A stretch of 64,000 bases of DNA from Verrucomicrobiota bacterium (GTDB lineage: Bacteria > Verrucomicrobiota > Kiritimatiellia > CAJWTS01). Made by a program: the position numbers and the translations under genes. Shown here piece by piece: positions 1 through 64,000 of the stretch. The stretch's first letter is position 1; each line of letters starts with the position of its first letter. Under the pieces are notes generated by a model that saw only the letters and a program-made list of their open reading frames with translations, was not told where the DNA came from and made no database searches. The stretch spans positions 1 through 64,000 of the forward strand of contig JAQBYD010000005.1 of assembly GCA_027623315.1 (NCBI GenBank), in the 5' to 3' direction.

Positions 1-232
1 AAAAAGGGCGTGAGTATGCACGCAGCTCCCGGCAGGGATGGCCAATTCTGTGTCGGTCTCTGGAACTTGTTGGCTGTGAACTAGTGGACGAACGAAGGGA
101 TGTGTGTGTGGATGTGTGTGTGAAGTTGCCCCCGGTTCCCACCTGTTTCACAGTGTTTGCCGTGACGAGCAGAATCGCGGAAAAGGCCAATAAGACCAAC
201 ATAATCGGCTATATTTGGTCGGAAAGAAGTGG

Positions 233-303
233 AGCGGGTGGCGGGAATCGAACCCGCGTGGCCAGCTTGGAAGGCTGGAGCTTTACCACTAAGCAACACC
301 CGC
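233..303 (-). tRNA. tRNA-Gly (anticodon TCC)
   Basis: Minus strand GCGGGTGTTGCTTAGTGGTAAAGCTCCAGCCTTCCAAGCTGGCCACGCGGGTTCGATTCCCGCCACCCGCT followed by encoded CCA (230-232); 7-bp acceptor stem, T-loop TTCGATT, anticodon TCC. Confidence 0.95.
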
Positions 304-318
304 GTTCAGGGAAAAGGC

Positions 319-660
319 TCAAGAACAGAGAGCGAACTGGAAGATACGGTACCGGGCAGGCGGAATCAAGCCAATCGACGATGCGGAATTCGACCCGCAT
401 TCTTGAATCGTATTGGTGAAGGTCTGTCCCCGTTTCGCCCAGTCTCCACGGAGGGCCGATGCTTGCAGGAAAGTAGCGTTTCCCCTTGCCCGTACCCACG
501 GAGGTGACCGGCCCTCGAGAATGGTGCCACCTATCTGTGCAAGTCTCCCGAGTTTTACAGATTCACCACCCCAACCCATCTTCTGGGCGGAGACAGCGTA
601 GTGCCCGGTCAAGGCACGGGACAACCGCCAGTTGAGGCATTCGTCAATCAGGATGCGCAT
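319..660 (-). pseudogene. Degraded DUF5615 (Mut7-C/PIN-like) toxin; only the N-terminal ~32 aa look family-like
   Basis: N-terminus MRILIDECLNWRLSRALTGHYAVSAQKMGWGG resembles DUF5615 toxins; the rest (ESVKLGRLAQIGG...) does not. Starts 3 nt after the DUF433-like gene stop. Confidence 0.55.
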
Positions 661-663
661 CGC

Positions 664-885
664 TCAGGCGACAGGCAGAACCGCGACCTTGCCAGCTTCG
701 ATGACTGCAATGGCTTGCTCTCGCTTGACGGTCGGGAACGCGTCTAGGAAATCTTCGATAGACTCACCGCCTTCCAGGTAGTCCACCAAGTTCTGGAGCG
801 GCACGCGAGTACCAACGAACACGGGTGTTCCCCCCATGATCTCCGGATCCGAATGAACAATGCCGGTGAAGTCTTGCGTCTTCAT
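664..885 (-). CDS. DUF433 family antitoxin-like protein
   Basis: 73 aa with DPEIMGGTPVFVGTRVPLQNLVDYLEGGESIEDFLDAFPTVKREQAIAVIE, typical DUF433 pattern; directly upstream of the DUF5615 fragment. Confidence 0.85.
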   Translation of the reverse strand: MKTQDFTGIVHSDPEIMGGTPVFVGTRVPLQNLVDYLEGGESIEDFLDAFPTVKREQAIAVIEAGKVAVLPVA

Positions 886-1707
886 GCCGACAAATATAGC
901 AGAGCCGTTTCCTATACACCAGACGATAAGAGAGTTTGGGCAGCGGGGGGTGCGATCGATCAGTGCGTACGCCAGCTCAACGTTCCCCGGCCCCGGAGTC
1001 CGCTACCCACTCGACCAGGTCTGATAACACCGTCGGCCAGGCCGGCCATCCCCAGAAATGGGGGTCTCACAGAGGACAGGGACAGATAAAGGACGGGGAC
1101 ATACCCTCCCGAGCGCCCGCAACTCGGTGATGATGCCCGACTTTCGGCGTCCGCAGTAGGACTCGCGCCGCTTGTCAAGGGTCCCCGTTTCGGGGAGAAA
1201 GGCTCTTAAATATTGCACTGCAGGTTAGGAGATGCTTAGCGGATTCGGGCCAGCCCTTAAATTAAAAGGTAAGGGCGTTAAGGGGCGCTCAGTTCCCCCG
1301 CGATCCGAAGCCGCTACGCGCTATGTCACGCTCCGTGCATGCCCTCGTCGTAGGGTTAAAAACGTCGTCTGCCCACAGATGAGTCGAGAACGCAATCGTC
1401 TGGACGATTCTTCGACCTCCCGTTGCCAGGTCTGTTTCGTGATTCTGAGATCCCTCATCCCTCGATCTCCCGTTCTTCATCGGCGTTGCAGACGCCGCCA
1501 AGGGTACTGACGCAGCTTGTGACTGCTGACTCCGACTGATAAGGTGATGACGCGATGAAGGTCGCTATGACCCGTCACCGAAACGGAGTATCTATTGCGT
1601 GCGCTTAGCGACGGACCCAGTGAGGTCCAGGCCGGTTGGGACACGGAATTGCCTTTCGGCCATGGACAGTTGATTTCGTCGGGGGGGACGAGAAGAACAG
1701 CACTTTT

Positions 1708-1791
1708 GCCTGGGTGGTGGAATTGGCAGACACAACGGACTTAAAATCCGTTGGCCGAAAGGCCGTGTGGGTTCGAGTCCCACCCCGGGCA
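1708..1791 (+). tRNA. tRNA-Leu (anticodon TAA)
   Basis: GCCTGGGTGGTGGAATTGGCAGACACAACGGACTTAAAATCCGTTGGCCGAAAGGCCGTGTGGGTTCGAGTCCCACCCCGGGCA; long variable arm, class II tRNA. Confidence 0.95.
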
Positions 1792-2457
1792 GCAATCTAA
1801 ACGGGCGTTTAGCCCTTTATCCCAAGGTGATAGTTCCTTATGGGTGGCGCGTACTGTCAACTCCTGTCCACACGTATTCGCACCGTGGTCGGATGAGATA
1901 AGCAACCATAAACAACCTTCCTGGGTGTAGACTCGCGGGCATCGCGTGTACGTGCTGCGCGAGAACGCTCTGCTGCGACCCTTGCAGCCCTCCCCCCCAA
2001 GGCTCGATTTCTGGACGTATGTTAGCTTTGACAGACCGTCCGCGCCACACACGCCAATCTCAAGCCCTTCAATCCCCGAGAAAGCGGTCCCAGCCCCCTC
2101 GGTTCTCAACGCTTCTCCTGTCATATTTTTTGACTGGCTGAGATGGAGGCCGAGAAAACGAGGGGATACCCATGAATCAGCCAGTCTCAAGCCTCGCTCG
2201 TATTCCCATCCAGCCTGAGCCGCCCCAAACGCCTATCTGGCTATCTTTTTTGCGCATCTCATTTTTTTTGTGGATCAGAGAGCGGGTTCGGGAGGGGTGG
2301 AAAAACTACTCCCAAGCACTTACCTGCTTGTCAGATGGGACGAGCATCCGATTGAGATTATCGACCAGCCCAAGCCTTACAAAACACAACGGCCTCGACA
2401 TTGTGGAGCGGGCATGATGATAATTTGCCAGTCTCCCCATTGTGACAGAGCCAGGAA

Positions 2458-3213
2458 ATGAGCGATAGCAGCTTCAAACTTACGAATCCGCCGATTGTCG
2501 AGGCAGTGCTAGATCTCGAATGCGACCTTCCGCCCGGTCAGCTGATAGCCGACCTCGAGGCCCCTGCTAGAGATTGCTTTTGCGATCTGTACCCGAAGTT
2601 CAAAACTATCTCGTTGCACGAGCACCAGTTTCAAGCGACCCCGAACGAACCGTCGCAGGTTTCTTCGAAACACGCCGTGCACGGATTTCAGTTTCTACAG
2701 GAAGATGAAAGCCAACTTGTGCAAGTGAGGTCTCAGGGATTCTCGTTTAACAGATTGGCTCCGTACACGAGCTTTGATGATTATCTTCCAGAGATCGAAC
2801 GAACCTGGCGACTCTATATGCAGCTCGCGCGCCCAGTGCAGGTCCGTATGATTCGCTTGCGCAATATTAACCGAATTCTGCTTCCATTGACTGAGGGCCT
2901 CGTTGACTTAGACGACTACTTGCAGATCGCACCTCGGCTGCCAGACGAGGACAATATGAAGTTCTCGAGCTTTCTCAATCAGTATGTCGCCCTTGAGACT
3001 GATACGGGTCTACAGGCAAATACGGTCCTCGCTTCACAAGCAGTTCAGGAGAATAATCTCCCTGTAATCTTTGACAATGGGGTGATATCGGGAAGTCGAG
3101 GAGACCCCGAAGATTGGCCTTGGATCGCATCGACCATTGACGCATTAAGAGGCTTGAAAAATCGCATTTTTCGGAGGACACTTACTGAGCCATGCCTGAA
3201 CCTCTTTCAATAG
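2458..3213 (+). CDS. TIGR04255-like family protein
   Basis: 251 aa; N-terminal PPIVEAVLDLEC motif and overall size fit the TIGR04255 family; first gene of a three-gene overlapping operon. Confidence 0.6.
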   Translation: MSDSSFKLTNPPIVEAVLDLECDLPPGQLIADLEAPARDCFCDLYPKFKTISLHEHQFQATPNEPSQVSSKHAVHGFQFLQEDESQLVQVRSQGFSFNRLAPYTSFDDYLPEIERTWRLYMQLARPVQVRMIRLRNINRILLPLTEGLVDLDDYLQIAPRLPDEDNMKFSSFLNQYVALETDTGLQANTVLASQAVQENNLPVIFDNGVISGSRGDPEDWPWIASTIDALRGLKNRIFRRTLTEPCLNLFQ

Positions 3214-3737
3214 GACTTTGTTACATCGCGGCGGGGTATACATCCCTGATGACGTATGCACGCGGCGGGAACGCGATATCCGACGATGCGCGTATCGCGG
3301 CGGACGCGGCAACGGAAGTCGTGCGACGTGCCGAGCGTTCACACGTGCTGTTCGGACAGAAATCCTCCGTTCTCTCAGCCTTACGGGAGATCGCCGACGA
3401 GTGCCGCGAGAATGGTTGGGATGGAGAGGATGCCTGTGCTGTCGATCCGACTGCCGTTTTCATGGCCGGGACGCTTCTGCATTCGTTGCCTGATGATGTA
3501 CCGCTTCCTGAGTTCGCGCCAGAACCGGACGGCTGCATCTCAATGGACTGGATTGAGTCGCGAACCCGTCTGTTCAGTTTGAGCATTGGCGCGACTCATC
3601 GGATTGCCTATTCGTGGTTGGACGGTACAGATAAAGGATATGCTGTAGCCCACTTTGACGGGGAGAAGACACCACCCAGAATCCTCGACGGGATTCGACA
3701 GATCGCCGACCGTGGATATGTTGCAATCGGGTCTTGA
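3192..3737 (+). CDS. Uncharacterised protein, second gene of TIGR04255-like operon
   Basis: 181-aa ORF overlapping the preceding gene by 22 nt; begins MPEPLSIGLCYIAAGYTSLMT; continuous coding with the next overlapping ORF. Confidence 0.65.
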   Translation: MPEPLSIGLCYIAAGYTSLMTYARGGNAISDDARIAADAATEVVRRAERSHVLFGQKSSVLSALREIADECRENGWDGEDACAVDPTAVFMAGTLLHSLPDDVPLPEFAPEPDGCISMDWIESRTRLFSLSIGATHRIAYSWLDGTDKGYAVAHFDGEKTPPRILDGIRQIADRGYVAIGS

Positions 3738-4128
3738 CGAGGTCGTTGCGGACGATGAGGATCTCGCGCGATTTCTGACTCAGCGCAGTCAGTTCAGTGT
3801 CGCGAAGCGGATGGCCAAAGCCGCTGCGTTTCTTCCCGCTCCGCAAAGCCGCGAGACATCAGTGGTTCGTCACGGGGCTGAGCCTCGCAGTCGCCTTTGG
3901 GAATTCGGCGCACATGCGAAGGGAGATCGAACTCTTCATGGCGCCGCAATCTCTACTGCGCTCGATGTAAGACAAGCTGATCTTGACCTCTTGGCCGATG
4001 AGCCAGCGCCATATCACGCGGCGATTCGCGGTTGGCTCTGGGATGATGAATACCCGGAGCTCCAGAAAGCGTCTCAGAAAGCGGCGGCTCTCCTCATCGC
4101 CAGCAAGGCGACACTGCTCCTGCCCTAA
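3718..4128 (+). CDS. Uncharacterised protein, third gene of TIGR04255-like operon
   Basis: ATG at 3718 overlaps the upstream stop by 20 nt; 136 aa with LARFLTQRSQFSVAKRMAKAAAFLPAPQSRETSVVRHG and WLWDDEYPELQKASQKAAALLIASKATLL. Confidence 0.65.
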   Translation: MLQSGLDEVVADDEDLARFLTQRSQFSVAKRMAKAAAFLPAPQSRETSVVRHGAEPRSRLWEFGAHAKGDRTLHGAAISTALDVRQADLDLLADEPAPYHAAIRGWLWDDEYPELQKASQKAAALLIASKATLLLP

Positions 4129-5213
4129 TCGTATCGTCTCAAGACGAATACGGTACGCACAGTTCCGATCGCCGATCGCCGCTTGCACGCGGACTTTTTG
4201 CTTTCGTGCGTGCTCGTCAACGTCAGCCTGTGTGAGTCCAATGTCTTATGGTCTCGGCATGTTCATGTCTCATACGCGGCGTGTCGGTCTGTGCTCAACG
4301 GGGCCCGCGCGTTAAATCACCCCAACGGATACACGTCCTTACACTCCTCATTGACCGCTCTAAGCACGTCTACCAGAATTCCCGCCACTAAGGTCGCAGA
4401 GTTCCCATACTGGATGGCGGGCCATGCGCTGGCGGTCACCCGTGTTCGCCGGCGTCGGGGGCCGCGGCAGGCTCCGGCCACTGGTGAAATCAATCGTCTG
4501 GCTCTGCCATATCCCTGCCGTCGAAGAGAACGTCTGACCCCATGCCGATCCTGCGCTTGAGGTGAAATAGAGAGAGGGGGCCGAGCCTGCCCGTGGTATC
4601 ATCTCCTACAATGACAGCCACGCGACAGATCGAGGACGAGCCAAGGCAACGCGACGGCAAGGGCAGATGGCTCCAGGGATGTTCGGGGAATCCCGCTGGA
4701 CGCCCCCTTGCAGCCAAGGATACCTATTGGCGCACCCGTAATTGCGGCTTCCAGCCCTGAGCGGCGTTCAATCTCGGAGCCGACGCCACGCCCGGCCCCG
4801 CCTGACTCCACGAAGGGCATGACACAGGTTGGGAAGGTTCTTGATTCGCTTTATCTACAAGCTCGATTGCCTCGTCCCGCCTGAACATCCCGAGCCATCG
4901 GTGCGCCTGTGCGGGGAAGACGTCTGTCCTGATCACGGATGATGCACTGGATTGCCAGCCCTTAACGACGGGCCTTAGGTCACGCATCGGACTATCAGCC
5001 ATCCCGCAGTCGAGATGAAAGACTCTTGCCGGATTGAATCCACACCCATGCCTGCCTCCCTTCCTCCTTGGTTGGGGCTTCCTGACGACCTCTTCAGGTG
5101 TTACAGAGACTGCAGAGATGGTCGAGACCGCAGCGCCTGCAGAGACGGTATTCGCGCTCGCGGCGCTCGCCGAGAGCTTCGGGTGGCAAGATTGCCTTCG
5201 ATGGGGTTCCGAA

Positions 5214-8200
5214 ATGACGCAAGAATTTATCAGTATTATTGGTGCCAGCCAGAACAACCTGAAGAACGTCGATATCAAGTTGCCGCTGGGCGAGTTGATC
5301 GTGGTGACCGGCGTCAGTGGGTCCGGCAAGTCGTCGCTCGCGTTCGACACGATCTATGCCGAGGGACAACGCCGCTACGTCGAGACCTTCTCTCCCTACG
5401 CGCGACAATTCCTCGACCGCATGGACAAGCCGCAGGCCGAACGGATTGACGGAATTCCGCCCGCCATCGCGATCGACCAGACCAACCCCGTACGGACCTC
5501 GCGCTCTACCGTGGGCACGATGACCGAACTGAATGACCACCTTAAGCTGCTCTATGCGCGTGCGGCCCACCTCTATTGCGGAGCGTGTGGCGCCCAGGTT
5601 CAACGGGATAGTCCGGATAGCATCTACCGCGCTGTGCTCAAGCATGCCGCCGGCACGTCCCCCCACGCGCTGATCACGTTTCCGGTTCCGGTGCCGCATA
5701 ACTTCTCCAGCGACGAGGTGAAGACGCTGCTTGAGAAGCAGGGCTACACGCGATTTCTCCGGGAGGACGACGAGAGCCTCGACGTTATCCAGGGCCGTAC
5801 CGCCCTGTCGTCGCGCCGTCGATCACGCATTGTGGAAGACCTGGAGGCCGCATTGCTGCACGGCAAGGGTGTCGTCGCCGTGCACCTGCTCAACGAGCGT
5901 AAAGAGCCCGGTGAGGCGCTGCGGTTTTCGTCGCGCCTGCATTGCGCGGCGTGTGATATCGAGCACCGTGATCCGACGCCGAGTTTCTTTTCGTTCAATT
6001 CACCGATCGGGGCCTGCGATACATGCCGCGGATTCGGTCGTACGATCGGCGTCGACTACGACCTGGTGGTTCCCGATCAAACGCTCACATTGAAGGGCGG
6101 TGCGATTAAGCCGTTTCAGTCCGCGAGTTACAATGAGTGTCAGAAGGACCTTCTTCGCTTCGCACACGACCGCATGCTGCCCGTCGATGTGCCGTGGAAC
6201 GAGCTCTCGACTCCGGATCGCGAGTGGGTGCTGGAAGGGGAGGGGGAGTGGGACGCCGGCGTCTGGTACGGAGTCAGTCGTTTCTTCCGCTGGCTTGAGG
6301 GGCGCGCGTACCGCATGCACATTCGGGTGCTCCTCTCGCGCTACCGCGCCTACCGCGGGTGTACCGACTGCGGCGGCGCGCGGCTAAAATCCGAATCGCT
6401 GCTGTGGCGGCTGGGCGATCGGAAGCTCAACCTCCACGACTTGACCCTCCTCCCGATTGATCAGTGCGCCGCATTCTTCCGCGATCTTGAACTTCCGGCT
6501 CCCCTCGACGAAGCCACCGACCTGTTGCTTGGGGAAATTCGCGCACGGCTCGGATACCTGGTGGACGTCGGCCTCGGATACCTGACGCTCGATCGGCAGT
6601 CGCGAACGCTGAGCGGTGGAGAAGTGCAACGCATCAATCTCACGACGGCGCTCGGGACCTCGCTGGTGAACACGCTCTTCGTGCTGGATGAACCCAGCAT
6701 CGGGCTGCACCCGCGGGATATCCGGCGCCTGATCGAAATTCTGCATCGCCTGCGCGACGCTGGAAACACCCTGATCGTGGTTGAGCACGATCCGGATGTG
6801 ATGCGCGCCGCCGATCGCATACTCGACATGGGGCCCGGACCCGGCGAGCGCGGCGGGGAGGTCGTCTTCTTCGGGCGCATGAGCGAGCTGTTGAAGCGCA
6901 AGAAATCGCTTACCGCCCAGTACCTTTCGGGCACGCGTTCGGCGCGCGACCCGGCCGCCGGCCGGGCATCCGCGCCAAGTCGAGGCCAGTCGATCGATAT
7001 CGTGGGCGCCAGCCAGCACAATCTGAAATCGATCGACGTGAGTATACCGTTGAACCGATTGGTTTGCGTTACCGGTGTCAGCGGCTCCGGAAAATCTACG
7101 CTCGTCGACGATGTACTTCATCGTGGATTACTCAAGCTCAAGCACAAGGCTGTCGAATCGCCGGGCGCGCACCGGCGCATCAAGGGCCACGACCGGATCG
7201 GTGAGATTGTGATGGTGGACCAATCGCCGATTGGGAAGACGACGCGATCCAATCCGGCCAGCTACGTCGGGGCGTTTGTCGAGATTCGCAAGATTTTCAG
7301 TCTCGAACCGCTCGCGCTGGAGCGCGGCTACGGTCCCGGGACCTTCAGTTTCAACTCGGGCGCGGGGCGCTGTCCGACGTGCTCGGGCAACGGGTTCGAA
7401 CATGTCGAGATGCAGTTTCTGAGCGATGTTTACATCCGCTGCCCGGACTGCGACGGCCGGCGCTTTCGGCGCGAGGTCCTCGACGTGACGATTCGCGTGT
7501 CCGCTAACGGCATGGGCGCCCTCTCGATGGCCGACGTGCTGGAACTGACCGTGTCCCAGGCTTGCGGCGTTTTCGGGGCACACGCCCCGGTGCTTCGAGC
7601 GCTCGAGCCGCTTCAGGCCGTCGGGCTCGGTTACGTGAAACTGGGGCAGCCGGTTCCGACCTTGAGCGGAGGGGAGGCGCAGCGGCTTAAGCTCGCGGGG
7701 CATCTGGCCAAGAGAGGTGGGCGCAAGAAGGATGCACCCACGCTCTTTCTTTTCGACGAACCGACGACGGGCCTGCATTTTGAGGATACGGCGGTGCTGT
7801 TGCGAGCCTTGCGCCGCTTGATTGATGCAGGACACTCCGTGGTGGTGATCGAGCACAATCTCGACGTGATCGATTCCGCGGACTGGATTGTCGACCTGGG
7901 ACCGGAGGGCGGAGACGCGGGCGGCGAGATCGTCTGCGCGGGAACGGCTGACGACGTTGCAGAGTGTCGTTCGAGCCACACCGGGCAGGCTCTGCGCCGG
8001 GCGCGAAAACTGGCCGCACAGCCGTGCGGGACCGCCCCGCCGGCACGATTAAAGGCGGCGGAGTCGCGTGCGCGATACCGCACCGCGCGCCCCAACCAGA
8101 TTGAGGTCCGGCACGCGCGCGAGCACAATCTGCGGAATATCAACGTACGGCTGCCCCTCGGAAAGTTCTCGGTCATCACCGGGATCAGCGGAAGCGGGAA

Positions 8201-10706
8201 GAGCACGCTGGCGTTCGACATCGTATTCGCCGAGGGGCAGCGTCGTTACCTGGAGTCCCTCAACGCCTATGCGCGCCAGTTTGTGCAACCGGCGTCCCGG
8301 CCTGATGTCGACCAGGTGCGCGGAATTCCGCCGACGGTTGCGATCGAGCAGCGCACCAGTCGCGGCGGGCGCAAGAGTACCGTGGCCACGGTGACCGAGG
8401 TCTATCACTTTCTACGGTTACTCTTCGTCAAGCTCGGCGTGCAGCACTGCCCCGACTGCGATGTGCCGATCGAGCCCCAAACGCCGGAGGCGATTCGGGC
8501 CGGCATCCTTCATCGCTACCGCGACCGGACGGTGCAAATCCTTGTGCCGTTAGTCGTCGCGCGGAAGGGATACTACACCGACCTGGCGACCTGGGCGCTC
8601 GGCAAGGGGTTCTCGGACCTGAGGGTCGACGGCGTCATGACGCCGACGGCGGAATGGCCCCGGCTCGACCGTTTCAAAGAGCACGACATCGAGTTGCCGA
8701 TTGGGCAGATGCGGGTCACGCCCCGTAATGAGAAGGCGCTGGGGGAGATGATCGGAGAGGCGCTCGACTACGGGAACGGTGTTCTGTACGCGTTGCCGGT
8801 CTCGCGCAAGCGGGAGGGGAGGCCGGCGATCTTCTCCGCCCGGCGCGCGTGCGCAAGTTGCGGTCGTAGTTTCGAGGAGCTTGATCCGCGGCTTTTCTCG
8901 TTTAACTCGAAGCACGGCTGGTGCGAGACCTGTTACGGCACCGGACAGGACATGAGTGGATTCGATTCGGAACAGACCGGTGAGGAGCGCTGGTGGAACG
9001 AGTGGTGGTCCGGATCGGACGTGCCTTGCGGTGAGTGCGAGGGACGTCGCTTGCGGCCCGAGGCCCTCGCGGTGCAATATCATGGCAAACCGATCGACTG
9101 GTACACGTGTATGCCGGTCTCCGGCGCCGCACGCTTTTTTGCAAAGCTGAAGTTGAAAGGCCGTGAACTCGAGGTTGCGCGAGACGTGATCGCCGAACTG
9201 GGTTCACGGCTGCAGTTCCTCGAGAATGTTGGTCTTGGCTACCTGACCCTTGCCCGCTCCGCACCCACCTTAAGTGGAGGCGAGGCACAGCGCATTCGAC
9301 TGGCGTCGCAGCTCGGTTCGAATCTGCGCGGGGTCTGCTACATCCTGGATGAACCGACGATTGGGCTGCACACGAGAGACAACGCCATGCTGCTCGATAC
9401 GCTCGAGGACTTGAAGCGGAAGGGTAACACCGTGCTGGTCGTGGAGCATGATGAGGACACGATCCGGCGCGCCGAATACGTGCTGGACCTGGGGCCCCGC
9501 GCGGGGCGCGACGGCGGCCGCGTCATGGCTGCCGGGTCACTTGCAGCCGTGAAGCGCTGCAAGCAATCGCTCACAGGTAAGTTTCTGCGATCGCCGCTGG
9601 CGCATCCAATCGACCGGCCGGGCCGTGTGGATGAATCGTTGGGCACGCTTACCGTGAAGGGCGCGGACCTGCATAATTTGAAGTCGTTGGATCTGACGAT
9701 TCCTCTCGGACGCCTGGTATGCGTCACCGGAGTAAGTGGCAGTGGCAAAAGCACCCTCGCTCGCGAGGTGATCCGCGCCAACGTGGAAAAAAGGGTCGGC
9801 AAGAAGAAGCGCGGGCGTGGGAAAGCTAAAGCATTCATCGGCTGCCGAGAGATCACAGGCTTCGACCCGATCACGCGTGTGCTGGAGGTGGATCAAGCCC
9901 CGATCGGGAAGACGCCACGCTCTTGCCCGGCCACGTACGTCGGGTTCTGGGATGACGTGCGAAAGCTATACGCCGCCAGCACGGAGGCCAGGATTCGCGC
10001 CTACACGCCAAGCCGGTTCTCTTTCAATGTGAACGAGGGGCGATGCCCGGCATGTGTCGGGCAGGGGTTGAAGAAGATCGAAATGAGTTTTTTGCCTGAT
10101 GTCGTGGTGACCTGCGATGAGTGTAATGGAGCCCGCTTCACGCCCGAGACGCTCGACATTCTCCACAACGAAAAGAACATTGCCGAGGTGCTGGCCATGA
10201 GCGTGGATGAAGCCGTGGACTTTTTTGAGAATCACGCATCCATACATCATGCGCTCCAACTCTTGCAGGACGTCGGGTTGGGGTACCTCACGCTGGGACA
10301 GCAAAGCCCGACGCTAAGCGGCGGCGAAGCGCAACGTATTAAGCTCGTCACCGAATTGGCGAAGTGCAAACCCGCCGCGATGCGCTCCGGGCGCGCTTCA
10401 CAGCCGCTGCATTCGCTCTACGTGCTGGACGAGCCAACCATCGGGCTGCATATGGCCGATGTCGAGAAGTTGATCCGCGTGCTGCACCGGCTGGTCGATG
10501 CGGGCAACACGGTCATTGTGATCGAGCACAATCTCGATGTGGTCGCCGAAGCCGACTGGGTTCTCGACCTGGGGCCCGAAGGCGGAGATGGCGGCGGCCG
10601 GATCGTCGCGCAGGGCCCCCCGCAAAAGGTCGCGCGTGTTACGAAGCGCTCGCACACCGGCCGTGCACTGCACGAGTTTCTCGGCGATCCGCGCCGGGTG
10701 CGATAG
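5214..10706 (+). CDS. uvrA: Double-length UvrA: two tandem UvrA-like units, four ABC ATPase domains
   Basis: ORF from ATG 5214 (MTQEFISIIGASQNNLKNVDIKLPLGELIVVTGVSGSGKSSLAFDTIYAEGQRRYVETFSPYARQFLDRM). Second unit begins near 8100 (IEVRHAREHNLRNINVRLPLGKFSVITGISGSGKSTLAFDIVFAEGQRRYLESLNAYARQF). Four Walker A and four LSGGE(A/V)QR signatures. Confidence 0.95.
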   Translation: MTQEFISIIGASQNNLKNVDIKLPLGELIVVTGVSGSGKSSLAFDTIYAEGQRRYVETFSPYARQFLDRMDKPQAERIDGIPPAIAIDQTNPVRTSRSTVGTMTELNDHLKLLYARAAHLYCGACGAQVQRDSPDSIYRAVLKHAAGTSPHALITFPVPVPHNFSSDEVKTLLEKQGYTRFLREDDESLDVIQGRTALSSRRRSRIVEDLEAALLHGKGVVAVHLLNERKEPGEALRFSSRLHCAACDIEHRDPTPSFFSFNSPIGACDTCRGFGRTIGVDYDLVVPDQTLTLKGGAIKPFQSASYNECQKDLLRFAHDRMLPVDVPWNELSTPDREWVLEGEGEWDAGVWYGVSRFFRWLEGRAYRMHIRVLLSRYRAYRGCTDCGGARLKSESLLWRLGDRKLNLHDLTLLPIDQCAAFFRDLELPAPLDEATDLLLGEIRARLGYLVDVGLGYLTLDRQSRTLSGGEVQRINLTTALGTSLVNTLFVLDEPSIGLHPRDIRRLIEILHRLRDAGNTLIVVEHDPDVMRAADRILDMGPGPGERGGEVVFFGRMSELLKRKKSLTAQYLSGTRSARDPAAGRASAPSRGQSIDIVGASQHNLKSIDVSIPLNRLVCVTGVSGSGKSTLVDDVLHRGLLKLKHKAVESPGAHRRIKGHDRIGEIVMVDQSPIGKTTRSNPASYVGAFVEIRKIFSLEPLALERGYGPGTFSFNSGAGRCPTCSGNGFEHVEMQFLSDVYIRCPDCDGRRFRREVLDVTIRVSANGMGALSMADVLELTVSQACGVFGAHAPVLRALEPLQAVGLGYVKLGQPVPTLSGGEAQRLKLAGHLAKRGGRKKDAPTLFLFDEPTTGLHFEDTAVLLRALRRLIDAGHSVVVIEHNLDVIDSADWIVDLGPEGGDAGGEIVCAGTADDVAECRSSHTGQALRRARKLAAQPCGTAPPARLKAAESRARYRTARPNQIEVRHAREHNLRNINVRLPLGKFSVITGISGSGKSTLAFDIVFAEGQRRYLESLNAYARQFVQPASRPDVDQVRGIPPTVAIEQRTSRGGRKSTVATVTEVYHFLRLLFVKLGVQHCPDCDVPIEPQTPEAIRAGILHRYRDRTVQILVPLVVARKGYYTDLATWALGKGFSDLRVDGVMTPTAEWPRLDRFKEHDIELPIGQMRVTPRNEKALGEMIGEALDYGNGVLYALPVSRKREGRPAIFSARRACASCGRSFEELDPRLFSFNSKHGWCETCYGTGQDMSGFDSEQTGEERWWNEWWSGSDVPCGECEGRRLRPEALAVQYHGKPIDWYTCMPVSGAARFFAKLKLKGRELEVARDVIAELGSRLQFLENVGLGYLTLARSAPTLSGGEAQRIRLASQLGSNLRGVCYILDEPTIGLHTRDNAMLLDTLEDLKRKGNTVLVVEHDEDTIRRAEYVLDLGPRAGRDGGRVMAAGSLAAVKRCKQSLTGKFLRSPLAHPIDRPGRVDESLGTLTVKGADLHNLKSLDLTIPLGRLVCVTGVSGSGKSTLAREVIRANVEKRVGKKKRGRGKAKAFIGCREITGFDPITRVLEVDQAPIGKTPRSCPATYVGFWDDVRKLYAASTEARIRAYTPSRFSFNVNEGRCPACVGQGLKKIEMSFLPDVVVTCDECNGARFTPETLDILHNEKNIAEVLAMSVDEAVDFFENHASIHHALQLLQDVGLGYLTLGQQSPTLSGGEAQRIKLVTELAKCKPAAMRSGRASQPLHSLYVLDEPTIGLHMADVEKLIRVLHRLVDAGNTVIVIEHNLDVVAEADWVLDLGPEGGDGGGRIVAQGPPQKVARVTKRSHTGRALHEFLGDPRRVR

Positions 10707-10955
10707 GGAGCAATGATCGTGCCAGAGCGAGGAGGTGTTCGCGTTGGGACCTCGTCAACTTGGGTTGAATTTATAGGCCTCATAATCTATATCCAAATTC
10801 AAGATAGTGTCTTGATTTGTTTATCGCCCTGTCAAAAACAACGTTTTCATTATTCGACATAGTAACTGGGAAATATAGTGGGCATGGAGAAAACTTGTCT
10901 AATCTTCGGACTGTTCTTTTTGCTATTTGCGTTAAGGTCATTTTTGCATGCCTTG

Positions 10956-11327
10956 TCACGGACCCGGCATCGAGAGAAGCTTGGCCACGCCGGGGTGTTG
11001 CGGATAGGCCGCCAGGTGCTCTCGTAGTGCCGAAAGAGTTTCCGCATCAGAACGGCGAGAGGCCTTCTCCGCATTCCGCACCATGCGGTCGAGGAAGGCG
11101 TCCGCCAATTCGGCCAGCCGCTCATGCGTGAGGTTATGTGGGTTGCGCGCGAGCCACTGTTCCATGGCGAGGTGTCGCTTGACGTGAGTCATCGGATCGG
11201 ACGTCTGCTGATGCGCCCCGCGACGGATTCGCGCCAACGGTTCTTTTGCGAGTGCGGAGCGGATACACTCGTCAAGATGCGCGGCCCCGTTGTAGCACGG
11301 GATGATGACCGAGACGGCGGACATCAT
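10956..11327 (-). pseudogene. Internally deleted family-2 glycosyltransferase remnant
   Basis: Starts MMSAVSVIIPCYNGAAHLDECIRSALAKE (classic GT2 N-terminus), then goes directly to a C-terminal helical segment with no catalytic core; total ~123 aa. ATG overlaps the stop of the pgsA-like gene. Confidence 0.6.
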
Positions 11328-11875
11328 CCGCGACGCTCCACAAAAAGGCTCCGGTTCAAGGCGAGGAACACCGCTGCGAATGCCCAGGCCAGGGAGAGCG
11401 TGAAGATCGCGAAGCCACCCACCCATATGCGGATGGTGCCCGGCGCCATCGTGGTGAGCGGAAGTGCAAGGCCGAGCGCGATGCAGATGGTTTGGAGGAA
11501 CGTCTTGGACTTGCCCATCCAATTGGCGCCCACAACCTTACCTTGCACGGCCCCGGCGGCGCGCACGCCGTCGACCACGATTTCGCGTGCCATCATGAGC
11601 AGGGCGACCCAGAACGGCAGGCGGCCGAGATCGGCGAGTACGAAGAACATGGCGAGGACGATGATTTTGTCCGTGACCGTATCGAGGTAGAGTCCCAGCA
11701 GCGACCGCTGGTTGAACTTGCGGGCTATATATCCGTCCAGCACATCCGTCAGCATCGCCGCGAGAAAGACGATCAGGGCCGCGAGTTGATGCGCTGCGCG
11801 GGGTGAATAAGCGAGTATTGCAATGGCGGGCGTCAGAAGCAGGCGCGCGAGGGTCAGGTTGTTGGGAATAGTCAT
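11324..11875 (-). CDS. pgsA: CDP-diacylglycerol--glycerol-3-phosphate 3-phosphatidyltransferase (PgsA-like)
   Basis: CDP-alcohol phosphatidyltransferase motif AAMLTDVLDGYIARKFNQRSLLGLYLDTVTDK (DGx2ARx8Gx3Dx3D); start at MTIPNNLTLARLLLTP. Confidence 0.85.
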   Translation of the reverse strand: MTIPNNLTLARLLLTPAIAILAYSPRAAHQLAALIVFLAAMLTDVLDGYIARKFNQRSLLGLYLDTVTDKIIVLAMFFVLADLGRLPFWVALLMMAREIVVDGVRAAGAVQGKVVGANWMGKSKTFLQTICIALGLALPLTTMAPGTIRIWVGGFAIFTLSLAWAFAAVFLALNRSLFVERRG

Positions 11876-12062
11876 GTGTTGCTGAATACGGTTGTGTCCG
11901 TCACCGTCCTGCCATTTAATCGGTGAATCGACAAGAGACAAAGGTAGAAGCGGCGTCTAAGGATCGGATCTTAGACAGCCCTCGCCCCCCGCTACGCTCT
12001 GCGAGCTACGCAGGGCAAGCCGGGCCTATCCCAGGGGGAGAGGGAGGAGAGCGGAGGAACCC

Positions 12063-13136
12063 ATGAGTGACAAACTGAGAGTGCTGGTTGTGGGATGTGG
12101 CAACATGGGGGCGTCACACGCACGTGCGTACGCTAAGCAGCATGGTGTCGAAGTTGCGGGAGTCGTCAGCCGGGGTCCGAAATCGCGTGGTCGCCTTGCG
12201 CAGGAGTTGGGTGGTGTCGCCGAATACGATGATTTCGATCGAGCCCTCGATGCAACGCGCCCGGACGCAGTCTCGATTAACACCTACACGGATACACACG
12301 CTCCGTATGCGATCCGAGCCATGCAGGCCGGCGCGCATGTCTTTGTTGAGAAGCCGCTTGCGGTTACGGTCGAGGAGGCTGAGCGCGTGGTGGATGTGGC
12401 CACGCGGCACGGTCGCAAACTCGTGGTGGGGTACATTCTGCGCCACCATCCGTCGTGGATGAAGTTCGTCGAGATCGCGCGAACGCTTGGCAAGCCGCTC
12501 GTGATGCGCATGAATCTCAACCAGCAGAGCTCCGGCGCGCAGTGGCAGGGGCACAAGAACCTGATGGAGAACCAGTCTCCGATCGTTGACTGCGGCGTGC
12601 ACTACGTGGATATGATGTGCCTCATGACGCGCGCGAAACCTGTGCGCGTGAGCGCGATCGGCGCGCGCCTGACGGATGAGGTCGCCGATGGCATGTACAA
12701 CTACGGCCAACTCCAGGTTTCGTTCGATGATGGCTCGTGCGGATGGTACGAAGCGGGGTGGGGGCCCATGATGAGCCAGGAGGCCTTCTTCGTGAAGGAT
12801 GTCGTAGGGCCGGCGGGTTGCGTAAGCATCGTTGCCGAGAAGACGGGGAAGGCCGGGGAGTCTGCGAACATCGATTCGCACACCAGCACCGACGGGCTGC
12901 GCGTTCACTACGGCGCGCTTGCCGCCGACGGCACATTTGAGCGTGAGGATGAGATCATCAGCATGGAAGGCGAACCCGGTCACCAGGACCTGTGCGATCG
13001 CGAGCAAGCCTACTTCCTGAGTGCAATCCGCGATGATCTCGACCTGACCGATCACATGCGCGACGCCGTAGCCAGCCTACGCATCGTCCTCGCCGCCGAC
13101 GAGTCCTTCCGCACGGGCAAGACGATCGAGCTCTAG
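12063..13136 (+). CDS. Gfo/Idh/MocA family oxidoreductase
   Basis: Rossmann motif LRVLVVGCGNMGASHARAY and VFVEKPLAVTVEEAERVV. Confidence 0.9.
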   Translation: MSDKLRVLVVGCGNMGASHARAYAKQHGVEVAGVVSRGPKSRGRLAQELGGVAEYDDFDRALDATRPDAVSINTYTDTHAPYAIRAMQAGAHVFVEKPLAVTVEEAERVVDVATRHGRKLVVGYILRHHPSWMKFVEIARTLGKPLVMRMNLNQQSSGAQWQGHKNLMENQSPIVDCGVHYVDMMCLMTRAKPVRVSAIGARLTDEVADGMYNYGQLQVSFDDGSCGWYEAGWGPMMSQEAFFVKDVVGPAGCVSIVAEKTGKAGESANIDSHTSTDGLRVHYGALAADGTFEREDEIISMEGEPGHQDLCDREQAYFLSAIRDDLDLTDHMRDAVASLRIVLAADESFRTGKTIEL

Positions 13137-13267
13137 CAGCCCGTTGAAAAACTCCAGAAGACGGCGGTCGAGACGCCCGCCCTCCAGGGAATAACGAGAA
13201 ACGCGCCTGGTCTGGAGGGCGGATGTCCCAGCCGCAGCGAACGTCGGGTTTTTCAACGGGCTGCTAG
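13133..13267. repeat. 135-bp MITE-like palindromic element with 20-bp perfect terminal inverted repeats
   Basis: CTAGCAGCCCGTTGAAAAAC (13133-13152) and its exact reverse complement GTTTTTCAACGGGCTGCTAG (13248-13267); inner CGCCCTCCAG/CTGGAGGGCG sub-palindrome. Confidence 0.85.
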
Positions 13268-13321
13268 GGCGCCGGACGGGTCCGATGTCCAAGTCCTTTT
13301 GCGAGTACGACGGGCAGTGAT

Positions 13322-13500
13322 TTTGGACGGGATCAACGGGATCAACAGGATGGATCTACGGGATCAGGATGGGGATGCGCCCGCTCGTTCCCCGCGATGA
13401 TTTAACTGAGAGAATCGTCCTGTCGAGTAATCGTCCTGTCGACATCCTCTGCGCAATCATCTTGCCCACAATGATTTTGCAAAAAGAATTGTCCCGTCAA
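13322..13500. repeat. Short degenerate direct repeats: GGGATCAAC-type, then AATCGTCCTGTC-type
   Basis: cgggatcaacgggatcaacaggatggatctacgggatcaggat followed by aatcgtcctgtcgagtaatcgtcctgtcgac...aatcatcttgcccacaatgattttgc...aattgtcccgtc. Confidence 0.65.
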
Positions 13501-13533
13501 AGGTCCGAGTTCTGAATCGCTTTCGCTTGCGGA

Positions 13534-14616
13534 TCAGACGAACTTGCCGTTCTTCTGGAAGACCTTGCCGTCGACGGTGATTTGCCCGCCCTTACGCAGG
13601 TCCTTGATCATGTCCCAGTGCAGGGCGGAGCGGTTCTTGCCGCCTGTTTCGGCGTAGGACTGGCCCACCGCCAGATGAACCGTGCCGCCGATCTTCTCAT
13701 CGAACAGAATGTTCTTTGTGAAGCGCTGGATCTGGCGATTCGTACCGATCCCGAGTTCGCCGAGCCGTCGTGCGCCCGGATCCTGGTCGAGCATCGCGTT
13801 GAGAAAATCGTTGTTCTTCTCGGCGGTCGCTTCCACAACGCGCCCTTTACGAAACGTCAATCGAATGCCGTCTACCTCGCGTCCCTGCACGCAGACGGGG
13901 AAATCGTAGTAAACGTGCCCTTCCACCGAAGATTCGATCGGGCCCGTAAAGATCTCCCCGCTGGGCATGTTGTGTGTGCCTGCCGAGTTGATGAAACGAC
14001 GTCCTTTAACCGACATGCGCAGATCCGTCTCGGGGCCTTTGATCCGGATCTCGTCGGCGCCGCGTAGCTTGCGGATGAGGCGGTCCTGCATCGACGCCAG
14101 GGAGTGCCAGGCCTTGACCGGGTCCTTTTCGTTTGAGAACGTGGCGGCGTACACGAAATCTTCGAAATCGCCCAGGCTCATCTCGGCATCCTGTGCAAAA
14201 GCGGCGGTAGGGAATAGCGTCAGAACCCACTTCTTCTTCAACATCTGCTCGCGTACGGGCTTCGAGGCCTTGGAGAGCATCTGCTGTTTCTTGGGGTCAA
14301 CGCCGCTCAGCGCGCGTGTATTCGTATCGGAGATGATTCGAATCGTTCCGTCCAGCTGCCGGATCAGGGATTTCTGATAGGACGGGAGCTCGTTGAAGTG
14401 GTGTTTTTTCCCGAGTTCAAAAAAGGCATCCGTGGCGCGCTCGGGAGTCATCTGGACAATGGGATAGACGCCCTTGCGTAGAAGCTCCTCGTAGATGGCC
14501 TGGATCAGCGGTTCGGCAACGGAGTTGCCGCCGATGCTGATCGTCTCACGGCTTTGGCCACGGATGGAATAGTTGACCAGTGTGCGGGCCAGGTTGGCGA
14601 TGCGGGGGTCACTCAT
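13534..14616 (-). CDS. Aminopeptidase, M29-like (leucyl aminopeptidase type)
   Basis: MSDPRIANLARTLVNYSIRGQSRETISIGGN; MPSGEIFTGPIESSVEGHVYYDFP; AVGQSYAETGGKNRSALHWDMIKDLR motifs typical of M29. Confidence 0.85.
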   Translation of the reverse strand: MSDPRIANLARTLVNYSIRGQSRETISIGGNSVAEPLIQAIYEELLRKGVYPIVQMTPERATDAFFELGKKHHFNELPSYQKSLIRQLDGTIRIISDTNTRALSGVDPKKQQMLSKASKPVREQMLKKKWVLTLFPTAAFAQDAEMSLGDFEDFVYAATFSNEKDPVKAWHSLASMQDRLIRKLRGADEIRIKGPETDLRMSVKGRRFINSAGTHNMPSGEIFTGPIESSVEGHVYYDFPVCVQGREVDGIRLTFRKGRVVEATAEKNNDFLNAMLDQDPGARRLGELGIGTNRQIQRFTKNILFDEKIGGTVHLAVGQSYAETGGKNRSALHWDMIKDLRKGGQITVDGKVFQKNGKFV

Positions 14617-15017
14617 AAGGGGTCTCCTTCGATCAGGGCTGAAAGTTCGGGAATGGGTCTCATCACGTTGCCGTTCCTGTCCATGCATACGTGATGCGTA
14701 TAGCCGGTGACAATGAGTTCTTCGTCTCTCTTGATCTCGTAGTCGAGGTGCAGACGCGCCTTGCGGATCTCGCGGCAGTGCGTATGCACCACCAGGGCGT
14801 CGTCGAAACGCGCCGGTTGCTTGTATTCGCAGTGCGCTTCGACGACTGGCAGCATGACGCCCTTTTGCTCCATCTCGGTGTAGGGCAGTCCGACCTCGCG
14901 CAGCAGTTCGGCGCGCGCCATTTCGAAATACATAAGGTAGTGCGCGTAGTAGACGAAACCCATCTGGTCGGTGTGCGCGTAGGGGACGCGGATCGTGTGC
15001 TGGAAGGTGCGGGGCAT
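14613..15017 (-). CDS. Acyl-CoA thioesterase, YbgC/4-HBT hotdog family
   Basis: IRVPYAHTDQMGFVYYAHYLMYFEMARAELLREVGLPYTEME hotdog signature. Confidence 0.9.
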   Translation of the reverse strand: MPRTFQHTIRVPYAHTDQMGFVYYAHYLMYFEMARAELLREVGLPYTEMEQKGVMLPVVEAHCEYKQPARFDDALVVHTHCREIRKARLHLDYEIKRDEELIVTGYTHHVCMDRNGNVMRPIPELSALIEGDPL

Positions 15018-15022
15018 TGGGA

Positions 15023-15099
15023 GGAAGTGGGGAGTGGGAAGTAGGAAGTGGTTAGTGGGGAGTGGTTAGTGGGAAGTGGCGAGTGGCGAGTGGGGAGGG
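15023..15099 (+). repeat. Heptanucleotide (STRR-like) repeat tract, 11 units of NNNAGTG
   Basis: GGAAGTG GGGAGTG GGAAGTA GGAAGTG GTTAGTG GGGAGTG GTTAGTG GGAAGTG GCGAGTG GCGAGTG GGGAGGG. Confidence 0.9.
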
Positions 15100-15149
15100 A
15101 ATGTTGCGTTCGTTTCGTGATCCTATGGCGGGCTTTCTTCCCGGAACGT

Positions 15150-15686
15150 TCAACCTTCAACGTTTAACGCCTGAACCTCGTATCCGAGCATGGCGTCTCC
15201 ATCGAAGAGGTAGCGGCCTTGAAACTTTCGGCGGTCCAGCATGAGGTGGATCCACGTGCGATCATCGGCCCACATGCGATCGAGGGGGATCTCGTCGAGC
15301 GGGACCCACAGGGGGATCGCCTCAGCGGTTGGTCTTGGGGCCCCGCTGCAATCGGCGGCTCTGAAGACGGTGACGTGCATGGAGAAGTCGTCGACGAACT
15401 GAAAGCTGAGTTCGCCAGAGTACTCCACCGCGTGCGGATTGACGCGGACCTCCTCCCGGACTTCGCGGATCGCACACTGCTCGGGGGTTTCACCGGCTTC
15501 GATTCGGCCTCCGGGTCCGTTGATCTTGCCCGCTCCCAGCCCGCGCTGCTTCTCGATCAGGAGAATCTGGCCGTCCCGGATCACAAAGAGCAGTGTAGCC
15601 CGCTCTTTCGGGGTCCACAGCGACCAGTCCACCGCGCGGAAGCGGTCGTCTGAGTGATCATGCGTGGTGCGCTCGGTGAGTGACAT
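15150..15686 (-). CDS. NUDIX hydrolase (MTH1-like)
   Basis: Nudix box GPGGRIEAGETPEQCAIREVREEVRV. Confidence 0.9.
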   Translation of the reverse strand: MSLTERTTHDHSDDRFRAVDWSLWTPKERATLLFVIRDGQILLIEKQRGLGAGKINGPGGRIEAGETPEQCAIREVREEVRVNPHAVEYSGELSFQFVDDFSMHVTVFRAADCSGAPRPTAEAIPLWVPLDEIPLDRMWADDRTWIHLMLDRRKFQGRYLFDGDAMLGYEVQALNVEG

Positions 15687-16912
15687 TAGCTTTGCCCGGA
15701 CAGTCGATCCCAGTCATCTCGCGTCATGCCGGCATCCGCGAGATCGTCTCGCAGTCGCCCGACAACCGCTTCGTCGACGCCCTTGGAGTGAATCAGGGCG
15801 GAGATTCTCTTCTCCGTGTCGGTCAGCGATCTACGCCGACGGCGATACTCGGATACCAGGACTTCGCTGGTCAGGTCTTTGCTGAGGTGCTCGAAGGCAG
15901 TTGAGATTCGCCCGGCGTCTTCGCGCAGCGTATCGCTGCCGAGATGTTTGATTCGCTCCAGAACTTCCGCTTCAAGCTCGGCCAGCACTTTTGCCGTATG
16001 ACGTTGACCCTCCTGCGTTTCGAATGAAGGGTGCCTGCGCAGGGAACCGGCTGTCTGCTTCAGGCCGGTGACCAGGAACTGGCCGAACGAGTGTCCGTCG
16101 TCCGGCACGGCGCTATTCTGGCTGAGCACCGCGGCCTTGACCAGCCGTTGTGACAGCCGCCCCTGAGCATGTGAGGCGATATAGATCTCTTCGTCGATCC
16201 CCGCGGGCTCGTCGTCGTCGATACCACGCAGGTAGGCCACGACCTGGCCCAAAGACGTTCTCGGGCCCTCGCGCCGGGGGGCCGTCCAAGCTGCTGCTGC
16301 CGGAACCGATGTCGAGGACCCGGATGAATCCGCTTGCGCGGGTGGTTGTTGGGGATTTTGTGCCTGTTCGTCGGCGTCAGCGGGCTCCGCCGCGGTCGAG
16401 ACCGTCCCAGTGGCTCCGGTCTCGCGGTTCGTCACCGTCTTGATGTCGACATGCGTGAAGCCGCCGCTGACGATCCTTTCTTGGAAGTAGTCCGTGCGAT
16501 CGGCGGCGTCCTGCGCTTGGTCGTCGTCGAGGAGAAGCTCGATCAGTCGAGAAAATTCGTCATCCGAGATGCCCGACGTCACGGAGAAATTGGAGAGCTT
16601 CACGATGTTCATCTGCCTGACGAAACTTCGAACCTGTGGATTGACGACGGAAACGAGCTCGTCATCGACGGCCAGAGCATTTTTGATCATGCGGAATGAG
16701 ATGGTGCGTCCTCCTGCCAGGTAGCCGCGCAGAACGTCGTGTGCCGCCGCCAGTCCGGCGCGTGTGATCGCGTGATCGGGCCCGTAGAGGCCCATGTTGC
16801 TCACGGACCGGCCGATCGACGCAACTAGCTCGACCGTCTTCTCTTCGCTGGCCTTGCGGATGGTTGGTTTCTGCTTCGGTCGGCTTGCGCCATCGGGTGG
16901 AGCCATGGACAT
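15686..16912 (-). CDS. Hypothetical protein
   Basis: 408-aa ORF, stop overlapping the NUDIX start; MSMAPPDGASRPKQKPTIRKASEEKTVELVASIGRSVSNMGLYGPDHAITRAGL; no family assigned confidently. Confidence 0.7.
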   Translation of the reverse strand: MSMAPPDGASRPKQKPTIRKASEEKTVELVASIGRSVSNMGLYGPDHAITRAGLAAAHDVLRGYLAGGRTISFRMIKNALAVDDELVSVVNPQVRSFVRQMNIVKLSNFSVTSGISDDEFSRLIELLLDDDQAQDAADRTDYFQERIVSGGFTHVDIKTVTNRETGATGTVSTAAEPADADEQAQNPQQPPAQADSSGSSTSVPAAAAWTAPRREGPRTSLGQVVAYLRGIDDDEPAGIDEEIYIASHAQGRLSQRLVKAAVLSQNSAVPDDGHSFGQFLVTGLKQTAGSLRRHPSFETQEGQRHTAKVLAELEAEVLERIKHLGSDTLREDAGRISTAFEHLSKDLTSEVLVSEYRRRRRSLTDTEKRISALIHSKGVDEAVVGRLRDDLADAGMTRDDWDRLSGQS

Positions 16913-17040
16913 CTTTCCTTGTCACCGAGGGAGATAAACTAAAGTATTGACCCTGTCAAACGGCATGCTAGGAGACGCGGAGCTTGGAACCATTAACGTC
17001 ATAGCCCTGAAGCCGCAACCACAATAAGGAGAGCAATACC

Positions 17041-17640
17041 ATGCAACGTTGGTCACTACTCATATCGGGAATCGCCTGTCTTGTGCTCATCTCTGGCTGT
17101 GGCTGTCCTCGAAAGTCGAAGAAAGAAGACGATGCCGGGCCGGTAGCATCCAAAATTGCCGAAAAACTGATGGAGCATGCCATCAAGAAGAGTGCGGACG
17201 GGGACGCCGATGTTCAGATCAAGGACGGTAAGCTCCAGATCAAGACCGCGGAAGGGGAAACGACACTGGACTATGGCGAGGGCAAATTCGAAATCCAGTC
17301 CGATGAGGGAAAGTTCTCGATGTTGTCCGGCGAGAACGCGAAGATTCCAGAGGGATTTCCGGATGAATTGCAACCTTACGACGGAGCCAAAGTTGTGCAG
17401 GTGATCACGCACGAAAAAGGTGCGATGTTAGGCACGGAGACAGACGACTCCGCGGACGACGTCTTTGCGCATTACCAGGAGCGGTTCGTGGCGGATGGAT
17501 GGACCGAACAGTCGAGCGTGAAGATGCCGGCGATGAAGATGCTGATCTATCAGAAGGACGACGCCACGGTGACGATCAACGTCGTGCCGTACGAGGGCAA
17601 GACACGCGTACAGCAGACATTGACTCGCGACTTGCGCTGA
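17041..17640 (+). CDS. Putative lipoprotein
   Basis: MQRWSLLISGIACLVLISGCGCPRK lipobox; 199 aa. Confidence 0.75.
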   Translation: MQRWSLLISGIACLVLISGCGCPRKSKKEDDAGPVASKIAEKLMEHAIKKSADGDADVQIKDGKLQIKTAEGETTLDYGEGKFEIQSDEGKFSMLSGENAKIPEGFPDELQPYDGAKVVQVITHEKGAMLGTETDDSADDVFAHYQERFVADGWTEQSSVKMPAMKMLIYQKDDATVTINVVPYEGKTRVQQTLTRDLR

Positions 17641-18200
17641 CGCGAAACTCCACGGTCAGCGGGGTTTCAGCCTGGGATAGAAGCGTGCGTTCTTCGGGAG
17701 ATCTGAACCGCCTATCACCCCTCCTGGCGCGCATCGCAGGGGGTCACGTACACGAGTACAGATTCCCCCCTGCGATGCACACCATGAGAGGCAATCTGAC
17801 GATCCAAATTCCCGACCCTCCTGCGTCGGGCATCAGAACGCAAGCTTCGGGGGCCCCCGCCGCGCAGCGCGGCGGATCAGAAGGATGGATCAAAGGCTCA
17901 CTGATGTATGATCCAGCCGAGCTTGCCGCGCGGCACGCGTGGGCACGACGCCGGAGGCGCGGCTGACCTGAAACTTCCCGGATTTTTGCCCACGAATCAC
18001 ACGAATCTGCACGAATTTCCAGAGCGGAGAGATCGCGGATGGCGCGGATACTTTCGATATGGGGCAGTGCAAATCAGCGCGAGTTCGGCTCGCTCTGATT
18101 TACACTCCCAAATCTTGGTTTGGCCTCTTTAGCAGTAATCCGCGCACATCCCGCCTGCCCCACGTGCGGCAAGGCTCCGCCGCGCCCGTGCGGACAGCCA

Positions 18201-18586
18201 TCCCCGATCCATGCGCGGAGCGCTACCGGGGTTTCTTCAGCTCGACGCGCTCCGCGGGGATTCGCGATACAGAAAGTGCGACCGGAAAACCAATCGCACT
18301 CTCCGCATCCCCAATCCACGCGCGGAGCGCTACCGGGGTTTCAGCTCGACGCGCTCCGCGGGGATTCGCGATACAGAAAGTGCGACCAGAAACCCAATCG
18401 CACTCTCCGGATCCCCAATCCACGCGCGGAGCGCTACCGGGGTTTCAGCTTGACGCGCTCCGCGGGGATTCGCGATACAGAAAGTGCGACCTGCGTCCGA
18501 TCGCACTCTCTGAATCCCAAATCCTGCGGAGCAGCGGACGACCGGGGAAGCGCTCCGCGCGTGGATTGGGGAGCCGGAGAGTGCGA
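18201..18586. repeat. Palindromic repeat array: three ~103-107-bp direct units plus one inverted-type unit
   Basis: Units at 18201, 18308 and 18412, each tccccaatccacgcgcggagcgctaccggggtttcagctcgacgcgctccgcggggattcgcgatacagaaagtgcgac...tcgcactctccg; last unit ends ggattggggagccggagagtgcga at 18586. Confidence 0.92.
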
Positions 18587-18596
18587 TTGGGATGCC

Positions 18597-19370
18597 TTAA
18601 CTCAGGCTGCTCGATAGGGCGAGGAGCATAGACACGATCTCTTCTAGGTGGCACTTTCCTTGGGCCGCCGTTGCCGGAGAAATCGTCGATCTGGTCAGCA
18701 TCAGATCCAGACTTGTAGCGGCTTGCAGGCCTGAAGCCTGCGCGATCTCCAGAAAGCGAATTCGATCGGTCACGGAGAACTTCCCGTTGCCTTCCGCGAT
18801 GTTCAACACGATGCTCGTGCACTGGCGGTCGAGGTCCCGGCCGCGCGTCATTCCTACTGGTTCTGATTGCAGGAGAGCCGCGCTCCAGCTGACGAAGCGC
18901 AGTGCTGATTGGAATACCTGCAGCTTTTCGTGGGCAAAGATAAATTGTGAACCCGCATCATCGGATGCGCCATACGGCGCTGACGCTTCGCGCGCCTGCA
19001 TCCCTTCGGCGCCTCGGAGACCAATCACCGTCGCGACTACCCGATCGAGGAGCGTTTTCCCTTCGAGAACGCGGCCCGGTTCAATGAGCCTCCAACACGC
19101 AAGCACGTCCAAGCATGCCGCACACTCAAGTGCCGACCCGTACGATATATCGAAGGTTTGTGCCCGATCCGGTCCCTTCGGTTTCGCATTGGCGCGGACG
19201 ATATTGCGAGAGATGCTCTCAGAAGCGCGAAGCAGGTGGTCGCGCGCGGAAATCGCGGGTTGCAAGCCCTGAAGCCATGGCGCCGACCATCCGACAAACT
19301 CAAGAGAGGACTGATAGGCATCGAGTTTCTCGTGATTAAACCAAGTCTCGGGCGGGACGTCAGGAGGCAT
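18597..19370 (-). CDS. Tandem-duplicated four-helix-bundle (S23/IVP-like) protein
   Basis: 257 aa with two homologous halves: FNHEKLDAYQSSLEFVGWSAPWLQG...SISRNIVRANAK...ALECAACLDVL and FAHEKLQVFQSALRFVSWSAALLQS...SIVLNIAEGNGKFSVTDRIRFLEIAQASGLQAATSLDLM. Confidence 0.8.
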   Translation of the reverse strand: MPPDVPPETWFNHEKLDAYQSSLEFVGWSAPWLQGLQPAISARDHLLRASESISRNIVRANAKPKGPDRAQTFDISYGSALECAACLDVLACWRLIEPGRVLEGKTLLDRVVATVIGLRGAEGMQAREASAPYGASDDAGSQFIFAHEKLQVFQSALRFVSWSAALLQSEPVGMTRGRDLDRQCTSIVLNIAEGNGKFSVTDRIRFLEIAQASGLQAATSLDLMLTRSTISPATAAQGKCHLEEIVSMLLALSSSLS

Positions 19371-19409
19371 TGTCTAAGCCTATGTCCCGTGGCTCTTCTC
19401 GGCAAGTCG

Positions 19410-19549
19410 GATCACGCTCCCCGAATTTCGAATCCTGCAGCTTGCCCACCGAAGCAATCCCGCGGCCGCGGGAGCGTAGGAGGGAGCAGCGGAGCAGCGG
19501 ACAACCGGGGAAGCGCTCCGCGCGTAGATTGGGGATCCGGAGAGTGCGA
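19410..19549. repeat. Second locus of the palindromic repeat family
   Basis: 19489-19549 matches 18526-18586 at 58 of 61 positions by eye; 19440-19487 matches 46742-46789 (gcttgccc(a/t)ccgaagcaatcccgcggccgcgggagcgtaggagggagc). Confidence 0.88.
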
Positions 19550-19571
19550 ACGGAGTTATTCTAGTTTCACC

Positions 19572-20099
19572 CTAAGACTCCGGCGACTCGACACTGATAT
19601 CCACCATCAGATCCGCGCTGACCCGCTCGAGATCGTCGCGCAGATCATCCAGGGAGGTATCGGGCGCCGCACTGAGGCGCAGCTGTGCGGTGAATAGGGG
19701 ACCCGCGCTCAAGGGCGCGCCGGCGCATTCCGAAACCAGCTCTTCGATGTTCGCGCCGTACGCGTGAATGGCCTGCGTGACCGAGCTGATAATACCCGGC
19801 TGATCGTGTCCCGTCAGGCCGATCTGGAGCGTCATCCGATTCGGCGACGCATCGGCCTCGCTCCCGGCATGAATCGTTATCGACAGCCCCTGGTCTTGCA
19901 GGTCGAGCAGGGCCTGCTTTAACCGGTCGGCCTCTTCGTCCGGACAGCGAGCCCTGAGGACACCCGCAAACTGACCCGAAAGGCTGGCCATGCGGCTCTC
20001 CTCCCAGTTGGCTGCGTGGGCCTCGATCACACCAGAAAGGGCCTCCACGATACCCTGCTGATCTTTACTCAGAACGGTCATGACGAGGGATACGCTCAT
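19572..20099 (-). CDS. Tandem ACT-domain protein (glycine cleavage system transcriptional repressor-like)
   Basis: MSVSLVMTVLSKDQQGIVEALSGVIEAHAANWEESRMASLSGQFAGVL plus second ACT LQIGLTGHDQPGIISSVTQAIHAYGANIEELVSE. Confidence 0.8.
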   Translation of the reverse strand: MSVSLVMTVLSKDQQGIVEALSGVIEAHAANWEESRMASLSGQFAGVLRARCPDEEADRLKQALLDLQDQGLSITIHAGSEADASPNRMTLQIGLTGHDQPGIISSVTQAIHAYGANIEELVSECAGAPLSAGPLFTAQLRLSAAPDTSLDDLRDDLERVSADLMVDISVESPES

Positions 20100-20392
20100 G
20101 GCCGAAACCTTTTGCCGCACGTCCAAAAGTGTAAAGCGGAGAAATTCGGGTCAGATTGCGTCCGAGGTCCTGTTTCGTTCACAGCGGGCCGCCTGCGACC
20201 AAAGGTGGCTGCAGGTAACCAAATCTGCGGCTCAGCGATGATCCTCTCACCGCAGACGCGACGACTAATCCTAATAAACAGGCGAATTGGCCCCAATCCG
20301 AGCGCTTGGCACAGCCCATGCTAAATCCAAGGGGTAGGAAAATTGAGACGATCAGGGGCATCGGCCGAATACATAGACAAAGGAGCAGGACC

Positions 20393-20917
20393 ATGTGGCA
20401 AGAACATACAGAATGGAACGGATCCCGGCCTTCAGTTCTAGTCATGCATGAGGACGAGGTGATTCGCGACTCCTATAGTAGCGCGTTGCGCCAGCACGGC
20501 TGCTCAGTTCAGTCCGTCCGCGATGGCAGCGCGGCCCTATCTCTGCTCAAGCACAATGAGTTTGATGTACTGGTTACCGATCTTCACGAGTCGCGCGACG
20601 AGGGGATCCAGTTCTTGCAGGAGACCCTGCGCGTCCGGCCATGGCTGGGCGTCGTCGTGCTTTCCAGCGGGTTTGACCGGCAGGTTCTGCCGAAGATCTA
20701 CGAGTTGGGCTGCACCTGCGTCCTGGAGCGCCCGGTCGCACTTGCGACGCTTTGCCAGAGCGTGATCCACGAGGCGCGTGCCCGCAAAGAGTTGGAGTCC
20801 ACGCACTATGGATTTATCGCGGACCGGTTGCCGGAGAAGCCGATGGTTATAGGCGGCGACATGGAAACCGATGGCGATACGATTCGATTCAATCTTCTCA
20901 GCGTCGCGGGTCTCTGA
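20393..20917 (+). CDS. Response-regulator receiver-domain protein
   Basis: SVLVMHEDEVIRDSYSSALRQHGCSVQSVRDGSAALSLLKHNEFDVLVTDLHESRDEGIQFLQ; phosphoacceptor-type D in VLVTDL. Confidence 0.75.
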   Translation: MWQEHTEWNGSRPSVLVMHEDEVIRDSYSSALRQHGCSVQSVRDGSAALSLLKHNEFDVLVTDLHESRDEGIQFLQETLRVRPWLGVVVLSSGFDRQVLPKIYELGCTCVLERPVALATLCQSVIHEARARKELESTHYGFIADRLPEKPMVIGGDMETDGDTIRFNLLSVAGL

Positions 20918-20929
20918 CGCGACGACGTC

Positions 20930-20984
20930 AAAAAGGACGGTGTCAGCACACATGCCTTCGTGTGCGCTGACACCGTCCTTTTTT
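20930..20984. terminator. Strong bidirectional intrinsic terminator
   Basis: aaaaaggacggtgtcagcacacatgccttcgtgtgcgctgacaccgtcctttttt: long GC-rich stem flanked by A5 and T6. Confidence 0.9.
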
Positions 20985-21104
20985 ACTTGCGTTCACGGTC
21001 TGATCTGAACAGAGTTCCGAGCCTTAAATCCCACGGACGCCGTGACGATGGTGAGCCGGGCAGGTGGGAAGCATTAACAACACGCTTGGGACGGAGGGAA
21101 GACG

Positions 21105-22271
21105 ATGGCCGACAAGGAACTCGCATTCACACTGATCAATCCGGCTACGCTGGCAAAATCTCGAAGCGGCGGCATCATCGCGCGCTACATGAGCCGAACC
21201 GGCCTGGAATTGGTCGGCGCGCGCATGTTTGCCCCGGGCAAGGCCCTGGCTAGTGCGTATGCAGCCCTGGCTGGCCGTGATGGGTTTTACCCCGCCCGCA
21301 CCGCAAAGCGGATGTCTGAATATATTCGCACGCAGTATGCCCCGGACGCGCAGAGCGGGCGACCCCGCCGCGTGATGATGCTCCTTTTCGAGGGCAAGGA
21401 CGCCGTTCGAAAAGTCAGCGCCGCGACCGGTAACCCCCAGACGGCATGGAAGTCGGGTGACACCATTCGCGGGACTTTCGGAGATCTGGTCACGGACGCC
21501 AAGGGTCGGGACGTCTACTTCGAGCCGGCGGTGCTGGTCGGACCGGACGTGCGCAAGACTCGCGAGGTGCTCAAGCTGTGGAGTGCGCACTCGCAGCGCG
21601 ACGGTGGCATTGTCGATCACGCCGGGGACGTGCCGCGGGGCAAGGGGGTGCAGTCGACGCTGGTGATGCTCAAGCCAGACAACTTTCGCTTCCCGAATCT
21701 GCGCGCCGGCCAGATCATCGATGTCCTGTCCCGCTCGGGACTTCACATTGTCGGCGCCAAGAAATTCTCGATGACGGTCGCGCAGGCCGAGGAATTCTAC
21801 GGTCCGGTTCGTGCTGTTTTGCGGGACAAGCTTTCGGGCCGTTTCGGGGAGCAGGCGCGCGAGATCCTCGAGAAAGAACTTGGGTATGCCATCCCGCACA
21901 AGGCGGCGCAGACGCTCACCCGTTTGGTCGGACCACTCGGCGCCGATAATCAATTTGAAGCGATTGTAGAATTCATGACCGGTTATCGTCCGTCCGAGGT
22001 GGATCCGGATCGCAAGACCACGCTGGGCAAGGAACACGAGCTTGCGCTGATCTACCGGGGACCCAATGCGGTGCCGGTCATTCGCGACATCCTGGGACCG
22101 ACCGATCCGTCCAAAGCGCCGGTCGGAACCGTGCGCAAGGAATTCGGCAAGAACATCATGGTCAATGCCACCCACGCCTCCGATTCAACCCGCAATTCGG
22201 CGCGCGAGATCAAGATTCTGAATGTTGCGGAAGACACCATCAGCCCGCTGGTGAATAAGTATTATCGGTAG
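21105..22271 (+). CDS. Two-domain nucleoside-diphosphate kinase-like protein
   Basis: C-terminal NDK with catalytic-type motif NATHASDSTRNSAREI and STLVMLKPDNFRF; N-terminal NDK-like domain AFTLINPATLAKSRSGGIIARYMSRTGLELVGARM without a recognisable NxxHGSDS motif. Confidence 0.82.
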   Translation: MADKELAFTLINPATLAKSRSGGIIARYMSRTGLELVGARMFAPGKALASAYAALAGRDGFYPARTAKRMSEYIRTQYAPDAQSGRPRRVMMLLFEGKDAVRKVSAATGNPQTAWKSGDTIRGTFGDLVTDAKGRDVYFEPAVLVGPDVRKTREVLKLWSAHSQRDGGIVDHAGDVPRGKGVQSTLVMLKPDNFRFPNLRAGQIIDVLSRSGLHIVGAKKFSMTVAQAEEFYGPVRAVLRDKLSGRFGEQAREILEKELGYAIPHKAAQTLTRLVGPLGADNQFEAIVEFMTGYRPSEVDPDRKTTLGKEHELALIYRGPNAVPVIRDILGPTDPSKAPVGTVRKEFGKNIMVNATHASDSTRNSAREIKILNVAEDTISPLVNKYYR

Positions 22272-22282
22272 CCGGGCATGCG

Positions 22283-22321
22283 TGGCGGGTGGCGAGTGGC
22301 AAGTGGCGAGTGGCGAGTGGT
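22283..22321 (+). repeat. Heptanucleotide repeat tract GTGGCGA
   Basis: GTGGCGG GTGGCGA GTGGCAA GTGGCGA GTGGCGA GTGG. Confidence 0.85.
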
Positions 22322-22631
22322 TTTACGACCCGCATACGATCCGGATCGAGCAAAGCTCTCTCGCGTGTTCGTAGCACTGCCGTTCGCTAACAAGCGTTAC
22401 CGACCGACCTGCCGGTCCCGTCCTGATTCCGGGTTGTCACTTCTTCGCCGGCCTCTGGCAGCACCCAAGCGTCAATTAAGGCGGCGTGGGGGCACGCCGT
22501 CTCCACGCCGCGTTTAGCAATCGATGATTATCCGAGGGTTTGGACCGATCGGTATCTCCGACTGGGGCATGGAGACGGGGTGCCCTCACCCCGCACACCG
22601 TGAGTGACAACCTATTTCAGTACGGGACCCG

Positions 22632-22657
22632 CCCACTCCCCACCTGCCACTCCCCCC
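22632..22657 (-). repeat. Degenerate heptanucleotide repeat tract, opposite orientation
   Basis: Reverse complement contains GAGTGGC AGGTGGG GAGTGGG. Confidence 0.55.
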
Positions 22658-22664
22658 TCCGGTC

Positions 22665-23936
22665 TCAGTCCCGCGCGAGAGCGACGCGAAGCACGCAGAT
22701 CGCGAGCAGCTCCATGGCCTGGCGGATTTCCTCGAGTGAAGGCAGGCTTGGCGAAATCCGAATGTTGCGGTCACGTGGGTCTTTGCCGTATGGAAACGTC
22801 GCGCCCGCCTTGGTCATTTTGACGCCGGCTGCATCGGCCATCGTGCAGACCTCCGCCGCGCATCCGTCCGGCGTGTCCAGGCTCGTGAAGTAACCGCCGG
22901 TCGGTCGGCTCCAGGACGCAACGTCGTAGGCGCGCAGCTCGCGCTCGAGGACCTCATCGACCGCGTCGAATTTCGGCTTGATGATCGTGGCATGCTGCTG
23001 CATGTGTGCGCGCACGCCGTGCATGTCCTGGAAGAACAGGAGATGACGCTGTTGATTGATCTTGTCCGGGCCAATCGCCTGGATCGACATGTTCTTCTTC
23101 ACGGCGGCGATATTCGCGGCGCTGCCGCCGATCATGGCGACCCCGCTTCCGGCGAAGGTGACTTTGGATGTGGAGCCGAACAGAAAGACGCGATCCGGAT
23201 TCGCGGCGTCCTTGCAGGCCTGAAGAATACTCGCCAGTTCGTCGGGCGTGTCGGTGAGATGGTGCACCGTGTATGCATTGTCCCAGAAGATACGGAAGTC
23301 GGGCGCCGCGCAGTTCATCGCGGCCAAGCGGTGCACCACGGCATCCGAGTAGGTTTCGCCGGTGGGGTTGCTGTACTTCGGAACACACCAGATGCCCTTT
23401 ATGGAGGGATCGTTGGCTACCAGGGACTCGACCTGGTCCATGTCGGGACCTTCACCGGTCAGATCCACCACGATCATCTCGATCCCGAAGTGCTCGCAGA
23501 TGCTGAAGTGACGATCGTAACCCGGGCATGGGCAGAGGAACTTGATCGGACCGCACTGGCTCCACGGTTTGTCGCCGCCGGGGACGCCCAGCAGCAGTGC
23601 ATTGGCGACCGTGTCGTGCATCAGGGTTAAGCTCGCGTTCGAGTGAACGATGATTTCGTCGGTTCCGACCTCCAGGAAGTCGGCAAAGAGTTGAAGCACC
23701 TCGTCCGTGCCGCCGAGATTCCCGTAGTTGCGCGTGTCCACGCCGCCGGCCGTTTTGGTGCGGGTCTCGTCGACCAGTGTCAGCATCGGGTTGGCGAGAT
23801 CGAGTTGCGCCGGGCAGGGCTTGCCGCGCGTCATGTCAAGGCTCAGTCCCTGCGCTTTGAAGGTCTCGTATCGTTCGGCCAGTTGCTCGGTGAGTGCGCG
23901 GCGCGCTTCGGAATCCATCGATGCTAGTGTCGGCAT
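22665..23936 (-). CDS. Aminotransferase class I/II, aspartate aminotransferase Ic/MocR-like
   Basis: MTRGKPCPAQLDLANPML; DNAYTVHHL; FGSTSKVTFAGSGVAMIGGS PLP-Lys motif. Confidence 0.88.
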   Translation of the reverse strand: MPTLASMDSEARRALTEQLAERYETFKAQGLSLDMTRGKPCPAQLDLANPMLTLVDETRTKTAGGVDTRNYGNLGGTDEVLQLFADFLEVGTDEIIVHSNASLTLMHDTVANALLLGVPGGDKPWSQCGPIKFLCPCPGYDRHFSICEHFGIEMIVVDLTGEGPDMDQVESLVANDPSIKGIWCVPKYSNPTGETYSDAVVHRLAAMNCAAPDFRIFWDNAYTVHHLTDTPDELASILQACKDAANPDRVFLFGSTSKVTFAGSGVAMIGGSAANIAAVKKNMSIQAIGPDKINQQRHLLFFQDMHGVRAHMQQHATIIKPKFDAVDEVLERELRAYDVASWSRPTGGYFTSLDTPDGCAAEVCTMADAAGVKMTKAGATFPYGKDPRDRNIRISPSLPSLEEIRQAMELLAICVLRVALARD

Positions 23937-23991
23937 GTCTCTCTCTATTTCTCCGTGGGGCTGGTTGAAGCCCCGTAATTTGTTGCGGGTA

Positions 23992-24073
23992 TGGGCGGAG
24001 GGGGACTCGAACCCCCATGCCTCGCGGCACAAGATCCTAAATCTTGCGTGTCTGCCAATTTCACCATCCGCCC
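23992..24073 (-). tRNA. tRNA-Leu (anticodon TAG)
   Basis: GGGCGGATGGTGAAATTGGCAGACACGCAAGATTTAGGATCTTGTGCCGCGAGGCATGGGGGTTCGAGTCCCCCTCCGCCCA on minus strand. Confidence 0.95.
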
Positions 24074-24444
24074 AGCGGAATCCGTTTTCACATTAGGCAG
24101 GTCGAATCGCTTGGGCAAATGTTTTTGTGGAGGGTTGCAAACCCGCCTTCCGTACGAAAGAAAAGAAGAGAGACCGCGCATGCTTTCGATAGCCGTAATC
24201 CGCGCCCACGTGAGTGGCGTAGCCCGTATCAGCGTTGTCACACTTTCACCACAACGTGGCTCACGCCATCCGCGTCATCCGCGGTTCTATATCTGTCTGT
24301 ATTCGCGAAGATTAGCGTTTCTCAGCAGATTCCCTCGACGAGGGAGCTGGGGAAGCGGTCAGACCGAGTGCCGTGGGCTGAGCAGGCAATTGGGGCCCCT
24401 GCCGTCTTGAATCATGGCTGGGCAAAGGTTACAAATGCTGCTCC

Positions 24445-25416
24445 ATGGAACCCATTTCGCGAGCCAAAGAAGTTATTGAGCTGGAGATTGCCGGGCTGCG
24501 CCGCGTGTGCGACACGTTGGGCGAGTCGTTCGAGACCGCAATCGAGGCGATCGAAGAGCGGCTGCGGCAGGGCGGCAAGGTGGTCGTCACGGGCATTGGC
24601 AAGAATCTGCACATCGCCCAGAAGATTTCAGGAACGCTGAGCAGCACCGGTACCCCCAGCGTGGTGCTCGACGTGCAGCAGGCGATGCACGGCGACCTTG
24701 GGATGCTGGCCGCGCATGATGTGATGCTGGCGCTGAGTTATAGTGGCGAATCCGAGGAATTGATGGAGTTGCTGCCCCGTGTGCGCGAATTCGGGGTCCT
24801 ACTGATTGCCCTGACCGGCGTGCCGCAGAGCGCCATCGGGACGATGAGCGACACGGTGGTTTCAGTCGCGATCGACAGGGAGGCCTGCCCGTTCAATATG
24901 GCGCCGACGGTTAGCACCACGGCGACCCTGGCGGTCGGTGACGCCTTGGCTATGGTCTTGCTCGACCGGCGCGATTTCACGCAGCAGGACTACGCGCATC
25001 TACACCCCGGCGGCGCGATAGGGCGCACCCTGCTGTTGCGCATCCGCGACTTTATGCGTACCGGCGATCGGCTTGCGCGCGTGACATCGGGGCAGACCGT
25101 GCGCGACGCGGTGGTGGCGATGACCCGTGCCCGGTCGGGCTCGGCGGGGATCGTGGACGCGGACGGGGTGTTGTTGGGACTCTTTACGGACGGGGACTTG
25201 CGGCGGCATCTCTTTGACAGCCAGAACGTGCTTGAGCTTACGGTGGATGAGGTCATGACGCGTGATCCGGTGACCCTCGGCGCGGACGAGCGCGCGGCGG
25301 ATGTCTTCGCGGCCTACGCCGTGAACGAGATCGACGATCTGCCGGTCGTCGATGAAGCAGGCCACCTCGTCGGCCTGATCGATATCCAGCAGCTCCCGAA
25401 GCTCAAGATCCTATAG
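24445..25416 (+). CDS. kdsD: Arabinose-5-phosphate isomerase (KdsD/KpsF), SIS plus two CBS domains
   Basis: GKVVVTGIGKNLHIAQKISGTLSSTGTPSVVLD; ALSYSGESEEL; HPGGAIGR; CBS EVMTRDPVTL. Confidence 0.93.
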   Translation: MEPISRAKEVIELEIAGLRRVCDTLGESFETAIEAIEERLRQGGKVVVTGIGKNLHIAQKISGTLSSTGTPSVVLDVQQAMHGDLGMLAAHDVMLALSYSGESEELMELLPRVREFGVLLIALTGVPQSAIGTMSDTVVSVAIDREACPFNMAPTVSTTATLAVGDALAMVLLDRRDFTQQDYAHLHPGGAIGRTLLLRIRDFMRTGDRLARVTSGQTVRDAVVAMTRARSGSAGIVDADGVLLGLFTDGDLRRHLFDSQNVLELTVDEVMTRDPVTLGADERAADVFAAYAVNEIDDLPVVDEAGHLVGLIDIQQLPKLKIL

Positions 25417-25493
25417 AGGAAAAACCGCGTCATTCGCGGTCAGAATCCGAGGGTCTCGAGGATCCAGGGCTCCAAGATTTTGGGCCCACGGTG

Positions 25494-26267
25494 CTACAGA
25501 AACACCCCGGCGGCGCCGGCGATGATGCAGTAGATCCCGAACCATTTGAAGTAGCCGGCTGAGAGAGCTTTGACGAGCAGGATGATTGCGCCGTAGCCGA
25601 CGAGGGCGGATGTGGCCAGTGCGCAGAGCAGTTCAACCACGGTCAGATTGCCCAGCCCGGCGTCAGAAATGTCCAATGATGCCAGGATGATCGCGCCGCC
25701 CACGGCGGGCAGCATCAGCAGCAGCGAGAACTCCGCGGCTTTCTCCGGTGCGATGCCGAAGTGCCGTGCGACCGTAATCGTGGTGCCCGACCGGCTTATT
25801 CCGGGAAGCAGGGCGATCGCCTGCGCGAAGCCGATGATCAGCGAAATGGGGCCGGTCATTTTTTGTGAGGAGCGCGGAGCGATGAAGAGCGTGCACAGCA
25901 TCAGGCCCGTTACGATCAGCATCCATGCCGCGCGCGAAGGGTCGTCGAAAAGCGGTTCCAGCCGCTGTTTGAAGGCCAATCCGGCGATTACGATGGGGAT
26001 CGTGCCGCAAGTCACCGTCAAAAGGTCGTGTTTCCCTTCCCGGTTGAACTGCTTCACATCGGCGAGGAACTTGGCGATGCGGATGCGGTAGTAGGCCAGC
26101 ACGGCCAGCAGGGTTCCAGCATGAATCGTGACCTCCAGCGTCACGTCCGGGGTCTCGAGGCCCAGAAAGCGATTCACGAGAACGATATGTCCCGAGCTGC
26201 TCACGGGCAGAAACTCGGTAAGTCCCTGGACAACGGCCAGCAGGATGACTTTGAGGATGTCGGGCAT
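25494..26267 (-). CDS. uppP: Undecaprenyl-diphosphatase (UppP/BacA)
   Basis: MPDILKVILLAVVQGLTEFLPVSSSGHIVL; PGISRSGTTI. Confidence 0.95.
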   Translation of the reverse strand: MPDILKVILLAVVQGLTEFLPVSSSGHIVLVNRFLGLETPDVTLEVTIHAGTLLAVLAYYRIRIAKFLADVKQFNREGKHDLLTVTCGTIPIVIAGLAFKQRLEPLFDDPSRAAWMLIVTGLMLCTLFIAPRSSQKMTGPISLIIGFAQAIALLPGISRSGTTITVARHFGIAPEKAAEFSLLLMLPAVGGAIILASLDISDAGLGNLTVVELLCALATSALVGYGAIILLVKALSAGYFKWFGIYCIIAGAAGVFL

Positions 26268-26451
26268 TGGGGGGCTGATTCCAACCGGGATGTGACAGGC
26301 TGTCGATAATATAGACGTAGAAGAATTTTTCCATGACTGGCGTGCCAGGCGTAGCGGGCCGGCCTGAAACGGGGAGCCCGTCTTCGCCCTGCGCTACCGC
26401 TTCGGGCTTCGCCGGGCAGTCTTCGCGTGCCTGACGGCTCGCGAAGACTGG

Positions 26452-26525
26452 CGGGAGCGACGAGACTCGAACTCGCAACATCCAGATCGACAGTCTGGTA
26501 CTCTAACCGATTGAGCTACGCCCCC
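26452..26525 (-). tRNA. tRNA-Asp (anticodon GTC)
   Basis: GGGGGCGTAGCTCAATCGGTTAGAGTACCAGACTGTCGATCTGGATGTTGCGAGTTCGAGTCTCGTCGCTCCCG plus encoded CCA; G73 discriminator. Confidence 0.95.
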
Positions 26526-26778
26526 GCTAAAAGAACGGGTAAGCGAGGGTGTATAGAATTCTGCGAATTCAAAAGCAACAAAAAAACGTGAAGTCGCGCT
26601 CGCCGCCCCAGGGCGGTCTCATCCCTCTTTCACCCTGTAAATTCGCACAATCTTTGCATTCATCGGGTTGTGGCGGGGAGCTGCGTGGGCTATACTCAGG
26701 GCTGAGAAAAGTCGATTTCCTGCATAAGATGCGAACTTGCGGCAACTATCTTGTGAAACGGACGGGAAGAAAGGCACC

Positions 26779-28401
26779 GTGAGTCCAGACCGGATATCTA
26801 AGGAAGCGGACGGCGAGCTCTTGCAAGAGTATGCCGATTCCCGGGATGCACTGGCTTTCGCGGAGATAACGCGGCGGCATGGAGCGATGGTGCTCGGTGT
26901 TTCGCAGCGCATCACGCGCAATACGCATGACGCCGAGGACGTGGTCCAGGAGGCCTTCGTCGAGCTCTCGCACAAGGCCGGCAGCATCAGCTCGTTACCC
27001 GGCTGGTTGCACCGCGTTGCCACCAACATCGCGAAGACAAAGATTCGGGCCGCCGTGCGTCGTCGTGAGCGTGAGCAGGCATCCATTGAGATCCAGGATT
27101 CGGAGCCTTCGTCATGGGAAGCGATCTCGCCGCATGTGGATGCTGCGCTTTCCGAGTTGCCCCCCGAGATGCGCGAAGTCATGGTTCTGCATTTTCTCGA
27201 AGGAGCGAGCCAGGCCGAGATCGCGCAGCGTTTGAGTATGAACCAATCTACGGTATCACGCCGCCTGAAGTGGGGTGTCGAGCAGCTGCGTGTGCGTCTG
27301 CGTCACACGGGGGTGATCACCAGTTTCGGCATTCTCTCAATGCTCATGGCGGAGAACGCCGCCGCCGTCACGGCGCCAAAGGCTGTCATGGCCACGCTTG
27401 GCAAGATGGCCATGGTGGGCCTTGGGTCCGGTGAGTCGACCGCCGGCGCATCCACATCGTTGCTGCACGGTGAAATGGCGCGAGCAGCGGCCGTCATCGT
27501 GGTTGGCGTCGTGGGGATAGGGGCACTGGCGTATTTCCTTGCCGGTCCCGGAGACGGTGCGTCACTACGTACTGTGGTGGCGGACTACCAGCTTGATAAC
27601 GGCATGGCGACGCCGTCCGGACCCGCCGCGGCAGGGGCCACGGCAGCGCTCGCAGGTCCGCGTGATCATCTCGGACGCGGCGTGACGGCGATGAACGACA
27701 ACCCCGTCGCGGGCGACTACGAAATCACGACCGACCGACACCGATTTGCAATGGGATCCGCAGGCCGCGGCGCTGCGGCGCAAATTGGCGACCTTCCGAC
27801 GCTGCCCGGCGACGAGGTTGCAGAGGAGCCGCCGATGGCTGGAGCGGATGCGCGCGGGGCCGGCGGCGTGGGATCGGTGACCGACATGATGGCCGGCCAT
27901 TACGGGGCTTATCGACCCTTGCACGGCGGTGGATCGGCGGCTACGGCGGGCGATGAGTCGCTGGACGGGGCCGGATTTGGCGTGAACGGAGGCGCGGATG
28001 GCGCTGCGGGCAGCTCTGCGAATATGGCGGGGGGCACCGCGAGCGCGATCGACGGTGCGTTGGCTGTCAACACCGGAACAGGCTCCGGGTGGACGGGCGG
28101 GTCCGCAGCGGGAGCGGAAGGCAGCGCAGGAACCGACGTCGGGTCCGGCGACGTTTCAATTAACTCCTTTGCGGCCAACGCGGAGATGCTTTGGGCATTC
28201 ACGGATATGGGATTGTATGCGTACGACTGGGCCCGCGGTGAGTGGCTGAATACGCCCGGCGGTCAGCATCCGTCGGACCCGTCGCGGAATATCCGCATTG
28301 ACGGCGCAGGCAATGTGATTATGACGGTGTATGCCGGTGGACAGATGCGCGATCAGGTCATCGGGCGCGTCACTGCGCCGGATCCCGCAAGCGAGGAGTA
28401 G
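26779..28401 (+). CDS. ECF-type RNA polymerase sigma factor with C-terminal TM and Gly/Ala-rich extension
   Basis: Sigma2 (DAEDVVQEAFVELSHKAGSISSLPGWLHRVATNIAKTKIR), sigma4 (EVMVLHFLEGASQAEIAQRLSMNQSTVSRRLKWGVEQLR), TM helix AAAVIVVGVVGIGALAYFLAG, then ~300 aa low complexity. GTG 26779 has a GGAAGAAAGG ribosome-binding site; an upstream ATG at 26737 is the alternative. Confidence 0.88.
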   Translation: MSPDRISKEADGELLQEYADSRDALAFAEITRRHGAMVLGVSQRITRNTHDAEDVVQEAFVELSHKAGSISSLPGWLHRVATNIAKTKIRAAVRRREREQASIEIQDSEPSSWEAISPHVDAALSELPPEMREVMVLHFLEGASQAEIAQRLSMNQSTVSRRLKWGVEQLRVRLRHTGVITSFGILSMLMAENAAAVTAPKAVMATLGKMAMVGLGSGESTAGASTSLLHGEMARAAAVIVVGVVGIGALAYFLAGPGDGASLRTVVADYQLDNGMATPSGPAAAGATAALAGPRDHLGRGVTAMNDNPVAGDYEITTDRHRFAMGSAGRGAAAQIGDLPTLPGDEVAEEPPMAGADARGAGGVGSVTDMMAGHYGAYRPLHGGGSAATAGDESLDGAGFGVNGGADGAAGSSANMAGGTASAIDGALAVNTGTGSGWTGGSAAGAEGSAGTDVGSGDVSINSFAANAEMLWAFTDMGLYAYDWARGEWLNTPGGQHPSDPSRNIRIDGAGNVIMTVYAGGQMRDQVIGRVTAPDPASEE

Positions 28402-28980
28402 TTGTCGTTCATGCAAAGATTTGGAAACTCTCACGAAGCTGGCTCGCCGGCCGTGGTCGGCGTCATGATCGGACTGCTCGCGCTGGGCTGTCTGCAGGCC
28501 GCGACCGGAGAAGATGCGGGCGTGCCCGCGGGGGCAGCGGATGAACTGGGCCTCGGGCCATTGGAGGAAGTCGAGTTCTGGGAGAGCCGCCATAAGGAGC
28601 TTGAGCTGGAGATCGTGAAGAGGGGGCAGGAGCGGAAGAAGTCCCGGGCGGATTTGATGAAGCAGCGAGAGAACGTGGTCAAACTACAGCGCGAGGCGAT
28701 GACGTCCGACGAGGAAATCAAGAAATTGCATAGTCAGGTCGAGACGCTCAAGCGCCGCGTCAAAGAGGCGGAGGCGGAACTCCAGCAGAAGCTGAACGAG
28801 ATTCCCGGCATTCGAGAGGGAACCGAGGGGCAGACCACCGGCGCGCGTCACACGCGCGATCTTGACGCGCAATGGAGAGAATTGTATGTGGAGAAGCGCA
28901 CGGTTTGGGAAAAGTTGGTCGCCGCGAAAAAAAGGGCGGCTGATGCGAAGAAGGCATCCGAGGTTGCGGGAGCGCAGTAG
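28402..28980 (+). CDS. Secreted coiled-coil protein
   Basis: Hydrophobic N-terminal segment AVVGVMIGLLALGCLQAATG and long charged coiled-coil; TTG 28402 (or ATG 28411) start after GAGGAG. Confidence 0.7.
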   Translation: MSFMQRFGNSHEAGSPAVVGVMIGLLALGCLQAATGEDAGVPAGAADELGLGPLEEVEFWESRHKELELEIVKRGQERKKSRADLMKQRENVVKLQREAMTSDEEIKKLHSQVETLKRRVKEAEAELQQKLNEIPGIREGTEGQTTGARHTRDLDAQWRELYVEKRTVWEKLVAAKKRAADAKKASEVAGAQ

Positions 28981-29055
28981 GCTGAGAGATTCGACAAATC
29001 CGGGACGCCCAGGCGGGGTCTCTGAACTAGCTTTCGATGAGGCACGCAGAATTTT

Positions 29056-32000
29056 ATGAGCAGATCCATTAGCAGGGACAAGATCATCGCCGCAGTGATG
29101 GGACTCGTGCTCGTGTCATGTACGGCGGCGCTGGGGATTGATCGGCACGCGGAATCGGAGGGGCATTTCCTTTTTGTGTCTCCCGATAGTTCTGCGGTGC
29201 AGCAGATTCCGTTCACGACGGTCGTGGCTCGCGCCGAGATTGCGCGTGGGTTTACCGGGTTGAGCGTGCGCTGGCATGCCGACCGCGGGGTGCCTTCATC
29301 GATTTCCGGAGAGGATTTATTGGCGAGCGTCGGAGACGCGCCGGGCGCGACGCCGTCATCTGACGCGATCACCTTACTCACCGAGTTGGAGGAGCTTTAC
29401 GGCATCCAGGATGCAAATCAGGAATTCGAGGTCGAGAGGGTTTCCGTGTCTTCGGACGGCTGTCACCATGTCCGCCTGCGCCAACTGCATCAGGCTGTTC
29501 GCGTCGCGGGCGCGTCGCTCATCGTTCATTTCGGTGCCGATGGCAAGGCGCGCCGTGTCAACGGCCGCTATCGCCCCATACAGAACGTGCCGTCGATCCC
29601 ACGGCTGACCCCGGATCAGATCACGCAGATTGCGCAGAAAAATCTGGCCGCGATTGGATTGGGTGGCGGTGTGCTGGCTAAAGCGCCCGCGTTGTGCGTC
29701 TGGGCGAGTGCCCCGACGCCATTTCTCGCTTATGAGCTGACGATTTCCCGAGCGGCCGCCGGTGGAATGCCAGAGAAATGGCGTTATGTCATCGACGCAT
29801 TGACGGGCGAGGTGCGCGTGCGATTCAACGACATCAAGCATGTTGACCCGCCGTCGGAGTTTAGCGGGACTCCCGCGACGATCAGCGGAGAGGTCCTCGC
29901 GGGAGAAGGCGGCGCGGTGACGGCCATCGCAGGCTGGCGTGAGAACACCAGCGTTCACTACCTGACCAGCTTCTCGAACCTGTGGCAGGTGCTCAACGCG
30001 GGGAGCGAGGTCATATACAGCGACGGGGACACCTACGCTTTTCGTCCCACAAGCGACTGGGGCGCTAGCGACCCGGTAGAGATGTCCGCCGCGGTGAATG
30101 TCAATTCGGTTCAAACCTATTTTCGCGACATCCATGGACGGGACAGTTACGACGATTTCGGGACGATGATACCGGCGCTGGTCCATTTCGGTGTGAGCTT
30201 CGTGAACGCCTTCTGGGACGGAGAGAGCATGGTCTTCGGCGATGGAGATGGCATCGCGGCGAATTCGCTCGCCGTGCTTGACATCACCGGACATGAGTTA
30301 AGTCATGCCGTCACGGAGTACAGCGCTAACCTGATCTACGCCTACGAATCGGGCGCCTTGAACGAGTCGTTTTCAGACATCTTCGGCGCGTTGATAGAAT
30401 TCTACGCACAACCCGATGGACGGGCCAACTATCCCGACGCCGTGCCGGGCACGGCCGACTGGTTGATGGGCGAAGACACATGGCTGGAATCGACCGCGTT
30501 GCGCGATATGCGTAATCCGGGCAGCACCGAGACGCTTTCGGAGGGGAGTCAACAGCCCAGCCGGTACCTGGGCACGGACTGGTTCGAAGGGGCGGGAGAC
30601 AACGGCGGTGTCCACTTCAATAGCGGAGTTCAGAATTTCTTCTTCTACCTATTGGTTGAAGGAGGGGCCGGCGACAATGATGGCCTCGCCTATGACATCG
30701 ATGGGGTCGGGCTTTCGGCGGCGGAGCAGATCGCGTATCTGACCCTTACGGAGTATCTCTTCCCGAGCGCGGAGTATGCTGACGTTGCCGAGGCATGGAT
30801 CGCGGCGGCGGAGGAACTGGATGAGCAGGGCGTCACAACCAATGCGTCCTTCGCTGCAATCGAAGCCTGGGCGGCATGTGGTGTTCTCGAACTGGGGATC
30901 TGCACGCCGCCGGAGGGCTTCTCTGCCGGTCTGGATCTCAATTCCTACGAGCTGTTCCCGACATCGAAAGTCTACACGCTCACGAATCCGACAGACACGA
31001 ACCTGTACTGGGGCATCACGACGGCCGACCCGTGGGTTACCGTTTCGGAGACTGGGATCCTCCAGGCAGCGTTCACCATGACGAACGTCACCGTCGGCCT
31101 GGATTATGACATCATCACGAATTTCCCGGCCGGCCTCTATACGAGCGAAGTCGTATTCGCCAACGACGTACTGGATACGCGCACCTTCGAGCGGCCCGTC
31201 GTCGTGCGAGTCGGCGAGAATTACAGGTTTCAATCGGGTGTCATGGATTGGGTAGATCCTTCTGCCGGGGGACACGTGCTTATCGTGCATGTCCCAAACG
31301 AGGATGCGATCACGATTCCGACGGCGTTTGATCTCTCGTACTACGGTGAGACGTTCACGAATCTGCACGTTGCCAGGGAGGGGCTGATAGGACTGCTACC
31401 CGAGCCATCGCGCGGGGTGGAGAATGAGGATTTGCCGTCATTGCTGATGCCCGACGCCCTGATCTGTCCGTACTGGGACGACTTGGCCAGCCACCACTTA
31501 CCTGGAGCGGTCTACTACGGCGTCGTGGGGTCGCCACCCAATCGGGCGATGGTCATCTCGTGGCTGACCGTTCCGCACGCTGCGGATTCGTCCGAGCGGT
31601 TCTCGTTCCAGGTGCTGATTCACGAGGCGGTCACGAACGAAGAAAACGACATTACGTTTCAGTATCTTGACTGTCGGCAGGACAATGCTGCCATCGGCGG
31701 CGGCCGTAGCGCGACGATCGGCCTTGAAGACCAGGGCGGTGTCATGGCCCGGCGCGTGTCCTTCAACGGACAGGTGCCGATCGCCAACGATGACGCCATA
31801 CACTTCAGCACGTCTCTGGCACCGGACGTCGTCGACCCGACCGGGCGTTTCGCTGTGCATCAATATGCGCAAGGCTCTGTAACCTTCGAGCTGCGTTTTA
31901 ACGAATTCGTGCGAGGACTGGAGCTCTCGGACTTCACCCTCACCGGATCTGCGCCCGGGGCCACTATACAGAGTGTGTCGCATGGAGGATCGCGATACCT

Positions 32001-34785
32001 TGTCGATGTGGGCGGGATTAGCGGACTCGGAAGCGTGATCATCTCGGTCAATGCAAGTGCGGTGACCGACTTTTCCGGGAATCCCAACCCGGCGGTGGGT
32101 CCGTTCATCTTCGTGGTGCCCCTCGTGCAGTCGGTGTTCTTTGATGATATGGAGCAAGGCGTGGGGGACTGGCTCGCCCAGGAGGAGGATGTCACCGAGA
32201 TTATAAGTTCCGGATGGGAGTGGGGGCCTCCGACAGGGATCGGGGGGCCGCCATCCGCTTACAGTGGCGCTAGTTGCTGGGGCGTCTACCTTGGCGACGG
32301 CGGCACCTACAGTAATTTCGCGAATACATGGCTGCAGGCTCCACCGCTTCACGTGGGTGACGATCCTTCGGTCGAATTCCGGCTGTGGAAGGATACCGAG
32401 GCGGGCTATGACTTTCTGTATGTTGAAGTCTCCAAGGGCCAGGGCTGGGACCGCGTCGCTGCTTTCAGTGGATACTCCGGTGCCTGGCAGTTGATACAAC
32501 TCGAATTGGATGAAGATACCTATGCGAACGAGACGATTTATGTTCGATTCCGCTTGGTGGCGGACGCATCGCTCAGCTTCTTCCATGGCGCCTACGTGGA
32601 TGACTTTGCGATCCAGAGCCGTCGCGCGGATGGACTGTGGGTGCAGGCATACCTTCCGTTAAATGCGGCGCCCTCGACGATTAACCCCATCGGATTCACG
32701 CTATACAATACATCCACGCAGACATTCCCGGATGTGCAGGCACACGTCAGTACTCTCAATACCGGCGCGAGCGTGCCGGGCCTTGATACGATCGACTACG
32801 GTGATCTCCTCGCCGGAGCGCTGACGAACGGCTCCGGCACCGTGAACCTTTCGCTCGCGGATGCGTCCCAGTTTGTTGGCCCGACCGTATTCCTGGTCTA
32901 TTCCGTCACGAGTTCCGCGGGGTACGCCGCGACGCAATTCCTGCCGTTCGAGGTGATCGGGATTCCGTTTACCGTCGGTGCGCATGTCCTGAGGGCGAGG
33001 TCATCCGGCAGCGTCAGCGATTGGCAGGGGGAGCCCCTGCAGGGCAATGGCGGTGTCGGGTCTGCAGTCTTCCAGCTTATCGGCGCCGGCAGCAACGGGT
33101 CGCCCGACCCACCGCGCGCGGACGGCGGCGTAACCGGCGACGATGCGCTCCTATACAGTGTGTCACCATTGTCCGCGATCGGGCGCTTCGGAGAGGGCGC
33201 CGGCATCCCGGAGGATGAGGGGCAATTCTCCAAGATCTTCCACCATAATCTTGGCAGTGGCTCCAAGGTGTTTGTTCGGGCGTGGGACGGAGCCAGCTTT
33301 CTCGGATCGGTCGCCTACGGCGATTCCAGCCGCTTCACACTGACCGGGGAGTCCTTGCTGGAGCATGATTTTGGCTCTTGGAATGTGATTAATCCAACCG
33401 ATGATCTTCGCGACACCAATGGGGACGGTGTGCCGGACAGTTACTATATTGCGGCTGGCCAGAATCCGTTTGCGTCCGGGGGTCTCTCGCTGGTGTGGGC
33501 GCCCTCTCCAGGATCGAGTGTGGTCAGTGGCTTGTCCAGACCTGGGCGTGTTGCCGCCACCGCTACGCACGTCTACATCGCGGATACGCGTCACGACCGC
33601 GTCCTCGTAGCCAGTCTTTCACTGGATACGATCATTCAGAGCTATGGTTCGTTCGGCACCGGCGACGGGCAGTTCGCTTGGCCCGAGGGTTTAACATACG
33701 ATCCCGCCAGTGGCCGACTGTACGTCGCTGACACAAAGAACGATCGGGTCGTGGCCCTCAATATCAGTGGATCGGGGCTGCTCTCGTTCAACTTCGCCTT
33801 TAACGGTACCGCGAGTCCGGTGGGGGCACTGAATACCCCTTACGATGTGGCCACGGATTCCTCGGGCAACATCTATGTTACGGATACGGACAATAACCAG
33901 ATCCAGAAGTTCAACAAACTGGGCGAGTATCTGGATTCGGCCGGCGGATACTATAAGCCGAGCGGAATCGCCGTCGACAGCGCGGATCGTGTGATTGTCG
34001 CGGATACGGATCACCACCAGGTGAAAGTTCTGGACACCGATCTGGACAGCATCATTACCTTCGGCAGCCTCGGTACGGCGATCGGCGAACTGCAGCGCCC
34101 GATCGGTATTGGCATCGGTATCGGCGACCGCATCTACGTGGTTGAACAGGTTAATCATCGCATTCAGATCTTTAGCGCCGCACCGACCCCGACCTCGCTG
34201 GGCGCGTACAAGCCTCCCAGCGGCGCACACGGCGGTGGCGACGACGAGTTGCGCCTTCCGCAGGGCGCCTGGCCCGTTCTCACCGGTGATCGGCACCTCG
34301 TGTATGTCGCTGACTCGTGGAACGATCGGGTTAAGTGCATGGAACTGATCACGGATGGCGATCAAGACGGTATGGAAGACCTCTGGGAGGACCGGAACGG
34401 TCTGGACAGCACGATCGACGACTCGCTCCTCGACAAGGATCTGGACGGAGTCAGCAACGTCGGCGAGTACCGCTTCGGCTCCGATCCCGACAACCCGACG
34501 TCGTTCCCCTTCTCGACGGATGGTGGCAACGAGCAGTTCTTTGTCCGCGCGGTGGCACTTGGCGCGGGTGGCTCCGGTCATGCGGCCGAGGGCAGCCGCG
34601 GCGTCGTATTCAGCTTTGACGCTTCCGAGAGCGGCATCTACGAGATCCAGCATTGCGACGACATTGCCGGCGGCGCCTGGAACGCCGGAACGCTCGTCTA
34701 CGCGGATGCAGACGGCGTGATTACCGTGACCAATTCCGTGCCGAACTCGAGCCGTTTCTTCCGTGTTCGGTGGTTGAATCCGTAA
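29056..34785 (+). CDS. Giant secreted M4 (thermolysin-type) metallopeptidase with FTP/PepSY-like propeptide, NHL repeats and TSP3-like region
   Basis: Zn motif HELSHAVTEYSANLIYAYESGALNESFSDIFG; propeptide QEFEVERVSVSSDGCHHVRLRQLHQAVRVAGASLIVHFGADGK; NHL-type strings (DSSGNIYVTDTDNNQIQKFNKLG); DKDLDGVSNVGEYRFGSDP. Confidence 0.9.
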   Translation: MSRSISRDKIIAAVMGLVLVSCTAALGIDRHAESEGHFLFVSPDSSAVQQIPFTTVVARAEIARGFTGLSVRWHADRGVPSSISGEDLLASVGDAPGATPSSDAITLLTELEELYGIQDANQEFEVERVSVSSDGCHHVRLRQLHQAVRVAGASLIVHFGADGKARRVNGRYRPIQNVPSIPRLTPDQITQIAQKNLAAIGLGGGVLAKAPALCVWASAPTPFLAYELTISRAAAGGMPEKWRYVIDALTGEVRVRFNDIKHVDPPSEFSGTPATISGEVLAGEGGAVTAIAGWRENTSVHYLTSFSNLWQVLNAGSEVIYSDGDTYAFRPTSDWGASDPVEMSAAVNVNSVQTYFRDIHGRDSYDDFGTMIPALVHFGVSFVNAFWDGESMVFGDGDGIAANSLAVLDITGHELSHAVTEYSANLIYAYESGALNESFSDIFGALIEFYAQPDGRANYPDAVPGTADWLMGEDTWLESTALRDMRNPGSTETLSEGSQQPSRYLGTDWFEGAGDNGGVHFNSGVQNFFFYLLVEGGAGDNDGLAYDIDGVGLSAAEQIAYLTLTEYLFPSAEYADVAEAWIAAAEELDEQGVTTNASFAAIEAWAACGVLELGICTPPEGFSAGLDLNSYELFPTSKVYTLTNPTDTNLYWGITTADPWVTVSETGILQAAFTMTNVTVGLDYDIITNFPAGLYTSEVVFANDVLDTRTFERPVVVRVGENYRFQSGVMDWVDPSAGGHVLIVHVPNEDAITIPTAFDLSYYGETFTNLHVAREGLIGLLPEPSRGVENEDLPSLLMPDALICPYWDDLASHHLPGAVYYGVVGSPPNRAMVISWLTVPHAADSSERFSFQVLIHEAVTNEENDITFQYLDCRQDNAAIGGGRSATIGLEDQGGVMARRVSFNGQVPIANDDAIHFSTSLAPDVVDPTGRFAVHQYAQGSVTFELRFNEFVRGLELSDFTLTGSAPGATIQSVSHGGSRYLVDVGGISGLGSVIISVNASAVTDFSGNPNPAVGPFIFVVPLVQSVFFDDMEQGVGDWLAQEEDVTEIISSGWEWGPPTGIGGPPSAYSGASCWGVYLGDGGTYSNFANTWLQAPPLHVGDDPSVEFRLWKDTEAGYDFLYVEVSKGQGWDRVAAFSGYSGAWQLIQLELDEDTYANETIYVRFRLVADASLSFFHGAYVDDFAIQSRRADGLWVQAYLPLNAAPSTINPIGFTLYNTSTQTFPDVQAHVSTLNTGASVPGLDTIDYGDLLAGALTNGSGTVNLSLADASQFVGPTVFLVYSVTSSAGYAATQFLPFEVIGIPFTVGAHVLRARSSGSVSDWQGEPLQGNGGVGSAVFQLIGAGSNGSPDPPRADGGVTGDDALLYSVSPLSAIGRFGEGAGIPEDEGQFSKIFHHNLGSGSKVFVRAWDGASFLGSVAYGDSSRFTLTGESLLEHDFGSWNVINPTDDLRDTNGDGVPDSYYIAAGQNPFASGGLSLVWAPSPGSSVVSGLSRPGRVAATATHVYIADTRHDRVLVASLSLDTIIQSYGSFGTGDGQFAWPEGLTYDPASGRLYVADTKNDRVVALNISGSGLLSFNFAFNGTASPVGALNTPYDVATDSSGNIYVTDTDNNQIQKFNKLGEYLDSAGGYYKPSGIAVDSADRVIVADTDHHQVKVLDTDLDSIITFGSLGTAIGELQRPIGIGIGIGDRIYVVEQVNHRIQIFSAAPTPTSLGAYKPPSGAHGGGDDELRLPQGAWPVLTGDRHLVYVADSWNDRVKCMELITDGDQDGMEDLWEDRNGLDSTIDDSLLDKDLDGVSNVGEYRFGSDPDNPTSFPFSTDGGNEQFFVRAVALGAGGSGHAAEGSRGVVFSFDASESGIYEIQHCDDIAGGAWNAGTLVYADADGVITVTNSVPNSSRFFRVRWLNP

Positions 34786-35459
34786 TGAGTCAAGCCTTGG
34801 TCAAATCCATGCACAGTGGCAGCCCCAAAGTAGAAGCGGCGTCCCGCCGCTTTCCAGCACTCATATCAGGACTCATATCAGCACTCATGGCGCGTTCCGT
34901 GAAAGAAAGCGGCGGGACGCCGCTTCTACTTTGGGGCGAAGCTCGGACACTTGGATGGTTCGGGACCGCACTTCTCGTGACCGCGTTGCTTGTACCACCC
35001 GCCAGGGCTATCGCCGAAGACACGGCGACCACCCCTCCGCCCACGCGCACTTTCAACGACGTGAAGGACCAGTTGAACGCCATGGTTGCGGAAGAGCGCG
35101 AGTCCGTGAAGAAGAGCCGCGAGATGGTCGCCGGGATTTCACGATTGGGCGTCCGCGAGTTGAAAATTCGCGACCGGATCCTGGCGGCGGACCCGCAGTT
35201 GAAAGCGCTCAGCAAGAGTGGCGGCGACGCCGAATCCGGGCAAGAGCGCGGTTCGCGTGAGAAGATTCTCGAGCGCCGCCTGCGCGAGAAGAGCGAAGTG
35301 TTGGCTTCGATGATGGATGAGAAACAGGCCCTCATCGACGAACATGCGAAGCTCCAGCTCAAGATTAACGACCTGAGACAGCAGAAAGACTCTCTTTTTG
35401 AAGAGGTGCGTCCGAAAGGCCCCGAAAAGGCGGCGGGAGCCTCCAACGCTAAGCCTTGA
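34785..35459 (+). CDS. Secreted coiled-coil protein carrying an in-frame palindromic insertion
   Basis: ATG overlaps the upstream TAA (TAATG); hydrophobic segment WFGTALLVTALLVPPARAIA then coiled-coil; residues PKVEAASRRFPALISGLISALMARSVKESGGTPLLLWG are encoded by the palindrome. Confidence 0.65.
   Translation: MSQALVKSMHSGSPKVEAASRRFPALISGLISALMARSVKESGGTPLLLWGEARTLGWFGTALLVTALLVPPARAIAEDTATTPPPTRTFNDVKDQLNAMVAEERESVKKSREMVAGISRLGVRELKIRDRILAADPQLKALSKSGGDAESGQERGSREKILERRLREKSEVLASMMDEKQALIDEHAKLQLKINDLRQQKDSLFEEVRPKGPEKAAGASNAKP
34823..34936. repeat. 114-bp palindromic element with 32-bp perfect arms
   Basis: CCCCAAAGTAGAAGCGGCGTCCCGCCGCTTTC (34823-34854) and exact reverse complement (34905-34936); 50-nt loop with actcatatcag direct repeats. 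Confidence 0.95.
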
Positions 35460-35623
35460 ACCGTCAGCCCTGAACTTATGCTTGAAAACGCTCGAGGTTC
35501 TGGTATTTGAGCTCTCTTACATGGCAATTTTTCTCAGAATTGGTGCATAGATCACCACCCGGCGGCAACTGGTATATAGAGAGCAAGATAGGTCTGTAGG
35601 GAAATTCGCAATCTTGAGATAGC

Positions 35624-38600
35624 ATGAAATTTGATACAAAGACTACCATCGCGATGGTTGCGGTGCTGCTTGGCTTCAGCAGTGCCCAGGTGCATGCACT
35701 AGAGACGATCTCGCTGAGCGCCAACCCATCCAGCGGGGGTGATGTCTCAATCATCAATATTTCTGACGGCTCTGCCTCCGGGCAGGGCTACTTTGTGCAG
35801 GACACCAGCGCCACGGCCAGCGACACGATCAATATCGAAGCGATTGCCGCCGCCGGTTTTTCGTTTGTTCGTTGGAATGTGATTCTGGGTTCGGGCATCA
35901 TCTCGAATGCTAACGAGAGTATCGCGAACCTTACGTTCCTCGCGGATGGCGCAAATCACAGCATCCAGGCCCTCTTCGAGCTCACGCCCGCAACGATCAT
36001 TGTCAGCGCGGACGGCACGCCGCCGAACGGCTCGGTCCTCATCGAAAATATCAGCGAGGCATTGATCGTGGGCCCATCGAATACGGTTCAACTGATTGAT
36101 GTAGATATCGGTGAAGTCATTCGCGTCACGGCCTTTCCGTCCAACGGGTTCGTCTTCTCCCAGTGGACCGGGCTCACTCCATTTTCCGGTGAGCCCAACC
36201 CCGCTACGTTTAACGGTGACGGGAACAACTACAGTTTCACGGCCGTCTTCGTGCCGGTGCCCCCGAGCCAGGTGCAGTATAACATTATCTCGGTGAACTC
36301 CCTGGGCGAGACGGTCGGTGATCCTCAACCGCATGTCGGTCTGGCGCTTGTGGATGAAGACTCCTTCCAGAGTGCCAGCGTAACGTCGCCGCACCCGGAC
36401 CCGACCGAGCCGGAGGGCAAGCGTTCGGTCGTGAATGGCTGGAGCGCGATTGGATCAGCCCCGGCGGCCGGCACCGGTGACAACGTGCCGCAGTTTCAGA
36501 TCACGGCGGATACGGTGGTGACCTGGAGTTGGACCCTGCAGTTCGGTTTGACGCTTACGGTTGATGGTAACGGCACGGCCGTCGCTTCGCCCGGTGCGAT
36601 CGACGAGAACTGGTATACAGAAGGGACCGTCGTCTCGCTAGAGGCCTTCGCCGATGCCGGGGAGGAATTTCAGTTCTGGGGTGGCGATATCAACAGCCTG
36701 CAGCCGACGGCGAGCGTCGTCATGGCTTCAAGCAAGGACGTGACGGCCGTTTTTGGCGCTCCTCTAGATCGCGACGGCGACGGCATGCCCGACGGTTGGG
36801 AGGATAAACATGGTCTGGACCCGCTGAACGCTGACGGCCTCGAAGGTGCTTTCGGCGACCCGGACGGCGATGATCTTCCCAATATCCAGGAGTACTTCAT
36901 CTCGCTCGATGTCACCAACGCGCTTTTTGAGATCAGTCCGGTCAATGCGGACAGCGACGGGGACGGGATGGATGATGGATACGAAGCGCTGTTTATCGGT
37001 TCATCGAGTAACTCCGGCGCCTCGATCAATAGTATAGCACCGGTTTCCATCATCGGGGAGAACGGTCCCAGCGGCAATCCTGACGGCGACTTTCTATGGA
37101 ATACGCAGACTGGATACGAAACCGAGATCGGACTGCAGAATCTTCAGGAATACCTCGGCCCGGACGGGATCGCTCCGGGTATCTTTACGAACATTACCGT
37201 CGGCCTCAACAGCGGGCGTATTGTGAACAAGCGGGTGGAAAATCCGGATGACAGTGACCCTGCCGATCAGAGCTTCTCCAATACAACGGATTCTGAGATC
37301 GGCGGCACAGGTCTGCTCGAGGGTGACGGCTTTGACGATGGCTTCGAGTACTCGTGGGACCAATGGCAGGCCGTGCATGGTGGCGATCCGGTATTCGACC
37401 CTCTCAACCACCGCGTTCCGGATCGCTTCGGCGAACCGGCACTGCCGCTTTCAGTCGCCGTGCACGACTTCAACGGAGACGGGTTTCTGGACATGGCCGT
37501 CGCCAATTCCGGGCAGGAGACGGTGACCATTCTGCCGGGCATTGAAGGTGGTGGGTTTGAGGCCGTTGCGATGACCATCGACGTTGGCGCGACGCCCGTG
37601 GCCCTGGAGCAGATCGATGCGGATGGTGTCGGAGATTCGGACGATATCGTGGTCGTGAACCAGGGCGACAACACTGTCTCGATCCTGATCCACAGCAACG
37701 AGCTTTTCTACCTCGACCCGACTGATTATCCGGTAGGCGGGACGCCCACCGCGCTTGTCGTCGCTGATTTTAATGATGACGGCAAGGATGACTTTGCCGT
37801 CGCGAACGGCGCGGGTAACTCGGTGTCGGTGTATACGAATGTCGGTGATCCAGAGGGAACGTTCGCCTTGTCCGATACGGTTGCCGTCGGGAACAATCCA
37901 TCATCGCTCGACGCCGGGGCGGTGTTCAGCGAGGTGGATTCGGGAACGAACGATCTCGTCGTAGCCAACGCTGATGACGACAGTGTCTCCGTGCTTCAGA
38001 ACAACGGAGATGCGACCTTCACGGTATTCGGCTCGTTCCCGGTTGGCGACGATCCGCGTAGCATCGTGTTGCGTGCGTTCGAGGGAGGCACATTCGTTGG
38101 CGAAGATTTGGTTGTCGATCCGATTAATGACGTGGCCGTAGCCTGTTTCGGATCGGATGATGTACGCAGTTACCGCGGCGACGGCGCCGGGGGCTTTACG
38201 GCTGAAACCATCGCTTTCATCGGTGAGAATCGCGGCCCGCGACATCTCGCGAGCGGCCACTTCAACTCGGAGATCCCGACGCCGAACTTCGACCTCGACC
38301 TCGTCGTTGTCAACCAACGCGTCGACTCGGCGAGTACCCTTCTCGGCTCTGCGCTGGATCATGCGTTCTTTCTGGCGTTTACCGTAGACACCGGACCGAC
38401 GCCGGTGTGGGTCGAGGTCATTGATCTGAACGGTGACGGGCTCGATGACGTGGTGATTGTCACGCGTGACAACGATACCGTCGCGACATACCTTGGCGGC
38501 GGCGATTCCACACTCTCGGCCCTGAACGTCTTTAACACGGCCGACCGGGTCACAGACCGGCGCTTTAACCCGGGTGACATTCACACGCTTCCACCCGATT

Positions 38601-41600
38601 TTGGCCGGTCGGACTATGATTTGCAGTACAATCCGGAGACCGGTGGCGTGGGTCAGTGGCTGTCTGATGATTTGGAGTACAATGCCTGGAACTTGGCGAC
38701 GAATTCCATTCTGCGAACGGACTTTCCGAATCGCCGACGCTGCTCGCATCCATTTTTCTGGGACGCTGATTTCGACCGCATGCCAGACGGATGGGAAATG
38801 GCTTTTGGGTATGATCCGTGGGACCGCGATACGGACGACAATGCCCCGGACGACGGGGATGAGAATCCCGACGGGGACTGGTTCGCCCAGACGGTCGCTA
38901 CCAACGATCTCACCGGTGAGGCCGAGACGATCTACCACCACGACGTTTTGCTGGCCAACGATTTCAACCCCTTCACCGGGTATGGGTGGCTCTTACCTAC
39001 GCTCGCCGCTGCCGGGCCCGATACGGTTCAGTATGTGAACTATGAAGAGCTGATCGGCCCACGCCGCATGGCTGCCATAACCGCGAATGACCCGGATGAT
39101 ACGGCGACACATCCATTGAAGGTCGACACCGACGGTGACGGTATATGGGACGGGTGGGAGTGGTACGTTGGACTGGATGCCCGGGTGGCCGGGGACCAGG
39201 AATCTGATCGAGACGGGGACGGTCTGATCGATCTCGATGAGTTCCGCAGCTTCAACACCTCGTCCAACAACCAGGCGGCGCTGACCCCACTCGTGGAGTG
39301 GGGCAATAAGATCGCCCCGACGGATCCGTTTGATGGCGACACCGACTGGGATCAGGTAGGTGATGGCGGTGAGCGCGCGGCGTTTAACTTTGCCGCGCTC
39401 GATGGGAAGTTCAACCCGGTGGTTGACGAAGACACCGGGGAAGTCACCTACTTTCACTTTACCGGCGGAGGACTGAATCCCACGACCGCAGACACCGACG
39501 GTGACTTTTTGCCCGACGCATGGGAAGTGCGCTATGCGGGGGCTCCGGGCGGTACGGACGAAGTAGCGGCTATCGAAGGCGGCATGGATGGGACCGGCGC
39601 TGACGCCCTGACCGATTCCGATGGGGATGGCCTGCTCAACTACCAGGAGTACATGATCAGTGCGGTCTATCACTGGCAGCGCGCGTACAACAGCGGAGCC
39701 GCGGCCTGGACGCCCAATCGGGGCCTCTACGGCTACGAGCCGTATGACTTCTTCGATCCGGCTCTGTCAGACGGAGGCGAGGTCTTTGTGGGGCCGGGCG
39801 GGCGCGCACCAAAGACCTGGGACCCGCACTTCATGGTCAACGCATTTGTCCCCTTCACCTTCGTGACGGGCGTTCCGCCTGAATTGTGTTTCTCCTCGAC
39901 GGACCCGCGCGACATCGACAGCGACCTGGATGGGATGGATGACTTCTGGGAGGTCTTCCACGGCTTGAATCCGATATTCGGCGTTGAGGATGTGCTGGCG
40001 AGCAAGATCCTGTGCCCAATCCGCATCATCGTACCGCCGCCACTCACGCTCGCCGATATCGATGTGCGCATCTCCCCGTGGGTGTCGGGAAGACCCTTTA
40101 TCGATGTCGATCAAGACGAGATCGGCAATATCTACGAAGCCGTCGTGCCCGATTCCACCGTGCCGCCGCCGTTTCATCACACCGATCCAAGCCCTTTCTG
40201 GATGACAGATACCAGCGATCCCGAGAGTCATGTCAATCTATACTACTGGCTGGGCAATACGTTCGGATTTCCGGTTGACTGGTGGTTCTGGGATACGCCG
40301 GGCCAAGCCTTCCCGATCCCGATTGCAGCACCGACGTACCTGTTCAGCTTCGAGATCAATGAGGGATTCGACACCGATAACGACAATATCGCGGACATCG
40401 CTGAGATTGTGGGTCAACCGACCTCGCCGGGAGCCACCGATCCCCAGTCGAGCGAATCTCCCATCAAGCGGCGTGCGATGTATCTGAACGGCAACGCCCT
40501 GGTGAGGACACGGCATGACTACTTCCAGGAGCCCGAGGATCTGCGCACCTTCAGTGTGGAGTGCTGGTCGCGATCCGAGAATCCGGGGGCGGGACACCCG
40601 CAGATTCTGGTCGAACGTCCTATGAACGTTTTGAACCTTAATGTGATGGACTTTTCGCCGGGCATCCGTGCCAACTTCCGCATAGGATTGAACGAGAACG
40701 GTGCGCCGTTCGCCTTGTATCACGGCTCAACAAAGGACATCATATTCGTTGTGGCGCAGGCGTCTCCCGCCTTCACCCCGCTCGCGAATGAGTGGTGTCA
40801 CATTGCTGCGACCTATGGCGGATCGGTGCAGAGCAACGGTTTCTGGGTGGGCAAACTCACGCTGTATGTGGATGGGGAGATCGCCGCGCAGACCCCTTCG
40901 TCTGAGATTCCTGTTAACGGTTGGTTCGGCCCCCTGTCGGAGGACTTTCTCGACGTGGGATTCATCGTTCCCGCTCCAATCGTGATGGGTGCTGAAGACA
41001 GAAATCCCAGTGGGTGGATCGATAACGAGCAGGCGTGGATCGGCGTCCCGCGAGGGCTGAATAACGAGGCCGTGAATGGACCGCCGGCACCTACAAATTT
41101 CTTCCAGGGATGGATTGACGAGGTCCGAATCTGGGACGGCGAACTGACCCAGATAGAGGTTCGCTCCAATATGATGAACCGTTTCACGCGAGCCGACGTG
41201 ATGAAGCACGTCATTGATCTCGGGGAAGTGAACACGACAAACAACATCTTTACTTTCGTCATGACCAATCTGCTCTATTCCTTTGGTTTCGATGACCTTC
41301 CAGACCCGGATCACAGCCCCGTGGCCCCGGACGGATTCGCGTTTCTCAATGGTCGGCCGACAGATCACATCAATGTGCGGTGGTGGGGGCAGTCCGCTCT
41401 GCGGTCTACGGCATACGACGAGTATCGCTACATCCCGTGGCTTGAGAACAAGGTGAATCATTTTCCGCGGACGCCTCCGCATGATACGGCGACGATCGCG
41501 GGTCTGGTCAGCAATGTTTTTCTCAATAACGCTGAACCCTATGGCTTCCGCTATCTACATGGCATTCGCTATGGCCTGGAGCACAACATCTGGCAGGCGG

Positions 41601-44206
41601 GGAGAGCCGGGGTATTCGTAACCACCTTCGATGACCGCGCCGAATTCAATGACGCACTGCCGCTGCTTGACGCCGAAGCCGACGAGGACGTCGAGATGTG
41701 GGACGGCGGTGGAGCGCCCTTCACGGATCCCTTTGACTCCGATGGCGACGGACTACCTGATGTGTGGGAAGAGACGTTCGGTCTCGATCCGCTCAACCCG
41801 AGCGGGGACAATGGTGGGAGTGGAGACCAGGATAACGACGGCCTCGACAACCTCGCGGAGTACCTTGCGGGAACCAGCCCCACCCAGTTCGATAGCGACG
41901 GCGATGGCATCGTGGACTATTTCAGCCGTTCCGGGCCGGGCGAGCTGACCTTCGGCGAAATCTTTGATGACGGCGATGGAATTCCGGATGCATTCGAAGA
42001 ACTGTTCCCCGGACCTGCGCCCACGACTGGCCAGCCTGGTCTGGATCCGTTCGCTTACGATGCGCATCTTGACCCGGACGAAGACGGCTGGAGCAATCTA
42101 GGAGAGTACCTGGGGGCAGGAACTCTGGTGCTTGACCCGATTACTGGATTCGTTGTACTGGCCCCCACGAGCACCGATCCGCTTAATCCCAACTCGTTCC
42201 CGCTTCCGAGCTTACAAGTGATTCTGACGGCAACCGGAACGCTGCCGGCAGGAACGACAACGATCATTGAATTTTATACGGATGAACGAATGGACGGCCT
42301 GCCGGTGGCGCGCCTTAATATCGCCGACAACATCGCTTCGATCACCACTTCGCTGATGGACGAAGGGCACCTCTATGAAGGCAAGCACTGGGTCATCGCG
42401 TTCAATGACGCGAATGGAAACGGTGTTCTCGATCCCGACGAATATGCGGGGATACCCAAGGAGCTGCCGTTTGTTGGACCGGGTGCAACGGTCCTTCTCA
42501 CCATCCATATGACGAAGGAACTGCCGGGATACGGACGATTCTTCTGGGCGGGCGCATCTGCCGAATCGAATACGACCATTCGCATCAACAACCTCAGCGT
42601 AACCGGAGGACCCCTGGTGATCCAACGCAACGTCCTCGGGCCGCGCTCCTACTTCCACGAGGGCGATCATTGGCTGGAAGGGATGTTTGGATTGCCGATT
42701 GGATCGTACGTCGTAAATCCGATGATTGGCGGCGTCGTGAACGCATCGAATCGCACCTTTTTCAGCGTGACTTGGTTGCCCCCTGACACACCGGTGCTGA
42801 TTGCCCCACGGGGCGCAACGTTCGAATTCGTTGAGAATGAGTTCGTTTTTGAATTGGATCCGGAGAATGCCGCCTCGTATGACCTCCAGATCTCAAACAC
42901 GGTCAGCGGTGAGATCGTGCTGAATACCACCATGCCGACGCACTACGTGGACGACGAATTTCTCGGCGCTCCCAGCGTGTACCGCTGCACCATGCGTTTC
43001 TATCCGGATGAGTGGGCCAACGCAGCCTATTGCTGGCGCGTGCGTGCACGAAATCCAGGAACCCCGGTGGCAGGCGACTTTACGAGCGGCTTCAGCGCCT
43101 GGGAGACCTTCCTACTCAACATTGAGGACGAGGGGGATAGTGCATCTCAGATCAACGGGACGGTCGTGTACTATGGATCGATCAGCGGTGGTAACACCGG
43201 CGGCGTTCCGAACGAAGATCTTTCCATCATCGTGGAGGCGCACCGCAACGCGACCTTCACCGGACTCCCCACAGGGCGCGACTCGTTCATCGGCTCTGTG
43301 GATTCAGATGACCGGCCTGGTGAGCAGGGAGACTTCAAGCTCAAGGGCCTGCGCCAGGGCGACTACTTTGTCGTGGCCTATATCGACTCCAACGGAAACG
43401 GTAAGCTGGACGGATTCGAGTCATTCGGGTTCAGCAAGGATTACGTCTTTGCCAGCACGTATCGACCGCGCCTGGTCGAATTGAGTGGCACCGGAGCGGC
43501 CCTGGTCCAAGGGCTCAAGATTCTTATTTTCGATCGTGACCTCGACGATGACGACCTTCCGGATGGCTGGGAGTGGCAGCACCTCGCCCAGTTCGGATAC
43601 GATGGTCTGGATGACCCCAATGGCGACAATCTGGATCTTATCGACGAGTACAAAACCGGGGCAGATCCGAATGTCTTCGATACGGATGAGGACGGGCTTA
43701 CCGATGAGTTCGAGGTCCTGATCGGCTCCAATCCAACCCTTGCAAACTCGGACGAGGACAACGATGGGGTGCCGACCGTTCTCGAGATCGGATGGGACAG
43801 CAACAATGGATACAATCCGTTTGATGCGAACTCGCATGGCCCCGCGGGAACGGACCTGGACATTCATAATCCGGACACCGATGCAGATGGCGTTAACGAC
43901 CTTCTCGAAATTGCCGCCGGCTCGGATCCGCTGGATGGGCAGGATACCGGCAGCGTGTATATCAAGCGCGTGACAGTCGATGATGCCGGTAACCCCGTGC
44001 TGGAGTGGGATTACTATGCAAATAATCGATCCATGAACATTACCTGTAAGGTCATGTGCAGTTCCAACCTGGTGGAGTGGACAACCGCGCCCGGGGGAAG
44101 TGAAGTGATGGACGGTGATTCCACCGGTTCAACCGCCTACACCAATACGGCCGCGAATCGCTGTTTCTTTAAGCTTGATCTATCGGTCGATCTCGACCAG
44201 CAATAA
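35624..44206 (+). CDS. Giant secreted protein (2860 aa): InlB-like repeats, FG-GAP/VCBS region, many TSP3-type Ca-binding repeats, LamG-like domain
   Basis: Signal MKFDTKTTIAMVAVLLGFSSAQVHA; FG-GAP strings (VHDFNGDGFLDMAVANSGQETVTILPG; VADFNDDGKDDFAVANGAGNSVSVY); numerous DSDGDGLPDVWEETFGLDPLNP repeats; LamG-like FSVECWSR...EWCHIAATYGG...LTLYVDGEIAAQTPS. Confidence 0.9.
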   Translation: MKFDTKTTIAMVAVLLGFSSAQVHALETISLSANPSSGGDVSIINISDGSASGQGYFVQDTSATASDTINIEAIAAAGFSFVRWNVILGSGIISNANESIANLTFLADGANHSIQALFELTPATIIVSADGTPPNGSVLIENISEALIVGPSNTVQLIDVDIGEVIRVTAFPSNGFVFSQWTGLTPFSGEPNPATFNGDGNNYSFTAVFVPVPPSQVQYNIISVNSLGETVGDPQPHVGLALVDEDSFQSASVTSPHPDPTEPEGKRSVVNGWSAIGSAPAAGTGDNVPQFQITADTVVTWSWTLQFGLTLTVDGNGTAVASPGAIDENWYTEGTVVSLEAFADAGEEFQFWGGDINSLQPTASVVMASSKDVTAVFGAPLDRDGDGMPDGWEDKHGLDPLNADGLEGAFGDPDGDDLPNIQEYFISLDVTNALFEISPVNADSDGDGMDDGYEALFIGSSSNSGASINSIAPVSIIGENGPSGNPDGDFLWNTQTGYETEIGLQNLQEYLGPDGIAPGIFTNITVGLNSGRIVNKRVENPDDSDPADQSFSNTTDSEIGGTGLLEGDGFDDGFEYSWDQWQAVHGGDPVFDPLNHRVPDRFGEPALPLSVAVHDFNGDGFLDMAVANSGQETVTILPGIEGGGFEAVAMTIDVGATPVALEQIDADGVGDSDDIVVVNQGDNTVSILIHSNELFYLDPTDYPVGGTPTALVVADFNDDGKDDFAVANGAGNSVSVYTNVGDPEGTFALSDTVAVGNNPSSLDAGAVFSEVDSGTNDLVVANADDDSVSVLQNNGDATFTVFGSFPVGDDPRSIVLRAFEGGTFVGEDLVVDPINDVAVACFGSDDVRSYRGDGAGGFTAETIAFIGENRGPRHLASGHFNSEIPTPNFDLDLVVVNQRVDSASTLLGSALDHAFFLAFTVDTGPTPVWVEVIDLNGDGLDDVVIVTRDNDTVATYLGGGDSTLSALNVFNTADRVTDRRFNPGDIHTLPPDFGRSDYDLQYNPETGGVGQWLSDDLEYNAWNLATNSILRTDFPNRRRCSHPFFWDADFDRMPDGWEMAFGYDPWDRDTDDNAPDDGDENPDGDWFAQTVATNDLTGEAETIYHHDVLLANDFNPFTGYGWLLPTLAAAGPDTVQYVNYEELIGPRRMAAITANDPDDTATHPLKVDTDGDGIWDGWEWYVGLDARVAGDQESDRDGDGLIDLDEFRSFNTSSNNQAALTPLVEWGNKIAPTDPFDGDTDWDQVGDGGERAAFNFAALDGKFNPVVDEDTGEVTYFHFTGGGLNPTTADTDGDFLPDAWEVRYAGAPGGTDEVAAIEGGMDGTGADALTDSDGDGLLNYQEYMISAVYHWQRAYNSGAAAWTPNRGLYGYEPYDFFDPALSDGGEVFVGPGGRAPKTWDPHFMVNAFVPFTFVTGVPPELCFSSTDPRDIDSDLDGMDDFWEVFHGLNPIFGVEDVLASKILCPIRIIVPPPLTLADIDVRISPWVSGRPFIDVDQDEIGNIYEAVVPDSTVPPPFHHTDPSPFWMTDTSDPESHVNLYYWLGNTFGFPVDWWFWDTPGQAFPIPIAAPTYLFSFEINEGFDTDNDNIADIAEIVGQPTSPGATDPQSSESPIKRRAMYLNGNALVRTRHDYFQEPEDLRTFSVECWSRSENPGAGHPQILVERPMNVLNLNVMDFSPGIRANFRIGLNENGAPFALYHGSTKDIIFVVAQASPAFTPLANEWCHIAATYGGSVQSNGFWVGKLTLYVDGEIAAQTPSSEIPVNGWFGPLSEDFLDVGFIVPAPIVMGAEDRNPSGWIDNEQAWIGVPRGLNNEAVNGPPAPTNFFQGWIDEVRIWDGELTQIEVRSNMMNRFTRADVMKHVIDLGEVNTTNNIFTFVMTNLLYSFGFDDLPDPDHSPVAPDGFAFLNGRPTDHINVRWWGQSALRSTAYDEYRYIPWLENKVNHFPRTPPHDTATIAGLVSNVFLNNAEPYGFRYLHGIRYGLEHNIWQAGRAGVFVTTFDDRAEFNDALPLLDAEADEDVEMWDGGGAPFTDPFDSDGDGLPDVWEETFGLDPLNPSGDNGGSGDQDNDGLDNLAEYLAGTSPTQFDSDGDGIVDYFSRSGPGELTFGEIFDDGDGIPDAFEELFPGPAPTTGQPGLDPFAYDAHLDPDEDGWSNLGEYLGAGTLVLDPITGFVVLAPTSTDPLNPNSFPLPSLQVILTATGTLPAGTTTIIEFYTDERMDGLPVARLNIADNIASITTSLMDEGHLYEGKHWVIAFNDANGNGVLDPDEYAGIPKELPFVGPGATVLLTIHMTKELPGYGRFFWAGASAESNTTIRINNLSVTGGPLVIQRNVLGPRSYFHEGDHWLEGMFGLPIGSYVVNPMIGGVVNASNRTFFSVTWLPPDTPVLIAPRGATFEFVENEFVFELDPENAASYDLQISNTVSGEIVLNTTMPTHYVDDEFLGAPSVYRCTMRFYPDEWANAAYCWRVRARNPGTPVAGDFTSGFSAWETFLLNIEDEGDSASQINGTVVYYGSISGGNTGGVPNEDLSIIVEAHRNATFTGLPTGRDSFIGSVDSDDRPGEQGDFKLKGLRQGDYFVVAYIDSNGNGKLDGFESFGFSKDYVFASTYRPRLVELSGTGAALVQGLKILIFDRDLDDDDLPDGWEWQHLAQFGYDGLDDPNGDNLDLIDEYKTGADPNVFDTDEDGLTDEFEVLIGSNPTLANSDEDNDGVPTVLEIGWDSNNGYNPFDANSHGPAGTDLDIHNPDTDADGVNDLLEIAAGSDPLDGQDTGSVYIKRVTVDDAGNPVLEWDYYANNRSMNITCKVMCSSNLVEWTTAPGGSEVMDGDSTGSTAYTNTAANRCFFKLDLSVDLDQQ

Positions 44207-44309
44207 TGGCCTCGACATGACGCCGTGGTAGTGATACACCACAGCCTCCGACACCGAAAAACTGCGCCCCGGCATATCGGCGCGCCGATACTAAGGAAAA
44301 ACAACTGCT

Positions 44310-45281
44310 ATGAAGAAACTCGGATCATTGGGTGCGCTCCTCGCCGCAATCATCGCCATGGTTGGCTGCGAGGGCTGGGAAAGCGGAAGCGACGTGTTCA
44401 CCTGGGACGACAGCTTCGCATTCGCGAACTTCAACGGCCTCTACCGTCCCGTCGACAGCTCCACGATCGTGTTCGGTTTCTCGGCACAGTCGAGCTTTAC
44501 GTCGGATACCAATGCGACGCCGACAACCATTGAGAACGCCGAGACTACCCTGGCCCAGGGGGACGGCAGCAGCATCTTCTTCGCTAGCTCCGATGAAGGG
44601 TTCATTATGTCGCCAGTCGTGTTGGCGTCATCGGTGACAATTGACGCCGGCGGATTCGAGATGCAGGACGATGGTGAGGGCAACCTAAGCGCCGACGACG
44701 GATCGACGGGTACGATAGACTACACCACGGGCGGCTGGACTCTATCATTCGTCGCACCTCCCGCGAATGGCGTGCAGATCATCGCGACCTACACCTTCTC
44801 CCCGAGCGGCGTGATCGGCACCTCCGGCAGCGGAGGGAGCGGTAGTGGAATCGATCCCGACACGGCGCCGGGCTCCGACGACGCACTGCCGACGAGCGGC
44901 AATATTGTGACCTTTATCCTTCGCCAGACGGGCAACCTGCTCACGATAATCGATAGCAATGGCGACTCGTACAACGGCCAGATGGAGTCGCTCGACTTCA
45001 CGCGCAGCAGTGCCAATCCGAATATCACGATCGCGACGGATGGCCCGATCGTCGGTCAGGCGACCATGCATGGCGTGTCACAGGGCGTCGGAGTGACCAT
45101 GTTCCTCACGCTCAACGGCACCCTCTTCCAGGACAACTTTGCCGACCGCATCATCCAGGGCACCTGGGTCCAGGAGGACGGACGCACGGCCGACATTTTT
45201 GGCGCCGCGCCCACGGTGACTGTCATCCAGGACACCGTTGGAACCGGGACGAACAATACGGCGAACACGACGACCCAGTAG
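44310..45281 (+). CDS. Putative lipoprotein
   Basis: MKKLGSLGALLAAIIAMVGCEGWESGS lipobox; 323 aa. Confidence 0.75.
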   Translation: MKKLGSLGALLAAIIAMVGCEGWESGSDVFTWDDSFAFANFNGLYRPVDSSTIVFGFSAQSSFTSDTNATPTTIENAETTLAQGDGSSIFFASSDEGFIMSPVVLASSVTIDAGGFEMQDDGEGNLSADDGSTGTIDYTTGGWTLSFVAPPANGVQIIATYTFSPSGVIGTSGSGGSGSGIDPDTAPGSDDALPTSGNIVTFILRQTGNLLTIIDSNGDSYNGQMESLDFTRSSANPNITIATDGPIVGQATMHGVSQGVGVTMFLTLNGTLFQDNFADRIIQGTWVQEDGRTADIFGAAPTVTVIQDTVGTGTNNTANTTTQ

Positions 45282-45425
45282 CATGTACACGATTAGGCCT
45301 GCGCCGCCGCCGTGGGCCGCGACACACCTGCCCGCTGGACCGCAAAGAGCGTGTGGCCGCCATTTGTTCTGGTAGGAGTTTCGCCGGAATGTCAGACTGG
45401 GACCGTCAAGACCCCCTCCAGTGAA

Positions 45426-46388
45426 ATGAAAGTCAAAGACTTTGATGAACTAGCATACCCGCGGCGTCGCCCGTGGTGGATCCTCCTGCTGTTGGTGGTG
45501 GTCGTCGCCTTCTTCGGGCTGCGCCGCAAGAATGCGGACGAGCCGAATCAGCCTGGGCCCCGGGAGGAGATCGCGGATGTCGAGGCCGTGGCGAACGAAC
45601 CCGCCGCAGAGCGTCCGGTCCACAGCGAGCCGAAAGCCGCACCGCCCGCGCCGTTACCTACGGGCGACCTCAATGAACTAATCGCAAGAGGGGATTCCAG
45701 CCTGGCGGCGGGTGAACTCTCCGAAGCACGCGCAGCGTACGTTGCTGCACTTCGTCGGTGCCGCAACGCCTCCCTTCGCAGGGAGATCGAGGATAGACTC
45801 GGGCCGGTGCATGTCGACCTGGTCATGAATCCTCACATGATGCCCGAGAAGGTCCCGTACGTGGTGCGTCCCGGCGATTCGGTCGACCGACTGGCCAAGA
45901 AATACGGCGTGACGAAGGACTTGATTATCCAGAGCAATCGAATCGCCAACCCGAACCTGATCAAGGCCGGGGATCAGCTTCGAATTCTGAAGGCGAAATT
46001 CAACGTGACCGTGAGCAAGTCACGCAACGATTTGCGGGTCGAGATGAATGAGCGATTCTTCAAGCGATACCGCATCGGAACCGGTGAGTTCGGCAAGACT
46101 CCCGTCGGTACCTTCGTGATCGACCTCAAGCAGACGAATCCGGACTGGTGGGCGAAGGGTAAACGCGTACGGTTCGGCGAAAAGGAAAATATTCTCGGTA
46201 CCCGCTGGATGTCGATCAAGGCATCCGGAGAAACGCCGAAGGTCTCCGGGTACGGGATTCACGGAACGTGGGACGATAGCACCATCGGTAAGGCATTGAG
46301 CGCGGGTTGCATTCGCATGCGCAATCCGGAGGTCGAAGAGCTCTACGTGCTCTTGCCCATCGGCACCCCGGTGACGATTAACGAGTAA
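45426..46388 (+). CDS. LysM plus L,D-transpeptidase (YkuD) protein
   Basis: LysM VPYVVRPGDSVDRLAKKYGVTKDLIIQSNRIANPNLIKAGDQLRIL; YkuD GYGIHGTWDDSTIGKALSAGCIRM; TM at N-terminus. Confidence 0.92.
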   Translation: MKVKDFDELAYPRRRPWWILLLLVVVVAFFGLRRKNADEPNQPGPREEIADVEAVANEPAAERPVHSEPKAAPPAPLPTGDLNELIARGDSSLAAGELSEARAAYVAALRRCRNASLRREIEDRLGPVHVDLVMNPHMMPEKVPYVVRPGDSVDRLAKKYGVTKDLIIQSNRIANPNLIKAGDQLRILKAKFNVTVSKSRNDLRVEMNERFFKRYRIGTGEFGKTPVGTFVIDLKQTNPDWWAKGKRVRFGEKENILGTRWMSIKASGETPKVSGYGIHGTWDDSTIGKALSAGCIRMRNPEVEELYVLLPIGTPVTINE

Positions 46389-46390
46389 AC

Positions 46391-46793
46391 CGCGCTTTCT
46401 CAATCGGAGATCCCGCGGAGCAGCGGATAACCGGGGAATGCGCTCCGCGCTTGGATTGGGGATCCAGAGAGTGCGACGGAGATCATTCGAGCAACTCTCA
46501 CTCTCCGAATCGCGAATCCCGCGGAGCAGCGGACGTCCAGGAACGCGCTCCGCGCTCAGATTGGGGATCCACGGAGTGCGCTGTAGCTCCCGAGGATCCA
46601 ATCGCACTCTCCGAATCCCAATTCCTGCGGAGCAGAGAAGCAGCGGACAACCGGGGAAGCGCTCCGCGCGTAGATTGGGGATCCAGAGAGTGCGACCTGA
46701 CCGCTTCGACTCCATCGCACTCTCCGAATCCCAAATCCTGCGGCTTGCCCTCCGAAGCAATCCCGCGGCCGCGGGAGCGTAGGAGGGAGCCGC
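46391..46793. repeat. Third locus of the palindromic repeat family: three units plus partial module
   Basis: Units ending ggattggggatccagagagtgcga (~46476), gattggggatccacggagtgcg (~46580), gattggggatccagagagtgcga (~46695), then gcttgccctccgaagcaatcccgcggccgcgggagcgtaggagggagc. Confidence 0.9.
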
Positions 46794-46874
46794 GGCCGGA
46801 GGACCCGGGCAGCCTCCGCGCTTGACTTCTCTTGTGCCCCCCAGCACGATTATGCGCTTTCGGATTTAGAGATT

Positions 46875-48686
46875 ATGCATAGCTATAGAACTCATACCTG
46901 TGGAGAGCTGCGTGCGGAAGACGTGGGCAAACGAGTGCGTGTTTCGGGATGGGTATTCCACAAGCGCGATCATGGCGGATTACTCTTCTTCGATCTGCGG
47001 GACCACTACGGTCTAACGCAAGCCGTCTTCTACCCCGAGCGAGCATTCTTCGACGAGTGCCAGCACATGAAGCTCGAGAGCGTGGTGACCGTGACGGGGG
47101 AGGTCGTGAAGCGCGACGACGACACGATTAACCCGAAGATGCCAACCGGCGCGATTGAGGTCGTCGTGGACGAATTTTGCGTGCAGGGACCGGCAGAAAC
47201 ATTGCCCCTATACTTGGCTGGTGACGACGAGGGACCCGAGGAGACGCGGCTCAAGTACCGGTTCCTCGATCTGCGCCGGGAGAGGATGCAGCGCAACATC
47301 ATCCTTCGCTCGAAGATTATCGCAAGCATCCGGAATCGCATGATCGGGCACGGTTTCAATGAGCTCCAAACGCCGATTCTGACCAGTAGTTCGCCAGAGG
47401 GCGCGCGTGATTACCTGGTGCCCAGTCGTGTGCATCCCGGCAAATTCTACGCCTTGCCGCAGGCCCCGCAACAGTTCAAGCAACTTCTGATGGTGGCCGG
47501 CTTTGAGAAGTATTTCCAGATCGCTCCGTGTTTCAGGGATGAAGATGCCCGTGCAGATCGATCTCCGGGGGAGTTTTACCAGCTCGATCTGGAGATGTCC
47601 TTTGTTGAACAGGACGATGTCTTTGCCGTCGTAGAAGATGTGCTATCGGGAGTGTTCGAAGAGTTCTCGGATCGAACCGTCGACAAGCCGCCCTATCTTC
47701 GGATTCCTTACCGGGAAGCGATGCTGAAGTACGGAACGGACAAGCCCGATCTGCGTAACCCGATCGTGAACGTTGACCTCACGGACGTCTTCACCGAGTC
47801 AGAGTTCAATGCATTCCGCACGGTGGTCGAGAAGGGCGGCGTCGTTCGAGGTATTCCCGTCAAAAAGATCGCGGAAAAGCCGAGAAGTTTCTTCGACAAG
47901 CTTGTCGAGTTCGCGCAAACCCACGGGGCGAAGGGACTCGCATACCTCGTATGGACTTCCGGAGGCGTCAAGGGTCCCATCGCAAAATTTTTGAAACCGG
48001 GCGAGCTGGAGGGAATTCAGAAACGCACTGGCAGCGAGGATGGAGACGTGGTTTTCTTCGTCTCGTCCGATGAGAAAAGCGCAGACCGCGTTGCCGGCGA
48101 GGTCCGCAACGAGTTGGGCCGCCAGCTGGATCTGCTTGAGAAGGATGTCTTCCGGCTCTGCTGGATCGTCGATTACCCCATGTTCGAACTGGATGAGGAA
48201 ACCGGCAAGATAGAGTTCTCACACAATCCATTCTCGATGCCACAGGGAGAGATGAAAGCCCTCGAGGAGCAGGATCCGCTGGACGTACTGGCCTACCAGT
48301 ATGACATCGTGTGCAACGGCATCGAGCTGTCCAGCGGGGCGATTCGGAATCACCGTCCCGAGATCATGTACAAGGCCTTCGATATCGCAGGTTACACGCG
48401 TGAGGATGTTGATCAGCAGTTTCGCGGAATGATCAATGCTTTCAAACTCGGGGCACCACCGCACGGCGGGCTCGCGCCGGGAGTCGACCGAATCGTGATG
48501 CTGATTGCCGAAGAGGTCAATATTCGCGAGGTGATCGCATTTCCGATGAATCAGAACGCCCAGGACCTGATGATGAACGCACCGAGTGAAGTCTCAGAGA
48601 AGCAACTTCGCGAACTGCACCTCAAGCTCGAGCTTCCGAAGGAAGAGAGCGTCGAGCCGAAGTCAGAAGTAGTTAGTGAGAAGTGA
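46875..48686 (+). CDS. aspS: Aspartyl-tRNA synthetase
   Basis: [84 protein letters not shown]. Confidence 0.97.
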
Positions 48687-48768
48687 GAAGTGGTTAGTCG
48701 GAAGTGGTTAGTCGGAAGTCGGGATCTGTTCTGACTACTCACTTCTGACTACTCACTTCTGACTTCCC
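48664..48768. repeat. Inverted pair of heptanucleotide (STRR-like) tracts between convergent aspS and hisS
   Basis: + strand: agtcaga agtagtt agtgaga agtgaga agtggtt agtcgga agtggtt agtcgga agtcggg; opposite strand: ggaagtc agaagtg agtagtc agaagtg agtagtc. Confidence 0.92.
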
Positions 48769-50028
48769 AATAAGCGGCATCACCCGCTCTTCGCCATCGG
48801 CCATCGTCTTAAGCCGGCAGCTCCCCGCGGCTACGTCGTCGGGTCCGATGTAGGCCGCTTCGCGAAAGCCCTTCTTGTCCGCTCGCGAGAAAAACTGTTT
48901 GGGCTTCTCGGTGTGTGTGGCGAGGTCAACGGACTGGCCCGCCTTGCGCAATGCGCACGCGACCTCAACGGCCGCGTCGCGCTCGGAATCCGTCATGTAG
49001 CCCACGGTCACGTCGCGTGATGGCGAGCAACCGTCGAAGAGGTTTTTCTCCTCAAGCAGATCCGCAATAACGACGTCCCCGAATCCGAGCCCGACAGCGG
49101 TCGTCGGTTTGCCGCCTATTTCGGTCAGCAGGTTGTCGTACCGTCCGCCGCCGAAGATTGCGCGGCCCGTGCGCGCTGTGTCGTAGGCTTCGAATACGAT
49201 TCCAGTATAATAGCCGAGCCCACGAATCACGGAGATGTCGAACTGGATCATACTGGACAGGTCGTAGCGTGAGAGGCGTTCGAATAGCTCGTTGAGGGCA
49301 TGCACGGCGGCAGAGTCTTCTCCAAGGAGTTGTGCCGCATCGTCCAGCGATTCGACCTCCAGCAGTCTGTTTACGCTGGCGATGGCGCTTTGATCGAGGC
49401 CGGCCTGGGTGAGGAAAGGCGTCAAATCGTCAACTTTATCGCGCTTGTCGAGGGCCAGGAAGACGGAGGGATGCTGGTCGGCGGGGATGCCGCTCCGAGC
49501 GAGAAGTTCGCCGAGCAAGGCCCGGTGGTTGACCCGAATCCGCACATCGGAGGCCGTGAGTCCCATCATGCCCATCGCGTCGGCGGCGGCCGCGAGCACT
49601 TCGACCTCTGCGGTCAAAGCCGGTTCTCCAACGATGTCGAGATTCCACTGGTAATGCTCGCGCCGCCGGCCCTTGGTCATGCGTTCGTAGCGGAAACATT
49701 GTGCAATCGTGAACCATTTGACCGGGAATGCGAGTTCTCCATGGCGGGCGGCGATCATGCGCGCGAGCGTCGGCGTCATCTCCGGGCGGAGAGCGAGTTC
49801 GCGGCCGCTCTTGTCGGCGAATGCGTAAATCTGCTGGACGATCTCCTCGCCGCCTTTGCGCTTGAGAAGCTCCAGGGTCTCTACCACGCAGGCATCGTAC
49901 TGCTCGAAGCCGAAACGCCGGGACGCACGCGTCCAGGCGTCAAAGACGAAGGATCGACGAAGCATCTCGTCGGGGTAGAAATCGCGCATCCCGCGAGGGG
50001 CGGCAAGGTTCTGCTTGGAGGGACTCAA
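48739..50028 (-). CDS. hisS: Histidyl-tRNA synthetase
   Basis: PRGMRDFYPDEMLRRSFVFDAW; RPEMTPTLARMIA; FRYERMTKGRRREHYQWNLDIVG; GGGRYDNLL. Confidence 0.96.
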   Translation of the reverse strand: MSPSKQNLAAPRGMRDFYPDEMLRRSFVFDAWTRASRRFGFEQYDACVVETLELLKRKGGEEIVQQIYAFADKSGRELALRPEMTPTLARMIAARHGELAFPVKWFTIAQCFRYERMTKGRRREHYQWNLDIVGEPALTAEVEVLAAAADAMGMMGLTASDVRIRVNHRALLGELLARSGIPADQHPSVFLALDKRDKVDDLTPFLTQAGLDQSAIASVNRLLEVESLDDAAQLLGEDSAAVHALNELFERLSRYDLSSMIQFDISVIRGLGYYTGIVFEAYDTARTGRAIFGGGRYDNLLTEIGGKPTTAVGLGFGDVVIADLLEEKNLFDGCSPSRDVTVGYMTDSERDAAVEVACALRKAGQSVDLATHTEKPKQFFSRADKKGFREAAYIGPDDVAAGSCRLKTMADGEERVMPLIGKSEVSSQK

Positions 50029-50336
50029 GGCTGGCCGCCGCGCACCACTTCTTTCATCTTCTTGCCCGGCTTAAAGCGGACCACACGGCGTTCTGGGATC
50101 TCGACCTTCTCTTCCGGTCGTGCGGGGTTGTAGCCCTGGCGGGCCTTGCGGCTCTTAACCTGGAAGACTCCGAAGTCTCGGAACTCAACATTACGACCCT
50201 GGACGAGACTGTCGACGATGTAATCGAGGGATTTCTGAAGCACCGCTTGCACATCTTGCTGAACGATGCCCGTCTCAGTTGCGATCCGGGCAACCAACTC
50301 CCGCTTGGTAAGATGTCCATTCTGTTCGTCTTGCAT
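50025..50336 (-). CDS. HU/IHF family DNA-binding protein
   Basis: LTKRELVARIATETGIVQQDVQAVLQKSLDYIVDSLVQGRNVEFRDFGVFQVKSRKARQGYNPARPEEKVEIPERRVVRFKPGKKMKE. Confidence 0.93.
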   Translation of the reverse strand: MQDEQNGHLTKRELVARIATETGIVQQDVQAVLQKSLDYIVDSLVQGRNVEFRDFGVFQVKSRKARQGYNPARPEEKVEIPERRVVRFKPGKKMKEVVRGGQP

Positions 50337-50390
50337 GATCGTCTGCCCGAAGACTTGAGTCTCCGATGTCGTGGCGGGCGTGTCAAGTGT

Positions 50391-51413
50391 CTACCAGGCT
50401 GGTTTCAATCCCGAGGCCTGGATGAAAGGCAGGATCGAGACCATCAGTTCCTCAAACATCTCCGTCGTTAGCTGTTGCTGTTGATCGCTGTACGCGGATT
50501 CCGGATCATTATGGACCTCAATCATGAGCCCATCGGCCCCGGCCGAGATGGCGGCGGCCGCGAGGTCGGGCAGAAGGTCGCGGCGCCCGGCGGCGTGGCT
50601 GGGGTCCACAAATACCGGGAGGCTCGACTCTCGTTTGGCGATTGCAACCGCGCTGATATCAAGCGTGTTGCGCGTGGCGGTCTCGAACGTACGAATGCCA
50701 CGCTCGCAAAGAATGATGTTGGGGTTTCCGTTCTTGGCTATGTACTCGGCTGCGAGCAACCATTCCTCGATCGTGGCCATCATACCTCGCTTGAGGAAGA
50801 CCGGCTTGCCCGCCGCTGCCACCGCCTCGAGCAATGCGTAATTCAGGCCATTCCTGGCGCCGATTTGGAAGACATCAACCATGGGTGTCATCATTTCGAT
50901 ATCGCTGACGCGGAGGACTTCCGAGATCACGGGCATTCCGGTCTCAGCTTTCGCCTGTTGGAGAATCTCGAGCGCTTCCTCTCCCAGGCCTTGGAAATCG
51001 TAGGGCGATGTTCGTGGTTTGAACGCGCCTCCGCGAAGTATCGTGGCGCCGGACTGCTTGACGGCTCGAGCTACGCTAAGCGTCTGATCGAGGCTCTCGA
51101 CCGAGCAGGGCCCGGCGATGACGTGCAGCGTGCCGTTACCGATCTCCAGATCACCGATGCGGACGATGGCCGTGCCGTCTTGAATCTCGCGGCTGACCAG
51201 CTTGTAGCGCTTCTGAATCGGCACCACGCGGTCCACGAACGACATGGCTTCCAACGCTTCCAGACTCTGGTGGGTCGTTTCATCACCGACAGCGGCTACG
51301 ACGGTCCGGATCTCGCCACGGATTGTGTGTGGCTCATATCCCAGCGCGCGCACATTGGCCTCAACCAGGGCGACCTCCTCAGAGGAGGCGCGTAATTTCA
51401 TCACGATAATCAT
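50391..51413 (-). CDS. aroF: 3-deoxy-7-phosphoheptulonate synthase (AroF/DAHPS class Ibeta-like)
   Basis: IAGPCSVESLDQTLSVARAVKQSGATILRGGAFKPRTSPYDFQGLGEEAL; PVFVDPSHAAGRRDLLPDLAAAAISAGADGLMIEVHNDPESAYSDQQQQL. Confidence 0.95.
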   Translation of the reverse strand: MIIVMKLRASSEEVALVEANVRALGYEPHTIRGEIRTVVAAVGDETTHQSLEALEAMSFVDRVVPIQKRYKLVSREIQDGTAIVRIGDLEIGNGTLHVIAGPCSVESLDQTLSVARAVKQSGATILRGGAFKPRTSPYDFQGLGEEALEILQQAKAETGMPVISEVLRVSDIEMMTPMVDVFQIGARNGLNYALLEAVAAAGKPVFLKRGMMATIEEWLLAAEYIAKNGNPNIILCERGIRTFETATRNTLDISAVAIAKRESSLPVFVDPSHAAGRRDLLPDLAAAAISAGADGLMIEVHNDPESAYSDQQQQLTTEMFEELMVSILPFIQASGLKPAW

Positions 51414-51518
51414 GGTCTTTTCCTTTCAAACCAACAATCGCACCCGCGAGTGCGACTGGCAAGATGATTTGAGGGTCGGCCCGTGGGGCCTCACTGTGGT
51501 ACTTTCGTTCTGGATCAA

Positions 51519-52037
51519 ATGTCACGATGGAAAGAACCTCTGGGGATCGCGATCACCCTCCTCGTCCTGCTCGGCGTGGTGGTAGCGGATGCCGTGGTTG
51601 ATCGTGCGGCCGGCACGGTGCAGTCGGACCAGCGGGCGAATCTAGCCTTGGCGGATCTGCATGAACGAACCGGCGCGCCGCATCTTTCGATTGAGATCCT
51701 TGACGAGATATCCGCTCGCGACGGACGTCCGACTCGATTGGAGCTTCGCCGCGCGGCGCTATTGGTCAGGACCGGGCAGCTTACCGAAGCCGAGAAGATC
51801 TACAACGACCTCCTGGCGCGGACACCACGATCCCCGGCCGTCGAATTCAATCTTGCAATCGTACGGCACCGACTGGGCCGATCGGACGAAGCCCAGGGCC
51901 TTCTGCGCGAATTCCTGGCCCGCTACGGCGATCTCCTCCCGGAGCACGCTGCGCGGGCGCAACTGGCGCTCCAACTGATGCAGAGCACCGCGCCAACGAT
52001 GGGGCGAGCGCATGGCCTCGCGCATCCGCCTCGCTAG
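51519..52037 (+). CDS. TPR-like protein
   Basis: N-terminal TM then helical repeats LLVRTGQLTEAEKIYNDLLARTPRSPAVEFNLAIVRHRLGRSDEAQGLL. Confidence 0.7.
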   Translation: MSRWKEPLGIAITLLVLLGVVVADAVVDRAAGTVQSDQRANLALADLHERTGAPHLSIEILDEISARDGRPTRLELRRAALLVRTGQLTEAEKIYNDLLARTPRSPAVEFNLAIVRHRLGRSDEAQGLLREFLARYGDLLPEHAARAQLALQLMQSTAPTMGRAHGLAHPPR

Positions 52038-52171
52038 TCAACACGCGCCGTCGCCTTCTACCGCAATTCAGCTTACCGTTTCGCCCTCAGGCAGCGAGAA
52101 AGCGCACTTCAAGACCTGGGCACACGACGTCGGGGTTTGACCCGGTGGCCGGGGATCTGTACAATTCGCGG

Positions 52172-52507
52172 ATGAAGTTGTGGATTCACGGATTCGTCGC
52201 TCTCCTCCTGATTGCGGGGATGGTCTCCTGCCGTAAGGAACGGCCGCGCGTAGTGACGGTCCTCGTGCCGGGTCTGAATGGCGAGAAATGTGCCCAGATC
52301 ATCTCGGAGTCCCTCGCAAGAGCCGATGGGATCCGAATGAACACGCTTGAGTTTGATTATGAGAAGCGCGAAATAACGCTTGAATATGACAGCATGCGTA
52401 CGGCCGTAAAGAACGTCGAGCACTTCATCGCGAAGGCAGGCTTCGACGCGAATACGGTGCCGGCATACAAGGAAGGCCTGGAGAGGCTGCCCGAAGAGTG
52501 CAAATGA
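52172..52507 (+). CDS. Putative lipoprotein with HMA-like domain
   Basis: MKLWIHGFVALLLIAGMVSCRKERP lipobox; VTVLVPGLNGEKCAQIISESLARADGIRMNTLEFDYEKREITLEYD. Confidence 0.65.
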   Translation: MKLWIHGFVALLLIAGMVSCRKERPRVVTVLVPGLNGEKCAQIISESLARADGIRMNTLEFDYEKREITLEYDSMRTAVKNVEHFIAKAGFDANTVPAYKEGLERLPEECK

Positions 52508-52553
52508 CGACGGCCTGATCGCCGTCATTTGCATTCGGTCCCGGGCGCGCTGC

Positions 52554-53441
52554 ATGAATGCCCTGATCGAGCAATTTCTAGATTACCTGGCCCTGGAGCG
52601 GGGATTGAGCCCGCATACGGGGGCAGCCTACGCCGCCGACCTGGCGGCGTTGCAACGCTATCTCGGTCGCAAGAGGATTTCCTCCTTAAACGCCGTGCGA
52701 CGAAAAGAGATCGTGGATTTCCTTACCGCTGAAAAGGAACGCGGGCTGAGTGTAAATTCTCTCTCGCGGCGCCTGGTCGCGATCCGAATGTTTTTCCGTT
52801 ATCTACAGCAGGAATCTCTGCTGGACCAGAACGTCGCCGAGATCATGGACTCTCCTCGCACATGGCGGGCACTTCCCGGGTTCCTGAGCGTCAAAGAAGT
52901 GGATCGCCTGCTGGGGGCGCCCGAAGAGAGCACTCGGCTGGGGCTACGCGATCGCGCGTTGCTGGAATTGATGTATGCGACGGGGCTTCGCGTGAGCGAG
53001 ATTTCGATGCTGACATTGGACGATGTGCATTTCGATGCAGGCTACCTTCGGTGCATGGGCAAGGGAAGCAAGGTTCGAGTCGTGCCCTTCAACGAGTCGG
53101 CCCGGGAGCGTCTGCAGACCTACCTTGATCAGGCGCGCCCGACGTTACAGAAGGATCCCGCCGAGCGACACATGTTTCTCACCCGCCGTGGGGGGGCGTT
53201 TTCTCGCAAGGGGATCTGGAAGATGATTAAGCAACATGCTCTGCGGGCGCGAATCTCACAGTCGGTCTCGCCTCACACGCTGCGGCACTCGTTCGCGAGT
53301 CATATGCTGGCCAACGGGGCTCCGCTACGAGTGATCCAGGAGATGTTGGGGCATGCCGACATCGCGACCACTCAGATCTATACGCACGTGGACCAAGGGC
53401 GTCTGCGGGCGGTGCATGCAGAGTTTCACCCACGGGCCTAG
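52554..53441 (+). CDS. Tyrosine recombinase XerC/XerD
   Basis: ATGLRVSEIS, HTLRHSFASHMLANGAPLRVIQEMLGHADIATTQIYTHV catalytic residues. Confidence 0.95.
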   Translation: MNALIEQFLDYLALERGLSPHTGAAYAADLAALQRYLGRKRISSLNAVRRKEIVDFLTAEKERGLSVNSLSRRLVAIRMFFRYLQQESLLDQNVAEIMDSPRTWRALPGFLSVKEVDRLLGAPEESTRLGLRDRALLELMYATGLRVSEISMLTLDDVHFDAGYLRCMGKGSKVRVVPFNESARERLQTYLDQARPTLQKDPAERHMFLTRRGGAFSRKGIWKMIKQHALRARISQSVSPHTLRHSFASHMLANGAPLRVIQEMLGHADIATTQIYTHVDQGRLRAVHAEFHPRA

Positions 53442-53447
53442 ACCATT

Positions 53448-54233
53448 ATGTTGGGACGACGCAAGAACCCGAATCTGTTACTCGAGAAGACGATTGGGTA
53501 CTCGTTTCGAAAGAAGGCGCTCCTTGTCAACGCCCTCACGCACCGCTCGTTTCGTTATGAAAATCGAGATGTGGAATTCGACAATCAGCGCATGGAGTTC
53601 CTGGGTGATGCCGCGCTTGGCTTCGTCGCCGGAGCATACCTCTATCAGCGTATGCAAGACAAGGACGAGGGACATCTCACGGCGATGAGAAGCCGCATCA
53701 CCAGCGGTAAGGCCCTGGCCGAGATTGCCACGACCATGTCGCTCGGGGACTTCGTGCAAATTGGCAAAGGCGAGGAGCGCTCCGGTGGACGCGATCGTGC
53801 CTCCAATCTCGCGGATGCCCTGGAGTCGGTGATCGGTGCTGCGTATCTCGACACCGGAGTGAAAGCGGTCGAGAAGATATTCAAGAAGCTCTTCGTGCCG
53901 TACCTGGACGGATGCGGGGAAGACCTATGGGCGGATAATCCGAAGGGAAAGCTCCAGGAGACAGCGCAGACCCTCTATCGCAAGAGCCCTGTCTATCGAG
54001 TGGTCGACCAGAGCGGACCGTCGCATTCGCGTGTGTATACTGTCGAGGTGGTCGTGGACGGGAAGTCAGTGGCCAAAGGGAAGGGACGCAATAAACGGGT
54101 CGCCGAATCGAGCGCTGCGGCGAAGGCGCTGCACGTTATTGATAACGATGCGCCGCAAGAAGAAGAGAGCGGGGTCACGCGCCGTCGACGGGGTCGTGCC
54201 GGCAGGCGCAGGGGCCCCCGCAACGACGACTGA
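53448..54233 (+). CDS. rnc: Ribonuclease III with dsRBD
   Basis: HRSFRYENRDVEFDNQRMEFLGDAALGF; NPKGKLQETAQ...; dsRBD VAKGKGRNKRVAESSAAAKAL; basic C-tail RRRRGRAGRRRGPR. Confidence 0.95.
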   Translation: MLGRRKNPNLLLEKTIGYSFRKKALLVNALTHRSFRYENRDVEFDNQRMEFLGDAALGFVAGAYLYQRMQDKDEGHLTAMRSRITSGKALAEIATTMSLGDFVQIGKGEERSGGRDRASNLADALESVIGAAYLDTGVKAVEKIFKKLFVPYLDGCGEDLWADNPKGKLQETAQTLYRKSPVYRVVDQSGPSHSRVYTVEVVVDGKSVAKGKGRNKRVAESSAAAKALHVIDNDAPQEEESGVTRRRRGRAGRRRGPRNDD

Positions 54234-54322
54234 ACGGACGTTTGACGATACAGGGCCACCCATCGTATAATACGGGGCGAGGTCTCCCTGCGACCCCTGA
54301 TTTCTCCACAAAACCCGGGAAA

Positions 54323-55321
54323 ATGCACAAAAACCAAACTATCAAAGCTCTGATTCTGTCCCTGGCCGTCGCGGGACCGATGTCATCACCTGAAGTGGCC
54401 GAAGGCGTATCCCGGTTAGCCGACAATCTGTCGCCGATCGTGCGCGATGCCATGGACGCCGGGATTGTCTCCGGCGAGCGTCCGAAAATCATCAAGTTGG
54501 GCAATCTGGATATTGAGAACCTCGTGGCGAAGCCCCGCCTCGATGCGGACTTCGTGAAGTTTAAGTTCATCGCTGCGGATACTACCTCGACCCAACGTGA
54601 AATTCTGAAGACGTGGTTGGGCAAGGGGGTAAACCATATTTTGCTCTCGGGGATTGAGATGAAGCTTTACGGGGAGTTCTTCGGTCTGAGAGCAAATTAT
54701 TACTCGCGGCGCCAGGTGTCCTTGACGCTTTCCAATCACGTGGTGAACACGGACTGCACCCGCTTAACCGGCAACATGGACTTCGAGTCCGTGCCCGAAG
54801 GGAGTGAGGTTATCGCAACCCGGGCGGATAAGCCGGCCGCCGGCCGCTTCACGTACGGCAAGACGACGGTCTACTTTCACCCCGGCCCTGTCGGGAACGA
54901 CGAAGCCCGCTGGATGTTGAACTTCTATCACTGGGCACTGGGATTGGATGTCCCGGGGCCTGCCGCTGAAATCCTGAATAAGCGAATCGCCGACGTCAGA
55001 ATGGGCAAGGGAACTCACGACAGCCTGACGCTGCGAACGGGCGATGTGATCAAGGGCGTGCTGGATACCAAGGATCAGAAACTGAAGACCCTGGATGGAC
55101 CGCGAGCGTTCATGCGCAAGGATATCGAGATGATAATCCTGGAGTTCACCGCGGACAAAATGGACAAGGTGGCACTGCGCGATGGCAAGGAGTTCACGGG
55201 GACCTTGCTTGCAGCAGACTTCAAGATCCTATCCGGGGACGGTGAAGTGCAGACGTACTCGCGAGACAGCGTGAAGGTTATCCGGTACAACGTTCCGAGC
55301 AAGAAGCCCGAGCTCAAGTAG
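54323..55321 (+). CDS. Hypothetical protein
   Basis: Long ORF (track start 54242; ATG at 54323 plausible) with FIAADTTSTQREILKTWLGKGVNHILL...; family not assigned. Confidence 0.6.
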   Translation: MHKNQTIKALILSLAVAGPMSSPEVAEGVSRLADNLSPIVRDAMDAGIVSGERPKIIKLGNLDIENLVAKPRLDADFVKFKFIAADTTSTQREILKTWLGKGVNHILLSGIEMKLYGEFFGLRANYYSRRQVSLTLSNHVVNTDCTRLTGNMDFESVPEGSEVIATRADKPAAGRFTYGKTTVYFHPGPVGNDEARWMLNFYHWALGLDVPGPAAEILNKRIADVRMGKGTHDSLTLRTGDVIKGVLDTKDQKLKTLDGPRAFMRKDIEMIILEFTADKMDKVALRDGKEFTGTLLAADFKILSGDGEVQTYSRDSVKVIRYNVPSKKPELK

Positions 55322-55442
55322 CCTCGGGTTCCACGCGCGTCCATCTCCCGGCCCGATCGATTCGCCGGATCTGCCCGCCAGCGCGGAATCTGAATTTTCT
55401 TGAAGACGGCCTGCTGTTGCCTGACACTATACCGTTTCCATC

Positions 55443-55516
55443 GGGCCGTTAGCTCAGTTGGTCAGAGCACTTGACTTTTAATCAAGGGGTCCCGGGTTCG
55501 AGCCCCGGACGGCCTA
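55443..55516 (+). tRNA. tRNA-Lys (anticodon TTT)
   Basis: GGGCCGTTAGCTCAGTTGGTCAGAGCACTTGACTTTTAATCAAGGGGTCCCGGGTTCGAGCCCCGGACGGCCTA. Confidence 0.95.
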
Positions 55517-55525
55517 CTTTTCCTT

Positions 55526-56479
55526 ATGAAATCGACCAAGCGGCTGCGCCAGGTTCTCGAAGGCCTTTTGGCTCGCCTGGGCGTGCTCGTCATTCCACGG
55601 CTTCCCCGCGGTGCCGTCGTGCGCCTGGCGCGTGTGATCGGCAGCGCGGCCTGCGCCGTATGCCGCCGCGACCAAGAGGTCGGCCGGGCCAATCTCGAGC
55701 TGGCCCTCGGGGCGACGCACTCCCGTGAGGAGCGAGACAAGATCCTGCACGGGGCTTTCGTAACCTTCGCCCAGCTCATCCTGGACCTGTTCTGGTTCTC
55801 GCGCGACCAGCAGCGACGACTCGAGGAAGTTGTCGAAGTCGACGACTCCTGTCGCTTCTTTCTGGACCATCCGCCTTGCATCGCGCTGGCCGCTCATTTC
55901 GGGAATTGGGAGGTCATGGGGGCGCGATGCGCGGCGCTGGGAAGCCCCTTGACGGTCGTCTTCGCTGCCTTGGAGAATCCAGTGATCGACGAACTCGTCG
56001 CTCGACTGCGCCGCGGGTCCGGTCAAGTCGTCGCGGAGAAGACCGGTGTGCTGCGGCGCCTGATTCGGACCCTCCGGGATGGCGGGCACATCGCGGTAGT
56101 GCTCGATCAAAATACCCTTCCGGCCGACGGGGGCCGATTTGTGAACTTTTTTGGTTCGCCGGCGCCGATGTCGATGGCGGTGGCGTCCCTGTCGGAGAAG
56201 ACCAGCGCGCCGGTCGTGCCGACTTTTTGTACGAGAAGGCCTGACGGCACCTACCGCGTATACCACCTTCCGCCCTTGCTCATGGAGCAGACGGAGACAA
56301 GGGAGTCGTTTACGCAGCGCCTGGCCACGGTCCTCGAAGGTGAGATTCGCAAAGATCCGGAGCAGTGGCTTTGGATGTACAAGCGATGGAAATTTATTCC
56401 TGATGATGCAGAGGCGGATCGTTTCCCCGGTTATGCCCGCCGCTTGCACCCGGGTGAGAAGGCGGCCGCAGCAAAATAG
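55526..56479 (+). CDS. Lipid A biosynthesis lauroyl/myristoyl acyltransferase family (LpxL/HtrB-like)
   Basis: CIALAAHFGNWEVMGARCAALG (HX4-5E/D motif), VLDQNTLPADGGRFVNFFGSPAPMSMAVASLSEKTSAPVVPTF. Confidence 0.9.
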   Translation: MKSTKRLRQVLEGLLARLGVLVIPRLPRGAVVRLARVIGSAACAVCRRDQEVGRANLELALGATHSREERDKILHGAFVTFAQLILDLFWFSRDQQRRLEEVVEVDDSCRFFLDHPPCIALAAHFGNWEVMGARCAALGSPLTVVFAALENPVIDELVARLRRGSGQVVAEKTGVLRRLIRTLRDGGHIAVVLDQNTLPADGGRFVNFFGSPAPMSMAVASLSEKTSAPVVPTFCTRRPDGTYRVYHLPPLLMEQTETRESFTQRLATVLEGEIRKDPEQWLWMYKRWKFIPDDAEADRFPGYARRLHPGEKAAAAK

Positions 56480-56550
56480 AATGCGCGTCGGAACGACACG
56501 TGCGATAGTTTGCCTGCGAGATATGAACAGAGTCGACGGAAGGACGTAAG

Positions 56551-57432
56551 ATGAAACTTGGAGTCATTGGCGGAACCGGTGTGTACGGTATAGACGGAAT
56601 AGAAGATCTGACCCATGAAGAGGTGGAGACACCGTTCGGGAGCCCGTCAGACTCCTATGTCTGTGGAAAGCTCGACGGGCGTGAGGTCGTATTTCTGCCT
56701 CGTCACGGGCGCGGCCATCGCTTGTTGCCGTCTGAAATCAATCATCGTGCCAATATCTGCGGCATGAAGCAGCTCGGTGTCGACAGGGTCCTGTCGATCA
56801 GCGCGGTGGGTAGTCTTCGTGAGGAGTATCGGCCTCGCGACATCGTTCTGGCGGATCAATATTTTGACCGGACCAAGGAATCAGCCGCGCATACATTTTT
56901 CGGTGACGGAGTCGTGGCGCACGCCTCCCTGGCTGATCCGGTCTGTCATGACCTGGCGCACTGCGTGCGCAGTGCGGCCGAGAAGGTCATCCAGTCGCGA
57001 CCAGAGGGCGACCATGTCCGCGTGACCCGCGGCGGGACCTACGTCCAGATGCAGGGACCGGCGTTTTCCACCAGGGCAGAGTCGAACACTTATCGGGGGC
57101 TTGGCTTCGACGTGATTGGCATGACCAGCTTGGGAGAGGCAAAGCTCTGCCGTGAGGCCGAACTCTGTTACCAGCCGATGTGTATGGTCACCGACTACGA
57201 TTGCTGGCACGAATCGGAAGAGGCGGTGACCGTGGAACTCGTGGTGGCGCATCTGCATGCAAACGCAGCGCTAGCGAAGGATATTGTCCGTCAACTGATC
57301 CCGGAGTTGGCGGAGTCCCCGCCATGCGGGTGCAGTTCCGCCATGGCCGGCTCGATATTGACCCAACCGGATGCCGTGCCGGCGGATGCCAGGGCGCGGT
57401 TGCAGCCGATCATCGGAAGATATCTCTCCTGA
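56551..57432 (+). CDS. S-methyl-5'-thioadenosine phosphorylase / PNP family
   Basis: LGVIGGTGVYGIDGIED; RHGRGHRLLPSEINHRANICGMKQLGVDRVLSISAVGSL; RGGTYVQMQGPAFSTRAESNTYRGLGFDVIGMT. Confidence 0.93.
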   Translation: MKLGVIGGTGVYGIDGIEDLTHEEVETPFGSPSDSYVCGKLDGREVVFLPRHGRGHRLLPSEINHRANICGMKQLGVDRVLSISAVGSLREEYRPRDIVLADQYFDRTKESAAHTFFGDGVVAHASLADPVCHDLAHCVRSAAEKVIQSRPEGDHVRVTRGGTYVQMQGPAFSTRAESNTYRGLGFDVIGMTSLGEAKLCREAELCYQPMCMVTDYDCWHESEEAVTVELVVAHLHANAALAKDIVRQLIPELAESPPCGCSSAMAGSILTQPDAVPADARARLQPIIGRYLS

Positions 57433-57442
57433 TCCGCACGCG

Positions 57443-58240
57443 ATGACTCGATTGCGGCAGGGCCGCTTGAAAATCCCCGGGTTGTTCCAGATGCGCCTTG
57501 ACCGCCAGATCCTTTTAGATTCAACGCGAGCATTGTGGCACAGCACGCTGGACCTGGTGTATCCCCGGCGCTGCGAGAGCTGTCACGGTGCGGTGCTCGA
57601 CGAGGCACGCCACTTGTGCTGGGATTGCATGACCCGAATGCAGCTAATCCAGCAGCCGCATTGTGACCGCTGTGGAGATCCCATCGAGGGCAAGGTGGAT
57701 CATGACCCGATGTGCGCGTACTGCGCGCGGCACCGGATCTGGTTCACCCGCGCTCGTTCTGCGGTGCGTTACCGCGGACCGATCCGCGACGTCATCCAGT
57801 CATTCAAGTACAGGAACGCACTTTACTTGGGCCGGGACATGAACCTGTTGCTCCTGGCCTGCGTGCAGGCACACTACGGGGCCATACCGTTCGATGCCGT
57901 GACGAGTGTGCCGCTTTTCGCGAGGCGCGAGCGCGAGCGGACGTACAATCAGGCGGCCGTACTCGCACGCGCTCTCGCGTCAGAATTGCGCTCACCATAC
58001 GACAATCGCCTCGTGACCCGGATTCGAGACACGCAGACCCAGACGCACCTCTCGGCCTCTGAGCGACGGCAGAACATGACAGGTGCGTTCGTGCCGCACG
58101 GCTCGAACGGCAGGCAGGGACAGCGACTCCTTCTGGTTGACGATGTGATGACGACCGGGGCAACGGTCAACGAGTGCGCGCGCGCCCTCAAGGAAGCCGG
58201 CGCGGAATACGTCTATGTCGCCACGGTCGCGAGGGGGTAG
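57443..58240 (+). CDS. comF: ComF family phosphoribosyltransferase
   Basis: Zn-ribbon CESCHGAV...CWDC...CDRCGDPI...CAYC; LLLVDDVMTTGATVNECARAL PRPP motif; ERTYNQA. Confidence 0.93.
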   Translation: MTRLRQGRLKIPGLFQMRLDRQILLDSTRALWHSTLDLVYPRRCESCHGAVLDEARHLCWDCMTRMQLIQQPHCDRCGDPIEGKVDHDPMCAYCARHRIWFTRARSAVRYRGPIRDVIQSFKYRNALYLGRDMNLLLLACVQAHYGAIPFDAVTSVPLFARRERERTYNQAAVLARALASELRSPYDNRLVTRIRDTQTQTHLSASERRQNMTGAFVPHGSNGRQGQRLLLVDDVMTTGATVNECARALKEAGAEYVYVATVARG

Positions 58241-58396
58241 GGGTGATTGAAAAATGGACATTGAGACTTTCTGCAAGGCACTGGGCACGCTTCTGGTCTC
58301 GAGCCCCGACCCAAGTCTCCCCATCGAGCACCTTGTCGAGAACCACCCCGCATTAGTCCTCGTCAAAGTTCTCGGATCAGGAGGGCAGACATTTGA

Positions 58397-58546
58397 GACA
58401 GGACGATTACTGGCAGGACGATTTTTCAGAGAGTCGATGGATGCCTGGAACAGCCAGACTTTACCGTCGCGCCCAGGGGCCGCATCGGACTCCAAGAGTC
58501 ACATGCACACACCCAAACTAATCGTCCTGCCAGTAATCGTCCTGCC
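58397..58546. repeat. 150-bp inverted-repeat element with 27-bp arms (one mismatch)
   Basis: gacaggacgattactggcaggacgatt (58397-58423) versus aatcgtcctgccagtaatcgtcctgcc (58520-58546). Confidence 0.9.
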
Positions 58547-58711
58547 AGAACTCCGGGATTCAGGCGCGAAACGGATTCGGTCGGGTTCCCCGATGGGGTG
58601 GCTTTCAGCACGTTTGTCGCGCACGGCGAGATCAGATGGAGCCCGAAAGGCTCAAGGCTCAATTTCCAAGTCTCAAGGCGCATGTTGGTTGATCACTTGC
58701 CAGTTGCCACT

Positions 58712-58783
58712 CCTGAAACAAGAGAGTCCCGATCCCTGATCTCGGAGAGAGTCAGGGCGAGACCGGGCCTCTCTTGTTTCAGG
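58712..58783. terminator. Long palindrome / possible terminator abutting the pcrA stop codon
   Basis: cctgaaacaagagag (58712-58726) and ctctcttgtttcagg (58769-58783), perfect 15-bp arms. Confidence 0.65.
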
Positions 58784-60862
58784 TTAGCCCCGCTTTCGGG
58801 CAGGCTGTTTCGCGGCGGAGGGCCTCTTGACGGCCTTTTTCTTTGATCTGCGTGATGTAGGGCCCTTCTTCGCGGGCGTCGGAGAGGTGGTGGGTGAGGA
58901 GCCGCCGACGGCCTCGGCCTGGGATCGCTCCAGCAAGGCAGTTGGAGCCTGTTTGCCGTGCAGCTCGTAGAGAAAACGGGAGGGCAGGGGAGTGACGCGC
59001 TGCCCGAATCTCCCCCGGCTCTTGGCATACGTGATCGTGAGGCGCCGTTTGGCGCGCGTGATTCCGACGTAGGCAAGCCGTCGCTCCTCCTCAACCGCCC
59101 CGTCCTGAATCGATCTTAGATGCGGTAATAGGCCCTCTTCGACACCGACGAGATAGACTTCCCCGAATTCCAGGCCCTTCGCCGAATGCAGCGTCATCAG
59201 GGTAAGTTTATCGTCGCTTGGCTCGTCTCCCTCCTCTTCGTCGCTCGCGCTTAGGGCGACGTCGTCCAGAAATGTGCCCAGGTTGGCACCACGGCGACGC
59301 CGGGCGTGCATCTCGGCCATGTTAACGACCTCCTTGACCGCCTCCCAGCGCTTCGCTCGCGCCGTTGGATCCGCGTACGCGCGTTCGAGTTCGCGATCAT
59401 AACGTACCTCCCGGATCAGCCGTTTGACCAGGTCGACAAGGTTAGGTCCGTCCTGCAACTCGCGCAGTCCGTCGATCGTGGACAGGAATCGTCGCGCGGA
59501 CTCTACGGTTGCGGCTCGCAGGCCGGGGACCGAATCGCCTTGGCGGATCACTTCGGCGACGGAGATCGAACGCTGCGCGGCGACCGCCAGCATCGTCTCG
59601 ACCGACGTCAGGCCAATGCCTCGCGGCGGAGTGTTGATCACGCGCAACAGCGAAAGCTCGTCTTCCGGATTGGCGACGAGCTTGAGATAGGACAGTATAT
59701 CTTTGATTTCCTTGCGGTCAAAAAAAGACATGCCGCCGACGAGCACGTACGGGATGTTTTGCTCACGAAGCCTCAACTCGAACAATCTTGGCTGGATCGC
59801 GGTACGAAACAGAATGGCCACATCTCCGGGTGGGACGAGCCGGTCGCGGACGCGGGCGAGGACGTCCTCGACCACGTACTGCGCTTCGGCTTCCTCATCG
59901 GGCAGGCTGTTGACCTGGATCGATTCGCCGCTCGCGCACGCGGCGCGAAGGGCCTTCTCGTGCCGCGACGTGTTGTTGCGAATCACGGCGTTGGCTCCAT
60001 CAATGATCTCTGGAGTGGATCGATAGTTTGTCTCGAGACGCACGACCACGGCCTTGGGGAAGTCGTCTTCGAAATTTAGTATCTTGGAGACGTCGGCGCC
60101 GCGCCATCCATAGATCGACTGATCGTCGTCACCGACGACACAGACGTTGCGATGTTCGCCGCCGATTCGCTTGACGATCTCGTACTGCGGCCCGTTGGTG
60201 TCCTGGTATTCATCCACAAGGAGATACTGGAAGCGCTTGCGGAACTGGGAGAGCGTGCGCTTGTCGTCGAGTAGCTTAACCATGTAGAGCAAGAGGTCAT
60301 CGAAATCGAGCACCCCGCTGGCGCGCAGGCCGGCGTCGTAGCGGCGATACGCCTGAGCGATATCGATATCCCGGTCGTCTCCGGATGATGCCAGGGCATC
60401 GGGAGCCATCATGCGATTCTTGAGCAGGCTAACCTGGCCAAGGCACGCGCGCGGGGCGAGGGTCGTCTCGGGGATCTGTAGTTCGCGCAACGCGCGTTTC
60501 ATGGCGACCAACTGGTCATCGGCATCACAGATGCCGAACGCCTTGCGGATGCCCACGCGGTCGCCGTACTGCCGGAGCGAGCGCATGCAGAACGAATGAA
60601 ATGTACCGACCGTCAGATCGCTGACGCCGCGTTTTGAAACGAGTTGGCGGATTCGATCCTTCATCTCACCGGCGGCCTTGTTCGTAAAGGTCATCGCCAA
60701 CACCGACCGGGGAGCGACTCCGCGGGACAACATGTGCGCTATCCGATGGGTGATGACCCGCGTCTTGCCGGTTCCCGCGCCGGCCAGAACCAGCAGCGGT
60801 CCTTTCGTCGTCCTCACAGCTCTTGACTGCTCGGCATTAAGTCCCCTGGTGAATTTGCTCAT
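58784..60862 (-). CDS. pcrA: UvrD/PcrA/Rep family ATP-dependent DNA helicase
   Basis: GPLLVLAGAGTGKTRVITHRIAHML; AMTFTNKAAGEMKDRI; YLLVDEYQDTNGPQYEIV; VVGDDDQSIYGWRGA; LMTLHSAKGLEF; VGITRAKRRL. Confidence 0.96.
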   Translation of the reverse strand: MSKFTRGLNAEQSRAVRTTKGPLLVLAGAGTGKTRVITHRIAHMLSRGVAPRSVLAMTFTNKAAGEMKDRIRQLVSKRGVSDLTVGTFHSFCMRSLRQYGDRVGIRKAFGICDADDQLVAMKRALRELQIPETTLAPRACLGQVSLLKNRMMAPDALASSGDDRDIDIAQAYRRYDAGLRASGVLDFDDLLLYMVKLLDDKRTLSQFRKRFQYLLVDEYQDTNGPQYEIVKRIGGEHRNVCVVGDDDQSIYGWRGADVSKILNFEDDFPKAVVVRLETNYRSTPEIIDGANAVIRNNTSRHEKALRAACASGESIQVNSLPDEEAEAQYVVEDVLARVRDRLVPPGDVAILFRTAIQPRLFELRLREQNIPYVLVGGMSFFDRKEIKDILSYLKLVANPEDELSLLRVINTPPRGIGLTSVETMLAVAAQRSISVAEVIRQGDSVPGLRAATVESARRFLSTIDGLRELQDGPNLVDLVKRLIREVRYDRELERAYADPTARAKRWEAVKEVVNMAEMHARRRRGANLGTFLDDVALSASDEEEGDEPSDDKLTLMTLHSAKGLEFGEVYLVGVEEGLLPHLRSIQDGAVEEERRLAYVGITRAKRRLTITYAKSRGRFGQRVTPLPSRFLYELHGKQAPTALLERSQAEAVGGSSPTTSPTPAKKGPTSRRSKKKAVKRPSAAKQPARKRG

Positions 60863-60963
60863 CGGATCAGGAATCTGTCATGTGCGGGCACACGAAGCCG
60901 CTGACACTATCAGGCGCGGACATACGCACACAAGACGCTAACTAAAAACCTCACCGGACTCGG

Positions 60964-61058
60964 GCCCACGAATCACGCGAATCATGCGAACCTGCCCCAC
61001 GTGCGGCAAGGCTTTGCCGCGCCCGTGCGGGGCGGGCAGGTTCGCGTGATTCGTGGGC
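60964..61058. repeat. Long palindromic repeat with CCCCACGTGCGGCAAGG core
   Basis: gcccacgaatcacgcgaa(tcatgcgaa)cctgccccacgtgcggcaaggctttgccgcgcccgtgcggggcgggcaggttcgcgtgattcgtgggc; core also at about 18154-18193. Confidence 0.88.
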
Positions 61059-61137
61059 TCCTTCTCTCTCCGAGTTCAGTTGCACCCTCGAACAGTTCGG
61101 ACTTTACATGTGAGCAGGCCGGTGTTTCGGTTCCTGC

Positions 61138-62472
61138 ATGTCTTCGCTCGATGATACCCTTGCACGCCTCTACGCGCGCCGTACCTTTGGCGTCAAGCTG
61201 GGGCTTGAGTCGATCGAGCTGCTGCTTGCAAAACTCGGCAATCCGGAGCAGGAGCTTGCGTGCGTTCATGTGGCGGGAACGAACGGGAAGGGGAGCGTCT
61301 GCGCGATGCTGGAGTCGATTCTCGGCGAGACAGGCTTGAGGCCCGGTATGTACACGTCGCCGCACCTTGTGCGCTTTCACGAGCGGTTCCGCATCGCCGG
61401 CCGCGAAATCGAGGACGCGGAGCTGGCAGACCTTGTGGAGGTCGTCGATGAACAGGCCAACGCCGTGGCAGCGGAGTCCGGAGGTCGGGAGATCACTTTC
61501 TTCGAATTCGCGACGGCGATGGCTTTTGAGCATTTCCGACGCAGCAGCGTGCGGTTGGTGATACTGGAGACGGGGCTGGGCGGCCGTCTTGACGCGACCA
61601 ACGTCGTGACGCCCCTGCTATCGGTCATTACGCGAATTGACCTGGATCACACTCAGCATCTGGGGCCCGATATCAGAACGATCGCGGCAGAAAAATGCGG
61701 GATCATCAAACCCGGTCGCCCCGTCGTCTGCGGAGCGATGCCGCTAGACGCCTCCGATGTGGTGCGTTCGGTCGCCCGGGATCGATCGGCGCCGTTCGTC
61801 GATGCTGAAGCCATCGTGTCGATCGAGTCCGTTAGCTGCGACCTGGATGGTCAGAAGCTGCGTATTGCATCCCAGGAAGCGTCCTACGGGACATGCCGTA
61901 CGCCGCTGATCGGGCTGCACCAGGCGGAGAACGTAGCGACATGCATTGCGACGCTCGAGGAGCTGGGCCGGGCTGCGGGCCTTGAGATCGGCATACAGGC
62001 TGTTCGCGAGGGATTGGCTGCGCTGCGCTGGCCGGCGCGATTCCAGGTGCTGTCGAGGGATCCGGTGGTCATACTCGACGGAGCGCACAATCCGGGCGGC
62101 GCGGTTGTCTTGGCGGCGAGCTGGCGGCGCGTTCTGAAAGATACACCGATGGGGCTGATTCTCGGACGGGGCTCGGATCGGGATGACCCCGATTATCTGA
62201 GGGCCTTCGCAGGCCTCGTGAAACGGTGCTGGACGGTGCCGCTGGGGCGGGGGCAAGGCATCAGTCCCCCTGCCCTGGCGGCTGCGACTCGGGCGCAGGG
62301 ATGGGACGCGAAGGCCTCCAGCCTGGACGAGGCATTGCCGCAGGCGCGGGAGTGGGCTGCAGCCAACCAGGCAGCCGTCTGTATTACCGGATCGCTCTAC
62401 CTGGCCGGCGAGGTGCTGGAGCGGTTTGCGGATGAGGCGCGCCCGAGGGTCGATCCAGTTCATCCCGTCTAA
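61138..62472 (+). CDS. folC: Folylpolyglutamate/dihydrofolate synthase
   Basis: VHVAGTNGKGSVCAMLESILGETGLRPGMYTSPHLVRFHERFRI; VLETGLGGRLDATNVV; ILDGAHNPGGA. Confidence 0.95.
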   Translation: MSSLDDTLARLYARRTFGVKLGLESIELLLAKLGNPEQELACVHVAGTNGKGSVCAMLESILGETGLRPGMYTSPHLVRFHERFRIAGREIEDAELADLVEVVDEQANAVAAESGGREITFFEFATAMAFEHFRRSSVRLVILETGLGGRLDATNVVTPLLSVITRIDLDHTQHLGPDIRTIAAEKCGIIKPGRPVVCGAMPLDASDVVRSVARDRSAPFVDAEAIVSIESVSCDLDGQKLRIASQEASYGTCRTPLIGLHQAENVATCIATLEELGRAAGLEIGIQAVREGLAALRWPARFQVLSRDPVVILDGAHNPGGAVVLAASWRRVLKDTPMGLILGRGSDRDDPDYLRAFAGLVKRCWTVPLGRGQGISPPALAAATRAQGWDAKASSLDEALPQAREWAAANQAAVCITGSLYLAGEVLERFADEARPRVDPVHPV

Positions 62473-62896
62473 TTTGATTCACGCCGGTCGATTAGCCCGC
62501 CGGTGAGTGCTCGGAGGCGGGGCTACGCTCGCGGCGTCGCAATGGGGTTGACCGGTGTCGCGCGTAGACCGGAAAGCGGCGTCCCATCCTTCGCGCTGCG
62601 CTTGCTTCGGAGGGCACGGCAGGCCGCCGCACTCCAAAACGCCTTCGGCGTAGGATCGTCAGCCTGCAGGGAGTCTGCGGTCCCGATCGCCCAGATCATG
62701 TCCCGAATCTTCTGCAATTCGGAAATGCACTGCATCCGACTGTCTGATCTGCGGCGCTTCCGGCTGCGCTCTGTGAGCTTCTCAGCACAAAGCGCCGCAG
62801 GGCAACCGAAGACTGCATTTCGGCCGTGCCCGCCGAAGCCACGAGCTTGCGACGGCGAAGGCCGGGTGCCCGACGCAGGAGGTTCGAATCTCCCGA

Positions 62897-63158
62897 GAAA
62901 TGCAGTCTTCCTTTCTCGTCCGCCAATTTGCAGAAGACCTCGCACGCGACCATCGCCCGGATCATGATTCGATTGCCGGAGGAGGGACTCGAACCCCCAC
63001 GATGTCACCACCGGCAGATTTTGAGTCTGCTGCGTCTGCCAATTCCGCCACTCCGGCATGGAGGATCGTTATCGTGCGCCAGTATTGAAGGGAATTCAAT
63101 ACTGGAAACGCAGTCTTCCACTTGCGACGCCAAATTGCGGAAGATCTCGTTCGCAACC
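62897..63158. repeat. ~54-bp imperfect direct repeats flanking tRNA-Leu(CAA)
   Basis: 62897-62951 gaaatgcagtcttcctttctcgtccgccaatttgcagaagacctcgcacgcgacc versus 63105-63158 gaaacgcagtcttccacttgcgacgccaaattgcggaagatctcgttcgcaacc. Confidence 0.75.
62974..63057 (-). tRNA. tRNA-Leu (anticodon CAA)
   Basis: GCCGGAGTGGCGGAATTGGCAGACGCAGCAGACTCAAAATCTGCCGGTGGTGACATCGTGGGGGTTCGAGTCCCTCCTCCGGCA on minus strand. Confidence 0.95.
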
Positions 63159-63161
63159 GTG

Positions 63162-64000
63162 TCACTTGGCGGGCTTCATTTCGCCCGACTTATACCGCGC
63201 CCAGTAGTCCTTCACTTTCCGAAGGACGCGCGGTGCCAGGATGGCGCTGCCCACGATATTCGGAAAGGCCATGCTCAGGATCATGGCATCCGAGAAGTCC
63301 AGCACGTCCGAAAGCTTATTTACCGCTCCGACGACGATGGCCGCTAGGAAGACGAGGCGAAACACGATCACGGTCTTGAGTCCAATGCCTCCAAAATGGT
63401 CAAGCAGGTAGATCCAGCCTCTTTCCCCGTAGTAGCACCATGAAATCATCGTCGAGTACGCGAAGAGCCCGATGCAGCCGGTCAGCACGTACGGAAACCA
63501 CGGGATGACGCTCCCGAATGCCGCCGTCGTCAAGGCTACACCCGCTTCACGCGGAATCGAGGCGTCGTTCCAGGCGCCGGTAATGATCACGACCAGCGCG
63601 GTCATCAGGCAGACGACAATCGTGTCGATGAACGGACCGAGCATGGCCACCAAGCCTTCGCGCACGGGCTCGTCGGTCTTCGCAGCGGCATGCGCAATCG
63701 CGGCGCTGCCCAGACCGGCTTCATTCGAGAATGCGGCGCGCTTGATACCCATCACCATGACACCGGCCATTCCTCCAAAGAATGCGTTCTGTCCGAATGC
63801 CATCTTGAATATCAGCGCGATGCAGTCGTCGAACTGGCGCCAGTTGGCGAGGATGATGAACAACGACGTGAGGACGTAGAGGCCGCACATTGCAGGGACG
63901 ATTCGAGAGGTTGCGAGGCCGATGCGCTTGATGCCGCCGAGTATGACTGCCCCTACAAAAACGGCCAACGTGATGCCGATGGCCCATGGCGCGCGGTCAC
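63162..64000 (-). CDS. Sodium:alanine symporter (AlsT/AGCS family), truncated by window end
   Basis: MVMGIKRAAFSNEAGLGSAAIAHAAAKTDEPVREGLVAMLGPFIDTIVVCLMTALVVIITGAW; C-terminal two-thirds of an AGCS transporter; reading frame runs to the window edge. Confidence 0.9.
   Translation of the reverse strand, partial: DRAPWAIGITLAVFVGAVILGGIKRIGLATSRIVPAMCGLYVLTSLFIILANWRQFDDCIALIFKMAFGQNAFFGGMAGVMVMGIKRAAFSNEAGLGSAAIAHAAAKTDEPVREGLVAMLGPFIDTIVVCLMTALVVIITGAWNDASIPREAGVALTTAAFGSVIPWFPYVLTGCIGLFAYSTMISWCYYGERGWIYLLDHFGGIGLKTVIVFRLVFLAAIVVGAVNKLSDVLDFSDAMILSMAFPNIVGSAILAPRVLRKVKDYWARYKSGEMKPAK

Follow-up and report, generated by a model that had tools for sequence, protein, structure and literature searches.

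In REP systems, Y1/RAYT transposase genes are known to lie between inverted repeats. Avd, a protein of diversity-generating retroelements, is a four-helix bundle related to the S23/IVP proteins (chain 8ub7_B). The S23 open reading frame itself is known from the intervening sequences (IVS) of 23S rRNA, where it sits within an inverted repeat, as in Coxiella burnetii, whose IVS has a 28-bp terminal stem around the S23 ORF; the origin of these sequences has been called unclear (PMC4990558). Heptameric tandem repeats have been described in Xanthomonas and Nostoc, and paired inverted heptamer arrays have been reported in Xanthomonas (PMC4692102). These repeats, and the cyanobacterial STRRs, are arrays of the same kind as the arms that we describe here around IVP genes, and both GGGAATC and AGTAGGG/AGTGGGG arrays were found as IVP-gene arms. 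We found no paper in the open-licence literature linking IVP to tandem arrays, which is no proof of novelty.

The locus from which we started lies in a stretch of 64,000 nucleotides from a Verrucomicrobiota bacterium (contig JAQBYD010000005.1), referred to below as the window. Like the 23S rRNA IVS, IVP elements consist of an S23/IVP ORF in a long-stem inverted repeat, with a sporadic distribution and suspected mobility, and the window gene is likewise enclosed by inverted repeats (18398-18444 and 19503-19549). However, the IVS sit in rRNA, whereas the window element is intergenic and no rRNA match was found within the window. Two further differences from the IVS are that IVP elements usually have short tandem arrays as arms, the period of which depends on the protein, and that they form presence/absence pairs in protein-coding operons. 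With REP/RAYT systems they share a single gene between inverted hairpin repeats, accompanied by dispersed gene-less copies; the window genome has about 10 sites with gene-less palindromic copies. Unlike RAYT, IVP has no Y1 domain, and IVP arms are mostly tandem arrays of 6, 7, or 12 nt. Unlike Avd, the window gene stands alone between arrays, and a Pfam scan of the six ORFs around it found no reverse transcriptase domain.

The double IVP gene of the window and its repeats

The window gene (18597-19370, minus strand) encodes a protein of 257 aa that the original prediction had described as two homologous halves. Profile matches confirmed this. PF05635 matched the protein twice, one stretch per half, with an E value of 3e-23 for the whole protein and a score of 82.5 bits against a curated cut-off of 33.8, and TIGR02436 matched both halves (67.6 bits; cut-off, 24). 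PF05635 was the only family found in the gene by the Pfam scan, which detected no Y1 (HUH) transposase domain. In an AlphaFold model with a mean pLDDT of 82.8, the protein forms two four-helix bundles with a loose linker, bundle 1 spanning residues 13-130 (helices 13-35, 41-62, 67-92, and 98-130) and bundle 2 spanning residues 147-256 (helices 147-169, 175-195, 200-226, and 232-256). The best PDB matches of the model were the S23/IVP structures 2gsc and 2rld (target-normalised TM, 0.8-0.9), and Foldseek also found Avd, chain 8ub7_B of a diversity-generating retroelement RNP, in keeping with the predicted double S23/IVP bundle and its kinship to the Avd fold. Judging from the profiles and the model, the window protein carries the S23/IVP four-helix-bundle domain twice, as a tandem duplication. 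Elsewhere in the window, nucleoside diphosphate kinase (PF00334) matched three stretches of a 388-aa ORF (21105-22271), a multi-domain layout that is unusual.

Palindromic repeats flank the gene on both sides. A complete near-palindromic unit forming a long hairpin (18497-18590) begins 6 bp past the IVP stop codon, and a tandem-repeat scan detected, downstream (3') of the gene, an array of the palindromic repeat with a 104-bp period and 3.1 copies (18199-18524). Upstream (5'), from 37 bp ahead of the IVP start codon, lies a near-palindromic second copy of the hairpin unit (19408-19554), with a further palindrome nested inside it as an insert. The units at the gene are thus ~94-147 bp long. The fold of the downstream unit was strong (-60.7 kcal/mol; z, -6.65) and that of the upstream unit weaker (z, -1.4). 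Two 61-bp stretches on the plus strand, 18526-18586 and 19489-19549, had been noted as near-identical direct repeats with 3 mismatches, and so they proved to be (95% identity, 963 bp apart), but each is the right-hand part of one of the longer near-palindromes. Because the units are near-palindromic, they match in inverted as well as in direct orientation, over 51 nt at 92% and over 47 nt at 91%. The 47-nt match pairs a 3'-side inverted arm (18398-18444, plus strand) with a 5'-side inverted arm (19503-19549, minus strand).

To score such pairing, we took 350 bp on either side of a gene and aligned the piece before it locally with the reverse complement of the piece after it. The window gene reached an inverted-flank score of 37.5, which ranked 6th among 200 IVP genes and was attained by none of 529 control ORFs. 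Its flanks contained no short-period (12-13-nt) tandem array.

The window palindrome family is found at about 11 places genome-wide, among them a gene-less cluster at 46410-46738 of the window that was located by repeat scans. An IVP gene is present only at the window site, the remaining IVP genes of this genome are situated away from palindrome-family sites, and several of the gene-less copies start right after stop codons. The family was absent from 56 relatives, and the repeat pattern had no match in a collection of genome contigs; the double IVP protein or a relative was present in 28 of 57 genomes, the window genome included. The expectation that this repeat family would be enriched beside S23-like genes therefore failed, with one IVP site, about 10 gene-less ones, and none in the 56 relatives. 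No empty site corresponding to the window copy was found; in the sole genome of the same family, the search did not detect the ACT-domain neighbour gene. A second intergenic palindrome, CCGAAGCAATCCCGCGGCCGCGGGAGCGTAGGAGGGAGC, occurs at 19441-19488 and 46743-46790, nested in or adjoining the first family, and palindromes of this type were also seen at three other loci (L016, L021, and L007). Intergenic repeats in the window genome are mosaics.

Inverted arms and repeat periods of IVP genes

At other IVP loci, tandem-repeat scans detected arrays on both sides of the gene that were inverted with respect to each other. An inverted-flank score of at least 18 was reached by 43% of 125 IVP genes from the class of the window genome but by only 1.3% of the 529 control ORFs (Mann-Whitney, 1e-39), the controls being long ORFs of the same loci rather than curated genes; direct orientation was enriched only slightly in this set. 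A scan of 84,980 species, one genome each, yielded a second set from many phyla (Bacteroidota, Firmicutes, Verrucomicrobia, Planctomycetes, Acidobacteria, Chloroflexi, Proteobacteria, and candidate phyla). At the same threshold, 37.5% of its 80 IVP genes and 1% of 102 controls had inverted arms (3e-15), and this set showed no enrichment of direct repeats. The loci of both sets were chosen for their IVP genes, and phylogenetic dependence was only partly controlled. Inverted arms were present at all 8 cyanobacterial plasmid IVP loci, near-identical pairs included (scores, 21-31). When flanks were swapped among IVP genes, the rate of matching arms collapsed from 48% to 0.65% (n = 200), so that an arm matches its partner at the same locus; this control also ruled out array composition alone as a source of chance matches. 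Wide intergenic spacing was likewise ruled out as a confounder, since controls with gaps of at least 100 bp on both sides still gave 1.6%. About half of the IVP genes were without strong arms at the threshold used, and in none of 20 such loci was the IVP gene within rRNA. In viral contigs, single IVPs were found at 38 loci and double IVPs at none.

Inverted pairs enclosing a loop of 250-1500 bp numbered 103 in 1.63 Mb of sequence, and 63 of them had an IVP gene inside. The remainder hold Y1/RAYT transposases, GxxExxY nuclease-fold proteins, a GIY-YIG protein, and ordinary genes. Since RAYT, GxxExxY, and GIY-YIG genes also occur singly within inverted repeats, the arms are possibly not specific to IVP. 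The Y1/RAYT genes with inverted repeats around them are at L300:741-1268, L207:3257-3778 and 8402-8971, L114:10713-11417, and L206:3938-4900. Those for GxxExxY (PF13366, PD-(D/E)XK fold) and GIY-YIG proteins, at L129:14811-15260, L296:3612-4028, L186:3427-3819, and L122:14419-15102, are possibly further one-gene elements of the IVP type.

The period of the arms depends on the protein that they enclose. Around single-domain IVPs, it was 7 or 14 nt in 146 flanks and 12 nt in 1, with some flanks at 8 nt, whereas around double IVPs it was 12 nt in 10 flanks and 7 nt in none (Fisher, 6e-15). An enlarged set of 52 doubles gave 60 flanks, 43 with a period of 12 nt and 17 with a period of 13 nt. The double subfamily also contains half-size proteins, and all 20 of these had inverted arms, with a period of 6 nt in 27 flanks and 12 nt in 6 (Fisher, 6e-18). 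Domain number is therefore separable from ancestry, and shared ancestry alone was ruled out as the origin of the 12-nt period. A tree of the IVP halves indicated a single ancient duplication.

Two motifs, NIAEGNG and GSALECAACLD, are invariant in the half-size proteins. The C half of the doubles has kept the first of these (N190, E193, and G196 in 51/51) and lost the glutamate of the second, while the N half has kept the second (S79, E82, and D88 in 51/51) and lost the glutamate of the first. The motifs are thus split between the two halves, so that one complete motif set corresponds to each repeat unit, every 6 nt for half-size proteins and every 12 nt for doubles. We infer that the period of the array is the spacing of the functional sites of an oligomer, with one site per protomer. 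The sequence of the arms follows the protein as well: among doubles, arm similarity tracked protein identity (0/2000 permutations), and similar arms were found in 66% of pairs at 50-80% protein identity but in 0-5% of less related pairs.

Gain and loss as a block, and gene-less copies

Array, gene, and array have been gained or lost as one block in two cyanobacterial plasmid loci. On plasmid pNe_5 of Nostoc edaphicum, an IVP gene lies between nrdB and nrdA, flanked by AGTAGGG-type arrays at one end and by CCCTACT arrays at the other; in Calothrix NIES-4105, the same nrdB-nrdA pair, about 85% identical to that of N. edaphicum, is separated by only a 40-bp gap. Anabaena sp. 90 has an IVP gene with GGTGACA-type arrays between cas6 and cas4. 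The flanks in Dolichospermum UHCC 0315A are nearly identical to these, and its cas6-cas4 gap is without IVP and has another insert instead. The cas6-cas4 gap is 23 bp in Nostoc UHCC 0302. In Pseudanabaena galeata it holds a separate IVP element, and in P. ABRG5-3 it is 36 bp. No target-site duplication was recognised at IVP elements. The Dolichospermum insert (L327:1574-1818) is an unrelated inverted-repeat sequence of ~245 bp. On plasmids 1 and 2 of Calothrix brevissima NIES-22 (L316 and L317), the same heptamer-armed IVP gene stands beside the same phage-integrase gene; these two copies are a shared block and not independent insertions.

Repeats of the arm type also occur without a gene. Two other IVP loci of the window genome have 12-mers that recur at many gene-less sites in that genome, with 45 and 71 matches versus 1 and 1 for reversed controls. 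These 12-mers often form inverted pairs, with a spacing of about 15 bp or of 150-185 bp, and the window palindrome family is distributed like these dispersed 12-mers. The window itself has a gene-less heptamer hairpin (48640-48780) in which a GAAGTGAGAAGTAGTTAGTC-type array (48659-48719) and its inverted partner TTCTGACTACTCAC (48729-48764) are ~10 nt apart; single IVP genes are surrounded by arrays of this type, of which the hairpin seems to be a gene-less copy. Unpaired heptamer arrays of the AGTGGGG and GTGGCGA types are present in the window at 15026-15097 and 22282-22320, AGTGGGG being also a unit of the N. edaphicum nrdB-nrdA element.

A proposed one-gene element and its alternatives

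Our conclusion is that the arrays are the ends, and the free-standing IVP gene the coding part, of a minimal mobile element. The window locus is probably a diverged member of this widespread class, in which an S23/IVP gene lies between inverted arms. It is a variant or decayed copy, because palindromes of ~94 bp take the place of 12-mer arrays in its arms. An IVP oligomer (a pentameric ring in 2gsc) would bind the array in the form of RNA or single-stranded DNA, each repeat unit being matched by one functional site. By recognising the ends of its own element, IVP would mark both the element and its gene-less copies in trans for mobilisation, the mobilising enzyme being encoded outside the element. 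The 23S rRNA IVS may be copies of the same element class that have inserted into hairpin loops of rRNA.

No catalytic domain was recognised in IVP, which would fit a role as passenger or accessory. The arrays would then be MITE- or REP-like ends moved in trans by an unrelated Y1/RAYT transposase or a reverse transcriptase, and IVP would at most steady the hairpin nucleic acid, as Avd, its structural neighbour, does in retroelement complexes. RAYT, GxxExxY, and GIY-YIG genes likewise lie between inverted repeats, and as regards the moving enzyme this explanation is compatible with the mobile element proposed above. However, both the unit length and the sequence of the arms vary with the IVP protein, which is not expected of a pure passenger, and we regard that role as somewhat unlikely. 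Alternatively, IVP might bind the repeats in its own transcript, the arrays serving autoregulation or RNA stability and driving no movement. On the coding strand, 80% of 5' arrays are rich in purines and 77% of 3' arrays in pyrimidines, so that the transcript strand matters, and the arms are close to the gene, with loops of ~380 bp for singles and ~775-860 bp for doubles. Yet array, gene, and array come and go as a block, and gene-less inverted copies are dispersed, neither of which favours regulation as the sole function; we consider it unlikely.

Two further explanations concern the window locus. The gene could have come by chance to lie between two ordinary REP-like intergenic palindromes that favour spots behind stop codons: about 10 further copies have no IVP gene, several of them follow directly on stop codons, the upstream copy itself (19408-19554) lies ~17 bp past the stop codon of the ACT-domain gene, and 12-mer arrays are absent from the window. 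For ~11 clusters in a genome of 3.9 Mb, however, we estimate the probability of flanking on both sides at roughly 1e-5 if placement is independent, and no control ORF attained the score of the window gene; chance placement is accordingly improbable. The original prediction had seen an excisable cassette between the two 61-bp direct repeats. Its idea of gene and repeats as a cassette was partly upheld, in that IVP genes and repeats are associated far above chance and that occupied and empty sites form pairs in relatives. The 61-bp copies, for all their 95% identity, are pieces of palindromic units, and IVP genes generally lie between inverted and not direct repeats. Excision between the direct repeats was therefore rejected as the main anatomy, and we think it very improbable at the window gene.

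The function and origin of S23/IVP and of the rRNA IVS, like the origin of the bacterial heptameric repeats, have been a question for decades, and the quantitative link between unit length and bundle number ties the two subjects together. We give an even chance to the broadest form of the proposal, in which S23/IVP proteins are molecular rulers (ring oligomers with a site per protomer and 6-7 nt per bundle) that together with the arrays make up an undescribed class of minimal mobile element, the source of the rRNA IVS and of at least part of the bacterial heptameric repeats. The period rule makes the questions about S23/IVP and about the heptamer repeats directly testable by binding assays. 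If true, the proposal would add a class of mobile elements that spans many phyla, each element having a single gene and no recognised transposase, and would give a role to a family annotated en masse just as "four helix bundle protein."
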